Shown one piece after another: positions 1 to 64,000 of a DNA stretch of 64,000 bases; position 1 is the stretch's first letter; each line of letters opens with the position of its first letter. Position numbers and translations under genes: made by a program. Origin of the DNA: Aestuariivirga litoralis (GTDB lineage Bacteria; Pseudomonadota; Alphaproteobacteria; Rhizobiales; Aestuariivirgaceae); the NCBI RefSeq assembly GCF_015714715.1, contig NZ_WAHS01000001.1:372001-436000 (forward strand), given 5' to 3'. Below the pieces are notes generated by a model. The model was not told where the DNA came from, made no database searches, and was given only the letters and a program-made list of their open reading frames with translations.

Positions 1-897
1 GGATTGCAGGTGGTGGACGCTTATTCGCGCATCGTGCGCCTGGGCGAAGGGTTGGGCAAGTTCGGCCGTTTGAGTGAACCCGCGATGGACCGGACTATTG
101 AGGCCCTGCGCGTCTGTTCCAACAAGCTGATCTGGCACGGAGTGGGGCCGCGGCGGTTGATTGCAACCGAAGCCTGCCGCCAGGCGGAAAATGGTGCTGA
201 GTTCATTGCCCGGGTGACAGACGAAGTCGGCCTCCAGCTTGAAATCATCGACCGGCAGACGGAAGCTGGCCTTGCCGCTTCAGGCGCATCGCCGCTCATT
301 GAAGACAAGGCGCCCAGTGCGGTGATCTTTGACATCGGCGGCGGCTCGACGGAAGTGATGTGGATGGAAGCCCATGAGGGCAAGCACCAGATCAAGGCCT
401 GGATTTCGCTCGCTGCCGGAGTGGTCACGCTGTCTGAACGCCTCAATGCCGGAAGTGAAGTTTCGCCTGAAACCTTTGAAGCCATGCGCCTGGAAGTGCG
501 GCGGCTGCTGGCCCCTTTTATTGCAGAAGTCGCTGGCTTTGCCGGCGCAGGTGCGGCGCCGACACATTTGCTGGGCACCAGCGGCACGGTGACCACGATT
601 GCTGGCGTGCATTTGGGCCTTCGGCATTATGACCGCGCGCGTGTCGATGGATCGTGGCTCACCAATGACGGGGCAGGTGAAGTGACGCGCCGGCTGCTGG
701 CCATGAGCTATGCTGAGCGTGTGCAAAATGGCTGCATCGGTAAAGAGCGCGCTGATCTCGTGCTGGCCGGCTGCGCCATCCTTGATGAAATCCGCACGGC
801 CTTTCCAAGCCCGCGCATTCGCGTGGCGGACAGAGGCTTACGTGAAGGCATCCTGATTCAGATGATGCAGGCAGATAATGTGTGGGGGGCGCACTGA
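1..897 (+). CDS. Ppx/GppA family exopolyphosphatase, 5' end missing
   Basis: This is the C-terminal part of an exopolyphosphatase/guanosine pentaphosphate phosphatase of the ASKHA fold, which releases phosphate from polyphosphate or pppGpp in the cytoplasm. The phosphate-binding loop DIGGGSTE lies about one third into the visible part, and a second loop GTSGTVTT follows. The frame is open to the first base of the window (Gly-Leu-Gln-Val-Val), so the N-terminal ATPase-type strand is cut by the edge and the TTG at 4 is not the true start. The stop codon overlaps the start of rlmE (TGATG), a pairing common in Hyphomicrobiales. The family call is firm; Ppx and GppA cannot be told apart. Confidence 0.9.
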   Translation, partial: GLQVVDAYSRIVRLGEGLGKFGRLSEPAMDRTIEALRVCSNKLIWHGVGPRRLIATEACRQAENGAEFIARVTDEVGLQLEIIDRQTEAGLAASGASPLIEDKAPSAVIFDIGGGSTEVMWMEAHEGKHQIKAWISLAAGVVTLSERLNAGSEVSPETFEAMRLEVRRLLAPFIAEVAGFAGAGAAPTHLLGTSGTVTTIAGVHLGLRHYDRARVDGSWLTNDGAGEVTRRLLAMSYAERVQNGCIGKERADLVLAGCAILDEIRTAFPSPRIRVADRGLREGILIQMMQADNVWGAH

Positions 898-1592
898 TGG
901 CACGTCCGGGCCAAGGTAGTAAACCGCAGGGCAATCAGCTCAAGGTGCGCGTCAAGACAGGCAAGGGCCGCACGGTTGCGCAGAAAATCTGGCTGGAGCG
1001 GCAGCTCAATGACCCTTACGTCATAGAAGCCAAGAAGCTGGGCTATCGCAGCCGGGCGGCGTTCAAGCTCATCGAGATTGATGACAAGTACAAGTTTCTG
1101 AAAGTGGGCGGGCGCATTGTGGATCTGGGGGCGGCACCTGGCGGCTGGAGCCAAGTGGCGGCGAAGCGCGTGAAGGCCGAAGACGGTAAGGGCCGGGTGG
1201 TGGCGATTGACATGCATGGCATGGATCCCCTTCCCGCCGTGACGATTTTCAAGAAAGATTTCTACGACGAGGATGCGCCTCGGGTGCTGATCGACGCGCT
1301 TGGCGGCGAGAAGGCGGATTGCGTTCTGTCAGACATGGCCTCGCATGCAACGGGGCACCGTCAGACCGATCATATCAATATCATTGCGCTCGCAGAGACG
1401 GGATATGAATTTGCACGTGAAGTGCTGAAACCCGGCGGAACCTATCTGGCCAAGGTTTTGCGCGGTGGTACTGAAGGGCAATTGCTAACGATGATGAAGA
1501 AGGACTTCACGTCAGTTCGGCATGTGAAGCCCATGGCCAGCCGCGATGACTCGGCTGAGCTTTTCGTTCTGGCCATGGGATTCAGAGGTTAA
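897..1592 (+). CDS. rlmE: 23S rRNA (uridine2552-2'-O)-methyltransferase RlmE (FtsJ)
   Basis: This SAM-dependent enzyme 2'-O-methylates U2552 in the A-loop of 23S rRNA during 50S maturation. Visible motifs are the SAM loop VDLGAAPGGWSQ, the early Lys in GYRSRAAFKLIEI, Asp in VLSDMASHATG, Lys in YLAKVLRGG and a C-terminal Glu in SAELFVLA, giving the K-D-K-E catalytic set. The basic N-terminal tail (MARPGQGSKPQ) is usual for alphaproteobacterial RlmE. I chose ATG 897, which overlaps the upstream stop by one base, over GTG 882; a G-run just upstream can serve as ribosome-binding site. It is about 231 residues, normal for the family, and is translationally coupled to ppx/gppA. Confidence 0.95.
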   Translation: MARPGQGSKPQGNQLKVRVKTGKGRTVAQKIWLERQLNDPYVIEAKKLGYRSRAAFKLIEIDDKYKFLKVGGRIVDLGAAPGGWSQVAAKRVKAEDGKGRVVAIDMHGMDPLPAVTIFKKDFYDEDAPRVLIDALGGEKADCVLSDMASHATGHRQTDHINIIALAETGYEFAREVLKPGGTYLAKVLRGGTEGQLLTMMKKDFTSVRHVKPMASRDDSAELFVLAMGFRG

Positions 1593-1609
1593 GCCTCAGA
1601 CGTTAACGT

Positions 1610-2023
1610 TTATGGACACGGATGACCCGGTGCAATTTTGCACATCGGAGGCTTTGGACCTGGAAATGGTGGCTTGTGATGGCCATGGCCTGGCCGCCAG
1701 CCCGGTGGACGATGATGTGGCGGGCGTGGAATCAGGATCGGCGGCCGGACGATCACTACTGGCGGGCGGTATGTGGCTGCAAGGTAGGATGCACTGGCCC
1801 AGCCCGAAAGTCCGCCAAGCTTTACGCTGCACCAGCTTCCAGAACATGTTCCCACAAACACGCGACTGCCTGCGGGAAGAACACCCAAAACGGCATAATC
1901 TGTCCCAGGGCCAGATCTTACATTGACGTTGGTGGTGGGGGTTGCGGTTCGGGCTTCCGCTGTGGAAGCACCTGCAATGCCCGCCAAGACGGCGAGTCCA
2001 AAGAGAATACCTAAGCGTTTCAT
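1610..2023 (-). CDS. Secreted SH3b-domain protein with Pro/His-rich tail
   Basis: About 137 residues. An N-terminal signal peptide (MKRLGILFGLAVLAGIAGAS, cleaved near STAEA) is followed by one bacterial SH3 domain (VNVRSGPGTDYAVLG and GWASASYL are the hallmark motifs). The tail is rich in proline, histidine and glycine and ends in a Cys pair. SH3b domains usually bind peptidoglycan or mediate periplasmic protein contacts; the specific role is unknown. The ATG at 2023 has a strong GGAGGAGAG ribosome-binding site and is preferred to the longer frame starting at 2158. The gene lies tail-to-tail with rlmE. A second SH3b protein with the same plan is at 5975-6367. Confidence 0.8.
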   Translation of the reverse strand: MKRLGILFGLAVLAGIAGASTAEARTATPTTNVNVRSGPGTDYAVLGVLPAGSRVFVGTCSGSWCSVKLGGLSGWASASYLAATYRPPVVIVRPPILIPRPPHHRPPGWRPGHGHHKPPFPGPKPPMCKIAPGHPCP

Positions 2024-2079
2024 GTTCTCTCCTCCTGAAATACTCTGGGGCAACGCCCAACGACGGGTTTGGTTCCAGA

Positions 2080-3084
2080 TTATTTTGGCCGTCGCAGGAG
2101 CATCGAGACAAATGCCGAGGTGCTGATGCCAAGTAAGACAACGATGGCAAAGCCCCAACCGCTGTTGAGCAAAGGCAAACCGCCGACATTGATGCCGAAA
2201 AGGCCGAAGACAACGCTGGGCGGCAGCAGCAACGCCGAAATGATCGAGATGATATAAAGGCTGTGGTTCATGTCGCTGGCCAGGTTGGCGGCGATTTCAT
2301 CCTTGAGCAGGCGAGCACGTTCCTGCAGGGCATGAACTTCGGCGTGCAGGGCTTCGGCGTGGTGAAAATTGGCCTCGGAAGATTTGGCTATCGGAGCAGG
2401 GTGATGGTTCGCGGCATTCTGTTCCGCGAAATGCCGGATCACTGATTTGTTGACTGAAATGTCGCGGTGGATGGTAGCGGCCCGGCGGCGCAGCACCGCA
2501 ATTTCACTGCTTGCATCTGTGCCACCCTGTTCGATGACGACATCTTCGATCCGGTTGATCGTCATCAGCATCTCATCCACGTCATCCTGGATGCGCTCGA
2601 CGGACATGTTGATCAGGCGGTCCAGCACTTCAGCGGGGTGATGCAGGGCCATGCCGCGCACCAGGTTCTCGCGCAGCAGATCAACATCGGCGAGCGGATG
2701 GTAGCGGCCGGTGATGATCCATCCAGCGCCGATCACAAAGCGCAGCACACGTTCGCGGCCGGTGCGGCGAGACGGCTCGTCATGCATTTCCGCGAAGGAG
2801 CCAAAGATCAGGCCAGGCAGATGATCGAGGCGGGGCCTGATGTCATCGCTGGCAAAAAGCTGGGTGGCTTGTGCAGGCAGGCCGAGACCATTGATCCAGC
2901 GGAGCGCGCGGCGGTCCACCAGGTCTAGATGCGCCCAGAGCCACGGTTCACCCGCTGCGGGCAAAATGGCGGGCGTGGTTTTCAGTTTTTCTGCGGAGCC
3001 TTCACTGGAGAATTGCCAAGCAAACACCAGACCTTGGAATTCGTGATCGACCAAGCCGAGTTGGCGCGGTTTGGTGTCCTGCAT
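2080..3084 (-). CDS. CorA/ZntB-family divalent cation transporter
   Basis: A 334-residue member of the CorA metal ion transporter superfamily. It has a large soluble N-terminal region, a long helical stalk (residues about 150-270), and two C-terminal membrane helices. The loop between them reads GINVGG rather than the GMN of classical CorA; together with the FAWQF start this points to the ZntB branch, which transports zinc, probably with protons. The extreme C-terminus LLRRPK is basic, as expected for the cytoplasmic side. It is transcribed alone. Family confidence is high; ion specificity is inferred. Confidence 0.88.
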   Translation of the reverse strand: MQDTKPRQLGLVDHEFQGLVFAWQFSSEGSAEKLKTTPAILPAAGEPWLWAHLDLVDRRALRWINGLGLPAQATQLFASDDIRPRLDHLPGLIFGSFAEMHDEPSRRTGRERVLRFVIGAGWIITGRYHPLADVDLLRENLVRGMALHHPAEVLDRLINMSVERIQDDVDEMLMTINRIEDVVIEQGGTDASSEIAVLRRRAATIHRDISVNKSVIRHFAEQNAANHHPAPIAKSSEANFHHAEALHAEVHALQERARLLKDEIAANLASDMNHSLYIISIISALLLPPSVVFGLFGINVGGLPLLNSGWGFAIVVLLGISTSAFVSMLLRRPK

Positions 3085-3139
3085 GGGCGCGCCAATGTAC
3101 CATTCAAATGACGCTCATGTGACAGGGCCGCTGGACATC

Positions 3140-4666
3140 CTATCCGCGGCACCTGCCATTCTGGTCCATTTTCATCCCATCGGGGCAGGCTTGCTGTTGT
3201 TGTTGCGGTTGGAATTTGAACTGCGGCCTTTGTGGTGCCAGTTGCTGCAGGATGTTCGGATTGATCCGGATCGGCGGTTGCTGCTCGTCGTTATCATCGG
3301 GCTGGTCGTTGTTTCCGGGGATACGGATCGGCTGGCAACGATGGGTGCGCGGGTTCATGAAGGTGCCATCCGGGCAGCTGCGCGGAACGATGATCCGGAT
3401 GCAGCCACCCTGGCCGTCAGACTTCATGCCTTGCGGGCAATCGCGCTGCTTGGGCGGCGGTGGTTGCTGCGGAATATCCACACAACGGCCATCACCATTC
3501 TTGTATTGGCCCTTGTCGCAATGGACCACCTTCGGAATATCCACGCAGGCTTTCAGGCGCGGCGAGTAAGCTTGGCCTTGCCGGCAATTGGGGATGTTGT
3601 TGCCGGGCGGGCGTTCGCATTGATTGGTGTCGGGGTTCAACCTCTGTCCTTGCGGGCAGGTGGGACGATCCGGCACGCAGCGGCCATCGGCATTGCGCGA
3701 GGTGCCTTGATCGCAGATCGGCATGCATTGGCCATTGAAGCGCTCCGAACCCTGATCGCAGGTGCTGGGCGGTGGCGGGGGTGGCAGGCACTGGCCACTT
3801 TCCGTGGGTCGCATGCCTTCCGGGCATTGAACCGGCACACATTTGCCGCGCAGGTTTGGATAGGTGCCTTGCGGGCAGCCGGGCGGCACGCAATAGCCAT
3901 ATCTGTCGCGCTGCAGGCCTGGCTCGCACACCGGCAGGCAACGGCCTTCGCGGTTCTCGAAGCCTTGCGGGCAAGTGGGCGGCGGAGGCACGCACATTGT
4001 CGGGTGCTGGATATCGCGCAACGTGCCCGGCGGGCAGGTGGGCAGGCAAACCCAATCATAATCCGGCGGCCAGACGCCCGGCGGCACGCATTTGCCGGTG
4101 GCCAGATCACGGGTGTAATCCTTCGGGCATTCACGCGCGAAATAGCTTTGGCACAGGCCGCGCTCATCTGGATAGAAGCCGCTCGGGCAGGTCGCTTCGC
4201 AGCGGCCAGTGTTGTACGACCAGTTCATGCCATCGGGGCACATGCCCTGGTGATTGGTCCGGTCCACATCCGGAATGCAAAGGCCAGGATCACGCAGATC
4301 GCGCACGAAGCCTTGCGGGCATGAGGGCAGGGGTACTTGGTCATAGCCATCGCCGCAGCCATGATGGCAGGGCGGGAGACAAAGGCCCGGCATACCGGGA
4401 TAACGGATAAAGCCAGCCGGGCAATCGGGCAGGCAGACATCATCAAAAGGCGAATAGCCATCGGGGCAATGCGGAATGCCGACATCTGTGCTGCAGCCAC
4501 AGGAGGCGCAGCCGCAGGATGATTGCGGCACCGTGCATTGCTGCTCGACTGATTGGGCCTGGGCGGATGTCGTGAAACTGCCTTGGCTGCCAAGGGATAA
4601 CACCGCGAATAGGAACAGCAAAGCACAGGCACGCAAGATTGCCGGAAGTCTCGGTGTGTGTGCCAT
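3140..4666 (-). CDS. Secreted cysteine-rich repeat protein
   Basis: A 508-residue protein with a signal peptide (hydrophobic ACALLFLFAVLSLGS, cleavage near AQAQS). It is built almost wholly from roughly twenty short modules of the form C-P-x-G-x(6-12)-C-x-P, each carrying paired cysteines, like a chain of tiny EGF/TIL-like disulfide knots. A Pro/Gln/Asn-rich linker (residues about 440-490) separates the last module (CPDGMKMDQNGRC). There is no membrane anchor or enzymatic motif. A disulfide-stabilised extracellular or periplasmic filament or adhesin-like role is inference. ATG 4666 is preceded by AAGGACG. It is not in an operon; the divergent neighbour is a glycosyltransferase. Confidence 0.75.
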   Translation of the reverse strand: MAHTPRLPAILRACALLFLFAVLSLGSQGSFTTSAQAQSVEQQCTVPQSSCGCASCGCSTDVGIPHCPDGYSPFDDVCLPDCPAGFIRYPGMPGLCLPPCHHGCGDGYDQVPLPSCPQGFVRDLRDPGLCIPDVDRTNHQGMCPDGMNWSYNTGRCEATCPSGFYPDERGLCQSYFARECPKDYTRDLATGKCVPPGVWPPDYDWVCLPTCPPGTLRDIQHPTMCVPPPPTCPQGFENREGRCLPVCEPGLQRDRYGYCVPPGCPQGTYPNLRGKCVPVQCPEGMRPTESGQCLPPPPPPSTCDQGSERFNGQCMPICDQGTSRNADGRCVPDRPTCPQGQRLNPDTNQCERPPGNNIPNCRQGQAYSPRLKACVDIPKVVHCDKGQYKNGDGRCVDIPQQPPPPKQRDCPQGMKSDGQGGCIRIIVPRSCPDGTFMNPRTHRCQPIRIPGNNDQPDDNDEQQPPIRINPNILQQLAPQRPQFKFQPQQQQQACPDGMKMDQNGRCRG

Positions 4667-4753
4667 GGCACTCGTCCTTTTTTGGACAGAAGCCCCCTAG
4701 AGTATGTGGGTCTAGCATGAAAATTCTGTCATGAATACGGAGCAGGAGAATAA

Positions 4754-5599
4754 ATGTGCTTTGTTGCGGAGCACTGCACCGCGAAAGGGCATCAGTTTGA
4801 TTGGAGACTTGGTTTAATGCGTTGGGACTGGTTGCGTTTTTGGAAGCGCAAAGGGAATAGGCCCTTATCGGCTCTGGCGCGCCTGCCGCGCATTGCGACG
4901 ATTGCCACCATGCCTTCGCGGCTGGAGACCTTCCGCAAGGTGCTTCCGGTGTTCGTGCCACAGGTGGACAGGATCTTTGTGTTTCTCGACGGGTTTGACG
5001 CGGTTCCGGATTTCCTCACACGCATCCCGAAGGTGACGGTCATCCGTTCGCAAGAGGCCGGCGATTATCATGTCTCGGGGCGCTTCCTGTTCCTGCAGCA
5101 CTTGGCGGAGCCAAGCGTCGTTGTCTCGTTCGATGACGACATCCGTTACCCGCGTGATTATGTTGCACGGCTGGTTGCGGCGCTGGATGAGGCGGGCGGG
5201 CCGGCGGTGGTGGGCGTGCATGGCCTCAATTTCAAACCACCTTACACCAATTTTGTGAGTGACCGGGTTTCGTTTCACTTCTGCAAGAAATTGGAACAGA
5301 CGATCCGCGTGGATGAATTGGGTGCCGGAACCATTGCCTTCCGCAGTGACGTGCTGGACTTCGATATGCGGCTTTGGAAAGATTTCACTTCCGATGACAC
5401 GCTGATTGCACTTGAGGCGCAGTTGCGAAAGCTGCCGCTTTGGTGCGTGGCGCGGCGGAAAGGCTGGCTCAAGCCCTATCAGGAGAGCCAGGCGGACAGT
5501 CTCTGGCTCCGTACAAAACGCGATCCAACGCATAAGACTGCGCTGATGCGCGAGCTGATCGCCGAGCGTGTGGCCGCTTATGAGGCAGGGTTGAAGTGA
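4754..5599 (+). CDS. Family 2-like (GT-A fold) glycosyltransferase
   Basis: A 281-residue cytoplasmic glycosyltransferase. The fold opens with the strand IATIATMPSRLETF typical of GT-A enzymes. The metal/nucleotide-sugar motif is VSFDDDIRYP (DDD) at residues about 126-135, and an acceptor/catalytic region follows at LWKDFTSDDTLIALEA. The substrate is unknown. ATG 4754 is chosen because an AGGAG lies five bases before it; ATG 4817 (MRWDWLRFW) is a weaker alternative. It stands alone, divergent from the cysteine-rich protein and convergent with a small membrane protein, so context does not define the glycan. Confidence 0.75.
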   Translation: MCFVAEHCTAKGHQFDWRLGLMRWDWLRFWKRKGNRPLSALARLPRIATIATMPSRLETFRKVLPVFVPQVDRIFVFLDGFDAVPDFLTRIPKVTVIRSQEAGDYHVSGRFLFLQHLAEPSVVVSFDDDIRYPRDYVARLVAALDEAGGPAVVGVHGLNFKPPYTNFVSDRVSFHFCKKLEQTIRVDELGAGTIAFRSDVLDFDMRLWKDFTSDDTLIALEAQLRKLPLWCVARRKGWLKPYQESQADSLWLRTKRDPTHKTALMRELIAERVAAYEAGLK

Positions 5600-5608
5600 C
5601 GGTGGCGC

Positions 5609-5836
5609 TTAAGCCTTTGGCTTTTTGGTTTTCGAAATCACCACGAGGGTTGCGATCATCGCGCAGATGATGGCGCAGAGCGGGCCGAGGATGAAGATCG
5701 AGCCCATGGCGCCGCCGCCGTCACGGTCGAACACGCCGAGATAATTGGTTTCGATTATGTACCAGATGATGGGCAGCGCCTCGCCCACGATCAGCGCGCC
5801 GACAAATGCCAGAATGATTTTCAGTGCACGCGGCAT
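5609..5836 (-). CDS. Small two-helix membrane protein, unknown function
   Basis: A 75-residue protein with two clear transmembrane segments (IILAFVGALIVGEALPIIWYI and IFILGPLCAIICAMIATLVVI) joined by a short polar loop containing FDRDGGGA, and a basic C-terminus (SKTKKPKA). The ribosome-binding site GAGGGAAG lies just before ATG 5836. No named family is recognised. It is probably a real gene given its codon use, membrane topology and start signals. Confidence 0.6.
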   Translation of the reverse strand: MPRALKIILAFVGALIVGEALPIIWYIIETNYLGVFDRDGGGAMGSIFILGPLCAIICAMIATLVVISKTKKPKA

Positions 5837-5974
5837 CTTCCCTCGCTCTCATCGCTTGCACCATTTATGCGGCAGCACCAAGGACTTGGGAAGGGGCGCG
5901 TTGGTGACCTGCGGGAAGGCAACGCGCGTGACACAAATGCGTCACGACGTCATCTTCCCGCAGGTGAATACGAT

Positions 5975-6367
5975 TTAGTGGTGGCGGAAATGCCTGAATC
6001 GATGGCCATTGTGCCAGTTATTTCCGCCGCCGAAGTTCAGGCCGAAATAGACCGGCGGGCCAGCATAACTGTCATCATAATAAGATGGGGTGTCATAGAC
6101 GCGTGGTGCATAGGCGTTCGATGCCGTGAGGTAGTTGCTGCTGACCCAGCCTCCACCGATACGGCTCCAGCCGCCATTGCTGCCGGTGACGTTGACGCGT
6201 TCGCCGGGGTCGAGCTGGCCTACAACATCATATTGCGTGCCGGGGCCGCTGCGCACATTGACCGCACTTTCAGAGCGGGCAGGATAGGCCTGGGCCGCTG
6301 TGGCCATGGTAAGGCCGCCGAGGGCGATTGCGGAAATGGCTGTAATAATTGTGGTTCTGAGCTTCAT
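5975..6367 (-). CDS. Secreted SH3b-domain protein
   Basis: A 130-residue exported protein. The signal peptide (TTIITAISAIALGGLTMATAAQA) is followed by one bacterial SH3 domain (AVNVRSGPGTQYDVVGQL ... WSRIGGGWVSSNYL). A Tyr/Gly/His-rich C-terminus ends in a histidine cluster (HRFRHFRHH) that could bind metal or cell wall. It resembles the exported SH3 proteins common in Hyphomicrobiales, whose role is usually given as cell-envelope or peptidoglycan binding. AAGGAG precedes ATG 6367. It is monocistronic as far as can be seen. Confidence 0.8.
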   Translation of the reverse strand: MKLRTTIITAISAIALGGLTMATAAQAYPARSESAVNVRSGPGTQYDVVGQLDPGERVNVTGSNGGWSRIGGGWVSSNYLTASNAYAPRVYDTPSYYDDSYAGPPVYFGLNFGGGNNWHNGHRFRHFRHH

Positions 6368-6387
6368 GGGAAGACTCCTTTTCTGGA

Positions 6388-6504
6388 TTACGTGTTGTCG
6401 ATCCTTAAACGCCCCACTTGGCCATACTGTTCCGTTGCGAGGGTCGATTTATGCGCATGGGGCGGGTTGAATTGAAGATGGCTGAACAGGTCACGCCAAG
6501 GCAT
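6388..6504 (-). CDS. Possible 38-residue small protein
   Basis: An open frame starting MPWRDLFSHLQFNPPHAHK, preceded by AAAGGCGGA at a usable distance. It lies upstream of, and in the same direction as, the SH3b gene at 5975-6367, from which 20 bases separate it. A longer frame runs back to 6576 but has poorer start context. No family is recognised. It could be a leader peptide or chance. Confidence 0.3.
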   Translation of the reverse strand: MPWRDLFSHLQFNPPHAHKSTLATEQYGQVGRLRIDNT

Positions 6505-6719
6505 GATTCCGCCTTTGTTGGTTTCGTGTCGTTCGAAACCGAAAGAGAAGAAGGGAGACGCGTGGGGTAACTTCACGCGGGTTGCGGCTTAGTTTAGAGC
6601 CGCGAAAATATGCGTTGGGTTGCCCCACGCGTGCACAGGTTTTGATAGCTGCTGGCTGGAAAACACGTTGTTTTTACCGCCTGTCACACATCCCACCTTA
6701 AGGGACCAGAGTGACATTA

Positions 6720-6922
6720 TTCAGCGGCGGTGGACCGCCTGTGAAGGCTCCATGGGCGAACCAATAAACCCACCGTAAACGTCTCGCCGACGAGCCCAGC
6801 CCGTAGTGACCGGGGCTCCAGCTTGCACACCCGAATGCAGCATACGTTGTGCTGCCTGCAGGACCTGCGATCTCCTCCCATCAGGTTCACCGTCATGAAC
6901 CGGACCCCGGCGGGAGAGGACG
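6720..6922 (-). ncRNA. Probable structured non-coding RNA, identity unknown
   Basis: The 400-base stretch 6577-6972 carries no convincing long gene. On the minus strand, a near-consensus promoter (6929-6957) would start a transcript near 6922. The predicted RNA folds into several local hairpins: GGTTCA/TGAACC around TGACGG near its 5' end, enclosed by CCTCCC/GGGAGG; GCAGCA/TGCTGC with a seven-base loop; GAGCC/GGCTC with an inner CCCG/CGGG; and GGCGG/CCGCC further down. The 3' boundary is not defined. The SRP core, the tmRNA tag frame and RNase P signatures were looked for and not found; 6S RNA is not supported either, as no long closing stem is visible. Confidence 0.4.
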
Positions 6923-6928
6923 GGAGGC

Positions 6929-6957
6929 TTATAGTCCTAGTAGGAATTTATTGTCAA
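6929..6957 (-). promoter_or_regulatory. Near-consensus sigma-70 promoter
   Basis: Minus strand: TTGACA (6957-6952), a 17-base spacer, and CTATAA (6934-6929). Such a good match is typical of stable-RNA promoters in alphaproteobacteria. The spacer contains the palindrome TCCTA-G-TAGGA (6935-6945). It lies immediately 3' of the DUF3800 gene and reads away from it toward 6720. Confidence 0.6.
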
Positions 6958-6972
6958 GAGATTATTCAAGAA

Positions 6973-8175
6973 TTATTGTGAGCGAAGGCGCGTCACGTCC
7001 CGCAAAAAGGGAGGGATTTTGTCAATCTCGTACTGGGCAATTGATTCCAGCCTGCTCTTTTCCGCCATCTCTAGCATTTTTTTGGTACTTTCCATTTTTT
7101 CTTCAGTTAGCGGAGTTGAAATTATTGAACCGAACTTTTCCATATAAGCGGTTTCAACGCCTTCAAACGAGAAGTCATTGTGCCATCCATTGTTCAACGC
7201 ATATTTCACCAAAAGTGCGCAATCCTTTGGGAGTTTCTTCGCCTTGCGAGTTTGCGAATATAGCCAGAGCACCACATCGACAATTTGTATTCCAGCGCTT
7301 GCGGTATCTTCTAAAACTTTGAATTCACTGCCCGGCACAGATTGCATTTTGTAAGTCTCTCCTGCCCATTTAATCTCATCGCCTGACGCATTAGAGAATA
7401 ACCCGTGCCACATTTGCAGAGTTTTTTCGAACTCGCTTTGCTGGTCGTGTTTGATCGTGTGTACAGGCTTCTTCCGTTCCTCGGAGAGAGACTGCAGACC
7501 TCTAAGAAGATTTGAAAACGCCACCAAATTGGGAAAGTGGCCGTGCTTAGAAAGGTCATGCTCGGTGTATACTTGTATTGCTTCAGGATGGCTTTTTGCC
7601 CAAGACAATCCTTCGCTGAGAACTTTACGTGAGCCCTCGTCCGGAAGGTTGCCGATATTCGCCAACAGCTCTTCGCAAACCTCAAATAAAATGCCATGGG
7701 CTTTCTTGGTGTCGGGCTCGAGAATGCTGGCCCAGAACTTTTTTGCGGTCTGTTCCTCGATCAACGCGCTGAGTTTAAAAACGCCAATTAACCTTAGGCC
7801 TCGCAAATTGTAGAATTGCCAGGGGACCGCTGGATTTTCACCAGAGTCGAAAAGCACATCAAACATTTTGCTTGCGAGCAGATATTTTTTCTCAACTCGC
7901 GAGAGAAAGAAAGTAGCCTCGGCTGACTCAAGTATTCTCAGCAGTTGAGACGCAACAGTTTCAATTTTACCGATCCCCAGTACACGAGCGTGAAGTGCCT
8001 CGGTATTAAGTTGCTGCGAAATCGCAGATATCTGCTTTCCAAAGTTGAGATCGAAATCTCCTTTGGTAATAAGTGCCCCTGAAAAGAAATCAGGTTGAGC
8101 CGGATCAAAAATGTTATGCCCGGTATTACCGGTCTCATCGACATATGCAAAAAATGGTTTTTTAGATTCACCCAT
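6973..8175 (-). CDS. DUF3800 domain-containing protein
   Basis: A 400-residue protein of the DUF3800 family, which has a predicted RNase H-like fold. Family marks are the N-terminal YVDETGNTG acidic motif, the central HDQQSEFEKTL segment and the C-terminal stretch SAGIQIVDVVLWLYSQ, which together carry the conserved acidic residues. DUF3800 genes are typical of mobile and defence-associated DNA, often as lone genes; the substrate is unknown. Its GC is clearly lower than the neighbours', with AAA/GAA/TTT-rich codon use, and it lies beside a displaced guaA 3' fragment, so it was probably acquired. The start at ATG 8175 has only a weak GAGAG signal. Confidence 0.8.
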   Translation of the reverse strand: MGESKKPFFAYVDETGNTGHNIFDPAQPDFFSGALITKGDFDLNFGKQISAISQQLNTEALHARVLGIGKIETVASQLLRILESAEATFFLSRVEKKYLLASKMFDVLFDSGENPAVPWQFYNLRGLRLIGVFKLSALIEEQTAKKFWASILEPDTKKAHGILFEVCEELLANIGNLPDEGSRKVLSEGLSWAKSHPEAIQVYTEHDLSKHGHFPNLVAFSNLLRGLQSLSEERKKPVHTIKHDQQSEFEKTLQMWHGLFSNASGDEIKWAGETYKMQSVPGSEFKVLEDTASAGIQIVDVVLWLYSQTRKAKKLPKDCALLVKYALNNGWHNDFSFEGVETAYMEKFGSIISTPLTEEKMESTKKMLEMAEKSRLESIAQYEIDKIPPFLRDVTRLRSQ

Positions 8176-8206
8176 GTGACTCTCACTTTGCGCCGACGTT
8201 AATTAC

Positions 8207-8353
8207 TCACTCCCACTCAATCGTCCCAGGCGGCTTGCTGGTCACGTCATAGACCACGCGGCTCACGCCTTTCACCTCGTTGATGATGCGGGTGGCGGCT
8301 CTCCCCAGGAAGTTCATGTCGAAAGGGTAGAAGTCGGCGGTCATGCCGTCCAC
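8207..8353 (-). pseudogene. Displaced guaA 3'-end fragment
   Basis: This stretch repeats the last ~48 codons of guaA, including the stop, in the same orientation as the intact gene 758 bases away. The encoded protein matches the true GuaA C-terminus ([15 protein letters not shown] to PPGTIEWE) residue for residue, yet about 10 of 148 bases differ, all without changing an amino acid. The homology stops abruptly near 8353. There is no start or N-terminal part. It is best read as one arm of an integration event at the guaA 3' end. Confidence 0.9.
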
Positions 8354-8406
8354 GCTGGTTCCATAGCACATGGTCTTTCATCGCAAAATGTGCTATCGGG
8401 CCTTCC

Positions 8407-8634
8407 ATGAGCAAGCACGCTGAGCGCATTACTATCAATCCCGCCGTCTGTGGCGGCAGGCCTGTGATCCGCAATACCCGGATGCGGGTTTCGGATGTGC
8501 TTGATCTTTTGGCGGCGGGCGAAAGCCGCGAGGCTATTTTGGCTGACTATCCCTATCTCCAGGATGACGATATTTCGGCGGCGCTTGAATATGCCGCCAC
8601 GGCTGCTGTGCACCGCGTGATCGCCGCCGAATAA
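8407..8634 (+). CDS. DUF433 family antitoxin
   Basis: A 75-residue protein with the DUF433 hallmark ITINPAVCGGRPVIRNTRMRV followed by a small helical domain (VLDLLAAGESREAILADYPYL) ending ALEYAATA. DUF433 proteins are the antitoxin/DNA-binding partners of DUF5615 PIN-like nucleases. Here the stop overlaps the start of such a nuclease by one base (TAATG), the usual operon layout, but the downstream toxin is broken. The gene sits inside the interval flanked by the two guaA 3' ends. Confidence 0.85.
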   Translation: MSKHAERITINPAVCGGRPVIRNTRMRVSDVLDLLAAGESREAILADYPYLQDDDISAALEYAATAAVHRVIAAE

Positions 8635-8958
8635 TGCGCTTTCTCGTTGATGCCCTGTTGCCGCCCGCACTTGCAAGATGGCTGGCGGAACAGGGGCACG
8701 ACGCACTTCATGTGAATGACCGTAATCTAGGCATCTGATGATGGCACAATATGGCGTTTCGCCTGAAATGAATACCGGGTGCTGGTAAGCAAGGACGACG
8801 ACTTCCGGCTTTTGCAGTTGCGTGAGCCACGCGCAAGACTGCTTTGGGTCACGATGGGAAATTGCAGCCGCGCTGTTTTGCTCCAGCGGTTTGAAGTTGT
8901 TTTGCCGGAAGTGCTCAGTGCGCTGGAAAGCGGCGAAACGCTGATCGAGCTGCGCTAA
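8634..8958 (+). pseudogene. Broken DUF5615 PIN-like toxin
   Basis: The frame begins MRFLVDALLPPALARWLAEQGHD, the classic DUF5615 N-terminus with its catalytic Asp, but ends at TGA 8736. In another frame the family continues: ASDD, IWRFA, then VLVSKDDDFRLLQL, LLWVTMGNCS and a C-terminus ETLIELR. Loss of a GC pair near 8732 (ggc-gca reduced to ggca) would explain the shift, and a second TGA at 8764 interrupts the remaining frame. The toxin is therefore dead by two lesions while its antitoxin gene stays open. Confidence 0.85.
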
Positions 8959-8963
8959 ACTCT

Positions 8964-9111
8964 CTCACTCCCACTCAATCGTTCCCGGTGGCTTGCTGGT
9001 CACATCATAGACCACGCGGCTCACGCCTTTTACTTCGTTGATGATGCGGGTGGCGGCTCTGCCCAGGAAGTTCATATCGAAGGGGTAGAAGTCGGCGGTC
9101 ATGCCGTCGAC
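8964..9111 (-). repeat. Direct repeat at guaA 3' end (second arm)
   Basis: This segment, which includes the end of the functional guaA, is about 93% identical to 8206-8353 in the same orientation. The two arms bracket a ~600-base interval with the DUF433/DUF5615 remnant. The 3' end of guaA is a known insertion site for genomic islands, so the arms can be read as old left and right junctions. Confidence 0.8.
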
Positions 9112-10524
9112 GGATGTGACGGCGCGCAAAGCCAGCACGCGGTCATAGGTCCGGCCGTCGCCCATCACGCCTACGGTGTGGACGGGCAGCAGCACTGAGA
9201 AGGCCTGCCAGATTTTATCGTAGAGGCCCGCCTTGCGGATTTCGTCGATATAGATGGCGTCGGCCTTGCGCAGGATGTCGAGCTTTTCGCGCGTCACGCC
9301 GCCGGGCAGGCGGATGGCGAGGCCGGGGCCGGGGAACGGGTGCCGGCCGATGAAATGATCGGGCAGGCCCAGCTCTTTGCCCAGTGCGCGCACTTCATCC
9401 TTGAAGAGATCGCGCAGCGGCTCGACCAGTTTCATGTTCATCCGGTCGGGCAAGCCGCCCACATTGTGGTGCGACTTGATCGTCACCGAGGGGCCGCCGG
9501 TGAAGGAGACGCTTTCGATCACATCCGGATAGAGCGTGCCTTGCGCGAGGAAATCAGCACCGCCGATTTTCCTGGCCTCACGCTCGAACACATCGATGAA
9601 CAGGCGGCCGATGGTTTTGCGCTTTTTCTCGGGGTCTTGCTCGCCTTCGAGTGCGCCGATGAATTCATCCGCCGCATCCACATGGACGAGCGGCATGTTG
9701 TAGGCCTTGCGGAACATCTCGACCACGTCGGCCGCTTCGTTCTGGCGCATCAGGCCGTGATCGACCAGCACGCAAGTGAGCTGGTCGCCGACCGCTTCGT
9801 GGATCAGCACGGCAGCCACGGAAGAGTCCACGCCACCTGAAAGCCCGCACAGCACGCGGCCCTTGCCGACTTGGGCGCGGATCTTGGCGATGGCTTCCTC
9901 GCGGAAGGCCTTCATCGTCCAATCCGCCTTGCAGCCTGCAACGTTGAAAATGAAATTGCGGATGAGCTTGGCGCCATCCGGCGTGTGCACCACTTCGGGG
10001 TGGAACATGGTGGTGAAGATCTTGCGGGCTTCATCAGACGCGATGGCGAAGGGGGCGTTTTCGGAGGTGGCTTTTACGGTGAAGCCTGCGGGCAGCTGGG
10101 TGACGCGGTCGCCGTGACTCATCCAGACGGGGTAGTTCTGGCCGACGTCCCACACGCCTTCAAAGAGGGCGGATTTTTCCTTGATGGTGATTTCGGCGCG
10201 GCCGAATTCTGCGGCGTGGCCGCCTTCGACGACACCGCCCAATTGCAGCGCCGTAGTCTGCTGGCCGTAGCAGATCGACATGATGGGCAGGCCGCTATCG
10301 AAGATGACTTGCGGGGCGCGCGGGCTGCCTTCGCGGGTGACGCTATCTGGCCCGCCGGAGAGGATCACCGCTTTGGGTTTCAGGCGCTGGAATGCGGCCT
10401 CGGCATTCTGGAAGGGGATGACTTCGGAATAGACCCCGGCCTCGCGCACACGGCGCGCAATCAGCTGCGTGACCTGGCTGCCGAAGTCGATGATGAGGAC
10501 GGTGGAATGGGTGGGGGTGCTCAT
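8965..10524 (-). CDS. guaA: GMP synthase (glutamine-hydrolysing)
   Basis: Converts XMP, glutamine and ATP to GMP in de novo purine synthesis. It has 519 residues, full length. An N-terminal class I amidotransferase domain carries Cys85 in the SICYGQQ elbow and the His/Glu pair in MFHPEVVHT. The ATP pyrophosphatase domain has the P-loop GLSGGVDSS, and a C-terminal dimerisation domain ends PPGTIEWE. The last ~150 bases are duplicated at 8206-8353. As the duplicate encodes the same residues with only silent changes, the present 3' end may have been replaced during an integration. Confidence 0.97.
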
Positions 10525-10560
10525 GGCGGGCGCTTAAGGGAGAATCGCCGTGGGTGCAAG

Positions 10561-11895
10561 TCAGGAGCTGATCACGTCCACGATCAGCTTGATGTTCAGG
10601 CCGATGATCAAAGCAGCGATGGCCCAGGCGGCGACCGCCATGATCAGTGGCGTGGACAGGGTTTTCATTTTGGCCTTGGAGCCGGTAAAATGCAGCAGCG
10701 GCACGATGGCGAAGGGCAGCTGGAAGGCCAGCACGACCTGGCTGAAAATCAGCAGCGCGCCAGTGCCGGTTTCGCCATAATAAAGCGTAACCAGGATGGC
10801 CGGCACGATGGCGATGAGCCTTGTGATCATGCGGCGGGCCCAGGGTGGCAGGCGGATATTGAGGAAGCCTTCCATCACAATCTGGCCGGCGAGCGTGCCG
10901 GTGACCGAGGAATTCAGGCCGCAGCACAGGAGTGCGATGGCGAAAAGTTGCGGTGCGAGCATGCCACCGAGCAAGGTGGTGAGCATCGCTTGCGCTTCGC
11001 CGATCTCCTTGATGTGGACAGCGCCGGCCTTGAAGAACGTGGCGGCGGCGAGAATGAGAATGGCGGCGTTGACGAGGAAGGCAAAGGACAGCGCAATCGT
11101 TGAATCCAGCACAGCGAATTTGAGGGCGCTGCGCTTTTCGGATTCGCTGCTGCCATAGGCGCGGGTCTGCACGATGCCGGAATGCAGATAGAGATTATGC
11201 GGCATGACGGTGGCGCCGATGATGCCCAGTGCGAGGTAGAGCAATGCCGGCTCGGCAGCGATGCGGGTTGAAGGGACGAGGCCAGCGGCCACTTCGCTCC
11301 AGACCGGCTGGGCCAGCAGCATCTGGATGATGAAGCTGATAAAGATGACCAGCAGCAAAGCGATCACGAAAGCTTCCAGTTTGCGGAAGCCGAAGCGCTG
11401 CAAGGCGAGGATGAGCAGCACGTCAATCGCGGTGACCAGCACGCCTATTGTGATGGGGATGCCGAACAGCAATTGCAGGCCAATCGCAGTGCCGACGACT
11501 TCGGCGATGTCGGTGGCGATGATGGCCACTTCGGCCAGCACCCAGAGCACCATGGCGACGGGCCTCGGATAATATTCGCGGCAGGCGCGGGCGAGATCAA
11601 AACCGGTGGCGATGGCGAGGCGTGCAGTCAGCGCCTGCAGCAGCATCGCCATGAGGCTCGACGCCAGCACGACACTCAGCAGGGTGTAGCCCTCGGATGC
11701 GCCACCGGCGATCGAGGTGGCCCAATTGCCGGGATCCATGTAGCCGACAGCAACGAGAAAGCCGGGGCCGAGGAATGCGAGCAGGCGGCGCCAGCCGGTG
11801 GCGTGATCGGTTTTGACCGTGCGGTAGGATTCATCCAGCGCGTGGGTGAAACCCGTGCGGGATGGCAAGGCTGCCTCGTGGGTGGCTGAATCCAT
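10561..11895 (-). CDS. mntH: Nramp-family manganese/divalent metal-proton symporter MntH
   Basis: A 444-residue inner-membrane carrier with about eleven transmembrane helices that imports Mn(II) with protons. The metal-binding DPGN is at residues 54-57 ([10 protein letters not shown]) in helix 1, and helix 6 carries MPHNLYLHS. It ends about 36 bases before the guaA start, but guaA has its own start region. The promoter just upstream (TTGCGA, 17 bases, TAAATC) holds a perfect MntR-type operator, and an mntR gene lies 0.95 kb away, so manganese repression is well supported. No Shine-Dalgarno is seen and +1 would fall at or near the ATG, so the mRNA may be leaderless. Confidence 0.93.
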
Positions 11896-11901
11896 GTTTG
11901 A

Positions 11902-11930
11902 GATTTAGCACAGGCTAAACTTTCTCGCAA
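11902..11930 (-). promoter_or_regulatory. mntH promoter with MntR operator
   Basis: Minus strand: -35 TTGCGA (11930-11925), 17-base spacer, -10 TAAATC (11907-11902). The inverted repeat TTTAGC-CTGT-GCTAAA (11919-11904) fills the spacer and overlaps the -10. The core TAGC-N4-GCTA has the same half-site and spacing as the E. coli MntR box, so bound Mn-MntR would block polymerase. No copy of this core was seen in front of mntR or the outer-membrane protein gene. Confidence 0.75.
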
Positions 11931-12135
11931 GGGCTTAACTTGGTGCAATGTTCCGCCAAAATTAACATCCTGTAATGTACTGAGCGGGTTGCAATATTCC
12001 TGTGGTGCAACGCAAAAAATTCTCAGTTGTCGCAGACCTGTCATATGGGCTTTGCATTGGGGGACTAGTTGTTTGGGTAGCGGGCGAAAAGCCTGTCGAT
12101 GCAACTGTCAAAAAAACGAACTAATGGGGTTTAAT

Positions 12136-12753
12136 ATGATGTCGAAATTCAAGCTGGGCGCTGCGGCGTTCATCATCGCCGCTTTTGTTGCTGCTCCCGC
12201 CTATGCTGGCAACACGCTCTCAGCGGAATTCAGCCCGGAATGGAAGACCAAGGACGGCACCTGGGCCGATGATTATGTCAAGTTCGGGCTTTCGCATACT
12301 TTCGACAACAATGTCGTCTGGGGCGGCGCATTCCAGCACACCTGGCGCGCTGACAGCACGACGGCCGAACAGATCGAAACCAATCTGGGTTACAAGTTCA
12401 AGTCCGGCGCGCTCACCCTGACACCCGGCGTGCTGCTGGGCTATGGCTTCGGCAATGCGCCGAAGATCAACCATCTGGTGGCTGGCGAGTCTGATCTCTA
12501 TTACGCCGTCAGCATCGCTGCCGACCTGAAGATCAATGATAGCGTCACCTGGAACGTGATCAACGCCCGCTATCGCAACGCTTTCAACACCACCTGGATC
12601 ACGCCGAAGATTTCGACTGGCGTGACTTTCAACATCGACAAGTCCAACGCGATTTACGCCAATGTCGGCTATGCCTGGAAAGACGCCGGCGACGGCAAGG
12701 GCCTGCTGGCTGACAAGTGGAACGTGGCCGTAGGCTACAAGTTCAACTTCTAA
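12136..12753 (+). CDS. Small outer-membrane beta-barrel protein
   Basis: About 205 residues. A signal peptide (FKLGAAAFIIAAFVAAPAYA) is followed by alternating amphipathic strands and a C-terminal aromatic (GYKFNF), the signature of an outer-membrane barrel. The gene lies between mntH (divergent) and mntR (same strand). By analogy with MnoP, the manganese channel of Bradyrhizobium, it could be a manganese porin, but this is inference from position only; a generic porin-like protein is equally possible. Tandem ATGs at 12136 and 12139 are both usable; the ATG at 12124 would add four residues. A rho-independent terminator follows. Confidence 0.7.
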   Translation: MMSKFKLGAAAFIIAAFVAAPAYAGNTLSAEFSPEWKTKDGTWADDYVKFGLSHTFDNNVVWGGAFQHTWRADSTTAEQIETNLGYKFKSGALTLTPGVLLGYGFGNAPKINHLVAGESDLYYAVSIAADLKINDSVTWNVINARYRNAFNTTWITPKISTGVTFNIDKSNAIYANVGYAWKDAGDGKGLLADKWNVAVGYKFNF

Positions 12754-12776
12754 AATCGTCACGATCTTGCGCGAAA

Positions 12777-12800
12777 GCCCGGACTTGCTCCGGGCTTTTT
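12777..12800 (+). terminator. Rho-independent terminator
   Basis: A stem of GCCCGGA and TCCGGGC with a five-base loop (CTTGC), followed by TTTTT, 24 bases after the stop of the outer-membrane protein gene. It separates that gene from mntR. Confidence 0.9.
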
Positions 12801-12843
12801 GCTTTTGAGGCGCGGCTGCGAGAATCAGTGTTAAACTAGGGGC

Positions 12844-13272
12844 ATGAAGCGCAAAGTTGCCTCCAATATTCTCCGGTCTGCCGCCTTCAGCCGCACGCGG
12901 GCTGATCATTCCAGCGAGCTGGCGCATGATTATTGCGAGCTGATTGCCGAATTGATCGACGAGAAAGGCGAGGCGCGCGGCACCGACATTGCGCTGCGGC
13001 TGGGCGTGGCCAATGCCACAGTTGCCAAAACCATGAAGCGCCTGGCAGAGCAGGGGTTGGTGGAGCAGGAGCCTTACCGCGCCATTTTCCTCACTGCAGA
13101 AGGCTGGAAGATTGCCGAGGATGTGAAGCGCAAGCATGCCATCGTGCGGAATTTCCTGCTGGCGCTGGGGGTCTCAGCGCGTGCCGCAGAAGAAGATGCG
13201 GAGGGCATGGAACATCATGTGAGTGCCGAAACACTGAAGGCCATGGCGCGGTTTCTGGCGCGCAATTCATGA
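12844..13272 (+). CDS. mntR: Manganese-responsive transcriptional regulator MntR (DtxR family)
   Basis: A 142-residue DtxR-family repressor. A winged-helix domain (ELIAELIDEKGEARGTDIA ... VAKTMKRLAEQGLVE) is followed by a dimerisation/metal domain containing DAEGMEHHVS, which matches the E-x-x-E-H metal ligands of MntR. It resembles E. coli MntR over its whole length. Its expected target is the TAGC-N4-GCTA operator at mntH. The stop overlaps the start of the next gene (ATGA), so the two are probably cotranscribed and translationally coupled. Confidence 0.92.
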   Translation: MKRKVASNILRSAAFSRTRADHSSELAHDYCELIAELIDEKGEARGTDIALRLGVANATVAKTMKRLAEQGLVEQEPYRAIFLTAEGWKIAEDVKRKHAIVRNFLLALGVSARAAEEDAEGMEHHVSAETLKAMARFLARNS

Positions 13273-15647
13273 TGCGGTTTTTGCTGGTCGCGCTGGCGCT
13301 GTTCTGGGCCGGGGCGGCGCAGGCGGAACTGAAATGGCAATCCACTGGGCCGGGCGGCGGCGGGGCTTTCCAATCACCGGCGCAGAGCGCTTCCGGCACA
13401 GTGATTGTCGGGTCGGATTTGAGTGGGGCTTACCGTTCGATCGATGGAGGCGCGCATTGGCAAGCGCTGGGGCTTGATCATGGCTTGGGCACCACGCATG
13501 TGGACAGTGTGGCGTTTGATCCCGCGCATGAAGGCGTGGTGCTGCTGGCGGCGGATGATGGGCTTTATCGCAGTGCCGATTGCGGCAAGGCAGCAACTGA
13601 CAAATGCAATTTTCAAAAGATGTTGGCGGGGTATGCGACTGCGGTTGCGGTGGGCGATCATAACGTTGCCTATGTTGCGGGGCTCAACGGCTTCTGCCAG
13701 CCCGGCCCGTTGCTGGCGCGCTCTGCTGATGGTGGCCTGAGCTGGCACAAGGCGCAAGCCGCAGGCCTGCCGCGCAATGCCAATGTGATGGCGCTGCGTC
13801 TGCAGCCGGGCAATCCGAAAATGGTGATCGCACTCTCATCTCCGTGGCGCTTTGCGAGCCCTGGCGCTTGCGGTGCTGGTTGGCCCGATGCAGCTCCGGC
13901 GAAAGCCTATATCTCATCCGATGGGGGCGATCATTTTGCGGCGCTGGACGTGGAGGCGTCGCAGGCTTCGGCCTTCACAGCGGATGCGGCTTTTGATCTG
14001 GCAGACCCGAAGCGCATTTGGCTTTCAGTGGCGCCGGCGCAGAATGAATCACCGGCATCAAAAGGTGATGGCGAGGTGTGGCTGAGTGATGGTGCCGCGG
14101 GGCCGGGGCAGGATTTCAAGCGCATTTCCGCCGAACATTCAGGCCAGATCTGGCCGCTGCGCGATGGGTCTATCCGCCTCATCGATCTACGCCGCGTGCG
14201 GCCATGGTTTAACACGCCGATTGCCACCAAAGATGAAGCGGGCTTCTGGGCCTTGAAAGCTGATGGCACCGCCACGCATGTGACTTCACCGCAGGATTAT
14301 GCGCGCTGGGACATGGGCTGGACTGGGCTGGCGCATAATCCGCAACCCTCGCTCAATGGCAATTTGCAGACGGTGTTTTTTGCCGACGACCAGAATGCCT
14401 GGTGGGTGGATGACCAGTTCATCTACAGGACCACCGATGGCGGCAAGACAGTGAACCAGAGTTTCACCAACAAGGTGGCAAGCGGGTTTGTGTCGCGCAA
14501 GCTCGACAATGCGGTGCCCGGCGTTCTGGTGCCGAGCCCGGCTGATCCCAATCTGCTTTATGCTGGCTATTTCGACATGGGCTGCTGGAGCACCCATGCG
14601 GCGCTGGCGGGCAATGATCAATTGGCATGGGCTGATTGCAATGGGCCAAAGTCGCAAGCGGTGCCCGGCGTGCCGCTCGCGGCTTCACCGCTCAATGGAA
14701 ACTGGAACGGCTATGGCGGCAACACGAGTGCGCTGGCGGTTGATCCCAAAGATCCGCAGACTTTTTGGGCGGTGCATGCGGCGCATAGTTTTGACTTTGG
14801 AAATGAGCAGGCGGGTTTCCCCAAGATCACCGTGAGCCATGACGGATTCAAAACCTGGACAGAGATCACCGGTAATTTCACGGCGCTCTCCAAAGGCGCT
14901 GCAATCACCGATTTGAAAGTGGATGAACCGGCGGTAGGCAAGCGGCGGCTTTGGGCCGCAGCGGGCAACCGGCTGTTCAAGCTGGAGGATGGTGGGAAGG
15001 ATTGGCAGGCCGTGGCCACGCCTTGCGATGGCGGTTTGCAGGTTCTGGCGCTGCAGGGCCGCGCGATGCTGGCTGGTGGGGCCAAGGGTGTGTGTTATTC
15101 GCATGATGCTGGCGCCAGTTGGGCAGCATGGAAAAATGCAATGAGTCTGGGTGAGCCCCGCGCCAGCTGGTGGGCGGCGTTTGGTGCCAGCGCGCAAGGT
15201 GTGACTGATTTTGCCTTTGTGCCCGGTGCGCCAGAGCAAATTTACATGACGGTGATGATCCCAGACTGGGCGAATGATTCCAACATCGCCGGGCTGTGGA
15301 AGAGCGTCGATGGTGGCGTGAACTGGTCACAAGTAAAGGGCCTGGCCGAGGGGCATCTGGAACGTAACTTCATGCGCAGCGTGGCGATCAATCCGAAGAA
15401 CCCGAAGATGATTGTGGTGGGAACTTCGATTGCATCATACGCGGGGGGCTATCTCCCGGCGATCAAGAATATGGGCGCTTTTGTCAGCCGCGATGGCGGG
15501 GCAAGCTGGTCCAAGGCACCGGAGAATGACGGGCTGGCCTGGCCGTTCATCACGCGCCTGCGCTTTACCGGCGGTGAACATCCGCGCCTTTTCGGCATCA
15601 GCCCGGGGCAGGGGATTGTCTATGCCGACGGATCAGGTGGCGAATGA
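13269..15647 (+). CDS. Secreted BNR/sialidase-like beta-propeller protein
   Basis: About 792 residues with a signal peptide (RFLLVALALFWAGAAQA). Many BNR-type Asp-box modules of the form S-x-D-G-G-x-x-W are visible (YRSIDGGAHW, ARSADGGLSW, YRTTDGGKT, YSHDAGASW, KSVDGGVNW, SRDGGASW). These form multi-bladed propellers as in sialidases, GH74 xyloglucanases and sortilin. No catalytic set of a named glycosidase is recognised, so the activity is unknown. It overlaps mntR by four bases, which ties its expression to the manganese regulator. It converges on the EAL gene with a 15-base overlap. Confidence 0.75.
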   Translation: MMRFLLVALALFWAGAAQAELKWQSTGPGGGGAFQSPAQSASGTVIVGSDLSGAYRSIDGGAHWQALGLDHGLGTTHVDSVAFDPAHEGVVLLAADDGLYRSADCGKAATDKCNFQKMLAGYATAVAVGDHNVAYVAGLNGFCQPGPLLARSADGGLSWHKAQAAGLPRNANVMALRLQPGNPKMVIALSSPWRFASPGACGAGWPDAAPAKAYISSDGGDHFAALDVEASQASAFTADAAFDLADPKRIWLSVAPAQNESPASKGDGEVWLSDGAAGPGQDFKRISAEHSGQIWPLRDGSIRLIDLRRVRPWFNTPIATKDEAGFWALKADGTATHVTSPQDYARWDMGWTGLAHNPQPSLNGNLQTVFFADDQNAWWVDDQFIYRTTDGGKTVNQSFTNKVASGFVSRKLDNAVPGVLVPSPADPNLLYAGYFDMGCWSTHAALAGNDQLAWADCNGPKSQAVPGVPLAASPLNGNWNGYGGNTSALAVDPKDPQTFWAVHAAHSFDFGNEQAGFPKITVSHDGFKTWTEITGNFTALSKGAAITDLKVDEPAVGKRRLWAAAGNRLFKLEDGGKDWQAVATPCDGGLQVLALQGRAMLAGGAKGVCYSHDAGASWAAWKNAMSLGEPRASWWAAFGASAQGVTDFAFVPGAPEQIYMTVMIPDWANDSNIAGLWKSVDGGVNWSQVKGLAEGHLERNFMRSVAINPKNPKMIVVGTSIASYAGGYLPAIKNMGAFVSRDGGASWSKAPENDGLAWPFITRLRFTGGEHPRLFGISPGQGIVYADGSGGE

Positions 15648-16868
15648 GAAGGACGTGAGCTTGCTGATCTCTTCCGCCGGAACTGCCGCGCTGAAATAAT
15701 AGCCTTGGCCCAGCTGCACACCCAGCTTGCGCAACACCTGAAGCTGGGCTGCGGTTTCGATGCCTTCCGCCACGATGGCGGCATTGGCGTGCTGGGCGAA
15801 GGTGACCATCGCGGCGACGAGCGCCTGGCGGGCGCGGTCATTCTCGATGTCCTGGGTAATGGAGTTGTCGAATTTGATGATGTCGGGCCGTGCATCCAGC
15901 AAATGCTGCAGGCTGGAATAGCCCAAACCAATATCGTCAATCGCGATGCGCATGCCCTTGGCGCGCAATGGTGCGAGAGCGGCCATCAGGCCCGGATAAT
16001 CATCGATGCCACCGCGCTCGGTCAGTTCGAGGATGATGCGCGATTTATTGAAATCGTCCAGCGCGTCAGCGAAGCCTGCACTGAGAATGGTTGCAGCAGA
16101 GGCGTTGATGCCGATGGCCAAATTGCCTGGTAGATCTTTCGCACCCTTGATGGCGCGCTTTACCGCGAGCAGTTCAAGGGTTTCGACTGCACCCACTTCT
16201 GTCGCCTCAGCGTACCAAACACCAGGCGCCTGCAATGTTTTGCTGCTGAAGCGTGCCAGCGCTTCGACACTATTCACCTTGCCGTCGGCCAGATTGCAAA
16301 TGGGCTGATAGACAATGCGTGGATCTCCTGAAACCAGGGCCTTGCGAAGATCAGCGCGGATGCGAGCGCGGCGGGTCTCCGTCTCGTCATTGGCGCCGAT
16401 TTCTTCGTCGATCTGCCGGCCAACCACCTCTGCAAAGGTTTGCAGCAGATCAAGATCGCGTTGGCTCAGACCGGGTTTGGCTTCGTAGGAGAAGCTGCAG
16501 AAGGTGCCGAAGACGGCACCGTTTGAGAGACGGATAGGCACACTCAAATGCGAACCGATTGGAACTTTGAGGGTTTCCGGCAGGGCCATGGCGGCAGGTA
16601 CATCGGCGGTGTTGGGAATGAGTTGCGGAAGTGTTCCTTCCACGACGTGCTTGCAATAACCTTCAGCCAGGGGCGTGGTGCTGCCGACCTTGACGGCGCC
16701 ATCCCCAGCTGCGGCGCTGACGCTGCGGAAGACTCTCAGTTCGCCACGGAATTCAGAGAGGAAGGCGACATCCATTCCCAGATATGTGCGGATTGCGGAC
16801 AGCACGCTGTCGATGTTGTCAGACACGGCTGGTGAAAATTTAGTGCTTGGAACGTGCTCGTTCATCAA
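15633..16868 (-). CDS. GAF-EAL cyclic-di-GMP phosphodiesterase
   Basis: A 411-residue cytoplasmic signalling protein. The N-terminal GAF sensor domain (about 10-155) is followed by an EAL domain (about 170-405) that hydrolyses c-di-GMP to pGpG. The catalytic marks are present: VEALAR, Asn in GINASA, ELTER, IDDIGLGYSS, IKFD, EGIET and GQGYYF, so it is probably active. There is no GGDEF domain. The GAF ligand is unknown. Tandem start codons exist (MMNEH). It follows the glycosyltransferase operon on the same strand after a 159-base gap in which nothing else is seen. Confidence 0.9.
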   Translation of the reverse strand: MMNEHVPSTKFSPAVSDNIDSVLSAIRTYLGMDVAFLSEFRGELRVFRSVSAAAGDGAVKVGSTTPLAEGYCKHVVEGTLPQLIPNTADVPAAMALPETLKVPIGSHLSVPIRLSNGAVFGTFCSFSYEAKPGLSQRDLDLLQTFAEVVGRQIDEEIGANDETETRRARIRADLRKALVSGDPRIVYQPICNLADGKVNSVEALARFSSKTLQAPGVWYAEATEVGAVETLELLAVKRAIKGAKDLPGNLAIGINASAATILSAGFADALDDFNKSRIILELTERGGIDDYPGLMAALAPLRAKGMRIAIDDIGLGYSSLQHLLDARPDIIKFDNSITQDIENDRARQALVAAMVTFAQHANAAIVAEGIETAAQLQVLRKLGVQLGQGYYFSAAVPAEEISKLTSFSFAT

Positions 16869-17027
16869 ACGTCTCCGGCGGGCGGTTTGCCACCCAAGCG
16901 TGCCATAGATGAAAGGAATCTAACTTGGATCAGCAACTAGCGCCAGAATAGCACAAATTCCAGCGAGTACCGATCAATCACTACAACTGAAGCTTTTATT
17001 TTTGGGTTTGTTCCACCGGCTACCGGG

Positions 17028-18125
17028 TTAAAACGGGCCACCCAATGCTATCGCCTTCACACGATAGGATATTTCCGCTGGTTCCAGTTCACTGGCGCGG
17101 CGCAGGCAGGCGGCTGCTTCTGGCCTATCGCCTAGGCGAAGCAGCGCCACGGATTTGAGCTCCAGCGCGTAGGCACCGAGCAGGCGCTCATCAAATGATA
17201 CAATCGAATCGAGATAGGTGGCGGGGTCAGTGGCCATCAATTGGTCCAAGGTCACTATGGCAGACGTGAAATCACCTGCATTGATCTGGTGGCGTGCCCG
17301 TAGGAACAGCAGCGGCGGGGCGCCGGGTTGGAAGGCCAAGCCCTGGGCTATGATGGCGCCTGCATCTTCATTCTGCGCCAACAGCAGTGCAGAATAGTTG
17401 AGAGCGATTAAAGCCGCGATGGATTCGGTGGCGGCATCTCTTTTCCCCTCGGCGCGGGCCAGGCCTTCGATGGAAACGGCGCGGGCCTCTTCAATCTCGC
17501 CCAATGCAACCAAGGCCCTGGCCAAGTCCAGCCAGTAGTAAAGCCGGTCTGGCCATTCCTGCACCATGCGGCGCAGCATGGGGAGGTTGCGGCGGTGTTT
17601 ATGGGTGATGTCACCCTCATAACCCAAATGATCAATTCCGGCTTCGATGTCGATGATCTCGGCGTTTTCTAAGGCGCGCAGGCGCATCAGATCGGGTACC
17701 ATGGTTTCGTGTATGGCGCCGACGAAGCGAATATCAGCGCGGTTCCTAAATACCCGGTATTCGCGGGCTGCCGTGCCTCGAAGAGTGGATTTGAATTTGA
17801 CGCGCGCGCCGACTGCCACAGGATTTTCGAGCAGGGTTGCCAAGCGCAAGCCATCGGGCAAAATCAGCCGCTCATCAGCATCGATATAAAGAATCCAGGA
17901 GGTTCTGATGGCATCCAGCCCGGTGTTGCGGGCAGCGGCAAAATCCTGGCGCCAGGCGAAATCAATCACTCTGGCGCCAGCATTCATGGCGATCTCTCGC
18001 GTTCCGTCGCTAGAGCCAGTATCCACAATGACGATTTCGTCAACATGGCCCTCAAGCGATGCCAGGCACCCCGGAAGGAATGTCTTTTCATTCTTGACAA
18101 TCAGCGCAGCGGAAACCGTCTCCAT
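17028..18125 (-). CDS. GT2 glycosyltransferase with C-terminal TPR-like repeats
   Basis: A 365-residue cytoplasmic protein. The N-terminal GT-A domain has ALIVKNEKTFL, VDTGSSDGT and the metal motif YIDADERL, typical of family 2. From about residue 190 it turns into helical TPR-like repeats (LYYWLDLARALVALGEIEEA, LRLGDRPEAAACLRRASEL). The architecture recalls SunS, the S-glycosyltransferase of sublancin, and other GT2-TPR enzymes that modify proteins or peptides. It is the last gene of a four-gene operon and begins 24 bases after the repeat-peptide gene, which is its likely substrate by position. That substrate assignment is inference. Confidence 0.85.
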   Translation of the reverse strand: METVSAALIVKNEKTFLPGCLASLEGHVDEIVIVDTGSSDGTREIAMNAGARVIDFAWRQDFAAARNTGLDAIRTSWILYIDADERLILPDGLRLATLLENPVAVGARVKFKSTLRGTAAREYRVFRNRADIRFVGAIHETMVPDLMRLRALENAEIIDIEAGIDHLGYEGDITHKHRRNLPMLRRMVQEWPDRLYYWLDLARALVALGEIEEARAVSIEGLARAEGKRDAATESIAALIALNYSALLLAQNEDAGAIIAQGLAFQPGAPPLLFLRARHQINAGDFTSAIVTLDQLMATDPATYLDSIVSFDERLLGAYALELKSVALLRLGDRPEAAACLRRASELEPAEISYRVKAIALGGPF

Positions 18126-18148
18126 TCGCGCTGCTTGCCAGACGGGTC

Positions 18149-18424
18149 TCAGTTCGCGTTGAGTCTGATGGCCGGGTCAACGATATTGACCGTAACGTCC
18201 ATGCCATTCGTGAGGACGGTGTGTGGCACGACAGTGACACTGGCCACATTGAGGCAATTCACGCCCTGGGTGACACTGGCCACATTCAGGCAATTCACGC
18301 CTTGGGTGACACTGGCCACATTCAGGCAATTAACACCCTGGGCGGCGTTGACCATGCCGTCCAACATGAAGGTCACCACGCTGGGTGCCACAAAAGTGTT
18401 TGGTGCAATGGAAGAATTCAACAT
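18149..18424 (-). CDS. Cysteine-bearing tandem-repeat peptide, candidate modified peptide
   Basis: A 91-residue protein: a hydrophobic N-terminal part (MLNSSIAPNTFVAPSVVTF), three exact copies of QGVNCLNVASVT, then a tail ending DPAIRLNAN. It has only three Cys, one per repeat, and is rich in Ser, Thr, Asn and Val. Five codons vary among the three repeats and all changes are silent, strong evidence that the frame is translated and selected. AAGG lies upstream of ATG 18424. It sits between a PqqD-like gene and a GT2-TPR gene, so a ribosomally made, glycosylated (Cys, Ser or Thr) product is proposed. It matches no family I recognise. Confidence 0.7.
   Translation of the reverse strand: MLNSSIAPNTFVAPSVVTFMLDGMVNAAQGVNCLNVASVTQGVNCLNVASVTQGVNCLNVASVTVVPHTVLTNGMDVTVNIVDPAIRLNAN
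18234..18341 (-). repeat. Three 36-bp tandem repeats in frame
   Basis: Units 18234-18269, 18270-18305 and 18306-18341, each 12 codons, encode QGVNCLNVASVT three times. Differences (CAG/CAA, GGC/GGT, GTG/GTT, CTG/CTC, ACC/ACT) are all synonymous. The repeat stays in phase with the gene. Confidence 0.95.
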
Positions 18425-18503
18425 GTCATTAGCCTTATTGAGAATTTCGATGCGCTGAGATTAGGCGGCGGGCGATAAATTGCAAACGGATTTATTTGGG
18501 TTT

Positions 18504-18782
18504 CTACAGCTTGCACTGAAGCAGGCCTAGGCTGACGAGGTTCTCGGCGCAAGCTAGCGTTTCGGCCATCGGGGCCTGCGGCAAAGCATAGGCTTCCTGC
18601 ATCGCGGAGGCGATTGCGCCCAGGCTGCGCGTGCCATCCGAGAGGTTGAACACCATGGAAGCCGTGGCGTTGAGGTGGTGGATTTTTTCGCTCTCTGGCT
18701 GGAAGAGAATCAGGCCGTCCGGCGTCTGGGTTTTTTCCAGCATGGTCTCGGTCACGCAGATCATTTCAGGCTTCAGTTCCAC
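18504..18782 (-). CDS. PqqD-family protein (RiPP recognition element)
   Basis: A 92-residue protein of the PqqD fold, a winged-helix domain that binds leader peptides of ribosomally made, modified peptides and presents them to tailoring enzymes. The family pattern is visible in the N-terminal strands (DGLILFQPESEKIHHLNATAS), the MVFNLSDGTRSLGAIASAM helix pair, and the C-terminal helix ending LVSLGLLQCKL. The GTG start at 18782 has AAGGATC at good spacing and overlaps the preceding glycosyltransferase by ten bases, implying coupling. The neighbouring repeat peptide is the natural candidate ligand. No pqqA/B/C/E genes are present, so a PQQ role is unlikely. Confidence 0.8.
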   Translation of the reverse strand: MELKPEMICVTETMLEKTQTPDGLILFQPESEKIHHLNATASMVFNLSDGTRSLGAIASAMQEAYALPQAPMAETLACAENLVSLGLLQCKL

Positions 18783-19678
18783 GGCAAGATCCTTCGTAGG
18801 CGATGATGCAGCATCCGCCGTCGGGCCCGGCCTTGCAAGATGCGGCTCAGTTTCTGGGTCTGGTCGGTGCCGGCGGGTGGCGCGGACTCTACAGGCTGAT
18901 AAGCGGGATGGGATGCAAAGGGCAGGATGACGGAGAATTCACTGAGGGCGGCCTCATAGTCGAAAGTGAGGGTGGCGGCATTGAGGATCGCCGTAAAATG
19001 CGCGTCGTCCCAAGTGTTGCTGGCGTGGATACAATAGCAAAAGGCAGTAGGGTCATCGAGGATGGCGACTCTGGATCGGCGCAGCAATCCCTCGGCCACC
19101 GGCGTGTCCTCGCCACGGGCGATTTCCGGATAACGGGTGAGGGCACTTTTGCGCACGATCATGCTGGCTTCCCAGCTGCGATCATGCGACAGGCAGAGGC
19201 GTTTTTGGCCCGGGCTCCACAACAGGACCTGGCGCAGGAACATTGCGTCGGTACCTGTCTGCAACAGCGCATTCATGCCCTGCTGCAGGCGGGTTGGGCT
19301 GTAAAGATCATCATCATCCCACTGGCAGACATAATCGCCGCGCGCCTGATCGATGCTGATATTGCGCAGCGCGCCCAGCACGCGCTTCCCCTTCACTTGG
19401 ACGAGGCGGACATTTGTGCCGCTTCTGGCGCAAAGTGATGTGAGCGGCTTGGTGACCGCATCGCAGACGATCACCAGTTCCTTGTCGGCATAAATTTGGC
19501 TGCGGAAGCAGGCGATGGAAGCTGCCACGCGCGACACATCCCCACGCGTCACCATCAGGCAGGAGACCATCGGCCCCTGCACCGGCGGTGGGGGCAGCTT
19601 GATGATTTTGTCGGGGGCAGGAAATGCGTTGGTGGAGCGCAGGCTGGCTTCATAGATGCAGGCGGAAAGTTGGTTCAT
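18773..19678 (-). CDS. GT2 family glycosyltransferase
   Basis: A 301-residue GT-A glycosyltransferase. Its core starts at MVSCLMVTRGDVSRVAASI. The nucleotide-sugar/metal motif is QWDDDDLYSP, preceded by RNISIDQARGDYVCQ. The WEASMIVRKSAL segment corresponds to the acceptor side. It heads the four-gene operon and starts only 25 bases after the tRNA-Val CCA end, so it may share that tRNA's transcript. With the GT2-TPR enzyme at the other end, the locus holds two different glycosyltransferases, which could add two sugars in sequence. The sugar donor is unknown. Confidence 0.82.
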   Translation of the reverse strand: MNQLSACIYEASLRSTNAFPAPDKIIKLPPPPVQGPMVSCLMVTRGDVSRVAASIACFRSQIYADKELVIVCDAVTKPLTSLCARSGTNVRLVQVKGKRVLGALRNISIDQARGDYVCQWDDDDLYSPTRLQQGMNALLQTGTDAMFLRQVLLWSPGQKRLCLSHDRSWEASMIVRKSALTRYPEIARGEDTPVAEGLLRRSRVAILDDPTAFCYCIHASNTWDDAHFTAILNAATLTFDYEAALSEFSVILPFASHPAYQPVESAPPAGTDQTQKLSRILQGRARRRMLHHRLRRILPWN

Positions 19679-19703
19679 GGGCCTGGCAATTCGCGGAAGG
19701 AAA

Positions 19704-19778
19704 TGGTGGGGGCAACAGGGATCGAACCTGTGGCCACACCGATGTGAACGGTGTGCTCTACCGCTGAGCTATGCCCCC
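19704..19778 (-). tRNA. tRNA-Val (anticodon CAC)
   Basis: A full cloverleaf on the minus strand: acceptor GGGGGCA/TGCCCCC, D arm GCTC-AGCGGTA-GAGC, anticodon stem CACCG/CGGTG with loop TTCACAT (anticodon CAC, reading GUG), T arm ACAGG-TTCGATC-CCTGT, discriminator A, and an encoded CCA (19706-19704). It is 75 bases including CCA. Confidence 0.97.
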
Positions 19779-19873
19779 ACTTGCAGAGTGGCGGTCCTAT
19801 AAGCTGGGAGGCCCCCTTCGTCAACCAATCCTGTTTGCTTGTTTTGTGCGTTCAGGCAAACTATTGAACCCGC

Positions 19874-20947
19874 ATGAATGATGCCCACCTTTCCGCGCGC
19901 GTGACGATCGATCTTTCCGCGCTCAAGGCCAATTGGAAGACCCTGGCGGCACTGGCCCCCAAGGCCGAAACCGGCGCTGCAATCAAGGGCGAGGCTTACG
20001 GTTTGGGTGCTGCCGCCTGCGGGCGCGCGCTGTGGGAGGCGGGCTGCCGCTCGTTCTTCGTGGCGCGGCCCAAGGAGGGCGAGGAACTGCGGGCTGTTCT
20101 ACCCGAAGCCACGATCTATGTGCTGGATGGGCTTTATGCCGGGGAGGCAGGTTATTATCTGCAGCACCGGCTGACCCCCGCGCTGATCTCGTTTGAGGAA
20201 GCGCAGGAATGGGCACGCGACGGGCAGGGGGCGGCCTGCTGCATCCATGTGGATAGCGGCATCAACCGGCTGAGCTTTTCGGCAACGGAAATTGCAAAGC
20301 TGGTTGCGGCGAAACTGCCGCTGCATATCACCCTGGTGTTGAGCCATCTGGCTTCTTCCGAAGAGTTCGACAACCCGTTCAATGAAACCCAGCGCGTGCG
20401 CTTCGAGGCGGTGCGGAAACTGTTCCCCGGCGTGCGGGCTTCGTTTGCGAATTCATCCGGCGTGTTTCACAGCGAGGCTTTCACGCTGGACCTGACGCGG
20501 CCCGGCATTGCGCTTTATGGCGGCAACCCGAAGCCCGGCCAGCCCAACCCAATGAAACCGGTGGCCACGCTGGAAGCCCGCGTGTTGCAGGTGCGTGACA
20601 TGGGCAAAGGCGAAGTGATTGGCTACAACACCACTTGGACGGCGCCACGTGATAGCCGCATTGCGCTGATAGGCGCAGGCTATCGTGATGGCATCCCCCG
20701 GCGCATGAGTTCAATGTATGGCACGTCTTGTGTTTTTGTCGGTGGCAAGCGCTGCCCGATCGTCGGGCGCGTGTCGATGGACATGACTGCGATTGACGTG
20801 ACGGATGCACCTGTGAAGCGTGGCGATTATGCAGAATTCTTTGGTCACAACATCTCGCTCGACGAGGCGGCGGGTTTTGCCGGCACGATTTCGTGGGAGC
20901 TTCTCACCCATCTGGGCAGCCGCTATGCTCGGCATTACCTGACATGA
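19874..20947 (+). CDS. alr: Alanine racemase
   Basis: A PLP enzyme of fold type III that makes D-alanine for peptidoglycan. It has 357 residues. The PLP lysine is K38 in AAIKGEAYGLG (the family usually has VKANAYGHG, so the flanking residues are unusual though the lysine is kept). The catalytic tyrosine is in GAGYRDGIPR, and the VGRVSMDMTAIDVT segment matches the C-terminal beta domain. The stop overlaps the MlaE-like gene (ATGA). Confidence 0.92.
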   Translation: MNDAHLSARVTIDLSALKANWKTLAALAPKAETGAAIKGEAYGLGAAACGRALWEAGCRSFFVARPKEGEELRAVLPEATIYVLDGLYAGEAGYYLQHRLTPALISFEEAQEWARDGQGAACCIHVDSGINRLSFSATEIAKLVAAKLPLHITLVLSHLASSEEFDNPFNETQRVRFEAVRKLFPGVRASFANSSGVFHSEAFTLDLTRPGIALYGGNPKPGQPNPMKPVATLEARVLQVRDMGKGEVIGYNTTWTAPRDSRIALIGAGYRDGIPRRMSSMYGTSCVFVGGKRCPIVGRVSMDMTAIDVTDAPVKRGDYAEFFGHNISLDEAAGFAGTISWELLTHLGSRYARHYLT

Positions 20948-21735
20948 GAATCGAAAGCCTCAATATATTTGCTGCCGTGGGCCGTCTGGTCCTGACCTTT
21001 TGCGCTGAGCTTGGCCGGATCGTGCTGTTCACCAAGGACGCGGTTCTGGTGGGCCTCACGCCGCGCTATTTCGGCGGGCAAATTCTTCTGCAGCTGTTTC
21101 GCGTGGGCTATACGTCGCTGCCGGTGGTGGCGATGACGGCTTTCTTCACCGGCGGTGCGCTGGCGCTGCAAATTTATACAGGTTCATCACCCACAACGGC
21201 GGCAACACTGGTGCCTTCCATCGTGGCCATCGGCATCACGCGGGAGCTGGGGCCGGTTCTGGCCGGCCTGATGGTTTCAGGCCGCGTGGGCGCATCGATC
21301 GCCGCCGAACTTGGCACGATGAAAGTGACGGAGCAGACGGATGCGCTGGTCACACTCTCAACCAATCCGATTAAATATCTGGTAGGCCCGCGCATCTTGG
21401 CAGCGGTGATTTCACTGCCACTGCTGGTGGCCATTGGTGACACGATTGGCGTGTTGGGCGGTTATGCGGTGGGCACCCGCGTACTCGGCTTCAATGGCGC
21501 CAGCTATATCAAGGTGACCGCCAACCAGCTTCATTTCGATGACGTGGGCTCGGGTCTGATCAAGGCGGCGGTGTTTGGTTTTATCATCGCGCTGATGGGC
21601 TGCTATCACGGCTTCAATTCGAAGGGTGGCGCACAGGGTGTGGGCCGGGCCACGACCAATGCGGTGGTGTCTTCTGCCATCCTCATTCTTGCCGCGAACT
21701 TCGCACTCACCTCCATCCTGTTCGGGAAGAACTGA
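20944..21735 (+). CDS. mlaE: MlaE-family ABC transporter permease
   Basis: About 263 residues with five or six membrane helices, matching the MlaE/YrbE permease of the phospholipid-transport ABC system that keeps outer-membrane lipid asymmetry. Family marks are the central block TRELGPVLAGLMVSGRVGAS and the EQTDALVTLSTNPIKYLVGPR coupling helix. ATG 20944 overlaps the alr stop. The earlier in-frame ATG at 20893 lies inside alr and is not favoured. It is coupled to mlaF by a one-base overlap. Confidence 0.9.
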   Translation: MRIESLNIFAAVGRLVLTFCAELGRIVLFTKDAVLVGLTPRYFGGQILLQLFRVGYTSLPVVAMTAFFTGGALALQIYTGSSPTTAATLVPSIVAIGITRELGPVLAGLMVSGRVGASIAAELGTMKVTEQTDALVTLSTNPIKYLVGPRILAAVISLPLLVAIGDTIGVLGGYAVGTRVLGFNGASYIKVTANQLHFDDVGSGLIKAAVFGFIIALMGCYHGFNSKGGAQGVGRATTNAVVSSAILILAANFALTSILFGKN

Positions 21736-22508
21736 TGGCTGAACCTTTCATCAAGCTTTCCGGCGTGACCAAGGCGTTCGGGCCCAAGCAGGTGTTACGC
21801 GGTATCGACATTGCGGTGGAGCGCGGCCGCTCGCTGGTGGTGATCGGCGGGTCGGGGACCGGCAAATCGGTGATGCTGAAATGCATTCTCGGCATCCTGC
21901 GCGCAGATGCCGGAACGATTGAAGTCGGGGCCCGGAATGTGGTGGGCCTGAAGGGCAAGGCGCTGGATGAGAACCTGCACCGGTTCGGCATGCTTTTCCA
22001 GGGCGGGGCGCTGTTTGACTCGCTTTCGGTTTGGGAAAACGTGGCCTTTGGCCTCATTCAGGGCCGTGGCGTGGCACGTGCCAAGGCGCGCGAGATCGCT
22101 TTGGAGAAGCTGGGCCTCGTGGGCCTGACGCCGGATGTGGGCAAGCTTTATCCGGCTGAACTTTCCGGCGGCATGCAGAAGCGTGTTGGCCTGGCGCGAG
22201 CCATTGCAGCGGAACCCGAAATCATTTTCTTCGATGAGCCCACGACCGGGCTCGACCCGATCATGGCGGACGTGATCAACAATCTGATTGTGGATTCGGT
22301 GAAGCGGCTGGGGGCGACCACCATTTCGATCACCCATGACATGGCCTCGGCCCGCAAGATCGCCGATGACATTGCGATGATCTATAAAGGCCAGATCATC
22401 TGGCATGGCCCGGCGCAATCGGTTGATCATTCCGGCAATCCCTATGTGGAGCAATTCATCCACGGTCGTGCCGACGGCCCGATTCAGATGGACGTGCTGA
22501 AGGGCTAA
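21735..22508 (+). CDS. mlaF: MlaF-family ABC transporter ATP-binding protein
   Basis: A 257-residue ATPase with Walker A GGSGTGKS, signature LSGGMQKR, Walker B IIFFDEPTTG and switch His in ISITHDM. It pairs with the MlaE-like permease just upstream to energise phospholipid traffic between membranes. The substrate-binding MlaD (MCE-domain) gene that often follows is absent: the next gene is dps on the other strand, so MlaD must be encoded elsewhere if the system is complete. Confidence 0.92.
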   Translation: MAEPFIKLSGVTKAFGPKQVLRGIDIAVERGRSLVVIGGSGTGKSVMLKCILGILRADAGTIEVGARNVVGLKGKALDENLHRFGMLFQGGALFDSLSVWENVAFGLIQGRGVARAKAREIALEKLGLVGLTPDVGKLYPAELSGGMQKRVGLARAIAAEPEIIFFDEPTTGLDPIMADVINNLIVDSVKRLGATTISITHDMASARKIADDIAMIYKGQIIWHGPAQSVDHSGNPYVEQFIHGRADGPIQMDVLKG

Positions 22509-22527
22509 TTCGTCTCTCCAAAAGCAC

Positions 22528-22660
22528 CTTGCCTTCCCCCGCGCTTGGGGAAACGCGAGAGAAGGCAAGTAATCTGTCCGGCCACATACCTGGGTGGGAG
22601 AGGGGCCCAATGCTTGGCTCACCTTGGGGGCGCGCGCCAAGCCCGGTTCTAGCCGGACAG
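22528..22660. repeat. Nested inverted repeats between convergent genes
   Basis: Two imperfect cruciform units fill the gap between mlaF and dps. The first pairs CTTGCCTTC (22528-22536) with GAAGGCAAG (22561-22569), with CCCC/GGGG inside. The second pairs CTGTCCGGC (22574-22582) with GCCGGACAG (22652-22660) and holds an inner GCTTGGC/GCCAAGC (22612-22618, 22636-22642). They may act as bidirectional terminators or belong to a dispersed palindromic repeat family. Confidence 0.7.
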
Positions 22661-22668
22661 CATTTCAA

Positions 22669-23139
22669 CTATTGCAAATGGCTTTCCAGAAACCACAGCG
22701 CCTTATCCAGAGCGCGGGAATAAGCGGTGAAAATATCGGCGGTGCCCTTGTCTCCAGCCTCATCGGTTTGATCGATGGCCTTGCGCGCATGGTCCGCCAC
22801 TTCACTGTAGCGTTCGACCAATGCGTTGAGGTGATCGACACTTTCGTGAATGTCTGTGGGGTAGGGCTTCAGATGGGTGGATTTTGCAGTTGTCTGCGTC
22901 GTCCCCAGGGCCGTGCCACCCAGCTGCACCACACGCTCGGCCATGGTGTCGTTGTGGGTGTCGAGCTGATTGCGGAATTGATCCAGCAATTCGTGGATGC
23001 CGATAAATGATGGGCCCTTAATGTTCCAATGGGCCTGCTTGGTGATGAGGGCGAGATCAATACCGTCTGCCAAATTGGCGTTCAAAACTTCGATCGAAAC
23101 CTTTTTCGCGTTGGATTGCAACGTGTTGTTGGTTTTCAT
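22669..23139 (-). CDS. dps: Dps/ferritin-like DNA-binding starvation protein
   Basis: A 156-residue four-helix-bundle protein forming a 12-subunit cage that oxidises and stores iron with peroxide and protects DNA. Ferroxidase-site motifs are TKQAHWNIKGPSFIGIHELLDQ and the downstream DTMAERVVQLGG. ATG 23139 has GGGGAG at seven bases; the open frame that continues back to 23850 is antisense to the cytochrome gene region and is not used. The upstream 104 bases contain an inverted repeat CTCGGGC/GCCCGAG but no recognised OxyR site. Confidence 0.93.
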   Translation of the reverse strand: MKTNNTLQSNAKKVSIEVLNANLADGIDLALITKQAHWNIKGPSFIGIHELLDQFRNQLDTHNDTMAERVVQLGGTALGTTQTTAKSTHLKPYPTDIHESVDHLNALVERYSEVADHARKAIDQTDEAGDKGTADIFTAYSRALDKALWFLESHLQ

Positions 23140-23243
23140 CCTTGGCTCCCCTGGTGCACTCGGGCATCTGCTATTAGTGGATAACGCCCGAGGCCGATGG
23201 TTAGTTCCATGGTTTTTCAAAAAAATTGAGTCTCTGGAATTGG

Positions 23244-23795
23244 TTAGCGGCGGGCACCGAGACCCATGCGTGCGAGGATCGACTTGTCGCCTGAGATGCG
23301 CTCCTTCACCGCAGCAGCGATATGCAGAACGATGACGAGGAACAGCACCAGCGCTGTCCAGGCGTGGAAAACGCGCGAGGGCAGCATGGGCAGATCGGCG
23401 GGCAAAGTGGCGCCGGGCGTGGCATAGGCTTCGCTGATCAGATAGCCGGTAGCCCAGCCGCTGCTGACCATCAGCAACACCACAAGATAGAGGCCGAGAT
23501 GCACCGGCGTGCGCAGGCGACCGAGGCCGTGGGTCTGGTCCTCGGTCGGGCCGGGATGGGCGGTGAACAGGCGTACAATGAAACGGATCAGCATGAGCAG
23601 GAAGACCAGCATGCCCAGCATCATGTGGATCTTCAGCGTGTCGAGCTTGGCAGGGTCGGTGTTGGGCATGCGCGAGACGACGAAGTATCCGCCGGCCAGT
23701 TGCGCGATGATCAGGAAGGCGAGCAGCCAGTGCAGGGCGACGAGCACAGGATGATAGCGGCGGACGGGCAGTTTGGCTGGCGCTTGGGCTGGCAT
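23244..23795 (-). CDS. Cytochrome b561
   Basis: A 183-residue di-haem membrane cytochrome of the prokaryotic b561 family. Four membrane helices carry the expected histidines (LVALHWLLAF, TLKIHMMLGM, FHAWTALVLF, VIVLHIAAA). It moves electrons, probably between the quinone pool and a periplasmic or superoxide-related partner. ATG 23795 has GAGGAAC upstream and is preferred to a longer frame starting at 23846. Confidence 0.88.
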   Translation of the reverse strand: MPAQAPAKLPVRRYHPVLVALHWLLAFLIIAQLAGGYFVVSRMPNTDPAKLDTLKIHMMLGMLVFLLMLIRFIVRLFTAHPGPTEDQTHGLGRLRTPVHLGLYLVVLLMVSSGWATGYLISEAYATPGATLPADLPMLPSRVFHAWTALVLFLVIVLHIAAAVKERISGDKSILARMGLGARR

Positions 23796-23897
23796 GATGT
23801 TCCTCGTCTTTTTTGCATATTGAACGCAGGCGCAGGTGATTTGCAATCATGTGGATTGCCGGTTTGTCTGCCCGGAAAAAGCGACTATCTCTTCTCC

Positions 23898-25829
23898 ATG
23901 CGCTTCCCGCCTTCCTTCCTTGATGACATTCGCGCCCGGGTGACGATTTCTTCCGTCATCGGGCGCAAAGTCGCTTGGGACAGGCGCAAGAGCAATCCGG
24001 GCAAGGGCGACTTTTGGGCCTGTTGCCCGTTCCACGGCGAGAAAAGCCCAAGCTTCCATGCTGATGACCGCAAGGGGCGGTATTATTGCTTTGGCTGCAA
24101 GCAGAGCGGCGACATTTTCACTTACCTGGTGGAAAAGGAGGGCGTGCCTTTTCCGGAGGCGGTTTCACAGTTGGCGCAAGAAGCCGGGCTGCCAATGCCG
24201 GAATTTTCGGAAGCTGATGCAAAGCGTGAGCAACAACGCACAAGCCTTTATGAAATCATGGAAATATCGGCCAAGTTTTTCCAGGCCGAGTTGCAATCGG
24301 CGCGCGGGGCGAAGGCGCGCGGCTATCTTTCTGACCGTGGCTTGTCAGCCCAGATTCAGCAACAATTCGGGCTGGGTTATGCGCCTGATGACCGCAGCGC
24401 TTTACGCACCCATCTGGCCGAAAAGAATGTGACCGTTGAACAGATGGCGGAAGCCGGGCTGGTGATTGCGGGCGATGACATTCCGGTGGCCTATGACCGG
24501 TTCCGCGACCGGGTGATGTTCCCGATCCGCGATGCGCGCGGGCGCGTGATCGCATTCGGCGGGCGCGCGTTGCGGCCTGACGTTCCGGCCAAATATCTCA
24601 ATTCCCCCGAAACGCCGCTGTTTCACAAGGGCGACAATCTCTACAATTTCGACAAGGCGCGGGCAGTGGCCCACGAAAAGAGCGAAATCATCGTTGTTGA
24701 GGGCTATGTCGATGTGATCGCCATGAGTCGGGCGGGGCTGAGCCATGCTGTCGCACCCCTGGGCACTGCACTCACCGAAAACCAGCTCAATTTGCTGTGG
24801 AAAACTGTTTCCGAGCCGACTTTATGTTTTGACGGGGATGGTGCCGGCCTCAAGGCCGCCTACCGGGCGCTGGACCTCGCCTTGCCGCTGCTCAAAGCCG
24901 GTCATTCGCTCAAATTCGCCTTCCTGCCGGAGGGGCAGGACCCGGATGACCTGCTGAAGGCCGAGGGGCCGGAAAGCGTGCGTCAGGTGGTGGCTGCTTC
25001 CGAGCCTTTGGCGCAGGTTTTATGGCGCCGCGCCCTCAATGAAAATGACCGTGCGACGCCGGAAAGACGGGCTGCTTTCGAGCGCGATTTAAGAAGCATT
25101 ATCAATACTATACAAGACGATGTTGTGAAGAAACATTATCTTGCCGATGTGCAGACGCGGCTGGCGGAACTATTCGGCGGAGGCCCCGCCAATCAGCGCC
25201 GATCCGGTGGGGCTTTTACACCGCGCAATCCACGCCTCCGGTTCGGCCAAAAGCCCTGGGAACAGCAGCTTCCAGTCTCGCCGCAGCTCAAGGCGCTGGC
25301 ATCGAAGCCCTCGCAGACCGATGGGGCCGAGCGCCGGGCGAGACAGATCGTACTGACCTTCATCAACCACCCGGACCTGATGCACGAGTTTTGGGCCGAT
25401 TTTTCGGGCGTAGATTTGATTTCGCGGGAGCTTGACTCGCTCCGTACACAGATTCTAGATAGCGCATCTTCCGAAGAAAGCCTTGAAACCGCTTCTCTGC
25501 GGACCCATCTCTCGACCAGAGGTTTCGGCCCTCAACTGGCCCGCCTCGAAGCGCAAGCGAAAAGTTTGAATGAGTGGCACTTGAGTCCCGCGGCAGCTGC
25601 AGATGATGCCCGGACCGGCCTCCGCCAGATGATCGCATTGCATCACAAAGCCATAACACTCGATCGCGAGTTAAAGGCGGCGGAAGCTGCTTTTGCTGGC
25701 GATATGACAGAGGAAAACTTCAGCACCGTTCAGGCGCTGCGGGACCAGCTATCCTCCCTGGAGGGCCGGGAAGCCATGATCGATGGTTTCGGGGCAGCCT
25801 CAGGGCGGAAATCCGGCGAGGTGGTTTAG
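23898..25829 (+). CDS. dnaG: DNA primase
   Basis: A 643-residue primase that makes RNA primers at the replication fork. The N-terminal CHC2 zinc ribbon uses C43, H46, C64 and C67 (CPFH, CFGC). The Toprim core has VVEGYVDVIAM and FDGDGAGLKAAYRA, and the C-terminal helicase-binding region follows. ATG 23898 begins MRFPPSFLDDIRARV, the normal family start; the open frame to 23322 upstream is antisense to the cytochrome gene. It is followed after 110 bases by rpoD, the conserved macromolecular-synthesis pair without rpsU. Confidence 0.97.
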   Translation: MRFPPSFLDDIRARVTISSVIGRKVAWDRRKSNPGKGDFWACCPFHGEKSPSFHADDRKGRYYCFGCKQSGDIFTYLVEKEGVPFPEAVSQLAQEAGLPMPEFSEADAKREQQRTSLYEIMEISAKFFQAELQSARGAKARGYLSDRGLSAQIQQQFGLGYAPDDRSALRTHLAEKNVTVEQMAEAGLVIAGDDIPVAYDRFRDRVMFPIRDARGRVIAFGGRALRPDVPAKYLNSPETPLFHKGDNLYNFDKARAVAHEKSEIIVVEGYVDVIAMSRAGLSHAVAPLGTALTENQLNLLWKTVSEPTLCFDGDGAGLKAAYRALDLALPLLKAGHSLKFAFLPEGQDPDDLLKAEGPESVRQVVAASEPLAQVLWRRALNENDRATPERRAAFERDLRSIINTIQDDVVKKHYLADVQTRLAELFGGGPANQRRSGGAFTPRNPRLRFGQKPWEQQLPVSPQLKALASKPSQTDGAERRARQIVLTFINHPDLMHEFWADFSGVDLISRELDSLRTQILDSASSEESLETASLRTHLSTRGFGPQLARLEAQAKSLNEWHLSPAAAADDARTGLRQMIALHHKAITLDRELKAAEAAFAGDMTEENFSTVQALRDQLSSLEGREAMIDGFGAASGRKSGEVV

Positions 25830-25939
25830 GCGCCACGCCACGGCCATGGTTAAGCAGTGATTAAGAGCGACTGAATAGGTTCCGAGCGAATCAGTTTTTA
25901 GGGCGCGCTTTCATCTGCGTGCCTCGTGAAGGATACAAC

Positions 25940-28060
<2,121 letters not shown>

Positions 28061-28090
28061 TAGCCATCCGCTGCCGTCAGGCTTGCCGTG

Positions 28091-28119
28091 CGCCACAGAG
28101 GAAATTTTCCTCTGTGGCG
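28091..28119. terminator. Perfect palindrome, probable bidirectional terminator
   Basis: CGCCACAGAGGAAA and its exact complement TTTCCTCTGTGGCG flank one T, giving a 14-bp stem between the ends of rpoD and the convergent gene at 28134. The A/T stretch at the top of the stem replaces a classical T-run. Confidence 0.75.
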
Positions 28120-28133
28120 TTCGCGTCATTGCA

Positions 28134-28439
28134 TTATGGATTGACGCAAAACGGCTGTGTGACGGTGCATGAAGGTTGCCCTTCAATCTGATTGCCGTTG
28201 GCATCGACCGCGAGTGCGCCGCCGAGGCAGCTGGTTGCTGGTTCGCTCAACACAAGCTTGTTCTTGGATTTTCGCTTCAACTGTCTGACCTGGTCGTTGA
28301 TCCGCCTTTCAGCTTTTTGAACTGCTCTTTCGGTCGTCTTGGCGGACGCCTGCTGCTCGAGGACGCCGCAATAGGCAAAGACTTCAGTTGGCGAAAGAAC
28401 AAGCATTCCCAGAATTGCCGTCAACACATATCGTTTCAT
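28134..28439 (-). CDS. Secreted hypothetical protein
   Basis: About 101 residues with a signal peptide (YVLTAILGMLVLSPTEVFA). The mature part is helical and basic in the middle (RAVQKAERRINDQVRQLKRKSKNK) and has two Cys pairs spread along it (CGVL, CLGG, CTVTQPFC), suggesting a small disulfide-linked periplasmic protein. ATG 28439 has AGGGAG eight bases upstream. No family is recognised. Confidence 0.6.
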   Translation of the reverse strand: MKRYVLTAILGMLVLSPTEVFAYCGVLEQQASAKTTERAVQKAERRINDQVRQLKRKSKNKLVLSEPATSCLGGALAVDANGNQIEGQPSCTVTQPFCVNP

Positions 28440-28583
28440 TCGCAATCTCCCTTAGATGCGCTTGTCCATCTAACCTCAAAAGCTAAAAGGATGCGAGTCG
28501 CCAAAATTGGTTTGCTCTGTTCTGGCCTTTGAGTTCGGCATTTTCTTTTGCGTGCCGGCTAGAATCGGGTGCAGATTGCTCCC

Positions 28584-29003
28584 ATGCATCAATATCAGCG
28601 CCAGATAGAGATTGCGACGCGGCGGCAGGGGCTGTTTGAATTCACCCGTGAGGTGATCGACATTGTGCGCGATGCGCGGGTGAGTGAGGGCGTGGTGACG
28701 GTGTTTTGCCAGCACACATCGTGTTCGCTGCTGATCAACGAGAATGCCGATCCCGAGGTGCGGGTTGATCTTGAGGCTTTCCTCAAGCGGCTGGTGCCGG
28801 ACGGTGATCCGGCCTTCATCCACACGCTGGAAGGGCCGGATGACATGCCCGCCCATATCAAGACGGCGCTGACGGCGACTTCACTTTCCATTCCTATTGC
28901 CGGTGGGCACATGGCGCTGGGCACCTGGCAGGGGATCTATCTGTTTGAGCATCGCGTAGCACCGCACCGGCGGGATATTATCGTGCATGTCATCGGCTCT
29001 TGA
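28584..29003 (+). CDS. YjbQ family (UPF0047) protein
   Basis: A 139-residue cytoplasmic protein of the YjbQ/UPF0047 family, annotated elsewhere as secondary thiamine-phosphate synthase enzyme from weak activity in E. coli. Marks are FCQHTSCSLLINENADPEV, AHIKTALTATSLSIPIAGG, LGTWQGIYLFEHR and the final RDIIVHVIG. Conserved His and Glu residues form a likely metal site. The biological role is uncertain. ATG 28584 is favoured over GTG 28569. Confidence 0.85.
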   Translation: MHQYQRQIEIATRRQGLFEFTREVIDIVRDARVSEGVVTVFCQHTSCSLLINENADPEVRVDLEAFLKRLVPDGDPAFIHTLEGPDDMPAHIKTALTATSLSIPIAGGHMALGTWQGIYLFEHRVAPHRRDIIVHVIGS

Positions 29004-29060
29004 AACTGTAACAAATGTTGTTATATTTAGTCCCAGAAGCTGATTTTTGAGGATTTCATC

Positions 29061-29858
29061 ATGTCGAACCGTCTCCCCACCTATTTCATCTCGCATGGCG
29101 GCGGCCCTTGGCCCTGGCTACCCGATATGCGCAAGGCCATGGCTTCGCTGGAGACTTCGCTGGCGCATATGCCGGCTGAGATTGGCGTGAAACCCAAGGC
29201 CATCCTGATGGTGTCGGGGCATTGGGAAGGGCCGGATTTTGCGGTCATGTCCTCCGCCCAACCGCCGATGGTTTATGATTATGGTGGCTTTCCGGCCTTC
29301 ACCTATCAGATCAAATATTCCGCACCCGGCGCGCCGGAAGTGGCGAAGCGCGTGGAAGAACTTTTGAAGAAGGCTGGCCTGCCCACGCATCTCGATTCCG
29401 TGCGCGGCTTTGACCATGGCGTATTTGCGCCAATGCAAGTTATGTATCCGGATGCCGACGTGCCTTTGCTGCAGGTGGCGATCAATGAGAATTATGATCC
29501 GGCGGCGCATTTCGCTTTGGGGCGCGCGCTGGCGCCGCTGCGGGACGAGGGCGTGCTGATCGTGGGCAGCGGCTTGTCGTATCACAATCTGCGCCTGTTT
29601 GGAGAGCCGGGGCGCGTGCCTTCGGCGGAATTCGACAAGTGGCTGAATGATGCGGTGATGGCTGATCCCAAAACTCGCGAGGCCGAGCTGCTGAAGTGGG
29701 AGGCCGCTCCTTACGCGCGCGTCTGCCATCCGCAGGAAGATCACCTGGTGCCGCTGTTTGCGGCGGTGGGTGCGGCCGAGAACGAGAAGGCCACGCGCGT
29801 TTATCATGACACCAAAGTGTTCGGCGCGGTGACCGCTTCGAGCTACCGGTTTGGTTGA
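29061..29858 (+). CDS. LigB-type extradiol dioxygenase (DODA/YgiD family)
   Basis: A 265-residue non-haem iron(II) or zinc enzyme of the class III extradiol dioxygenase family, related to DOPA 4,5-dioxygenase YgiD. Metal ligands are expected in FISHGGGPWP and VSGHWEG, with further His in FDHGVFAPMQVMYP and GLSYHNL. It would cleave a catechol-type ring; the substrate is not defined by context. It ends 67 bases before the hydantoinase gene, with a strong hairpin between them. Confidence 0.85.
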   Translation: MSNRLPTYFISHGGGPWPWLPDMRKAMASLETSLAHMPAEIGVKPKAILMVSGHWEGPDFAVMSSAQPPMVYDYGGFPAFTYQIKYSAPGAPEVAKRVEELLKKAGLPTHLDSVRGFDHGVFAPMQVMYPDADVPLLQVAINENYDPAAHFALGRALAPLRDEGVLIVGSGLSYHNLRLFGEPGRVPSAEFDKWLNDAVMADPKTREAELLKWEAAPYARVCHPQEDHLVPLFAAVGAAENEKATRVYHDTKVFGAVTASSYRFG

Positions 29859-29892
29859 ACGCAATTCAACCACACGTGCATTCTTGCTCCAT

Positions 29893-29916
29893 TGACGGGT
29901 TCTGTGGAACCCGTCA
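29893..29916 (+). terminator. Strong stem-loop after the dioxygenase gene
   Basis: TGACGGGTTC and GAACCCGTCA form a perfect 10-bp stem with loop TGTG, ending ten bases before the hyuA ATG. No T-run follows, so it may be a terminator, an mRNA-stability element or affect translation of the next gene. Confidence 0.55.
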
Positions 29917-29925
29917 GATGAGGCC

Positions 29926-31908
29926 ATGAGCTCACCTTCCTACATTATCGGCATTGATACCGGCGGCACCTATACGGATGCCGTGGTGATCGACAGTGCC
30001 AAGCACCTCATTCTGGCATCGGCCAAGGCGCTCACCACCAAGGGCGACCTTTCGGTCGGCGTGATCGAGGCGATGGCGGCGGCGATGGCGCAAGTCGCAG
30101 GCTTCTCGGCCGCGATGGTGAAGATGGTTTCGGTTTCCACCACGCTGGCCACCAATGCGGTGGTCGAAGGCCATGGCGGGGCCGTGGGCCTGGTGCTGGT
30201 GGGCTTTGACGCACGCATGGAAGAGCGCAGCGGATTGGCCAAGGCTTTTCCGGGCATGCCGATTTTGCGGATGGCGGGCGGGCATGACCATACGGGTGCC
30301 CAAGTGGCCAAGCTTGATCTCGATGCGTTGCGCGCCTGGCTGGCGGGGCCGGCGCAGGAGGTTTCGGCCTTTGCGGTGGCAGCATCCTTCGCAGTGCGCA
30401 ATCCGGCGCATGAACTGGCGATTGCCGAAGTGATCACCCAGACCACAGACAAGCCCGTGACCATGTCGCATGATCTGGCCAGTGCGCTCGATGCGCCGCG
30501 CCGGGCGCAGACGGCGGTGCTGAATGCGCGGCTGGTTTCACGCATCACTGATCTGGTGAGTGCGGTTGAAAAGGCGATGCAGGAACATGGTTTTTCCTGC
30601 CCGCTGATGCTGGTGAAGGGCGATGGCTCGCTGGCGCTGGCGGAAGCGATTGCCAAGCGGCCGATTGAGACGGTGTTGTCCGGGCCTGCCGCTTCGCTCA
30701 TTGGCGCGCAATGGCTTTCGGGCCGCGATGATTTCATCATGTCGGATATGGGCGGCACCACGACCGACGTGGGCTTGCTGATTGATGGCGCGCCCTTGGT
30801 GGCCGAGCAGGGCTCGGAAGTGGGCGGCTGGCGCACCATGGTGAAGGCCATCGATGTGAAGACGATTGCGCTGGGTGGCGACAGTGAAGTGAAGCTGGAA
30901 CCGGATGGCGCGATTGGCCTGGGGCCGGAACGTGCCGTGCCGATTTCGCTGCTGGCGGCGCGCGTACCGGCACTGGTGGAAATGCTGGAAGCTGATCTCT
31001 CCGAAAATACCGGCGGCTCCATGCTGGGCAAATTCCTGGTGCTGCCCTTTGGCGCTGAACTGGGGCGCGAGGTGACATCACTCACCGAAGTGGAGCGCAG
31101 CGTCTTCAAGCAAGTGACGCATCATCCCTTACCTTACAGAAAAGTGGCGATGGGCTCTGCAGCGATGCGTGCCGTGTCCAGCCTGCGGCGGCGCGGGCTC
31201 ATTCAATATTGCTCCTTCACGCCATCTGATGCGGCGCATGTGTTGAACCTTCAGGACAACTGGTCTCGCGATGCCGCAGTGCTGGCGGCCAGGCTGCTGG
31301 TGCGCTTCCGTGACATGAAGCTGGGTGATGATGCCTTGATTGCTGCCTTGTCGCGCGCGGTGTGGGAGAAGGCTGTTGATAAATCCATCCGCGTGGTGCT
31401 GGATCTGGCCTTCGGCCTGCCGCAGCACAATGCGCTGGTGGACGTCGTGGCGCGCGGTGCCGGTAAGCTGGGGCATGTGAATGTTTCGCTGACGCCGAAG
31501 GTACCGGTGGTCGCGGTGGGCGGCCCGGTCAAAATCTATTATCCGGAATTGGGCAAGCGTTTGGGCTGCGAGGTGATCTTCACGCCGCATTGCGACGTGG
31601 CCAATGCCATCGGGGCTGCTGCAGGTCTCGTTGCGTGCCACGCGGTGGCACAGGTGGAAGGCGATGGCAGCGGCGTGTTCCGGGTCACGGGGCAGGGCCC
31701 GGTGATCACGCTGGCTTCAGGTGCGGCGGCTTTGGCCAAGGCGTCGGAACTGGCGGAGGCAGCGGCTCTGGCGCTGGCCAAGGCGCAGGGCACTGCGAAA
31801 GCGCGCGTCAAGCTTAGCGTCAAGAAGCATTACATGCCGGAGGCGCGTGATGATGACGGGCTGCTCACGGCGCATGTGACGGCTGAGGCGCGCGGGCTGC
31901 CGGCCTGA
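29926..31908 (+). CDS. Hydantoinase/oxoprolinase family protein (HyuA-type)
   Basis: A 660-residue ASKHA-fold ATPase of the HyuA/5-oxoprolinase alpha family. ATP-binding motifs are IGIDTGGTYTDAV at the N-terminus and SDMGGTTTDVGLL in the middle. Such subunits open hydantoins, 5-oxoproline or related lactams with ATP, usually with a HyuB partner; no hyuB is adjacent, which leaves the substrate open. The C-terminal part is Ala-rich (EAAALALAKAQG). Confidence 0.88.
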   Translation: MSSPSYIIGIDTGGTYTDAVVIDSAKHLILASAKALTTKGDLSVGVIEAMAAAMAQVAGFSAAMVKMVSVSTTLATNAVVEGHGGAVGLVLVGFDARMEERSGLAKAFPGMPILRMAGGHDHTGAQVAKLDLDALRAWLAGPAQEVSAFAVAASFAVRNPAHELAIAEVITQTTDKPVTMSHDLASALDAPRRAQTAVLNARLVSRITDLVSAVEKAMQEHGFSCPLMLVKGDGSLALAEAIAKRPIETVLSGPAASLIGAQWLSGRDDFIMSDMGGTTTDVGLLIDGAPLVAEQGSEVGGWRTMVKAIDVKTIALGGDSEVKLEPDGAIGLGPERAVPISLLAARVPALVEMLEADLSENTGGSMLGKFLVLPFGAELGREVTSLTEVERSVFKQVTHHPLPYRKVAMGSAAMRAVSSLRRRGLIQYCSFTPSDAAHVLNLQDNWSRDAAVLAARLLVRFRDMKLGDDALIAALSRAVWEKAVDKSIRVVLDLAFGLPQHNALVDVVARGAGKLGHVNVSLTPKVPVVAVGGPVKIYYPELGKRLGCEVIFTPHCDVANAIGAAAGLVACHAVAQVEGDGSGVFRVTGQGPVITLASGAAALAKASELAEAAALALAKAQGTAKARVKLSVKKHYMPEARDDDGLLTAHVTAEARGLPA

Positions 31909-31966
31909 AAATTTCCTTGCCGCACAAAATTCCCGGACTTAACACTAGTGAAAAATCCTGGGGAGG

Positions 31967-32341
31967 ATGGCCGTGGCAGAGATCAACATGCAGATGTTCG
32001 CCCGCAGCGTGGGCAGCAACATGACAATTCCGGCCGGCAACGTGATCTTCAAGGAAGGCGATCCGGGCGATGTATTTTACATCGTGCAAAGCGGCAGCGT
32101 GGAGATGAGCACGCGGGGCAAGGTGACCGCTGTGGTGGGCGCTAACAAGGCGATTGGGGTTCTGTCGGTTGTGGACAAAGGCCCGCGCAATGCCACCGCC
32201 AAGGCACTCGAGCAGACCGAAATCTCAGTGATCGATGAACGCAAATTCCGCTACATGCTTGATGAGGTGCCAAATTTCTCGCGCTATGTGCTGGAAGAAA
32301 TGGCCCGCGTGGTGCGCGGCGTTTCGAAAGCGCTGCCTTAG
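31967..32341 (+). CDS. Stand-alone cyclic nucleotide-binding domain protein
   Basis: About 124 residues forming one Crp-type cNMP-binding beta-roll (AGNVIFKEGDPGDVFYIVQSG, GPRNATAKALEQTEISVIDE) and a final helix. No HTH or enzymatic domain is attached. The usual phosphate-binding cassette Arg is not obvious: the GPRNATA stretch is the nearest match. The GTG at 31973 has GGAGG at ideal spacing and may be the true start; ATG 31967 abuts the ribosome-binding site. It precedes a hybrid histidine kinase by 100 bases. Confidence 0.8.
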   Translation: MAVAEINMQMFARSVGSNMTIPAGNVIFKEGDPGDVFYIVQSGSVEMSTRGKVTAVVGANKAIGVLSVVDKGPRNATAKALEQTEISVIDERKFRYMLDEVPNFSRYVLEEMARVVRGVSKALP

Positions 32342-32441
32342 GCTCTGGCGTTTAGAAAGTGTTAAAGGCGGCATTTCCCTAACGCGGTATTAACCTCAAT
32401 AAACCTAAAATCTTCCCGATTGTGATAAGGGAAGATGAACC

Positions 32442-34478
32442 ATGGCATTGCCTTTGAATTTGGGTGCAACACATGTGGCTGGCCGCGTGGAACTCCCATT
32501 CACGCCGCAACCTGGCATGCCGTTTTTCCCTGACCAGAATGGTGGCGTTTATGAAACGCTGTTGAACACGCTGCCTTCCATGCTGCATTGCATGGATGGG
32601 GCAGGGCGAATGATTTCCGGCAATGCGGCCTGGCTGGAGACGCTTGGCTACACAGCTGATGAAGTGCATGGCCGTTCGTTCAGTGAATTCCTTGCCACGC
32701 AATCGCGCAGTGTTTTGATCACCGATATTTATCCGAAATATCTGATGTCTGGTTCCGTCCGCAAAACGCCCGTCACCATGCGCCGCAAGGACGGCGCCAT
32801 TGTGCCGATGTTGTTGTCGATGACCGCTTATCGTGGTGATCGTGGCCGCATTGACCGCTCGGTCTGCCTGTTGGAGGAATTGCCGGAAGGCCAGCCCACC
32901 CGCAGCGCCGCGCATGCCGAAGGCGCGCAGCACCAGCTGGCGTTTGAGCATGCCTCGCTGGGCATCGCCGTTGTATCTCCCGAAGGCAATGTTGAGAGTG
33001 CCAACCCTGCATTTCTGCGGCTGCTCGAAGTGCCGCCAGCGCAGAGCGTGAAGGGCAGCTTTGACGCTTTGCTCAATGACAAGGAACGCGCCAGCTTCCA
33101 TGAATCGATGCGCCGCCTGCTGGATGGCGAAATCAATCTTCTGCAGCGCAATCTCAATTTCATCACGCCGCGTGGGCGCAGCTTCCTTGCATCTTGCCGC
33201 TTGGTGCTGGTGCGCAACCAGGCGGGCTGGCCGAAAAGCCTGATCGTGGAAGTGACCGAGACGCAGGAAAAGCGCGAGACTGAACGCCGCTTGCAGCGCG
33301 CGCAGAAGATGGAAGCCATTGGCCAGCTCACGGGCGGCCTGGCGCATGATTTCAACAATCTGCTCACCATCATGACCGGCAATCTGCAATTGATTGAAAG
33401 CAAGAGCGGGCTCGATGAAGTGTCGGCGCGCCGTCTGCAGGAATCGCTGGAAGCCGCTAGGCGCGGCTCGGAACTCAGCAAGCAATTGCTGGCCGTGGCC
33501 CGCAAGCAGGAATTGGCGCCGAAGGATGTGGAAATCAACGCGCTGGTCAAGGGCATGGCGCCGCTGCTGGCGCGCAGCCTGGGTGAACAGATCGAACTCA
33601 AGGTCACCACCATGACGGGCGAGCCCACCGCTTTGATCGACGCATCGCTACTCGAAAATGCCATCCTCAACCTGACGATCAATGCGCGCGACGCGATGCC
33701 TCAGGGTGGGCAGATCGTGATTGAAACGGTGGCCGTTGAACTCGATCATTACTACGCGCGCAGCCATGCCGAAGTGACGCCGGGCCCTTATGTGATGGTG
33801 GCGGTAAGCGACAGCGGCACAGGCATGCCGCCCGAGATTCTGGAAAAAGTGTTCCAGCCGTTCTTCACCACCAAGCCGGAGGGCGAGGGCACGGGGCTGG
33901 GGCTTTCAATGGTCTACGGTTTCATCAAGCAGTCCGGCGGTCACATCAATATCTATTCGGAAGTGGGGCATGGCACCTCGGTGAAGATGTATCTGCCGCG
34001 CAAGGTTGCGGCACCGCTGCGCGAAGAGCCGCGCGTGGCCAAGCCATCCAATATTGTTTCGCTGGAGGGCGATGCGCTGCCCGCGACCGGGCGGCCCAAG
34101 AAAATTCTGGTGGTGGAAGATCAGGAAGCCGTGCGCGCCGTGGCTTCAAGCTTCCTCGAAGATTTCGGCTACGAGATCGTGGAGGCCGGAGACGGCTTGC
34201 AGGCGCTGGCGAAATTGCAGGAAGACCCGGGCATCGACTTGATGTTCACCGACGTGGTGATGCCGGGTGGCTTGAACGGGTTTGACCTTGCGCAAGCGGC
34301 ACGCACGCTGCGTCCGGAACTGAAGATCGTGCACACCACCGGTTACCCGAAGGGGGCCGTAGTGCACCAGGACGAGCCGCGCCTGAAGAACGGCTTCATC
34401 ATCATGAAGCCCTACCGCCGTGACGACCTGAAGGCGATGATTGAGCGTGCTCTGGAAAAGGAAGTCGAAGCAGGCTAA
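32442..34478 (+). CDS. PAS-PAS hybrid histidine kinase with receiver domain
   Basis: A 678-residue soluble sensor kinase. Two PAS domains (about 35-150 and 165-280) are followed by HisKA with phospho-acceptor His302 in [12 protein letters not shown], HATPase_c ([35 protein letters not shown]) and a C-terminal receiver with Asp604 in [11 protein letters not shown]. No membrane helix is present, so it senses a cytoplasmic cue. The HDFNN form of the H-box is typical of the alphaproteobacterial hybrid-kinase group. The partner regulator is not adjacent; terC follows 26 bases on. Confidence 0.92.
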
Positions 34479-34504
34479 AGCAGCGCATCTCACAGGGGCT
34501 CTGG

Positions 34505-35296
34505 ATGGCTGACTTTTTCACGGCGCAAAATCTTGTCACGCTGGTCATATTGACTGCGCTGGAAACCGTATTGGGTTTCGACAACCTGCTTTACATCTCG
34601 ATTGAATCGAAGCGGGTGGACCCGGCGCACCAGGCCTATGTGCGCAAGCTGGGCACGTTCATCGCCATCGGATTGCGCCTGGTGTTGCTGTTTGTGGTGC
34701 TGCAATTGATCGCGGCCTTCCAGAACCCGTGGTTCAGCTTCGACATCGGCTATGCATCGGGCAAATTCAATGGGCACAGCATCATTGTTCTGTTCGGCGG
34801 CCTGTTCCTGATCCGCACGGCGCTGAAGGAAATCCACCACATGCTGCGGGTGGATGATCTGGATCATGGCCCAGACGGCGGGCCTGCGCATCGCAGCGTG
34901 GCCAACGCGCTGTTCTGGATCGGCATCATGAATATCGTCTTCTCGTTTGATACTGTGCTTTCCGCAGTGGCGCTGACCGACCATTTCGTCGTGATGGCGC
35001 TAGCAATTGTTCTGTCAGGCATCTTGATGGTGTGGCTGGCCGATCACGTGGCGCGCTTCCTTGAGAAGAACCGCCTGTACGAAGTGTTGGGTCTGTTCGT
35101 GCTGCTGCTGGTCGGCGCCATGCTGACTGCGGAAGGCGGGCACATTGCCGAGCTGCATTTCTTCGGCCTGGAAGTGCAGGAGCTTTCCAAGACCACGTTC
35201 TACTTCATCCTCGCCGCACTGGTGATTGTGGATGTGCTGCAGGGCCAGTATCAGAAGAAGCTGGACAAGGAAAAGCAGAAGGCGCGGCTACACTAG
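34505..35296 (+). CDS. TerC family membrane protein
   Basis: A 263-residue integral membrane protein with about seven helices. TerC family marks are LETVLGFDNLLYISI in helix 1 and FSFDTVLSAVAL in the middle, each with the membrane-buried Asp thought to handle metal ions (TerC/Alx are implicated in Mn(II) export and metal loading). A basic tail QKKLDKEKQKARLH ends the protein. No tellurite-resistance cluster is nearby, so manganese or general metal homeostasis is more likely. Confidence 0.9.
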   Translation: MADFFTAQNLVTLVILTALETVLGFDNLLYISIESKRVDPAHQAYVRKLGTFIAIGLRLVLLFVVLQLIAAFQNPWFSFDIGYASGKFNGHSIIVLFGGLFLIRTALKEIHHMLRVDDLDHGPDGGPAHRSVANALFWIGIMNIVFSFDTVLSAVALTDHFVVMALAIVLSGILMVWLADHVARFLEKNRLYEVLGLFVLLLVGAMLTAEGGHIAELHFFGLEVQELSKTTFYFILAALVIVDVLQGQYQKKLDKEKQKARLH

Positions 35297-35298
35297 CT

Positions 35299-35685
35299 TT
35301 ACTCCGGCTTGTGGCAGACGGCCTCAATATTGTGGCCGTCGGGATCCAGCACAAAGGCGCCGTAGTAATTTTCGTGGTAATGCGGGCGCAGGCCCGGCGC
35401 GCCATTATCCTTGCCGCCGGCGGCGATGGCCGCCTTGTAGAATTCATCCACGATGGCTCGGCTATCGGCGGTGAAGGCCACGTGGCCGGTGCCGCCCTTC
35501 TTGCTGCTCTCGCCGATCCAGAATTGCGGACGCTCCTTTCCAAAGCCCGCTGCGGCATGGCCGTCGCCGGTGATTTCGGGGGCCAAGTCCATCTGCATGG
35601 TGATCCCCAAAGGTGCGAGCGCCTTGCCGTAAAACGCCTTTGCGGCGGTGAAATCAGTCACGGGAATTCCGATATGGTCCAGCAT
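35299..35685 (-). CDS. VOC family (glyoxalase-like) protein
   Basis: A 128-residue vicinal-oxygen-chelate protein with the beta-alpha-beta-beta-beta repeats (MLDHIGIPVTDFTAAKAFYGKAL, GTGHVAFTADSRAIVDEFYKAA, GAFVLDPDGHNIEAVCH). His4, the central HVAF His and the final Glu can bind a metal. The substrate is unknown. It lies tail-to-tail with terC. Confidence 0.88.
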   Translation of the reverse strand: MLDHIGIPVTDFTAAKAFYGKALAPLGITMQMDLAPEITGDGHAAAGFGKERPQFWIGESSKKGGTGHVAFTADSRAIVDEFYKAAIAAGGKDNGAPGLRPHYHENYYGAFVLDPDGHNIEAVCHKPE

Positions 35686-35723
35686 GCGAATATCCTTTCC
35701 TGCGTGGCGTTTTTAGATGTTCT

Positions 35724-35741
35724 TGGCAGTTTACACTGCCA
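35724..35741. promoter_or_regulatory. Inverted repeat between VOC and ettA genes
   Basis: TGGCAGT-TTAC-ACTGCCA, a 7-bp inverted repeat in the shared upstream region of two divergent genes. It has the size of a dimeric-regulator operator; no known regulator motif is recognised. Confidence 0.35.
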
Positions 35742-35788
35742 CAGTGACACTTTAAACCGCCGCCAAACCCAATTTTGACAGGAATATC

Positions 35789-37444
35789 ATGGCGCGCCAA
35801 TTTATCTATCACATGGACGGGCTTTCAAAGTCCTATGCCGGGGGGAAAAAGGTTCTCGATAATGTGCATCTGTCCTTCTATCCGGATGCCAAGATCGGCG
35901 TGCTGGGGCCAAACGGCTCGGGCAAATCCACACTGCTGAAAATAATGGCGGGGCGCGACAAAGAATTCAACGGCGAGGCATGGGTCGCCGAGGGTGCGAC
36001 CGTGGGTTACCTCGAGCAGGAGCCGCAGCTTGATCCCACCAAGAACGTGCTGGAAAATGTGATGGAAGGGGTGGCCAAGAAGAAGGCCATTCTCGACCAG
36101 TACAATGCGCTCATGGCCGACTACAATGACGAGAACGCCGAGAAGGCTTCCGTTCTGCAGGACCAGATCGACGCGCAGAATCTGTGGGACCTCGAATCGC
36201 AAGTCGAAGTGGCGATGGATGCGCTGCGCTGCCCGCCGGGTGACTCGTCGGTGGAAAATCTCTCCGGCGGTGAAAAGCGCCGCGTGGCGCTGACCAAGTT
36301 GCTGCTGTCGAAGCCCGATCTCATCCTGCTCGACGAACCGACCAACCATCTTGATGCTGAATCAGTGAACTGGCTGGAGCATCATTTGCGCGATTATCCG
36401 GGTGCGATCCTGATCGTGACCCATGACCGCTACTTCCTCGACAATGTGACGGGCTGGATTCTGGAATTGGACCGCGGCCGCGGCATTCCCTACGAGGGCA
36501 ATTACACGGCGTATCTCAAGGCCAAGGCCAAGCGCTTTGCGCAGGAGCAGCGCGAAGACGTGGCGCGCCAGAAGGCCATCGAGCGCGAAACGGAATGGAT
36601 CAGCGCCTCGCCCAAGGCCCGCCAGGCCAAGAGCAAAGCGCGTATCTCGGCCTATGACGAGTTGCTCAAGAAAAATGATGAACGCCTGAAATCCCACACC
36701 GCACAGATCATCATTCCGCCGGGCGAACGCCTGGGTGATACGGTGATCGAAGTGGAGGGCCTGAATAAGGCCTATGGCGACCGGCTGCTAATCGAGAACC
36801 TGTCTTTCAAGCTGCCGCCGGGCGGCATTGTCGGCATTATAGGGGCCAACGGTTCCGGCAAGACCACGTTGTTCCGCATGATTACGGGGCAGGAAAAGCC
36901 TGACAGCGGCACCATCAAGGTGGGCGACAGCGTGCATCTGGGTTATGTGGACCAGAGCCGCGACGCACTGGGTTCCAACAAGACCGTGTGGGAAGAAATC
37001 TCCGGCGGGCTTGATGTGATCTATCTGGGCAAGCGCGAGATGAATTCACGCGCTTATACGGGCGCGTTCAACTTCAAGGGCGGCGACCAGCAGCAGAAAG
37101 TGGGAACACTTTCAGGCGGCCAGCGCAACCGCGTGCATCTGGCCAAGATGCTGAAGTCTGGCGCCAACGTTCTGCTGCTCGATGAACCGACCAACGATCT
37201 CGACACCGAAACGCTGGCGGCCTTGGAAGAAGCGCTGGAAGATTTTGCCGGCTGCGCCGTCATCATCAGCCATGACCGCATGTTCCTCGACCGGTTGGCC
37301 ACGCATATCCTGGCCTTCGAGGGCGACAGCCATGTGGAATGGTTTGAAGGCAACTTCCAGGATTACGAAGAAGACAAGAAGCGCAGGCTTGGCGAGGACT
37401 CGCTGATGCCGAAGCGCATCAAGTACAAGAAGTTCGCCAGGTAA
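35789..37444 (+). CDS. ettA: Energy-dependent translational throttle EttA (ABC-F)
   Basis: A 551-residue ABC-F ATPase that binds the ribosomal E site and gates entry into elongation according to ATP/ADP ratio. There are two ATPase domains ([26 protein letters not shown] and [26 protein letters not shown]) joined by a charged linker, with no membrane domain. Length and the C-terminal [13 protein letters not shown] match EttA. It is followed four bases on by tam. Confidence 0.95.
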
Positions 37445-37447
37445 AAC

Positions 37448-38212
37448 GTGCCCAGCTGGAACCCCGCGCAATATCTCAAATTCGCCGATGAGCGGACGCG
37501 GGCAGCGCGGGATTTGCTGGCACAGGTGCCGCTGAAGGATCCGGCACTGGTTTATGATCTGGGCTGCGGGCCTGGCAACTCCACTGAACTGTTGGTGGAG
37601 GCTTACCCGGCAGCGCGGATCGTCGGGATGGATTCATCGCCCGACATGCTGGCGCAGGCGCGCAAGGCGCTGCCGCAGGTGACGTTCGAGCAGGGTGATC
37701 TGGCGGCGTGGCAGCCCAGTGCGCAGGCTGATCTGCTTTATTCCAACGCGACCTTTCAGTGGGTGCCGGATCATGTGGGCGTGTTGCAGCGCCTGCTTTC
37801 CAGAATGAAACCCGGTGCGGTGCTGGCGGTGCAGATGCCCGACAACAGACGTGAGCCTTCGCATGTGGCGATGGAGCAGGCCAGCGAGGGCAGGCCCTAT
37901 GCCGCAAAGCTGGCCGGCAAGGCACGCGGCGATATCCCGACACCTGCCCAGTATTATGCTGCATTGAAGCCGGCTTGCGAGAAGCTCGATATTTTTCACA
38001 TCATCTATAACTTCCCGCTGGCCGGTGCGGCTGCGGTGGTGGAATGGGTAAAGGGCACAGGCCTGCGGCCCTTTGTTGAAGCGCTCACCGCTGAAGAACA
38101 GGCTGACTATCTGTCGCGCTATCAGCGGCTGATTGCGATGCATTATCCTGAGCAGGAGGACGGCAAGGTGCTCCTGCGCTTTCCGCGCATTTTCATGGTG
38201 GCCCAGAAATGA
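37448..38212 (+). CDS. tam: Trans-aconitate 2-methyltransferase
   Basis: A 254-residue SAM-dependent methyltransferase. The Tam pattern is clear: MPSWNPAQYLKFADERTRAA at the N-terminus, YDLGCGPGNSTELL as SAM motif I, NATFQWVPDH, and VAVQMPDN. It esterifies trans-aconitate, which would otherwise inhibit aconitase. The start is GTG 37448, just after ettA, and the stop overlaps the DinB gene (ATGA). Confidence 0.9.
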   Translation: MPSWNPAQYLKFADERTRAARDLLAQVPLKDPALVYDLGCGPGNSTELLVEAYPAARIVGMDSSPDMLAQARKALPQVTFEQGDLAAWQPSAQADLLYSNATFQWVPDHVGVLQRLLSRMKPGAVLAVQMPDNRREPSHVAMEQASEGRPYAAKLAGKARGDIPTPAQYYAALKPACEKLDIFHIIYNFPLAGAAAVVEWVKGTGLRPFVEALTAEEQADYLSRYQRLIAMHYPEQEDGKVLLRFPRIFMVAQK

Positions 38213-38715
38213 TCTCGACCGATTATGTGAAGCTGATGGCACGCTATAATGCGTGGCAGAACCAGAGCCTGTATGGTGCGGCGACAACGCTGAGCGATGC
38301 GCAGCGGCGCGAAGATAAGGGCGCGTTCTGGAAATCCATCCATGGCACGCTGAGCCATTTATTGTGGGCGGACCAATTGTGGATGACGCGCTTTGGTTTT
38401 GACACGCATCCACGCGCGCCCAGCAACGTGGAAGCGCTCACCATCTACACTGACTTTGCTGAATTGCAGGCCGACCGGTTCAAGCATGATGCCTTCATCA
38501 GCAACTGGGCCGCGCATCTCACACCTGCTGATCTGGAAGGTGATCTCGTCTGGACATCGCGCATTGCAAAGGGTGAATTCAAACGGCCGCGCTGGGTGGC
38601 GATCACTCACATCTTCAACCATCAGACCCATCATCGCGGCCAGGTGCATGCTTTGCTGACATCCTTCGGCGCCAAGCCCGATGCGACGGATATTGCCTTC
38701 ATGCCGGACGCATAG
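38209..38715 (+). CDS. DinB family protein
   Basis: A 168-residue four-helix-bundle protein of the DinB/YfiT superfamily. The three metal-binding histidines fit SIHGTLSHLLWAD near residue 47 and HIFNHQTHHRGQVHALL near the end. Many members are thiol-dependent transferases or have unknown roles. It is translationally coupled to tam. Confidence 0.88.
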   Translation: MISTDYVKLMARYNAWQNQSLYGAATTLSDAQRREDKGAFWKSIHGTLSHLLWADQLWMTRFGFDTHPRAPSNVEALTIYTDFAELQADRFKHDAFISNWAAHLTPADLEGDLVWTSRIAKGEFKRPRWVAITHIFNHQTHHRGQVHALLTSFGAKPDATDIAFMPDA

Positions 38716-38778
38716 GCCGCGCAGGGAACTCTTGCGGCTTGTTTTCATTTCCTTAAAGTGCGGCGAGGGAGATCTGGT

Positions 38779-39825
38779 TTGAGGCAGCTTTTCGCAATTC
38801 TGTTGGGGTTTGGTTTTCTGGTGGTTTCACCTGAGGCGCAGTCGCGTTCAATTCTCAAGAGCATCGAGCGCAATTTGCACAAGGTGGAACAGAGCCTGTG
38901 CAAGGCCAGCCCTTCATCCAAGTGCAAAACCACGCGCAAGAAGTACGTGAAGCCCAAGGCTCCGGTGGCCAAGCCAGCACCCGCGCCAACACCGCCGCCC
39001 CCACTGATTGCGAAGCCTGTGCCTCAGCCTCAGTCTGCACCCGTTGCCAAGCCTGTGCCGAAACCTGAGATGAAGCCCGCTGTGCCGGTTGTGGTTGCGC
39101 CCAAGCCAGTGCCTGCACCGCCTACCAAGGCCCCTGTGCCCAAGCCCGAAGTCAAACCTGCGCCACCGGTCGTGACTGCGCCTGTTGCGCCCAAGCCCGT
39201 GCCGAAACCGCCGGTGCCGGTGCCAGTACCTGCGCCAGCGCCGCCGGTTTCCCAGCCGCCTGCTTCAGGTGCCGCCGATAATTGCCTGCAGCAGCTGGCA
39301 GCGACGGGCGCCAATTTCTCACCCGTGCCGCAGCCGAGCAGTTCGGCGGAATGCGACGTGCCGAGCCCGGTGAAAGTAACGGCGTTGAAAACCGCTGCTG
39401 GAATGGTGAAGCTGCCGGATCAACCCACCCTCAATTGCGCCTATGCGTTGCAGCTCGAATCTTTCGTATCGAACAAGGCGCAGCCCTTGGCGCAGAGCGA
39501 GATGAGCAGTCCCATCATGGCGATGGGCACGGGGCCTGGCTTTGATTGCCGCGGACGCAATGGCGATTCCTCCGCCAAGATCAGCGAACATGCCAAGGGC
39601 AATGCCGTGGATATTGTGTTCTTCAACTTCGCCGACAAGTCAGGCGTGCTGGTCAAGGATGCGCTGAATGAAGAAGCCAAGGGCTTTGCCTTCCTGCGTG
39701 ACGTGCGCGCCGCAGCCTGCAAGGATTTCACCACTGTGCTGGGGCCGGGTGCCAATTCCGCACATCAAGAGCATTTCCATATCGACCTGGAATTCCGCAA
39801 GGGCGGCTACCGGATCTGCCAGTAG
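38779..39825 (+). CDS. Extensin-like C-terminal domain protein with Pro-rich spacer
   Basis: About 348 residues. A signal peptide (LFAILLGFGFLVVSPEAQS) is followed by a Cys-containing segment, a ~110-residue Pro/Lys/Val-rich spacer (KPVPKP and PAPAPP repeats), and the extensin-like domain (from about residue 165), ending in SAHQEHFHIDLEFRKGGYRICQ. This domain resembles peptidases of the LAS/M15 type and is thought to act on peptidoglycan. TTG 38779 has GAGGGAG at seven bases and is preferred to GTG 38758. The spacer would let the domain reach across the periplasm. Confidence 0.85.
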   Translation: MRQLFAILLGFGFLVVSPEAQSRSILKSIERNLHKVEQSLCKASPSSKCKTTRKKYVKPKAPVAKPAPAPTPPPPLIAKPVPQPQSAPVAKPVPKPEMKPAVPVVVAPKPVPAPPTKAPVPKPEVKPAPPVVTAPVAPKPVPKPPVPVPVPAPAPPVSQPPASGAADNCLQQLAATGANFSPVPQPSSSAECDVPSPVKVTALKTAAGMVKLPDQPTLNCAYALQLESFVSNKAQPLAQSEMSSPIMAMGTGPGFDCRGRNGDSSAKISEHAKGNAVDIVFFNFADKSGVLVKDALNEEAKGFAFLRDVRAAACKDFTTVLGPGANSAHQEHFHIDLEFRKGGYRICQ

Positions 39826-39838
39826 GCGAAATTGAAGA

Positions 39839-41722
39839 CTATTCCGCTGCCTCTGGCTTCTTGATGTCCTCCGGAATGAGGAAGCCGCCAGATTGCCTGG
39901 CCCAGAGGGCGGCATAGATGCCGCCGCGCTTCTTGACCAGCTGGGCATGCGTGCCTTCCTCGACGATGCGGCCCTTGTCCATCACCACCAGCCTGTCCAT
40001 GGCGGCGATGGTGGAAAGACGATGTGCCACGGCGATGACGGTCTTGCCTTCCATCAGGGTATTGAGGTTTTCCTGGATCGCCGCTTCGACTTCTGAATCG
40101 AGTGCGGACGTGGCCTCATCGAGAATGAGGATCGGCGCATTCTTCAGCAGTACGCGGGCGATGGCCACGCGCTGGCGCTGGCCGCCGGAGAGCTTCACGC
40201 CGCGCTCGCCTACATGGGCGTCCATGCCGCGGCGACCATTCGGGTCTACCAGAGTGGCGATGAATTCTGACGCATGCGCCTGTTCCGCGGCGGCGGCGAT
40301 TTCTGCCTCCGTCGAGTCAGGCCGGCCATAGCGGATATTGTCATGCACGGAGCGATGCATCAGCGAGGTATCCTGGGTGACCACGCCGATGGCGGCGCGC
40401 AGGCTTTCCTGCTTCACCTTGGAAATGTCCTGATCATCAATGGTGATCGTGCCGCTGCCCACATCGTAGAAGCGCAGGAGCAGGGAGGCGAGGGTGGATT
40501 TGCCGGCACCGGAACGGCCCACAAGGCCCACTTTTTCGCCGGGCTTGATGACAAGATCGAGGCCCGCAATGATCTCGCGGTCATTTTCCACCGGTTTGCC
40601 ATAGTTGAAATGGAGATTGCTGAAGGCGATCTTGCCCTTGGGCACGTCGAGCGGCTTGGCGCCGGCTGCGTCCACCACAATATGCTGGCGGGCGATGACG
40701 TCGATCCCGTCTTTCACCACGCCGAAATCTTCAAATAGCCCTGCCACTTCCCACAGCATCCAATGCGCCATGCCGAGCATGCGGTAAACCAGGCCCACCG
40801 AGAAGGCGATGGCGCCAACGGTGATGGCATCCTTGCTCCACAGCCACAGTGCGATGCCTGCCGTTGCCGTCAACACCGAGCCATTCAGGGCATTGAGCGC
40901 CATGTTCATCTTGGTGGAGACGCGCATTGAGTCATAAACGCTCTGCAGCATCCACCCCATGCCTTCGCGGGCATAGTCATCCTCGCGCGCGGCATGGGCG
41001 AAAAGCTTCACCGTGGGGATATTGGTATAGGTATCAACGATGCGGCCGGTGACCAGCGAGCGCATGTCGGCCTGGCGTTCCGACAGCTTGCCCATCTGCG
41101 GCACGAAATGGCGCATGACCACGCCGTAAGCCGCGATCCAGACGACCATCGGTATGGCGAGGCGCCAGTCATTGGCGATGAAGGAGGCAAGCGCAGTGAT
41201 CACGAAGACCACGACCCAGGAGATCACCTGCGTCAACTTCATCACCACATCGCGCACGCCAAGTGCGGCCTGCATCACCTTGGTGGCGACGCGCCCGGCG
41301 AATTCATTGTGGAAGAATTCCATCGACTGGCGCAGCATGTAGCGATGCGCCAGCCAGCGGATGCGCATGGCGAAATTGCCGCGCAGGCCCTGGTTTTCCA
41401 CCGCATCGGCGATCATCGACAGGCCGGGCTGAATGAGCAGTGCGAGGCCCGCATAGATCAGCATGGTGCTGCCATGTTCCGCAAAGAAGGTGGAGCGGTC
41501 AGCCTTGCCCAACAGGTCGATCAGCGTGCCGACATAGGCATAGACGCGCACTTCAATGATGGCGATGGCCACCGAGAGTGCCAGGCCTACAAAGATCAGC
41601 GGTAGAAACGGCCGCGAATAAAAGCGGATGAAACCCCAGGTGTTGGCCTGTGGCATGGCGGGTGCCGAAGTGGGGAAGGACTCGACTTTGCGTTCGAGCC
41701 AATTGAAAAATCGATTGAGCAT
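39839..41722 (-). CDS. ABC-type multidrug/lipid exporter (fused permease-ATPase)
   Basis: A 627-residue half-transporter: six membrane helices (about 40-340) fused to an ATPase with Walker A GRSGAGKS, signature LSGGQRQR, Walker B LILDEATSALD and switch His in AVAHRLST. It works as a homodimer and exports drugs, lipids or peptides; the substrate is unknown. ATG 41722 (MLNRFFNWLERKV) is favoured over the open frame from 41776. It converges on the extensin-like gene. Confidence 0.9.
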   Translation of the reverse strand: MLNRFFNWLERKVESFPTSAPAMPQANTWGFIRFYSRPFLPLIFVGLALSVAIAIIEVRVYAYVGTLIDLLGKADRSTFFAEHGSTMLIYAGLALLIQPGLSMIADAVENQGLRGNFAMRIRWLAHRYMLRQSMEFFHNEFAGRVATKVMQAALGVRDVVMKLTQVISWVVVFVITALASFIANDWRLAIPMVVWIAAYGVVMRHFVPQMGKLSERQADMRSLVTGRIVDTYTNIPTVKLFAHAAREDDYAREGMGWMLQSVYDSMRVSTKMNMALNALNGSVLTATAGIALWLWSKDAITVGAIAFSVGLVYRMLGMAHWMLWEVAGLFEDFGVVKDGIDVIARQHIVVDAAGAKPLDVPKGKIAFSNLHFNYGKPVENDREIIAGLDLVIKPGEKVGLVGRSGAGKSTLASLLLRFYDVGSGTITIDDQDISKVKQESLRAAIGVVTQDTSLMHRSVHDNIRYGRPDSTEAEIAAAAEQAHASEFIATLVDPNGRRGMDAHVGERGVKLSGGQRQRVAIARVLLKNAPILILDEATSALDSEVEAAIQENLNTLMEGKTVIAVAHRLSTIAAMDRLVVMDKGRIVEEGTHAQLVKKRGGIYAALWARQSGGFLIPEDIKKPEAAE

Positions 41723-41847
41723 GGATTTGGCTTTGCGCGAACAGCCAGCGCGGCGGCTCCGTGCGGAAAGTCGCACAGCCCTTCATTATAAGGCGATTTG
41801 CAGAAAGGTCAAAGGTGCTAGGCTATCCTGCAAACAGGGATCCAGAA

Positions 41848-42249
41848 ATGATCACAGGGTCTTGCCATTGTGGCGCGGTGCATTGGGAATTGGACGGAGA
41901 TATTGGCGCGGTGACGGCGTGCAATTGCACGGCCTGCCGGCGCTATGGCGCGCTGTGGGCTTATGATTATCTGAATGACCGCATTCGTGTCTTCGGCGAG
42001 ACGCGTAGCTATGTGCGCAAGAATGCCGATGGTGATCTCGGTTTTCACTTCTGCCTGCATTGTGGCGGCATGGCCTATTGGCTGGCGATCATGTCCCCGA
42101 ACGAAACGCGTCAGCGCATCGCGGTGAATGTGAGGCTGGCGGACGATCCGGAAGCGGTGGCGGCCCAGCCGATTGATCATTTCGACGGGCTGGTGACGTT
42201 CAAGGACCGCGCGCCGGATGGACGCTGCGTGCGGGATATGTGGTACTAG
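41848..42249 (+). CDS. GFA family (CENP-V/glutathione-dependent) protein
   Basis: A 133-residue zinc protein of the GFA fold. Zinc-binding cysteines are in GSCHCGAVHWEL, TACNCTACRR and FCLHCGG. The family is named for glutathione-dependent formaldehyde activation, but most members have no proven activity. ATG 41848 starts right at the conserved MITGSCHCG. The 3' end overlaps the convergent monooxygenase gene by four bases. Confidence 0.88.
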   Translation: MITGSCHCGAVHWELDGDIGAVTACNCTACRRYGALWAYDYLNDRIRVFGETRSYVRKNADGDLGFHFCLHCGGMAYWLAIMSPNETRQRIAVNVRLADDPEAVAAQPIDHFDGLVTFKDRAPDGRCVRDMWY

Positions 42250-42557
42250 GCCTTCGCCTGCACGGCGATGGGGTTAGCTTCCATCAGCCGTAATAGTTTG
42301 ACCATGTGTGATGTCGCCATTTTGTATTTCAGGAAATGCGGCGTGGTGATGTGATGCTGGTAGGCCGCTTCGTCGGCGTAACATTCGAAAACGCGGATGT
42401 TATTGGGGGCGTCCTTCAAAGCCACGGCCTGAAGAAATAGAACACCGGGTTCCAGCTGCAGTGAAGCTTCGACCTCTTCCTTCAGCAGCGCTTTGTATTG
42501 CTCGATCTGTGCGGGATCGATTTCGATTTCAGCAATGCGGAACAAGTGTTCAGCCAT
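42246..42557 (-). CDS. ABM-domain quinol monooxygenase-like protein
   Basis: A 103-residue ferredoxin-fold protein of the antibiotic biosynthesis monooxygenase group (YgiN-like): FRIAEIEIDPAQIEQYKALL, EPGVLFLQAVALKD, FECYADEAAYQHHITTPHF. Such small dimeric enzymes oxidise quinols or other aromatics without cofactor. The start lies within the last codons of the HTH regulator gene, so the two are one transcription unit. Confidence 0.85.
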   Translation of the reverse strand: MAEHLFRIAEIEIDPAQIEQYKALLKEEVEASLQLEPGVLFLQAVALKDAPNNIRVFECYADEAAYQHHITTPHFLKYKMATSHMVKLLRLMEANPIAVQAKA

Positions 42558-43362
42558 GGACGGCCTTTCTCACCTTGGCGGCATCTGCTTCGGTGGCGGG
42601 ATTGTACACGACCATGATGAGATCAGGCCGGCCTTCGACAGCGAAGGCGGAATATTCCAGCTCCAGCTTGCCGAGTTCAGGATGCTGGATCAGCTTTGGC
42701 GTTTCTCCATAAGTGACCTGCACATCATTCTCCTGCCAAATCTTGGCGAAGTCAGCGCTTTCGCGCGAGAGTTCATCGATGAAGCCTTCCATCGCCCGCG
42801 TGGCGCCGGCACGGGTGACATCGGCGCGAAAGGTGGCCACGACGAAGCGCGCATCACGCGCCCAGTTCGGGTTTTTCTTTTTCATCGCCGGGTTGGTGAA
42901 CAGCATGCGGATGATGTTGCGCTTATCCGGCGGCATCAGGCCATAATCATGCAGCACCTTGGCGGCCACGGCGTTCCACGCCACGACATCCCATGTGGGC
43001 GTGCGCAGGAAGGCGGGGGCTAACGTGAAGGCATCGAGGATGCGCTGCAGGCGCGGGGTGACATGGCCAGTCAGCGTGGCTTGGCGCTCCGGCGGGCGGC
43101 CGAGGCCCAGCAGGAAGAGATGTTCGCGCTCAGCCTCGGTGAGCAGAAGGGCGCGGGCAATGCGGTCCAGCACGGTGGGCGAGGGGGCGCCGCCGCGGCC
43201 TTGCTCCAGCCAGGTGTACCAGGTGGGGCTGACGCTGGCGCGGCTGGCCACTTCCTCACGGCGAAGGCCGGGCGTGCGGCGGCGGGCCATGTCCATGCCC
43301 AAAGCAATGGGATCAATTCGGGTGCGCCGATCTTTCAGGAAAGTGCCAAATGCGTTGCTCAT
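42550..43362 (-). CDS. HTH transcriptional regulator with MmyB-like ligand domain
   Basis: About 270 residues. An N-terminal XRE-type HTH (TPGLRREEVASRASVSPTWYTWLEQGRG) is followed by an MmyB-like domain (LRTPTWDVVAWNAVA ... RDARFVVATFRADVTRAG) believed to bind small molecules or fatty acids. It is divergent from an NAD(P)-binding SDR gene, the usual target of such regulators. ATG 43362 is preferred because a TATAAT (43378-43373) overlaps the earlier ATG 43374; the mRNA would then have almost no leader. Confidence 0.88.
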   Translation of the reverse strand: MSNAFGTFLKDRRTRIDPIALGMDMARRRTPGLRREEVASRASVSPTWYTWLEQGRGGAPSPTVLDRIARALLLTEAEREHLFLLGLGRPPERQATLTGHVTPRLQRILDAFTLAPAFLRTPTWDVVAWNAVAAKVLHDYGLMPPDKRNIIRMLFTNPAMKKKNPNWARDARFVVATFRADVTRAGATRAMEGFIDELSRESADFAKIWQENDVQVTYGETPKLIQHPELGKLELEYSAFAVEGRPDLIMVVYNPATEADAAKVRKAVHG

Positions 43363-43385
43363 GCTGGTACCCATTATAATAGGAT

Positions 43386-43399
43386 AAAGTTACTACTTT
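43386..43399. promoter_or_regulatory. Candidate operator in divergent promoter region
   Basis: AAAGT-TACT-ACTTT, a 5-bp inverted repeat between the HTH regulator and the SDR gene. It is flanked by two direct copies of TAATAGGAT. On the minus strand it lies just upstream of the regulator's TATAAT, so binding could repress it. Confidence 0.45.
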
Positions 43400-43453
43400 A
43401 ATAGGATGAAAAGTGGCGCATATTGCACCTCAAGTCAAACAGGAGATTTTCTA

Positions 43454-44344
43454 ATGAAAGTGTTTGTAACGGGTGCCACGGGCTTTGTCGGCGCTGCGGT
43501 GGTGGATGAACTGATCCGCAATGGCCACAAGGTGGTCGGGCTTTCGCGCAATCCGGACAAGGGCAGGGCTTTGGCGGCGCAGGGGGCAGAGGTGCTTTCC
43601 GGCACGCTGGAAGAACTCGACAAGCTGGCCTCTGCTGCCGTTGCAGCCGATGCCACCATTCATTGCGGCTTCAATCATGACTTCACCCGCTTTGCTGAAA
43701 ACTGCGCGCAGGAAGGCCGGGTGATCACAGCGATGGCTGGCGCTTACAAGGGCACGGCAAAGCCATTGATCGTGACTTCGGGCGTGGGCGTATTGCCGGG
43801 GCAGTTGGTCACTGAGGACATTCCGGTTGATCCGGCCTCGCACAATCCGCGCAAGGTGACGGAGATCACCTCAAATGAAATGATCGCACAGGGCGTTGAT
43901 GTGCGGGCGGTGCGCCTGCCCATCGTGCATGGTGATGGTGACCATGGCTTCATTGCGATGATGATCAATCTTGCAAAAGAGAAAGGCGCTGTGGCCTATG
44001 CCGGTGACGGGCAGAACACCTGGGCCTCGGTGCACCGCTTTGACGCGGCTAAGGCTTACCGGTTGGCACTGGAAAAGGGTGCATCCGGTGCCCGCTATCA
44101 TCCGGTGGCGGAGCAGGGTGTGACCATCAAGGCGCTGGCCGACATTCTGGCCGAACGACTGAACTTGCCGCAGCAGAGCCTGACTGGCGATGCGATTGCC
44201 GCGCATTTCACCTGGTTTGCGCATTTCGCGCAGATGAACATGAAGGCCTCAAGCGCCAAGACGCGAAGCGAACTGGGTTGGGCGCCAAAGGAGATTGGCC
44301 TGATCGAAGACCTTAAAACTTCGCAACATTACTTCGCAGGCTGA
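43454..44344 (+). CDS. NAD(P)-dependent SDR/NmrA-like oxidoreductase
   Basis: A 296-residue extended or atypical short-chain dehydrogenase. The dinucleotide-binding motif VTGATGFVGAAVVDEL (G-x-x-G-x-x-G) is at the N-terminus. A classical YxxxK site is not evident, so it may be NmrA-like or epimerase-like. AGGAGA precedes ATG 43454. Under the divergent HTH regulator it is the likely regulated gene, with the ABM monooxygenase encoded beyond the regulator; quinone or aldehyde stress is a plausible theme. Confidence 0.85.
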   Translation: MKVFVTGATGFVGAAVVDELIRNGHKVVGLSRNPDKGRALAAQGAEVLSGTLEELDKLASAAVAADATIHCGFNHDFTRFAENCAQEGRVITAMAGAYKGTAKPLIVTSGVGVLPGQLVTEDIPVDPASHNPRKVTEITSNEMIAQGVDVRAVRLPIVHGDGDHGFIAMMINLAKEKGAVAYAGDGQNTWASVHRFDAAKAYRLALEKGASGARYHPVAEQGVTIKALADILAERLNLPQQSLTGDAIAAHFTWFAHFAQMNMKASSAKTRSELGWAPKEIGLIEDLKTSQHYFAG

Positions 44345-44443
44345 CACCCAGAAGACTGCAATGCAGATGCTCATCCGTCGGCATTGCTCCTCTGCAGAAA
44401 ATTCAAGCTTCGCCACAATTTGGTGTGATACAGCGAAGCTGCA

Positions 44444-45862
44444 ATGGCCCTTTCGAATAGCCGCATTCTTCCCCTCGTCGTCGCTTCGGCTTTGTTCATG
44501 GAAAACATGGACTCGACGATCATTGCGACGTCGCTGCCCGCCATGGCGCGCGATTTGGGAACAAGCCCGGTTTCGCTGAAGCTGGCCTTCACCACCTATC
44601 TGATTACGCTGACAGTGTTTTTGCCGATCTCGGCCTGGGTGTCTGACAAGTTTGGCGCCAAGAAAGTGTTCCGCATCGCCATGGTGGTTTTCACCCTGGC
44701 TTCGCTGTGCTGCGCCATGGCGCCCTCGCTGGGCTGGCTGGTGGCGGCGCGCGCGGTGCAGGGCCTCGGAGGCGCGATGATGGTGCCTGTCGGCCGCATC
44801 ATCGTGCTGCGCGGTGTTCCCAAGGCCGAGCTGGTGAATGCCATGGCCTGGCTTACGGTGCCGGCTTTGGTGGGGCCATTGGTGGGCCCGCCGATTGGCG
44901 GCTTCATCACCACCTATTTCTCCTGGCACTGGATCTTCTGGATGCATCTGCCGATCGGCATTTTGGGCATCACCATGGCCACATTATTCATGCCGGATTT
45001 CCCGCCCGAGAAAGTGGCGGCGCTGGATGTGAAGGGTTTCATCCTGTCGGGGCTGGGCCTTTCGCTCACCGTGTTCGGCATGACCATTATCGGGCGCGGC
45101 CTTTTCACTGGGCCGGAAACGGCTCTTCTGGTGATCGCCGGGCTGGGGCTGATTTATGCCTATGTGCGGCACGCCCAGAAGGTGCCGCATCCGATCCTTG
45201 ATCTCAGCCTGCTCAGCATTGATACGCTACGGGTTTCCATCATGGCCGGATCATTCTACCGGATCGCGGCGGGGGCCATTCCGTTCCTGATGCCACTGCT
45301 GCTGCAACTGGCCTTCAACCTCACGCCGTTTCAATCAGGCTTGATCACCTGCATGTCAGCCGCCGGTGCCCTGATGATGAAGTTCCTCGCGGCGCGTGCG
45401 TTGAAAGCCTTCGGCTACCGGCAACTGCTGATTTTCAACGGCATCATCTCCTGCGCCTTCATGGCGGCGATGGGGTTGTTCCGTGAAACCACGCCGCTGG
45501 CAATCATCTATGCTGTGCTGCTGTTTGGCGGGCTGGCGCGCTCCCTGCAATTCACCTCGCTCAATTCCATTGCCTATGCCGATGTGTCGACGCCGGATAT
45601 TGCCCGCGCCAACGGGCTTTACACGGTGGCACAACAGCTTTCGCTGGCGCTGGGCGTTGCGGTGGCGGCCATCATTCTGGAAAGCTCGCAATGGCTCCGG
45701 GGCGCAGCTGAATTGGGCCAGGCTGATTTCTCCACCGCCTTTATCGTGGTGGCGCTGGGTGGCCTGATTGCCATCCCGGAATTCCTGAAGCTAGCACCTG
45801 CCGCGGGTGCCGCGCTTTCGGGACATGCGGTGGTGCCAGCGCCGGTGAAGTCCGCGCCCTGA
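44444..45862 (+). CDS. MFS drug exporter, DHA2 (EmrB/QacA) type
   Basis: A 472-residue secondary transporter with about 14 helices. Marks are MENMDSTIIATSLPAMARDLG at helix 1, SDKFGAKKVFRI (motif A) and LVGPLVGPPIGGFI (motif C of antiporters). It would expel toxic compounds using the proton gradient. It is codirectional with the SDR gene after a 100-base gap, which may put it in the same stress response. Confidence 0.88.
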   Translation: MALSNSRILPLVVASALFMENMDSTIIATSLPAMARDLGTSPVSLKLAFTTYLITLTVFLPISAWVSDKFGAKKVFRIAMVVFTLASLCCAMAPSLGWLVAARAVQGLGGAMMVPVGRIIVLRGVPKAELVNAMAWLTVPALVGPLVGPPIGGFITTYFSWHWIFWMHLPIGILGITMATLFMPDFPPEKVAALDVKGFILSGLGLSLTVFGMTIIGRGLFTGPETALLVIAGLGLIYAYVRHAQKVPHPILDLSLLSIDTLRVSIMAGSFYRIAAGAIPFLMPLLLQLAFNLTPFQSGLITCMSAAGALMMKFLAARALKAFGYRQLLIFNGIISCAFMAAMGLFRETTPLAIIYAVLLFGGLARSLQFTSLNSIAYADVSTPDIARANGLYTVAQQLSLALGVAVAAIILESSQWLRGAAELGQADFSTAFIVVALGGLIAIPEFLKLAPAAGAALSGHAVVPAPVKSAP

Positions 45863-45956
45863 CTTCACGATTGTTTGACTGATCCGGGGTCGCTTGTTAC
45901 TCGTTTTCACAGCCAGAGACCCCTATCTTGGGACCATCAGAGGAGTTGATAGAGCC

Positions 45957-46436
45957 ATGAATCGGAGAGATGCCTTGAAGAGAACCGGATTTTCCCTGGC
46001 CGCCTTGGGCCTGGGTGCTGGCTGGGCGCGTGCGGATGAAAAATTTGAAGTGACCAAGTCAGACGCGGATTGGAAAGCCATGCTGCCGCGCGAGGCCTAT
46101 GAAACCCTGCGCCACGAAGCCACCGAACGACCCTTCTCGTCGAAGCTGCTGGATGAGCACCGCAAGGGCACTTTCATTTGTGCCGGTTGTGACCTGCCGC
46201 TTTATGCGTCTGAAACCAAATTCGACAGCGGCACCGGTTGGCCCAGCTTTTACGACCATCTGCCTGATGCCATCGGCAACAAGGACGACAACAGCCTGTT
46301 CACTGAGCGCACCGAAGTGCATTGCCATCGCTGCGGCGGGCATCTCGGCCATGTGTTCGACGATGGCCCGAAGCCCACCGGCCTGCGCTATTGCATGAAT
46401 GGCGTGGCGATGAAATTCACGCCGGCCTCGGCCTAG
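45957..46436 (+). CDS. msrB: Peptide-methionine (R)-S-oxide reductase MsrB, Tat-exported
   Basis: A 159-residue enzyme repairing methionine-R-sulfoxide. A twin-arginine signal (NRRDALKRTGFSLAALGLG) ends at ARA; the MsrB domain has the zinc cysteines CAGC and CHRCGGH, TGWPSFYDH, and the catalytic Cys in GLRYCMNGVAMKF. Most MsrB proteins are cytoplasmic, so this one should work in the periplasm. ATG 45957 begins the Tat signal; AGGAG lies about 12 bases before it, slightly far. A good terminator follows. Confidence 0.92.
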   Translation: MNRRDALKRTGFSLAALGLGAGWARADEKFEVTKSDADWKAMLPREAYETLRHEATERPFSSKLLDEHRKGTFICAGCDLPLYASETKFDSGTGWPSFYDHLPDAIGNKDDNSLFTERTEVHCHRCGGHLGHVFDDGPKPTGLRYCMNGVAMKFTPASA

Positions 46437-46491
46437 TTCCACTTCGTTTCTCCTGGGCGCCCAGGGTCCCCAATTCTCGCGCCCAGAATGA

Positions 46492-46529
46492 GCCTCCGCC
46501 CTTAGCGACAGGGGTGGAGGCTTTTCTTT
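46492..46529 (+). terminator. Rho-independent terminator after msrB
   Basis: GCCTCC (46492-46497) pairs with GGAGGC (46516-46521), with inner CCC/GGG, followed by TTTTCTTT. Confidence 0.85.
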
Positions 46530-46554
46530 GCGCGCGGCCGCGTTATGATCTGGC

Positions 46555-46845
46555 ATGGATTTCTCCGCTGCTCAACCACCCCAAACTTTGTCACGCCCTT
46601 TGCAAGCCATGTGGTGGCTGAAGAAGGGCGATTTCAAAATGGGTGCTGAATGGGAGCAAGCCCATCAGCTCTGCCAAGAGGATGAGGGTGAGCGCACGCA
46701 TGACATGGTGCATGCGCTGGCTCATTGGATTGAGGGCGACATGGCCAACCGCGATTATTGGTACCGCCGCATCCAGCCTTGGACACGCGCCAACACCATT
46801 CCCCAAGAGTGGAAACAGCTAGAGCAGCATCTCAGCGGCCAGTAG
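46555..46845 (+). CDS. Conserved hypothetical small protein
   Basis: A 96-residue soluble, helical protein. The C-terminal half carries HDMVHALAHWIEGDMANRDYWYRR, a pattern (H-x3-H-W-x-E-G-D-x-x-N-x3-W-Y-R-R) seen in small uncharacterised proteobacterial proteins, and it may form TPR-like helices. No function is known. Its end overlaps the convergent SnoaL-like gene by 14 bases. Confidence 0.7.
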   Translation: MDFSAAQPPQTLSRPLQAMWWLKKGDFKMGAEWEQAHQLCQEDEGERTHDMVHALAHWIEGDMANRDYWYRRIQPWTRANTIPQEWKQLEQHLSGQ

Positions 46846-47281
46846 CGCCGGCATAGACGGGTGCGCCCATCTGCTGGGCCACGCCCAGGTCATCGCGGTG
46901 GTTCCAGATTTCCACCACCTTGCCGTTCTTGAAACGGAAGATGTTCACGCCGGAATATTCCAGCTTTTTGCCGGTGGCTTTCACATTGGCCCAATCGCCC
47001 ATCATGGTGCCCGTCGCCGTCCAGCGCAGGCAGACCAGATCATCCTCGGCGATGGCGAGATCGATGCGGTAATGAATATCGGGGAAAGCCTGGCGGAAAT
47101 CACTGGCCACTTTCTCCTGGCCGGACGGACCGGGTAAAGCCTGCGTGGGGCGCAAATCATGGCGCTGATAGTCTTCAGCGAAAACCTGATGGGCGAAGGC
47201 CACATTGCCCTTGTTCCAGACTTCTTCATAGAACGAGAGGATCAGGGCCTTGTTGCTTGCGGCGTCATGTGTGTTGGGCAT
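46832..47281 (-). CDS. SnoaL-like ester cyclase/NTF2-fold protein
   Basis: About 149 residues of the SnoaL-like polyketide cyclase family: ALILSFYEEVWNKGNVAFAHQ, YQRHDLRP, FRQAFPDIHYRID, LRWTATGTMMGDW, EYSGVNIFRFKNGKVVEIW. The alpha+beta barrel binds hydrophobic ligands; most bacterial members have no known substrate. ATG 47281 (MPNTHDAA) is more typical than 47290. Confidence 0.85.
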   Translation of the reverse strand: MPNTHDAASNKALILSFYEEVWNKGNVAFAHQVFAEDYQRHDLRPTQALPGPSGQEKVASDFRQAFPDIHYRIDLAIAEDDLVCLRWTATGTMMGDWANVKATGKKLEYSGVNIFRFKNGKVVEIWNHRDDLGVAQQMGAPVYAGATGR

Positions 47282-47347
47282 GAACCACATATAGGCCTGC
47301 GCGCCATTGCGGCGGAAGCTTGAAAATTCGTTTCATCGTTCCCCGGT

Positions 47348-47368
47348 GTCCCGGCGCTGCGCCGGGAC
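47348..47368. terminator. Perfect GC-rich palindrome
   Basis: GTCCCGGCGC-T-GCGCCGGGAC, 10-bp stem with a one-base centre, 16 bases 3' of the DUF2934 gene end. It may stop its transcript, though no T-run is present. Confidence 0.55.
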
Positions 47369-47384
47369 GGCCTAATGTGGGCGC

Positions 47385-47684
47385 TTAAGCGGCGGAGCGT
47401 GACTTCATGCGGCGCGTCAGCTCTTCCAGCGAGGGTTTTTCCTCGGCCTTAGGAGTGATCGCTACCGTCTTGGCTTCAGCCTGTTCCTCGCTGGCTTTCA
47501 GCCAGGTGGGAAGCGGCTCGCTCTGGATCTGCTCTTCAGCATCAACCATGGCGCAAGCGCGGAACCAGTGTTCTTCGCTCTTGCCGTCAGGGCGGCCTTC
47601 CTCTTCCCAGATCTGATAGGCCATTTGGCCTATGCGATCTTCGCGGGACGGCGCTTCGGTGCGTGGGGTTGTTTCCTCAGACAT
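47385..47684 (-). CDS. DUF2934 protein
   Basis: A 99-residue protein. DUF2934 is visible as IGQMAYQIWEEEGRPDGKSEEHWFRA, followed by an acidic and basic low-complexity tail. DUF2934 proteins are common in Hyphomicrobiales and of unknown function. ATG 47684 has GGGAG upstream. Confidence 0.85.
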   Translation of the reverse strand: MSEETTPRTEAPSREDRIGQMAYQIWEEEGRPDGKSEEHWFRACAMVDAEEQIQSEPLPTWLKASEEQAEAKTVAITPKAEEKPSLEELTRRMKSRSAA

Positions 47685-47809
47685 GGTGGACTCCCTTTCT
47701 TGGCTGCCCGTGATGGGCGAAGGACGACTCACAATCCCACAATAATACTGGTTGCTTGTGTGGAGCTACTTACAAATGGGTGACAAAATTGTGTTGCCCA
47801 ACAGCTTAA

Positions 47810-47827
47810 GGCCCGCATGTGCGGGCC
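47810..47827. terminator. Palindromic stem-loop
   Basis: GGCCCGCA-TG-TGCGGGCC, 33 bases 3' of the secreted-protein gene ending at 47861; probable terminator for that gene. Confidence 0.55.
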
Positions 47828-47860
47828 AGTTCCTCTCTGTCTGAAAATTCACGGATGCGA

Positions 47861-48145
47861 TCAGGGCGAGAAGGTCTTGCCAGCGCCCTGCGGCGGCAGC
47901 GGCGTGTTCAGCGGATGGCAGCCATCGTCCAGGCGCACGAAGCCGGGATCATTGCGGCCAAAACCCGCAACCTTGCGGGACACATTGCCAGGGCCAGTCT
48001 GCGGCCCCGCACCTGCAGCCCGCATGACGTGAATGGATTCTGTGCAGGCCTTGCCGGCGGCTGGTGCTGCCTGAGCGTTGGGCAGCACCAGAATACAGGT
48101 GGCAATGATAAGCTGGGCGATGATGACATATGAAATGCGGAACAT
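47861..48145 (-). CDS. Secreted hypothetical protein
   Basis: A 94-residue protein with a signal peptide (YVIIAQLIIATCILVLPNAQA). The mature part has two Cys (KACTESIHV and DDGCHPLNTP) and Gly/Pro-rich sequence; a single disulfide is likely. AAGGATAT precedes ATG 48145. No family is recognised. Confidence 0.55.
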   Translation of the reverse strand: MFRISYVIIAQLIIATCILVLPNAQAAPAAGKACTESIHVMRAAGAGPQTGPGNVSRKVAGFGRNDPGFVRLDDGCHPLNTPLPPQGAGKTFSP

Positions 48146-48281
48146 GATGGATATCCTTGTGCGCGCTCCGGAGAGCGCTGCGGCTTCAACACCGCAAGCA
48201 TTCAGAAGACCCAAAGTTCCATGCATTCCGTCGCCCAGACTGCATTTGTAATGTTTGGTGTTACCAAAGCAGTTTCTGGCG

Positions 48282-48986
48282 TTATTTCAGGCCCAAAGCG
48301 GCGCGCATTTCCGGCTTGGCGTCATCCACGGCTTTGACGAAATCCGGGGTTTGACGCAAGACATTGGCAATCGCAGCGCCCGCCATCTTGGAGGCTTCGA
48401 TGTCGGTCAGATAATGCATGCCAGCAATGTAGCGGCTGTAGCCGAAATCATTGGCGCGGGCATACCAGTCGGCCTGCTTTTCGGGGGCGATCTGCGTCAG
48501 GGTGAAAGCGTAGATTTCGCCGAGCGTGGTGTGGCCTGACGGATAGGCGCCGCTATCTTTCTTCTTCAGCAGCGGCTGCACAGATTCATCGGCGATGAAC
48601 GGGCGCGGGCGGCCCCATTCCTTCTTGGCGGGATCAACCACGGCACCTTCGGTGGCGCCGATCCGGTCGAACAAAGCTTGGCTGGCGGGCAGCTTGGTGA
48701 TGTCGATATTGATGTCCATGCCAGCGAGGAAACGCGTGATGGTTTCTTCATCATCGGCAATCGCCTTGTCAGCACGGTCCTTCGGCACAGAGGTGATGAA
48801 GGCCTTGTAGTCAGCGATTTCCTTCTTGGAATATTCCCCGTCTTTGGCGGGCGGGGGCGGCATGATCTTGGTCAGCGGCACTTCGGCATCGGTAACGAAG
48901 GGCTTGGCATCTTCAGCATAGGCAGATGCAGCAAAGGCCAGGGTGGAAACAAATGCGAGCGCAAGAGCGCGGCGTGAAAGATTCAT
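48282..48986 (-). CDS. Class A acid phosphatase (PAP2 family)
   Basis: About 234 residues. The signal peptide (RALALAFVSTLAFAASAYA) is followed by the PAP2 triad motifs: KKEWGRPRPF (K-x6-RP), AYPSGHTT (PSGH) and SRYIAGMHYLTD (SR-x5-H-x3-D). It is a periplasmic, vanadium-haloperoxidase-like phosphatase with broad substrates, like PhoN/PhoC. GGGAG precedes ATG 48986. An inverted repeat TTTGGT-GTT-ACCAAA lies 3' of the stop. Confidence 0.9.
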   Translation of the reverse strand: MNLSRRALALAFVSTLAFAASAYAEDAKPFVTDAEVPLTKIMPPPPAKDGEYSKKEIADYKAFITSVPKDRADKAIADDEETITRFLAGMDINIDITKLPASQALFDRIGATEGAVVDPAKKEWGRPRPFIADESVQPLLKKKDSGAYPSGHTTLGEIYAFTLTQIAPEKQADWYARANDFGYSRYIAGMHYLTDIEASKMAGAAIANVLRQTPDFVKAVDDAKPEMRAALGLK

Positions 48987-49079
48987 GATGGACTCCCTCT
49001 TTAGGGAAATCGATTTCGGACTCAGAGATTGCGGTTGCATGACGGCAAGCTGATCGTGCCGGGAATTATTGAAGGGCGC

Positions 49080-51422
49080 TCAGCCGCGCTCCACAAAGCT
49101 ATCCAGCACGCGCTTTTCGCCGGCTTTTTCGAAATCCACTGTCAGCTTGTTGCCTTCGATTTCAGTGACGCGGCCATAGCCGAATTTCTGATGGAAGACG
49201 CGGTCGCCGAGTGCGTAAGCTGAAGGCGCGTTGCCATCGATCACCAATTCGCCCTCGATGAATTTCGGCGTGTGGCGGGCAGCGGTGCCCGCCTGGCGGT
49301 TGGCTTGGGCGCGTTGCCAGCCGGGCGTCTGGTATGAGCCCTGGCCGAAGGCTTGCGCATTGTCGAAGCGGCTGGTGCCGAAGGAACCGAGGCCGTGGCC
49401 ACCATAGCTCGTCGTCATGGCGGCGACCTCGACGTGTTTTTCCGGCAGTTCATCAATGAAGCGCGAGGGCAGGGACGATTGCCACGAGCCATGCACCTGG
49501 CGGTTCTGTGCGAATGAAATGGTGAGATCGCGCTTGGCGCGGGTGATGCCGACATAGGCAAGGCGGCGTTCTTCTTCCAAGCCGCTGCGGCCTTTTTCAT
49601 CCAGCGAGCGCTGCGAGGGGAACAGGCCTTCTTCCCAACCGGGCAAAAACACTTGTGCAAATTCCAGCCCCTTGGCGGAATGCATGGTCATGATGTTCAC
49701 GCGGTCTTCATCGCCGCCCTGGTCACGGTCCATCACCAAAGCCACATGCTCCAGAAAGCCCGTGAGGTTTTCAAAGTCGCTCATCGAACGAATGAGTTCC
49801 TTCAAGTTATCAAGGCGGCCCTCGGCCTCCGGGCTTTTGTCGGCCTGCCACATTCCGGTATAGCCGGACTCGTCGAGCACGATTTCAGCCAGCTCGGTAT
49901 GTGGCAGCTGGCTCATCTGGCCGCGCCAGCGGGTGAAACCGTCAATCAACTGGCGCAAGCCCGTGCGCGCCTTGTTCTGCAATTCATTGCTGAGGCTCAT
50001 CGCATCAGCCGCGGCATAGAGCGGAATGCGGGCGGCGCGGGCGTGATCATAGAGCTTCTTCATCGCGCCATCGCCCAGGCCACGCTTGGGCGTGTTGATG
50101 ATGCGCTCGAAAGCCAGATCATTATCCGGCGAGGCGACGACCTTGAGATAGGCCAGCGCATCGCGAATTTCGGCGCGCTCATAAAAGCGCGGGCCGCCGA
50201 TGACACGGTAGGGGATGCCGGCGCGGATGAAGCGGTCTTCAAACAGGCGCATCTGGAACGAGGCACGCACCAGAATGGCCATGTCATTCAGCTTCACTTT
50301 TTTCCGCTGCAGGCTTTCGATGTCGTCGCTGATCTGGCGGGCTTCTTCCTCGCCGTCCCAATGGCCGCGCACCACGACTGGGTTTTCGGCTTCCTTGTCA
50401 GTGTGCAACGTCTTGCCGAGCCGCGCTTCGTTCTTGGCGATCAGGCCCGAAGCCGCGCCCAGAATATCGGGGGTGGAGCGGTAATTGCGTTCCAGCCGGA
50501 TGATCTTGGCGCCGGGGAAATCCTTCTCGAAGCGCAGGATGTTATCGACCTCTGCGCCACGCCAGCCATAGATCGACTGGTCATCATCACCCACGCAGCA
50601 GATGTTCTTGTGGCCCTGGGCCAGAAGCTTCAGCCACAGATATTGCGCGATGTTGGTGTCCTGATACTCATCCACCAGCATATATTTGAAACGCTGCTGA
50701 TAGGAGGCCAGCACGTCCGGATGGTTCTGGAAAATGTTGAGGACTTCCAGCAGCAGGTCGCCGAAGTCGGCTGCGTTTACGGTCTTGAGGCGCGCCTGAT
50801 AATCGGCATAGAGCTTGCCGCCGAGGCCGTTGGCGTATGAGAACGCTTCGCCGGCCGGCACCTTGTCTGGCGTGAGGCCGCGGTTTTTCCAGCTGTCTAT
50901 CAGATTGGCCAATTGCCGGGCGGGCCAGCGCTTTTCGTCAACATGTTCGGCCACCAGCAATTGCTTGAGCAGGCGCAGCTGGTCGTCATCATCGAGAATG
51001 GTGAAGCCGGATTTGAGGCCCGCCAGTTCCGCATGGGCGCGCAGGATTTTGACACCGATGGCGTGAAAAGTGCCCAGCCAGGTCATGCCTTCAACGGCGC
51101 CGCCGATCAGATGGCCGATGCGCTCCTTCATTTCGCGCGCCGCCTTGTTGGTGAAGGTGACGGCCAGAATCTGCGACGGCCAGGCGCGCTTGGTGGTGAG
51201 CACGTGAGCGAGGCGCGTGGTCAACACGCGCGTCTTGCCGGTGCCGGCACCGGCCAGCACAAGCAGCGGTCCATCAATGCTGAGCACGGCGTCTTTCTGT
51301 TCGGGGTTCAGGCCGTCGAGATAAGCGGGTGCAGCTGCTGATCCGCCCATGGCACGCGCCGCCAGCCCGCCGGGTTTCGGCGGGGGCGGGGCATCGTCAA
51401 AATCATTCAGGTCAATGGGCAT
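49080..51422 (-). CDS. uvrD: UvrD/PcrA-type DNA helicase
   Basis: A 780-residue SF1A 3'-5' helicase used in nucleotide-excision and mismatch repair and in clearing RecA. Motifs are I AGAGTGKTRVL, Ia AVTFTNKAAREMKERI, II VDEYQDTN, III GDDDQSIYGWRGA, V TMHSAKGLEFAQV and VI AYVGITRAKRDL. The C-terminal Tudor-like part (LGDRVFHQKFGYGRVTEIEG) binds RNA polymerase in PcrA. ATG 51422 is preferred over TTG 51428. Confidence 0.93.
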   Translation of the reverse strand: MPIDLNDFDDAPPPPKPGGLAARAMGGSAAAPAYLDGLNPEQKDAVLSIDGPLLVLAGAGTGKTRVLTTRLAHVLTTKRAWPSQILAVTFTNKAAREMKERIGHLIGGAVEGMTWLGTFHAIGVKILRAHAELAGLKSGFTILDDDDQLRLLKQLLVAEHVDEKRWPARQLANLIDSWKNRGLTPDKVPAGEAFSYANGLGGKLYADYQARLKTVNAADFGDLLLEVLNIFQNHPDVLASYQQRFKYMLVDEYQDTNIAQYLWLKLLAQGHKNICCVGDDDQSIYGWRGAEVDNILRFEKDFPGAKIIRLERNYRSTPDILGAASGLIAKNEARLGKTLHTDKEAENPVVVRGHWDGEEEARQISDDIESLQRKKVKLNDMAILVRASFQMRLFEDRFIRAGIPYRVIGGPRFYERAEIRDALAYLKVVASPDNDLAFERIINTPKRGLGDGAMKKLYDHARAARIPLYAAADAMSLSNELQNKARTGLRQLIDGFTRWRGQMSQLPHTELAEIVLDESGYTGMWQADKSPEAEGRLDNLKELIRSMSDFENLTGFLEHVALVMDRDQGGDEDRVNIMTMHSAKGLEFAQVFLPGWEEGLFPSQRSLDEKGRSGLEEERRLAYVGITRAKRDLTISFAQNRQVHGSWQSSLPSRFIDELPEKHVEVAAMTTSYGGHGLGSFGTSRFDNAQAFGQGSYQTPGWQRAQANRQAGTAARHTPKFIEGELVIDGNAPSAYALGDRVFHQKFGYGRVTEIEGNKLTVDFEKAGEKRVLDSFVERG

Positions 51423-51481
51423 GGACAACTTTTGAAAGGTGCGATTCTCGAAGCACTATATAGGCACTTCGGCGAGAATTT

Positions 51482-51955
51482 TCAGTCCCAAGCGCCGTTG
51501 TGGACTTCGGCAGCCTCATCTTCCAGCAGCGGTCCAATCACCTCCACTTTGCGCTGGCCCGCTTCGAAAACAACTTCGCAGGGCAGGTCCAAAGTCGGGT
51601 TTTCGGGGTGGTTGCCGGTGATGGTTTTCAGGCGCTTTTCCGAGAGGCCGTAAACCACGCGCTTGAGGCCCGTCCAGTAGATCGCACCTGCACACATCGC
51701 GCAGGGTTCAGCGGAGGAATAAATGGTGCAACCCTTCAGAATTTCTGGCGAATAAGTGACCGAAGCGCGGGTCATCAGCACGCGTTCGGCGTGGCCGGTC
51801 ATGTCATGGTCGGGCATGAACGCGTTATGCTGCGTCATCAGCACCTTGCCGTCACCATCCACCAGAATAGCGGCGAAGGGGTGGTGCCCGGCGGTGCGGG
51901 CGGCTTTCGATTCAGCGATCGCCACTCTCAAAAACGATTGATGATCCGGCTGCAT
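51482..51955 (-). CDS. Nucleoside/guanine deaminase-like protein
   Basis: A 157-residue zinc deaminase of the cytidine/deoxycytidylate deaminase fold. The site is HAE (GHAERVLM) plus PCAMC (SSAEPCAMCAGAIYWT). The sequence is closer to guanine deaminases (GuaD type) than to TadA. It would deaminate a purine base. It ends 53 bases before the uvrD start on the same strand. Confidence 0.85.
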   Translation of the reverse strand: MQPDHQSFLRVAIAESKAARTAGHHPFAAILVDGDGKVLMTQHNAFMPDHDMTGHAERVLMTRASVTYSPEILKGCTIYSSAEPCAMCAGAIYWTGLKRVVYGLSEKRLKTITGNHPENPTLDLPCEVVFEAGQRKVEVIGPLLEDEAAEVHNGAWD

Positions 51956-52000
51956 TCCCGTTCCTCCACGCCCTGTTCATAGGGCAGGAGGCGGGGAAGA

Positions 52001-52195
52001 TCAGCAGTAAAGCGAACTGGCCTGCTTTTCCTGGCGGATGGCAAGCTGCCGCTGCAGCTTGCGCCAATAGGCAGCTGTTTCAGTATCGCCCGATTTTTCG
52101 CAGAGCAGGGCATGGCGCGCGGCTTCACCGGCGGCATGACGGCCATGAACGAAAACCAGCGCATCGGCGAAATGCGAAAATCCGTTGTTCAGCAT
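52001..52195 (-). CDS. Small conserved hypothetical protein
   Basis: A 64-residue soluble protein (MLNNGFSHFADALVFVHGRH ...) with a helix-rich second half (ETAAYWRKLQRQLAIRQEKQ). GGGAGAG precedes ATG 52195. No family is recognised. It is codirectional with and 45 bases upstream of the deaminase. Confidence 0.6.
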   Translation of the reverse strand: MLNNGFSHFADALVFVHGRHAAGEAARHALLCEKSGDTETAAYWRKLQRQLAIRQEKQASSLYC

Positions 52196-52264
52196 GGGTC
52201 TCTCCCTTGGGTCGGCTATCTAACGCAGCACTGATTGACCCGGGAGTAGGCCGGAAGTTTTGCT

Positions 52265-52669
52265 TTATTGTGACAGTTCCGGGGCGGCGGGGATGTTTAA
52301 TGATTGCGCCGCGCGGGCGAAGCGTTGGTCTGTCGTCAGCAATGGCAGTTTCAGCCGCTTTGCAAGGACCGCATAGGCTGCATCATAAGGTGTCATCATG
52401 TCACGCAACGCCCATATCCCAGTCATATCTATGTGGCTCAGGATGTGGCGGTGAATTTTCAGCTTTGAATAAGCGTCAATTACGGCGTCTGCGATTTCAA
52501 TGGAAATTTCTTTCCGCAGATAGGGCTTTCTTATGGCGTTGACGACTTCGAGATCGAGCAAAGCAGGGGCATGGATTTCAGTGAAACTCGCAATTTTTCG
52601 GGCGAGCGCAGCATTGATTTGTGGGCGTAGCAGGATTTCAACAATCGCAGACGCATCCACAACGATCAT
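52265..52669 (-). CDS. vapC: VapC family PIN-domain ribonuclease toxin
   Basis: A 134-residue PIN-domain RNase. Acidic site residues are Asp5 (MIVVDASA), Glu in LLDLEVVNAI, Asp in MTPYDAAYAVLA and Asp in LLTTDQRF. VapC toxins cleave tRNA or rRNA in the cytoplasm when their antitoxin is lost. It overlaps the antitoxin gene by four bases, the standard order antitoxin-toxin. All catalytic residues look intact. Confidence 0.92.
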   Translation of the reverse strand: MIVVDASAIVEILLRPQINAALARKIASFTEIHAPALLDLEVVNAIRKPYLRKEISIEIADAVIDAYSKLKIHRHILSHIDMTGIWALRDMMTPYDAAYAVLAKRLKLPLLTTDQRFARAAQSLNIPAAPELSQ

Positions 52670-52920
52670 CGGTCACGGTCTTCCCGTACCAATTCTGCGC
52701 CGGACATTGAAGTTTTCGCATCCGGAAGATTGCGCACGGCATCCCAGAATTCTTTCATCCTGATTTGATCGGGAGTGTCCGCAGCGCTTTCCTGCGCGGC
52801 AAGGTCATCAAGCACGCGGTTGAGATACTGCGTGACAGAAAGGCCCTTGTCTTCTGCCAATTTGGTCAAAACCTTGTGCGTCTTGGGATTCACGTCCCGG
52901 ATATGGAATTGCTTGTTCAT
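52666..52920 (-). CDS. vapB: VapB-type antitoxin
   Basis: About 84 residues. An N-terminal ribbon-helix-helix-like DNA-binding segment (NKQFHIRDVNPKTHKVLTKL ... LSVTQYLNRVLDDL) is followed by an acidic tail that would block VapC. ATG 52920 is chosen because the promoter and its three operator copies lie directly upstream; the longer frame from 53040 runs into the thioesterase gene. No Shine-Dalgarno is visible, consistent with a leaderless mRNA. Confidence 0.88.
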   Translation of the reverse strand: MNKQFHIRDVNPKTHKVLTKLAEDKGLSVTQYLNRVLDDLAAQESAADTPDQIRMKEFWDAVRNLPDAKTSMSGAELVREDRDR

Positions 52921-52956
52921 GCATGCATTGTGCATGCAGATTGCATGCAGTGTCAA
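52920..52956 (-). promoter_or_regulatory. vapBC promoter with three TGCATGCA operator copies
   Basis: Minus strand: -35 TTGACA (52956-52951), about 18 bases, -10-like CACAAT (52932-52927). Exact palindromes TGCATGCA occur at 52920-52927, 52931-52938 and 52942-52949, each 11 bases apart, i.e. on one face of the helix. They cover the spacer, the -10 and the A of the start codon. The predicted +1 coincides with that A. Confidence 0.75.
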
Positions 52957-52957
52957 A

Positions 52958-53446
52958 TCACTTTTTCGGCGGTGGCAGGCCGATCTTGTGGCCCACTTGA
53001 TAGGGCAGCGGCACAGCCTTGTGCTGTTCGGCCATCGCATCGATCTTCTGCTGGATGTCGGCGGGCCAGGGGGCGGTGCGGTGGATGTTCATGTCCACAT
53101 GGCTGATCATCACTTCCAGCACTGAGGCAAGATAGGATGTGTCGCCACGGAACATCTGCTGCACATAATGCACGCGCTTCGCATCCGCGCCGATGATCTG
53201 GGTCTCAACGCGCACCTGTTCGCCTTCCTTCAGCTCATTGGCGTACGTTGTGTGGGTTTCAAGTGTGAAGGTGGTGCAATTGGTGCGCTTCACATAGTCG
53301 GCGCCGAGGCCAAAGCCTTCGAACATTTCCTCGGCCCCCCGGTCAAACAGCACGGCGTAATAGGCCATGTTCAGGTGGCCGTTATAATCAGTCCACTGGC
53401 TTTCGACGGTCTGCAGTGAGCTGATGAAAGGTTTGGCATTTGTCAT
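52958..53446 (-). CDS. Acyl-CoA thioesterase (4HBT hot-dog fold)
   Basis: A 162-residue thioesterase-like protein: SQWTDYNGHLNMAYYAVLFDRG contains the Asp-His/Asn motif of 4-hydroxybenzoyl-CoA thioesterases, followed by THTTYANELKEGEQVRVETQII. It hydrolyses acyl-CoA; betaine or carnitine-metabolism thioesterases look alike. ATG 53446 is chosen; the stop abuts the vapBC -35 element. It is divergent from the FAD-linked oxidase. Confidence 0.85.
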   Translation of the reverse strand: MTNAKPFISSLQTVESQWTDYNGHLNMAYYAVLFDRGAEEMFEGFGLGADYVKRTNCTTFTLETHTTYANELKEGEQVRVETQIIGADAKRVHYVQQMFRGDTSYLASVLEVMISHVDMNIHRTAPWPADIQQKIDAMAEQHKAVPLPYQVGHKIGLPPPKK

Positions 53447-53480
53447 GGAAAAATCCGTCTCGTGTGATACCGTTGAGTCG

Positions 53481-54875
53481 ATGGATAAAGTCGCACCCGG
53501 AGCCAATGTCAATCGCGCCATAGACGCCGTTCGGGCTTTGTTGGGCGACAATCGGGTTTCGACCGCCGCATCAGTGCGCGAACAGCATGGCAAGGACCAG
53601 ACGTGGAATGTGGGCGCAGCACCCGATGCGGTGGCTTTTGCTCTGAGCACGGATGATGTGCAGGCCATCGTGAAGATTTGCGCCGACGAGAAAGTGCCGG
53701 TGATTGCCTATGGCACGGGCACGTCGCTGGAGGGGCATTTCTCCGCTCCCAAGGGCGGAATTTGCATTGATGTCAGTGGGATGAATAACATCCTTGAAGT
53801 CAATCCTGAAGATCAGGATTGCCGCGTTCAGGCCGGCGTCACCCGCAAGACGCTCAACACCGCGCTGCGCGACCAAGGCCTGTTCTTCCCGATTGATCCG
53901 GGGGCTGATGCCTCGCTGGGTGGCATGGCGGCCACGCGCGCGTCCGGCACCAATGCGGTGCGCTATGGCACGATGCGCGAGAATGTGATGGGCCTCACAG
54001 TCGTGATGGCCGATGGCAAGGTGATCCGCACCGGCACAAGGGCGCGCAAATCTTCCGCCGGTTATGACCTCACACGGCTGTTCGTGGGCTCGGAAGGCAC
54101 GCTGGGCATCATTACCGAAGTGCAGCTCAAGCTCTACGGGATTCCGGAAGGGATCGCTGCTGGCATCTGTTCGTTCCCCTCGGTGGAAGCCTGCTGCCGC
54201 ACCACGATTGAGACCATTCAGCTGGGCATTCCAGTGGCGCGCATCGAGTTGCTGGATGCGGAACTGGTGAAGGCGCTCAACGCCTATTCGAAACTCGACA
54301 TGCCGGTCGGACCTACGCTGTTTGTAGAATTCCATGGCACGCCGGCTGGGGTCGCAGAGCAGTCGCAGATGTTTGGCGAGATCGCTCAAGGCAATGGCGG
54401 CAGTGCGATCAACTGGGCCACGCAGGAGGAAGACCGTGCTAAGCTGTGGCAGGCGCGGCATGATGCTTTCTGGGCCACCAAATCGCTGATGCCGGGCAAA
54501 GAGGCTCTGGCCACTGATGTGTGCGTGCCGATTTCACGGCTGGCGGAATGCGTTGTGGAAACGCAGAAAGATTTGGCTGAACACAACATCTATGGGCCGA
54601 TTGTGGGCCATGTCGGTGATGGTAATTTCCATGTCACGCTCTATTGCAACCGCGATGATCCTGAAGAATTGAAGCATGTGAAGGGGGCTTATGGCCGGAT
54701 GATTGACCGCGCTTTGGCGATGGGCGGTACCTGCACGGGCGAGCATGGCATTGGGGCAGGCAAACGCGATTATCTGTTGAAGGAACATGGCGAAGCAGTG
54801 GGCGTAATGCGCGCGCTGAAGCTGGCGCTGGACCCGGACAATCTGATGAATCCCGGCAAGAATGCCGGGCCGTGA
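53481..54875 (+). CDS. FAD-linked oxidase, D-lactate/glycolate dehydrogenase type
   Basis: About 464 residues of the VAO/FAD_binding_4 family. The FAD domain has VPVIAYGTGTSLEGHF, DPGADASLGGMAATRASGTNAVRYG and FVGSEGTLGIITEVQLKLYG; the C-terminal FAD-oxidase domain ends GTCTGEHGIGAGKRDYL ... LDPDNLMNPGK. It oxidises a 2-hydroxyacid, most likely D-lactate, and passes electrons to a cytochrome or quinone. ATG 53481 is chosen because 53445 would overlap the start of the divergent gene. Confidence 0.9.
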   Translation: MDKVAPGANVNRAIDAVRALLGDNRVSTAASVREQHGKDQTWNVGAAPDAVAFALSTDDVQAIVKICADEKVPVIAYGTGTSLEGHFSAPKGGICIDVSGMNNILEVNPEDQDCRVQAGVTRKTLNTALRDQGLFFPIDPGADASLGGMAATRASGTNAVRYGTMRENVMGLTVVMADGKVIRTGTRARKSSAGYDLTRLFVGSEGTLGIITEVQLKLYGIPEGIAAGICSFPSVEACCRTTIETIQLGIPVARIELLDAELVKALNAYSKLDMPVGPTLFVEFHGTPAGVAEQSQMFGEIAQGNGGSAINWATQEEDRAKLWQARHDAFWATKSLMPGKEALATDVCVPISRLAECVVETQKDLAEHNIYGPIVGHVGDGNFHVTLYCNRDDPEELKHVKGAYGRMIDRALAMGGTCTGEHGIGAGKRDYLLKEHGEAVGVMRALKLALDPDNLMNPGKNAGP

Positions 54876-54896
54876 GATAGTGTTGCGGGTCTCAGC

Positions 54897-57800
54897 ATGA
54901 GTGTCTGGAAGTCGCCCATTCTCTATCTCGGTCTGTTCATTGTGCTGGTCGTCGGCGGCGCGCTGGCGGCACCTTTCGTGGTGAACTGGAACGGCTACAA
55001 GGGATCGCTGCAGGATTACGGTGCCAAGATCACGGGCCGCGCCGTCACCATCAACGGCCCCATCGCTGTGCGGCTTTATCCGTTCCCACGGCTCGAAATG
55101 CAGGATGTTTCGATTGCCAATGCGCCGGGCTTTGCGCCGGCGCAAATGGCCAGCGTCGGCAAGGCCACAGTGCATCTGTCGCTGGCTTCGCTGTTCTCGG
55201 GCCAGATCAGGGTGGAGAGCATTGACCTTGACCGGCCGGTGCTCAATCTCACGCTCAATCCCAGCGGCCTGGGCAATTGGCATTTCGCGCCCGACAAGGC
55301 GCTGGTGCAGAACAGCCTGCTGGGCAATGTGCAGCTCGACGAGATCAATGTGAGCAATGGTACGTTCTTCCTCAAGGATGAACGGCATGGATTCAATCGC
55401 AGCCTGGAAAGCCTGGACGGCACCGTGTCGGGGGCCGCGCTGGAGGGCCCTTGGAAAGTGAAGGCGCAAGGTTTTGCGCATGACACGCCGCTGGAGCTTT
55501 CCTTCACCAGCGCCACCTATAAAACTGGCCAGCCTTTCAGGTTCGGCTTCCGGCTGGCGCCGCAGGATGGATCATTTCCGGCGCTGAATTTTGATGGCGA
55601 GACGGGCGGCACTGATCTCAACGGCAAAGTCTCGCTTGATCCTGTCGTCACCTCGGACGGGCGCAGCAGCTTACCTGGTGCCTTCAAGCCGCTGGCCTAT
55701 CAGGCCAAGCTGGCTGCGTCTGGCGATGTTGCCAAGCTCACTGAAATTCACATCGTGGCGGCGGACCCCAAGGACAATGGCACGCTGATCGAAGGCGACG
55801 GCGTGTTTGATCTTTCCAAGGGTTTGAAGGCCGATTTCAATCTGCATTCGCCGCATATCGATCTCGATCAACTGGCCAGCGAGCAGACCACGCGCGTGTG
55901 GCAGGCGGCGGGGTTGATGGGTTCGGCTAATGGCGTGATCGCGGCGTTTCCGGATTCGCTGGATTTCAATCTCAACTTTGATGCGGCGACACTCACGGCG
56001 GCAGCGCAGAATCTGGAGAATGTGAGTCTGAAAGCTTCCGCTTCGGCGGGTGCGATCCGCATTCAGGATTTAACCTCCGATCTTCCCGGCCGGTCGCGGA
56101 TGAAATTTGCCGGCATTGTGTTTCCGGGCGAGGGCGCTGCCGAACTGGGCGGCTCGCTGTCGTTTGAAACCAATGATGCGCGCGCTTTCAGCGAGTGGCT
56201 GTGGCCCGAGGGCAAGGACAACATCGAGAAGACCTGGACTGGTGCGCGCGGACGCTTGAAAGCGCAAAGCGATGTGACCTGGGGCGGCAAGCGCTTCGGT
56301 TTTCAGAACATGAAATATGAACTCGATGGCCTGCAGGGCCAGGCGGCCATGGCGGTGACACTGGGTGAAGTGCCCGCGCTGGATTTGAAACTCAATGCCG
56401 GGGAATTTGATCTCGGTTCGTATTTCTCCGGTGGGCTGGCAGCGCTGGCGACCTCTGACGGCCTGTTCAATCTGATGCCGGCCGAGGGGAGCTTTGACAA
56501 GCGGCTGCAATTTGATTTCGGCAAACTCACGGTGAATGGCGTTGATGCGCAGCAAGTGGCGGTGGATGTGAATTCGTCGGCTTCCGGATTCGAGATCAAG
56601 GATTTCCATATCGGCTCGGTGCAGGGGGCCGAACTGCGCGGCACGGGGCTGGTGCTGGTGGACAAGAACGGCCCCTCCGGCCAGGTGAAATTTGCGGTGG
56701 GTGCGCAGCGCCCGCAAGGCCTGATGCGCTTGCTTGGCATGTTGCCCACGGGGCCAGACCCGCAATGGAGCTTGGGCCTGGGGCAAACGGATTTAAAGGC
56801 CGAGCTGAATGTGAAGCCCGGCAAGGATGAGCCTGAGGTGAACTACAGCATCACCGGCGGATCGGGCCCCTACAAGATTGTCAGCACGGGCGACGTGACA
56901 TCGCTGGCCGCTCCGGATGGTGCAGTGATCAGTCTTTCTGGCGCGATTTCATCGCCGGATGCGCAGGACATTGTGAAGCTGATCGGCTTCCAGCCGCGGA
57001 CAACATCTGGCGGCGAAGGCCAGCTTTCTTTCAACCTCAAGGGCAATCGCAGGAAGGGGTTCACCACCAATCTTGATCTGCATGGCTATGGCGCGGCGCT
57101 GGGCTTCAGCGGCTCATATAAGCCCATCAAGGACGGGATCGGGATTGCGGGTGACCTGAAGCTCGATGCGCAGAATGCGGCCCCGGTGTTCAACGCACTG
57201 GGCTTTCCCTTCGTGGTGGATGCCACAGGCGGCCTGTCTGGCCGCGCCATTGTCGAGCCGGTGGAGAAGGCGCTGGGCATCAAGAGTTTCACGCTCAAAT
57301 CCGGGCGGCAGGAATTCAAAGGCTCCGGCAGCCTGCAGCCCGGCGGGGTGGTGCAGCTTGAAGTGGATGGCGGCAGCTACCGTCTGATTGATGTTCTGGC
57401 CTTCCATGTGGCGCCGTGGAATGGCGAGGGCGCATTCGGCAATGGCTCCTTCGATGCCGGATGGCCGTTTGGACTGTCGGGCGAAATCTGGCTGAAGCCC
57501 AATGGCCTCGCCACGCTGGTGGGCGTGCCTTTGGGCGAGCCGATCATCGGGCTTTCATCCTCGAAGGAGGGCCGCAATTTCAGTGTGAATGCGCGCGAGC
57601 CGGACGGGCGGCAACTGAAAATTGACGGCAGCCTGGTGCCAAAGGACGGCACCTACACGCTGAGCGGCGGTGTGCATTATCCGCTGATGCTGGAGCAGCT
57701 TTACGCTGGGGCCGACAAGCCCATCGGCTTTGCCGGGCCGGCCACGATTGATGCCAATTTCACTTCGCAGGGCCGCAGCCTGGCCACCATGCTGAGTGCG

Positions 57801-58490
57801 ATGGCGGGCAGCGGCACGCTGGATCTGCAGCAGGCCCGGCTTTACGGGCTGGCACCCGATCCGTTCTTCTCGGCCATTCATGATGTGAAAAGCCATGACG
57901 AAATCGCCGCCGCCTTTGCTACGCTGATGAGTGGTGACGGGCTCGTCCTGCCGGAAAGCAAAGTTGAACTCAGCGCCAAGGACGGCACGATTTCAATCAC
58001 ACCACTGCCGTTGGAAACGATGGAGTCGCAAGGCACAGTGACGGCGATGGTGGATCTTTCAGCTGGTGAATTCGTCACCACAGTAGCGCTGCATTCCAAG
58101 GCACAGCCAGACTTGCCGGAGATGAGGATCATCTATCAGGGTGTGCCGGGCAAGATGATGATGCGCAGCGATGTAGCCGCGCTGTCGTCCAAACTTGGCA
58201 CCGTGCTCATCAACAAGGACATGGCTGAGCTTGATCGCTTGGCCGAAGAACAGAAAAAGGCCGAAGCCGATGCCGCCACACAAGCGGAAGCGGACAAGGC
58301 CAAGTATGATGCCTTCCAGACCCAACGCGTCGAACTGCGCCTGCAGCAGCGCATGATAAAAGTTTTCGCGCAACAACGCGCCACGGATGCCGCGCGCGCC
58401 AAGGCGGTGCTGGACGCGGCGGTGAATTACGGGCTGTCGATCCAGAAGGATGAAATCAAGCGCCTCAAACCAAGACCGGCGGTGCCGTGA
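54897..58490 (+). CDS. AsmA family protein
   Basis: A very large (1197-residue) AsmA-like protein: one N-terminal membrane helix (LYLGLFIVLVVGGALAAPFVV), then the AsmA domain (YGAKITGRAVTINGPIAVRLYPFPRL), a long beta-rich periplasmic middle, a C-terminal AsmA-like segment and an Ala/Glu/Lys-rich coiled-coil tail (EEQKKAEADAATQAEAD). Such bridge-like proteins are implicated in phospholipid transport to the outer membrane. Its stop overlaps a small membrane-protein gene. Confidence 0.9.
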   Translation: MSVWKSPILYLGLFIVLVVGGALAAPFVVNWNGYKGSLQDYGAKITGRAVTINGPIAVRLYPFPRLEMQDVSIANAPGFAPAQMASVGKATVHLSLASLFSGQIRVESIDLDRPVLNLTLNPSGLGNWHFAPDKALVQNSLLGNVQLDEINVSNGTFFLKDERHGFNRSLESLDGTVSGAALEGPWKVKAQGFAHDTPLELSFTSATYKTGQPFRFGFRLAPQDGSFPALNFDGETGGTDLNGKVSLDPVVTSDGRSSLPGAFKPLAYQAKLAASGDVAKLTEIHIVAADPKDNGTLIEGDGVFDLSKGLKADFNLHSPHIDLDQLASEQTTRVWQAAGLMGSANGVIAAFPDSLDFNLNFDAATLTAAAQNLENVSLKASASAGAIRIQDLTSDLPGRSRMKFAGIVFPGEGAAELGGSLSFETNDARAFSEWLWPEGKDNIEKTWTGARGRLKAQSDVTWGGKRFGFQNMKYELDGLQGQAAMAVTLGEVPALDLKLNAGEFDLGSYFSGGLAALATSDGLFNLMPAEGSFDKRLQFDFGKLTVNGVDAQQVAVDVNSSASGFEIKDFHIGSVQGAELRGTGLVLVDKNGPSGQVKFAVGAQRPQGLMRLLGMLPTGPDPQWSLGLGQTDLKAELNVKPGKDEPEVNYSITGGSGPYKIVSTGDVTSLAAPDGAVISLSGAISSPDAQDIVKLIGFQPRTTSGGEGQLSFNLKGNRRKGFTTNLDLHGYGAALGFSGSYKPIKDGIGIAGDLKLDAQNAAPVFNALGFPFVVDATGGLSGRAIVEPVEKALGIKSFTLKSGRQEFKGSGSLQPGGVVQLEVDGGSYRLIDVLAFHVAPWNGEGAFGNGSFDAGWPFGLSGEIWLKPNGLATLVGVPLGEPIIGLSSSKEGRNFSVNAREPDGRQLKIDGSLVPKDGTYTLSGGVHYPLMLEQLYAGADKPIGFAGPATIDANFTSQGRSLATMLSAMAGSGTLDLQQARLYGLAPDPFFSAIHDVKSHDEIAAAFATLMSGDGLVLPESKVELSAKDGTISITPLPLETMESQGTVTAMVDLSAGEFVTTVALHSKAQPDLPEMRIIYQGVPGKMMMRSDVAALSSKLGTVLINKDMAELDRLAEEQKKAEADAATQAEADKAKYDAFQTQRVELRLQQRMIKVFAQQRATDAARAKAVLDAAVNYGLSIQKDEIKRLKPRPAVP

Positions 58491-58714
58491 TGTGGTCGAT
58501 GTTCAACAGGCCCCGCGGTGATGAGCCCAAACCACCGCAGGACATGGGCAAGCTGCTCATCCAGGCGCTGCAATTGCTGATCCTGGGCATGGGGTTCCTG
58601 ATCTATCTTGATGCGCAAAGCAGTACGGTGATCTGGCTTACAATAGTTGCCTGCATCGCCTTCGGCGTGGTGGCTGGCATCTTGCTGGACTGGATGCGGG
58701 CGAAGAAGAAGTAA
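58490..58714 (+). CDS. Small two-helix membrane protein
   Basis: A 74-residue protein with two membrane helices (LLIQALQLLILGMGFLIYL and VIWLTIVACIAFGVVAGILL), a Pro-rich N-terminus (RPRGDEPKPPQD) and a basic C-terminus (RAKKK). ATG 58490 overlaps the asmA stop (TGATG), so it is made from the same mRNA. It may assist the AsmA protein; this is inference from coupling. Confidence 0.65.
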   Translation: MWSMFNRPRGDEPKPPQDMGKLLIQALQLLILGMGFLIYLDAQSSTVIWLTIVACIAFGVVAGILLDWMRAKKK

Positions 58715-58717
58715 GCT

Positions 58718-58939
58718 TCAGCCCTGAGCCCGCTTCAGCACCCAGACGCGGATGGCGCTGGACAGGTTGCGGCCCTCGCGGGCGAGGTCAATTTCGCCGA
58801 CCAGTCCGGCCAGTGATTTGCCTTCTTGCTCAGCGGCAGCTTTCAGCGCGTCCCAGAATTCCACCTCCAGCGACAAGGATGTACGATGGCCCGCTATCGT
58901 GAGCGAGCGCTTCAAGTCAGTCTTCGCGCTTGTGGTCAT
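58718..58939 (-). CDS. Ribbon-helix-helix domain protein
   Basis: About 73 residues of the RHH_4-type family: RSLTIAGHRTSLSLEVEFWDAL is the diagnostic N-terminal strand-helix. It follows fumC and the DUF4169 gene on the same strand. It is expected to bind DNA, target unknown. Two starts are possible (58939 or 58963); both lie within the upstream gene's 3' end. Confidence 0.85.
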   Translation of the reverse strand: MTTSAKTDLKRSLTIAGHRTSLSLEVEFWDALKAAAEQEGKSLAGLVGEIDLAREGRNLSSAIRVWVLKRAQG

Positions 58940-59093
58940 CGAGCGATTTTCCGGCCTTGTCATTCAACGCTGAAGTCAGTTCCTTCTCAGTCTTGGAGCG
59001 GCCAAACTGAACGCGGTTCTCAGCCGCCTTATCAGCGGCTTCCTCGCGGTTCTTTGCCTTTCGCTTGAGGCGCAGATTGACCACTTCACCCAT
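58917..59093 (-). CDS. DUF4169 family protein
   Basis: A 58-residue basic protein: [18 protein letters not shown], then AENRVQFGRSKTEKELTSAL. This matches DUF4169, small proteins that follow fumC in many Hyphomicrobiales. The start overlaps the fumC stop by one base (TAATG) and the 3' end overlaps the RHH gene, so the three are translationally coupled. Function unknown. Confidence 0.85.
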   Translation of the reverse strand: MGEVVNLRLKRKAKNREEAADKAAENRVQFGRSKTEKELTSALNDKAGKSLDDHKRED

Positions 59094-60484
59094 TATGACG
59101 GGCCCAGCATGTTTTCGGGGCGCACGATGGCGTCGAAGTCGGCTTGGGTAATGCCTTCTTTCAGCGCTTCCTCACGCAGGGTGGTGCCGTTCTTGTGCGC
59201 CGTCTTGGCGATCTTGGCGGCCTTGTCGTATCCGTATTTCGGAGCCAGCGCCGTCACCAGCATCAGGGAGCGGTCCAGGTTGGCCTTGATATTGTCTTCG
59301 CGCGCCACGATGCCGACCACGCAATTGTCAGTGAAGCTCACCGCGGCATCGGCCATCAGCTGCACCGATTGCAGGAAGTTGTAAGCCATGACCGGGTTGA
59401 ACACGTTGAGTTCGAAATGGCCCTGAGAGTCCGCGAAAGTCAGCGCAGCATTATTGCCGAAAATCTGCACGCAAACTTGGGTGAGCGCTTCGCACTGCGT
59501 TGGGTTCACCTTGCCGGGCATGATCGACGAGCCGGGCTCGTTCTCTGGCAATTGCAATTCGCCAAGGCCCGAGCGCGGGCCTGAGCCCAAAAAGCGGATG
59601 TCATTGGCGATCTTGAACAGGGCCGCGGCCACGGTGTTGATGGCGCCGTGCGTCATCACCATCGCGTCATGCGCGGCCAACGCTTCGAATTTATTGGGCG
59701 CGGAGGTGAACGGAAGTCCAGTGATCTTGGCAATGTGCCCGGCCACCATTTCGGCAAAACCCTTGGGCGCGTTAAGCCCAGTGCCGACCGCCGTGCCGCC
59801 TTGTGCGAGTTGCATCAGCATCGGCAGCGTCTGCTCGATACGAGCGATGCCGTTGGTCACTTGCTGGGTGTAGCCGGAAAATTCCTGGCCCAAAGTCACC
59901 GGCGTTGCATCCTGAGTATGGGTGCGGCCGATCTTGATGATCTTGTCGAAGGCCTTGGATTTGACCTCCAGCGCATCGCGCAAATGCTTCAGCGCGGGCA
60001 GCAAATGACGGCTGATTTCCTCCGCGCAAGCGATGTGCATGGCCGTGGGATAAGTGTCGTTGGACGACTGGCTCATATTGACGTGGTCGTTCGGATGAAC
60101 CGGCTTCTTGGTGCCCATCTCGCCGCCCAGCATTTCGATGGCGCGGTTGGAAATCACCTCATTGGCATTCATGTTCGATTGCGTGCCCGAACCCGTCTGC
60201 CATACGGCGAGGGGGAAGTGCTCGTTCAGTTTGCCGTCAATCACTTCTTGCGCGGCCTTGACGATCGTTTCGCTCAACTTCTTGTCGAGGATGCCGAGCG
60301 AGGCGTTGGTTTCCGCTGCCGCGCGCTTGATCACGCCCAGTGCTCGCACCACCGAGGCCGGCTGCTTTTCCCAGCCGATCCTGAAATTCTGCAAGCTGCG
60401 CTGCGCCTGCGCGCCCCAATAGCGCGAGGCATCAACCTCAATCGGGCCAAAGGTATCGGTTTCGGTGCGGGTGGTTTTCGCCAT
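59093..60484 (-). CDS. fumC: Class II fumarate hydratase
   Basis: A 463-residue iron-independent fumarase of the TCA cycle, interconverting fumarate and L-malate. The superfamily signature [11 protein letters not shown] is present, as are [26 protein letters not shown] and [10 protein letters not shown]. Full length. It heads a conserved fumC-DUF4169-RHH operon. The upstream 144 bases before the divergent SDR gene show no recognised motif. Confidence 0.96.
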
Positions 60485-60628
60485 GATTCACGCCTTGTGG
60501 AATGCTGCGCTGCGATAGCACGGGCGCAGAACAGAGGCGAGGGGGCGGGCGGGAAAAACTTTTCGGGCGCCGATGCATTCGCCGGTTCCGGGGCGTCTTG
60601 TCCTCCATCAACAGAATGGAGCGATCAG

Positions 60629-61372
60629 ATGACCGATTTTTCAAACACCCCCGTGACCATCATTGGAGCCAGCCGTGGCTTGGGGCGCACGCTGGTGCAG
60701 ACCTTTCATGAGCTCGGCGCGCAAGTGCTGGCCGTGGCGCGTGGGCAGAAGGGGCTTGATGCGCTGACTAAGGATTTCCCCGGCATCGCCACGCTGGCCC
60801 TCGATGCTGCGGCACCCGATGCGCCCGCGCGCGTCTTTGCCAAGCAGACGCCGCGCGTGCTCATCCTTTGCGGTGGCACGGTGCCGCCTTGCGCGCCTTT
60901 GCCTGAAATGAGTTGGGAAGATTTCAGCGCAAACTGGAATGCTGACACGCGCATGAGCTTCCAGTTTCTGCAGGCCGCATTGAAAGCGCCATTGCCCGCA
61001 GGTGCCACTGTGCTGACGGTCACAAGCGGCGCGATGCTGAATGGCTCGCCGATTTCCGGCGGCTATGCAGGTGCCAAGAAGATGCAGCATTTTCTATCGG
61101 GCTATGCGCAGAAGGAGGCGGGGCGTGCCGGGCTTGATCTGCGGTTCCTCACGCTTTCTCCGGCGCGGCTGATCCCCGGCACGGATGTGGGCAACATCGC
61201 TGTGTCCAGCTATTCCAAATATAACGGTACCACCGAAGCGGAATTCCTCGCGGCGATGGGGCCGAAGCTTACCACGCAAAACGCCGCTGATGCAGTGCTG
61301 GGCCTGCTGAAGGATGCGTCTCCCGGTGGGAATTTCGCGGTTTCCCTCGATGGTGTGACTGCGTTAGCTTGA
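60629..61372 (+). CDS. SDR family oxidoreductase
   Basis: A 247-residue short-chain dehydrogenase with the NAD(P) motif IIGASRGLGRTLVQ, a CGGTVPP loop in place of the common NNAG, TVTSGAMLNGSP, and Tyr-x3-Lys as YAGAKK. GGAG precedes ATG 60629. Its stop lies just before the ECF sigma gene, so the pair is an operon. The substrate is unknown. Confidence 0.88.
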   Translation: MTDFSNTPVTIIGASRGLGRTLVQTFHELGAQVLAVARGQKGLDALTKDFPGIATLALDAAAPDAPARVFAKQTPRVLILCGGTVPPCAPLPEMSWEDFSANWNADTRMSFQFLQAALKAPLPAGATVLTVTSGAMLNGSPISGGYAGAKKMQHFLSGYAQKEAGRAGLDLRFLTLSPARLIPGTDVGNIAVSSYSKYNGTTEAEFLAAMGPKLTTQNAADAVLGLLKDASPGGNFAVSLDGVTALA

Positions 61373-61377
61373 GCCTG

Positions 61378-62295
61378 ATGGATAAGCCCGCAGCACCACC
61401 CGCTTCAGCAACATTCTCCGCCTTGGCCGATGCCATGCGCGGCGAGTTGAAGCGCCATTGCTACCGCATGATGGGCGGCGTGCAGGATGCCGAGGATTGC
61501 GTGCAGGAAGCCTTGCTGCGCGGCTGGCGGGAGCTGGCCAGTTTGCGTGACGAGGCGATGGCGCGGCCGTGGCTCTACAGCATCGCCACGCGCGTCTGCC
61601 TCGATGCGCTGCGCAAGCGCAAGCGGCGGCAGGCGCTGTTTGGGCCTAGCCTTGATGAGATCGAACCTGGGCTTGAACCTTGGATCGAGCCGTTTCCCGG
61701 TGGCGTTCCGAGCGAAGGCCCGGAGCGCGGGCAGAACTTGCGGCTGGCTTTTGTCTCCATGTTGCACGGCCTGTCGGCACGTGCGCGGGCCGCTCTGCTG
61801 CTGCATGATCTGGTGGGCATGACGGCGGCCGAAGTTGGCACTGCGCTAAGCATCAGCACGGATGCGGCGCGCAGCGCATTGCAAAGGGCGCGTGCGGCGC
61901 TGCCGTTGCAAGACGCGTCGCCCACTGATGATGTTGCAGTAGAGTCCTACATCAAGGCGTGGAACGCCGGAGACGTGAACGCGCTCATCGGCTTGCTGCA
62001 TCAGGATATCGTGATGACCATGCCGCCGTGGCAGCGCACATTCCGTGGCCGCGATGAGGTTGCGCGCTTCATGACCGGCGTGTGGCCGCGCTACGAAGCG
62101 TTCCGAACGATCGCGCTCGTTGCCAATGGTCAACCAACCGTGGCGCTCTACGCCAAGCGCGATGGCGGCAAATTCCTGCCGCATTCCCTGCATGTGCTGG
62201 GCGGGCGCGGCCCGGTTTCGGAGATCGTGCTCTACGCGCCGCCATTGGGTGCGCAGCTCATGGCCACGTTTGGATTGCCACCGGTTTACGAATAG
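61378..62295 (+). CDS. ECF sigma factor with SnoaL-like C-terminal domain
   Basis: About 305 residues: sigma2 (RHCYRMMGGVQDAEDCVQEALLRGW), sigma4 (SARARAALLLHDLVGMTAAEVGTAL ... ARSALQRARAAL), and a ~110-residue SnoaL/NTF2-like tail (VESYIKAWNAGDVNALIGLLHQDI ...). This is the layout of ECF41-like sigma factors, which lack an anti-sigma and use the tail to control activity; it occurs next to an oxidoreductase, as here. ATG 61378 is favoured over TTG 61369. Confidence 0.88.
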   Translation: MDKPAAPPASATFSALADAMRGELKRHCYRMMGGVQDAEDCVQEALLRGWRELASLRDEAMARPWLYSIATRVCLDALRKRKRRQALFGPSLDEIEPGLEPWIEPFPGGVPSEGPERGQNLRLAFVSMLHGLSARARAALLLHDLVGMTAAEVGTALSISTDAARSALQRARAALPLQDASPTDDVAVESYIKAWNAGDVNALIGLLHQDIVMTMPPWQRTFRGRDEVARFMTGVWPRYEAFRTIALVANGQPTVALYAKRDGGKFLPHSLHVLGGRGPVSEIVLYAPPLGAQLMATFGLPPVYE

Positions 62296-62298
62296 GGA

Positions 62299-63234
62299 TC
62301 ACGGAATTGTATAACCCGCCGTGCGGAACAGGCGGTACCATTCCTCGCGCGACAGGGTGACGCCTGCACCCGCCACGGCTTCGCGCACGCGCTCCGGCTT
62401 GGTGGTGCCGAGGACGACCTGCATCTTGGCGGGATGCCTGGTGATCCACGCGGTGGCCACGCCAGTGGGGGTGATGCCATGGGCACTGGCGATTTCATCC
62501 AGCGCTTTGTTGAGGTCCGGATAGGCCTTGCGGTCACCGACGAAGGACCCGTCGAACCAGGCCTTCTGATAGGGCGACCAGGCTTGCAGCGTCATGGCTT
62601 CCTTGCGGCTGTAATCGAGCAGGCCGAGCGTGCGGTCCACTGACTGTTCGAGGCCGGCCATGTTGATGGCAACACCTTGCGCGATCAGCGGCGCATGGGT
62701 GATCGACAGCTGCACCTGGTTGACGATCAGCGGCTGGCGCACGGAAGTTTTCAGCAGTTCGATCTGGCCGGGCGTCTGGTTGGAGACGCCGAAATTGCGC
62801 ACCTTGCCGGCGGCGTGCAGCTTGTCGAAGGCGGCGGCGACTTCTCCGGGTTCCACCAAAGCATCGGGCCGGTGCAGCAACAGGATGTCCAGATAGTCTG
62901 TCTTGAGCGCCTTCAGCGAGCCTTCAACTGCCTGCAGGATATGCGCTTCGGAGAAGTCGAAATACGGGCCTTCTTTCACGATGCCGGCTTTGGATTGGAT
63001 GACGATTTTTTCACGGTCAGCGGCGGAAAGCTTCATTGCTTCGCCGAAGCGTTTCTCACACTGATGGGTAGAGTCGCCGTAGATATCGGCGTGATCCAAC
63101 ATGTTGATGCCGGCGGCCATGGCTGCATCAATCAGTTTGCGGATTTCATCGTCCTTCATCGCGCCGATACGCATGAGGCCAAGGACGACGCTGGAGACGT
63201 TGAGGGTGCTGCGGGCAATTGCAATTTTCTTCAT
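62299..63234 (-). CDS. Aldo/keto reductase
   Basis: A 311-residue (beta/alpha)8 NADPH oxidoreductase. The catalytic tetrad is visible: Asp and Tyr in MLDHADIYGDS, Lys in IQSKAGIV, His in ILLLHRPDA. The YdhF/oxidoreductase branch is the closest by its motifs. The physiological substrate is unknown. It is codirectional with and follows the TauE/SafE gene by 11 bases, so the two are likely cotranscribed. Confidence 0.92.
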   Translation of the reverse strand: MKKIAIARSTLNVSSVVLGLMRIGAMKDDEIRKLIDAAMAAGINMLDHADIYGDSTHQCEKRFGEAMKLSAADREKIVIQSKAGIVKEGPYFDFSEAHILQAVEGSLKALKTDYLDILLLHRPDALVEPGEVAAAFDKLHAAGKVRNFGVSNQTPGQIELLKTSVRQPLIVNQVQLSITHAPLIAQGVAINMAGLEQSVDRTLGLLDYSRKEAMTLQAWSPYQKAWFDGSFVGDRKAYPDLNKALDEIASAHGITPTGVATAWITRHPAKMQVVLGTTKPERVREAVAGAGVTLSREEWYRLFRTAGYTIP

Positions 63235-63245
63235 GATTTATCCTT

Positions 63246-64000
63246 TCAAGAATAGCGCCAGAACGAAAAAGCGGTGAGGGCGATGGACCAGCACAGAATA
63301 CCGATGCGCACTTTGCCGGCGGGCACGCGCCGGGCGATCTTGGCCATGCCGTAGCCGCCCACCACTGCACCCGTCATCATCACCAGCGAGGGCAGCCAGC
63401 GGATCAGGCCGCCTTGGGCGAAGATGAAGATTGAAAAGAAAGTCATCAGGCCTATGGTTATATTGCGCAGCGCGTTCGCGTGATGCACGCTCATATGGCT
63501 GAAGATTGAATGGATGGCGAGCAGCATGATGCCCATGCCGAGGCCGAAATAGCCGCCATAGAGATAGACCAGGAATTCCAGCACGAAAGAAAGCCAGAGC
63601 CAGCGCGAGGCGTCAAAATCGCCATGGCTTTCCAGCCAGGTCTTAATGGTGGGGCCTAATGCAAAGGAAAGCGTAGCGAAGACCAGCAGCCAGGGAATGG
63701 CGCGGTGGAAATTGGCCTCGCCCAGATGCAGAAACAACAATGAACCGGCCACACCGCCGACCACAGCGATGACCAGGCGCAACACAAGGTTCTGGCGCAC
63801 CTCTTTCAGTTCTTTGGCATAGACCAATGTGCCCATCACATTGGCGGGCAGCAGGGCCACGAAATTGGCGGCATTGGCCTCCATTTCGGACAGGCCCGCC
63901 GCGATCAGCAGCGGGAAAGTCATGAAGCCCGCACCGCCTGCCATGACATTGATGCAACCCGCCAGAACGCCGCCGGCAAAGAGCAGGAGAAGGGACGTGA
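63246..64000 (-). CDS. TauE/SafE (TSUP) family permease, 5' end missing
   Basis: At least 251 residues of a TSUP sulfite/organosulfonate exporter-type membrane protein, running off the window's right edge. Visible: LLLLFAGGVLAGCINVMAGG, the family's first helix and loop, then seven or so further helices (MTFPLLIAAGLSEMEANAAN ... SIALTAFSFWRYS). The frame is open to base 64000, so the true start lies outside. The ATG at 63944 is internal. Confidence 0.9.
   Translation of the reverse strand, partial: TSLLLLFAGGVLAGCINVMAGGAGFMTFPLLIAAGLSEMEANAANFVALLPANVMGTLVYAKELKEVRQNLVLRLVIAVVGGVAGSLLFLHLGEANFHRAIPWLLVFATLSFALGPTIKTWLESHGDFDASRWLWLSFVLEFLVYLYGGYFGLGMGIMLLAIHSIFSHMSVHHANALRNITIGLMTFFSIFIFAQGGLIRWLPSLVMMTGAVVGGYGMAKIARRVPAGKVRIGILCWSIALTAFSFWRYS

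Follow-up and report, generated by a model that had tools for sequence, protein, structure and literature searches.

Results

Gene organization at the locus

The stretch of DNA analysed here, referred to below as the window, comprises 64,000 nucleotides of the Aestuariivirga litoralis genome. ORF calling in the window verified four open reading frames at the locus. They share the minus strand and read, from 5' to 3', GT2A, PqqD-like gene, peptide gene and GT2B. The genes and the elements of the peptide are as follows.

18773..19678, minus strand: GT2A, GT2-type glycosyltransferase, 301 aa (PF00535, E = 2.3e-10)
18504..18782, minus strand: PqqD-like protein, 92 aa (PF05402, E = 3.2e-8, above the curated cut-off)
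18149..18424, minus strand: peptide, candidate precursor, 91 aa (no Pfam match; leave-out profile and 24-peptide alignment)
18368..18394, minus strand: leader motif FVAPSVVTF (F11-V-A-P14-S-V16-V-T-F19), residues 11-19 of the peptide, counterpart of YxxPx[VIL]
18233..18340, minus strand: three repeats of QGVNCLNVASVT, residues 29-64 of the peptide, 36 nt each
17028..18125, minus strand: GT2B, 365 aa (PF00535, E = 8e-18, and several TPR models)

GT2A and the PqqD-like gene overlap by 10 nt, and gaps of 79 nt and 23 nt separate the PqqD-like gene from the peptide gene and the peptide gene from GT2B, respectively. An earlier note on this DNA had described four codirectional genes with tiny gaps or overlaps, encoding two GT2 glycosyltransferases, a PqqD-fold protein, and a 91-residue peptide with three identical 12-residue repeats. 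The ORF coordinates, the Pfam matches (PF00535 for GT2A and GT2B, PF05402 for the PqqD-like protein) and the repeat copies, which start at residues 29, 41 and 53, agree with this description.

Upstream of GT2A, at a distance of 25 nt, is a tRNA-Val gene (cac; 19704-19778, minus strand). On the other side, the gene of a GAF-EAL protein (15633-16868) adjoins the locus on the same strand, with no evident link to it, and a large ORF (12933-15647) lies beyond. A scan for promoters and terminators gave results at chance level only. In the two closest relatives examined, a glycoside-hydrolase-like gene (named by eye) flanks the alanine racemase gene in place of the tRNA and the locus, and since both are missing there, we regard the locus as accessory. 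An origin from a mobile element was set aside, as the composition is native-like and no stretch of the tRNA of at least 12 bases is repeated in the window in the same orientation; no sign of recent mobility of the locus was seen.

The peptide belongs to a family with a shared putative leader motif

The three copies of QGVNCLNVASVT each hold one Cys, and their 36-nt spacing was found again by an independent check. At the nucleotide level the repeat units differ at five codons, and every change is a synonymous third-base change, a pattern that speaks for translation of the frame and for conservation of its product. On these sequence features, the peptide is in all likelihood the product of a real gene. 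Relatives were sought with a profile of 23 peptides from related loci, from which the window peptide had been left out. When the window's 658 small ORFs were scored with it, the window peptide came first (E = 2.6e-4; next E = 1.7), and its score was reached by none of 20,000 shuffles; by these sequence scores, its kinship to the other peptides is beyond chance.

Alignment of the 24 peptides revealed a common motif, [YF]xxPx[VIM]xx[FYLM], in which Pro14 is invariant. Its first residue is Phe in the window (FVAPSV) and Tyr or Phe in the relatives, with Phe also found in five other loci. As a sequence pattern, [YF]xxPx[VI]xx[FY] resembles the YxxP leader motif to which the adapters of lasso peptides and of linear polyphosphorylated peptides (LPP) bind. 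Precursors of those two kinds have [Y/W]xxPx[L/V/I/F/A], from which the FVAPSV of the window departs by its Phe in the first position. The cores that follow are very short and variable in the relatives. Some loci carry family peptides in tandem: in L046 (10115-11884), seven lie upstream of one GT2B, and every one of them has VANGSG or AANGSG close to its C-terminal end; L045 has three such peptides. Among 69 genomes of the family, only the window's own copy of its peptide was found, and a class-wide search with the peptide profile, which scored few candidates per genome over a broad sample, returned nothing further. Two more family peptides lie beside PqqD genes at loci outside the profile set. 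One of these loci (L098:6259-8385) has its PqqD-like gene and peptide beside a NodZ-like fucosyltransferase (PF05830), the other (L099) beside a GT10 transferase, both without GT2B.

The PqqD-like protein is a predicted RiPP recognition element

The PqqD-like protein, a small stand-alone protein of the PqqD fold, is the sole PF05402 match in the genome. Its AF2 model (pLDDT 94.8) most closely matched the folds of the lasso adapters TbiB1 (solved with leader peptide) and TfuB1, followed by PqqD, and profile comparison gave TfuB1 as the best match and 9x8z as the second. Based on these models, the protein is predicted to be a discrete RiPP recognition element (RRE) that binds the leader motif of the peptide. 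In LppB, Asp70 hydrogen-bonds the leader Tyr (PMC13381572). The Asp of 9x8z in the aligned column is residue 70 when counted from Met1, and because this number fits LppB Asp70, we infer that 9x8z is LppB. Of the 15 RREs compared, 12 have an acidic residue (Asp or Glu) in the LppB Asp70 column, which is Glu74 in the window; the remaining three have Met, and their peptides have Phe. All nine adapters of Tyr peptides are acidic in this column, and the window pairs Glu74 of the adapter with Phe of the peptide. A role in PQQ synthesis was rejected: the presence of only one PqqD in the genome speaks against it, and the protein scored 27.9 bits against a cut-off of 46 for PQQ_PqqD. PQQ biosynthesis also involves a PqqA precursor and the radical SAM enzyme PqqE, and by Pfam none of the four genes encodes a radical SAM protein.

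GT2B resembles SunS and ThuS, and GT2A is specific to the locus

Sequence identity between GT2B and its 16 homologues is 33-47%, and the motifs DTGS, DADER, HE and HxGY are invariant. The best PDB matches to its profile were GmaR, SunS and ThuS, and its AF2 model (pLDDT 93.2) found SunS and ThuS as the best folds (E = 4e-18), with the next group at 1e-8. SunS and ThuS are peptide S-glycosyltransferases whose substrate residue is Cys. Against the curated SunS model TIGR04195, GT2B scored 58 bits, with the cut-off at 350, which places it outside that family; since the match is only partial, GT2B may share the mode of action of SunS while not belonging to its family. Taken together, the sequence and the model predict that GT2B is a peptide glycosyltransferase of the SunS/ThuS kind, with TPR helices at its C-terminal end, and the conserved core enzyme of its family.

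GT2A presents a different picture. At E <= 1e-20 it is absent from 67 of the 68 other genomes of the family, and no counterpart was found in the other GT2B loci, so that a place for GT2A in the conserved machinery is not supported. Most of its relatives are domains of larger glycosyltransferases, those on plasmids (Azospirillum) lie in unrelated surroundings, and its weak NCBIfam and PDB matches are enzymes of the polysaccharide kind. By sequence, GT2A is an ordinary, locus-specific GT2, and it probably performs a second sugar-adding step.

Peptide, adapter and GT2B genes recur together

A search of 398 genomes of the order detected GT2B homologues in 12, and further GT2B loci within the family were reached via PqqD homologues, giving 17 loci including the window; the 16 others are all from the same order, in which kindred peptides and enzymes appear in about a dozen further genomes. 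A short peptide is encoded directly upstream of GT2B in 15 of these 16 loci (16 of 17 with the window), at a distance of 18-121 nt as measured to the first possible GT2B start, and a PqqD-like gene lies near GT2B in 14 of the 16. The window belongs to this peptide/RRE/GT2B family, having a peptide that matches the family profile directly upstream of GT2B. The PqqD subfamily occurs in 14 of the 398 genomes and GT2B in 12, all 12 being shared (3e-21, a value that ignores relatedness and is partly circular, since GT2B loci supplied the sequences of the PqqD profile). The PqqDs of two genomes (G260 and G186) were outside the profile set, yet both genomes contain PqqD and GT2B. The peptide, PqqD and GT2B thus recur together across several families, and the co-occurrence for which the earlier note had proposed a search is found for these three and not for GT2A. 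Loci lacking the peptide or the PqqD-like gene, which it had named as evidence against its proposal, exist only marginally: the peptide was not recognisable in one of the 17 (L039), and an adjacent PqqD gene is missing from two (L038 and L039), both in genomes that carry PqqD elsewhere.

The whole locus is present in one of the 69 genomes of its family, and the repeats and GT2A are known from that genome only. A class-wide search with the GT2B profile, in which few candidates per genome were scored over a broad sample, returned nothing further, and no GT2B relatives were found in plasmids at E <= 1e-30. Several other genes recur as neighbours in the related loci: an HprK-like gene lies beside GT2B in seven of them and NTP_transf_5 in six, and GT10 is present in seven, Mannosyl_trans3 in seven, GT4 in six and Anp1 in six. 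The fucosyl- and mannosyl-type transferases of the relatives suggest that larger glycans are made there. Ten loci encode, beside GT2B, a protein of 310 aa that matches ATP-grasp weakly (e.g., L022:8670-9602) and possibly performs a second peptide-modifying step. In L019 (1789-4707), GMC oxidoreductase and NTP_transf_5 genes adjoin GT2B, and the same arrangement is seen in L020 by ORF similarity.

Asn is the preferred candidate acceptor

The earlier note had implied the single Cys of each repeat as the sugar site. This is not supported, since Cys is present in only one of the 16 non-window cores and Asn in all 16, and the core of one locus (L043) contains no Ser, Thr or Cys. We favour Asn over Cys because it is the sole candidate residue in all related cores. 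The family Asn corresponds tentatively to the GVN of the window repeat, in a part of the alignment that is gapped. On this comparison of sequences, the Asn of each repeat, at residues 32, 44 and 56, is the preferred acceptor, with Ser, Thr and Cys (residues 33, 45 and 57 for Cys) as further candidates. The earlier note's proposal of a sugar at each repeat, possibly with two sugars, gained no direct support. Asn glycosylation is known from other enzyme families.

Discussion

A proposed glycosylated-peptide pathway

Our preferred reading, to which we assign a probability of roughly three in four, is that the four genes specify an RRE-dependent pathway to a glycosylated peptide (a RiPP), in a variant form that has no kinase, nucleotidyltransferase, peptidase or transporter adjoining it. 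The gene order, the homology of the peptide, adapter and GT2B to the co-occurring families, and the fold matches are direct observations; from sequences and models we infer peptide binding, sugar transfer, the order of steps and the acceptor residue. The 91-aa precursor would be translated, and the PqqD-like protein would bind its N-terminal FxxPxV, as lasso B1 and LppB proteins bind YxxP leaders. The adapter would then present the downstream core to GT2B. In this enzyme the GT2 domain would transfer the first sugar, and the TPR helices would help to hold the peptide. GT2A may add a further sugar or modify other sites, and the three-fold repeat would multiply the modification site. Leader removal and export, if they occur, would depend on genes outside the locus, as no peptidase or transporter was found among the four genes (Pfam) or adjacent to them. 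The conserved gene neighbourhoods, the YxxP-type motif and the two models thus support the earlier proposal of a peptide held by the PqqD-like protein and glycosylated by a SunS-like enzyme. Several findings count against the pathway: the window peptide begins its motif with Phe, unlike the Tyr or Trp of lasso and LPP leaders, GT2B falls far below the cut-off of the SunS model, the whole locus is known from one genome of its family, and no peptidase or transporter adjoins it.

A more specific version of this pathway is possible, and we put it forward tentatively. The RRE would hand a YxxP-type peptide to the SunS-like GT2, which would glycosylate a conserved near-C-terminal Asn in the cytoplasm without an oligosaccharyltransferase; the window would produce a three-site multivalent glycopeptide, and the relatives would extend their glycans via fucosyl- and mannosyl-type transferases.

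Other explanations differ in what the peptide is for or where the sugar goes. The one we consider least improbable, unlikely but deserving attention, overlaps with the preferred reading and treats the peptide as a carrier or primer for glycans, a scaffold instead of a bioactive product, on which GT2B starts a chain that later enzymes extend. The GT10, NodZ-like, Anp1, Mannosyl_trans3, GT4 and Stealth-type transferases beside the relatives' peptides exceed what a single decoration needs, and the repeats would yield several chains per peptide; against this, the window has two transferases only, the relatives' cores are very short and variable, and no polymerase or ligase was seen. Somewhat less probable is glycocin-like S-glycosylation of the Cys in each repeat. 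It has in its favour that the best structural matches of GT2B, SunS and ThuS, modify Cys, and that each repeat has one; however, a conserved enzyme cannot generally use a residue found in one of 16 related cores, and the genome gave no C39 peptidase match.

We think it improbable that GT2A and GT2B serve a surface polysaccharide, with the PqqD-like protein and the peptide as neighbours of a regulatory or incidental kind. Most GT2 enzymes do act in such pathways, the weak matches of GT2A are alike in kind, the relatives lie amid other glycosyltransferase genes, and the LPP and lasso loci of Bacilli are often inside capsule loci (PMC13381572). Nevertheless, the surroundings of the four genes yielded no recognisable flippase, polymerase or initiating transferase, the nearest solved relatives of GT2B modify peptides or proteins, and the peptide, PqqD and GT2B recur jointly across several families. 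Most improbable of all is a decayed or inactive LPP-like remnant that has lost its kinase, nucleotidyltransferase and peptidase. The HprK-like gene of seven related loci and the NTP_transf_5 of six would fit such a loss, as would the lack of NTP_transf_5 in the window's own genome, but the four frames are intact, their motifs are conserved, the repeat changes are silent only, and relatives L022-L024 and L042 also have no kinase.

Comparison with known systems

Returning to the preferred reading of an RRE-dependent glycosylated-peptide pathway, the locus shares features with several known systems. Like the glycocin loci (sublancin SunS, thurandacin ThuS), it has a peptide glycosyltransferase of the same fold, with a GT2 domain and a helical extension. 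Glycocin loci, which are not known to use an RRE, encode a C39 transporter, thiol oxidoreductases and a precursor whose cysteines are paired. A search of the window's genome for the C39-peptidase transporter (PF03412) gave no match, with positive controls, and the earlier view that this is not a classic glycocin cluster holds.

Like the LPP systems of Bacillota (PMC13381572), the window has a discrete PqqD-like RRE, a short precursor whose predicted leader, FVAPSV, resembles YxxPxV, no lasso cyclase, and a glycosyltransferase-rich neighbourhood, and some related loci add HprK-like and NTP_transf_5 genes to this likeness. The LPP core genes encode a signal-peptidase-like protease, an HprK kinase, an NTP transferase and an MsbA-like transporter (PMC13381572). 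Unlike LPP loci, the window has none of these adjoining, and has instead the SunS-like GT2B, GT2A and a repeated core. Neither the four genes nor the neighbouring GAF-EAL gene encodes an HprK-like kinase, and an HprK_rel_A search of the window's own genome gave no match, with controls likewise silent. An NTP transferase of the PF14907 type had no match in the whole genome, with positive controls, and neither a signal-peptidase-like peptidase nor an MsbA-like transporter was recognised by Pfam among the four genes. Lasso peptides of the paeninodin/pseudomycoidin type (PMC9266682) also use a discrete RRE, B1; their leader has [Y/W]xxP, which the Phe-containing motif of the window resembles. Their tailoring involves a kinase and a nucleotidyltransferase, and pseudomycoidin gains hexoses after phosphorylation (PMC9266682); in contrast, the B2 peptidase and macrolactam cyclase are absent from the four genes, and tailoring would be performed by GT2 enzymes. 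RRE-glycosyltransferase fusions, reported by surveys of RREs (PMC7470986; PMC12710340), likewise associate an RRE with a PF00535 glycosyltransferase, as a fused domain, whereas in the window the proteins are separate and a precursor family is identified. No description of the peptide/RRE/GT2B family was found in the literature searched, whose coverage was incomplete.

If the pathway is correct, an entire family of RRE-guided peptides outside the Bacillota would have glycosylation as its primary modification, and leader recognition of the lasso/LPP type would be joined with SunS-type peptide glycosylation, two themes that were previously separate. GT2B would possibly be a GT2 enzyme that adds sugar to Asn. 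The locus would offer a small, testable four-gene system, with relatives that carry up to seven tandem precursors, and it would provide a handle on the role of such peptides in polysaccharide-rich loci.
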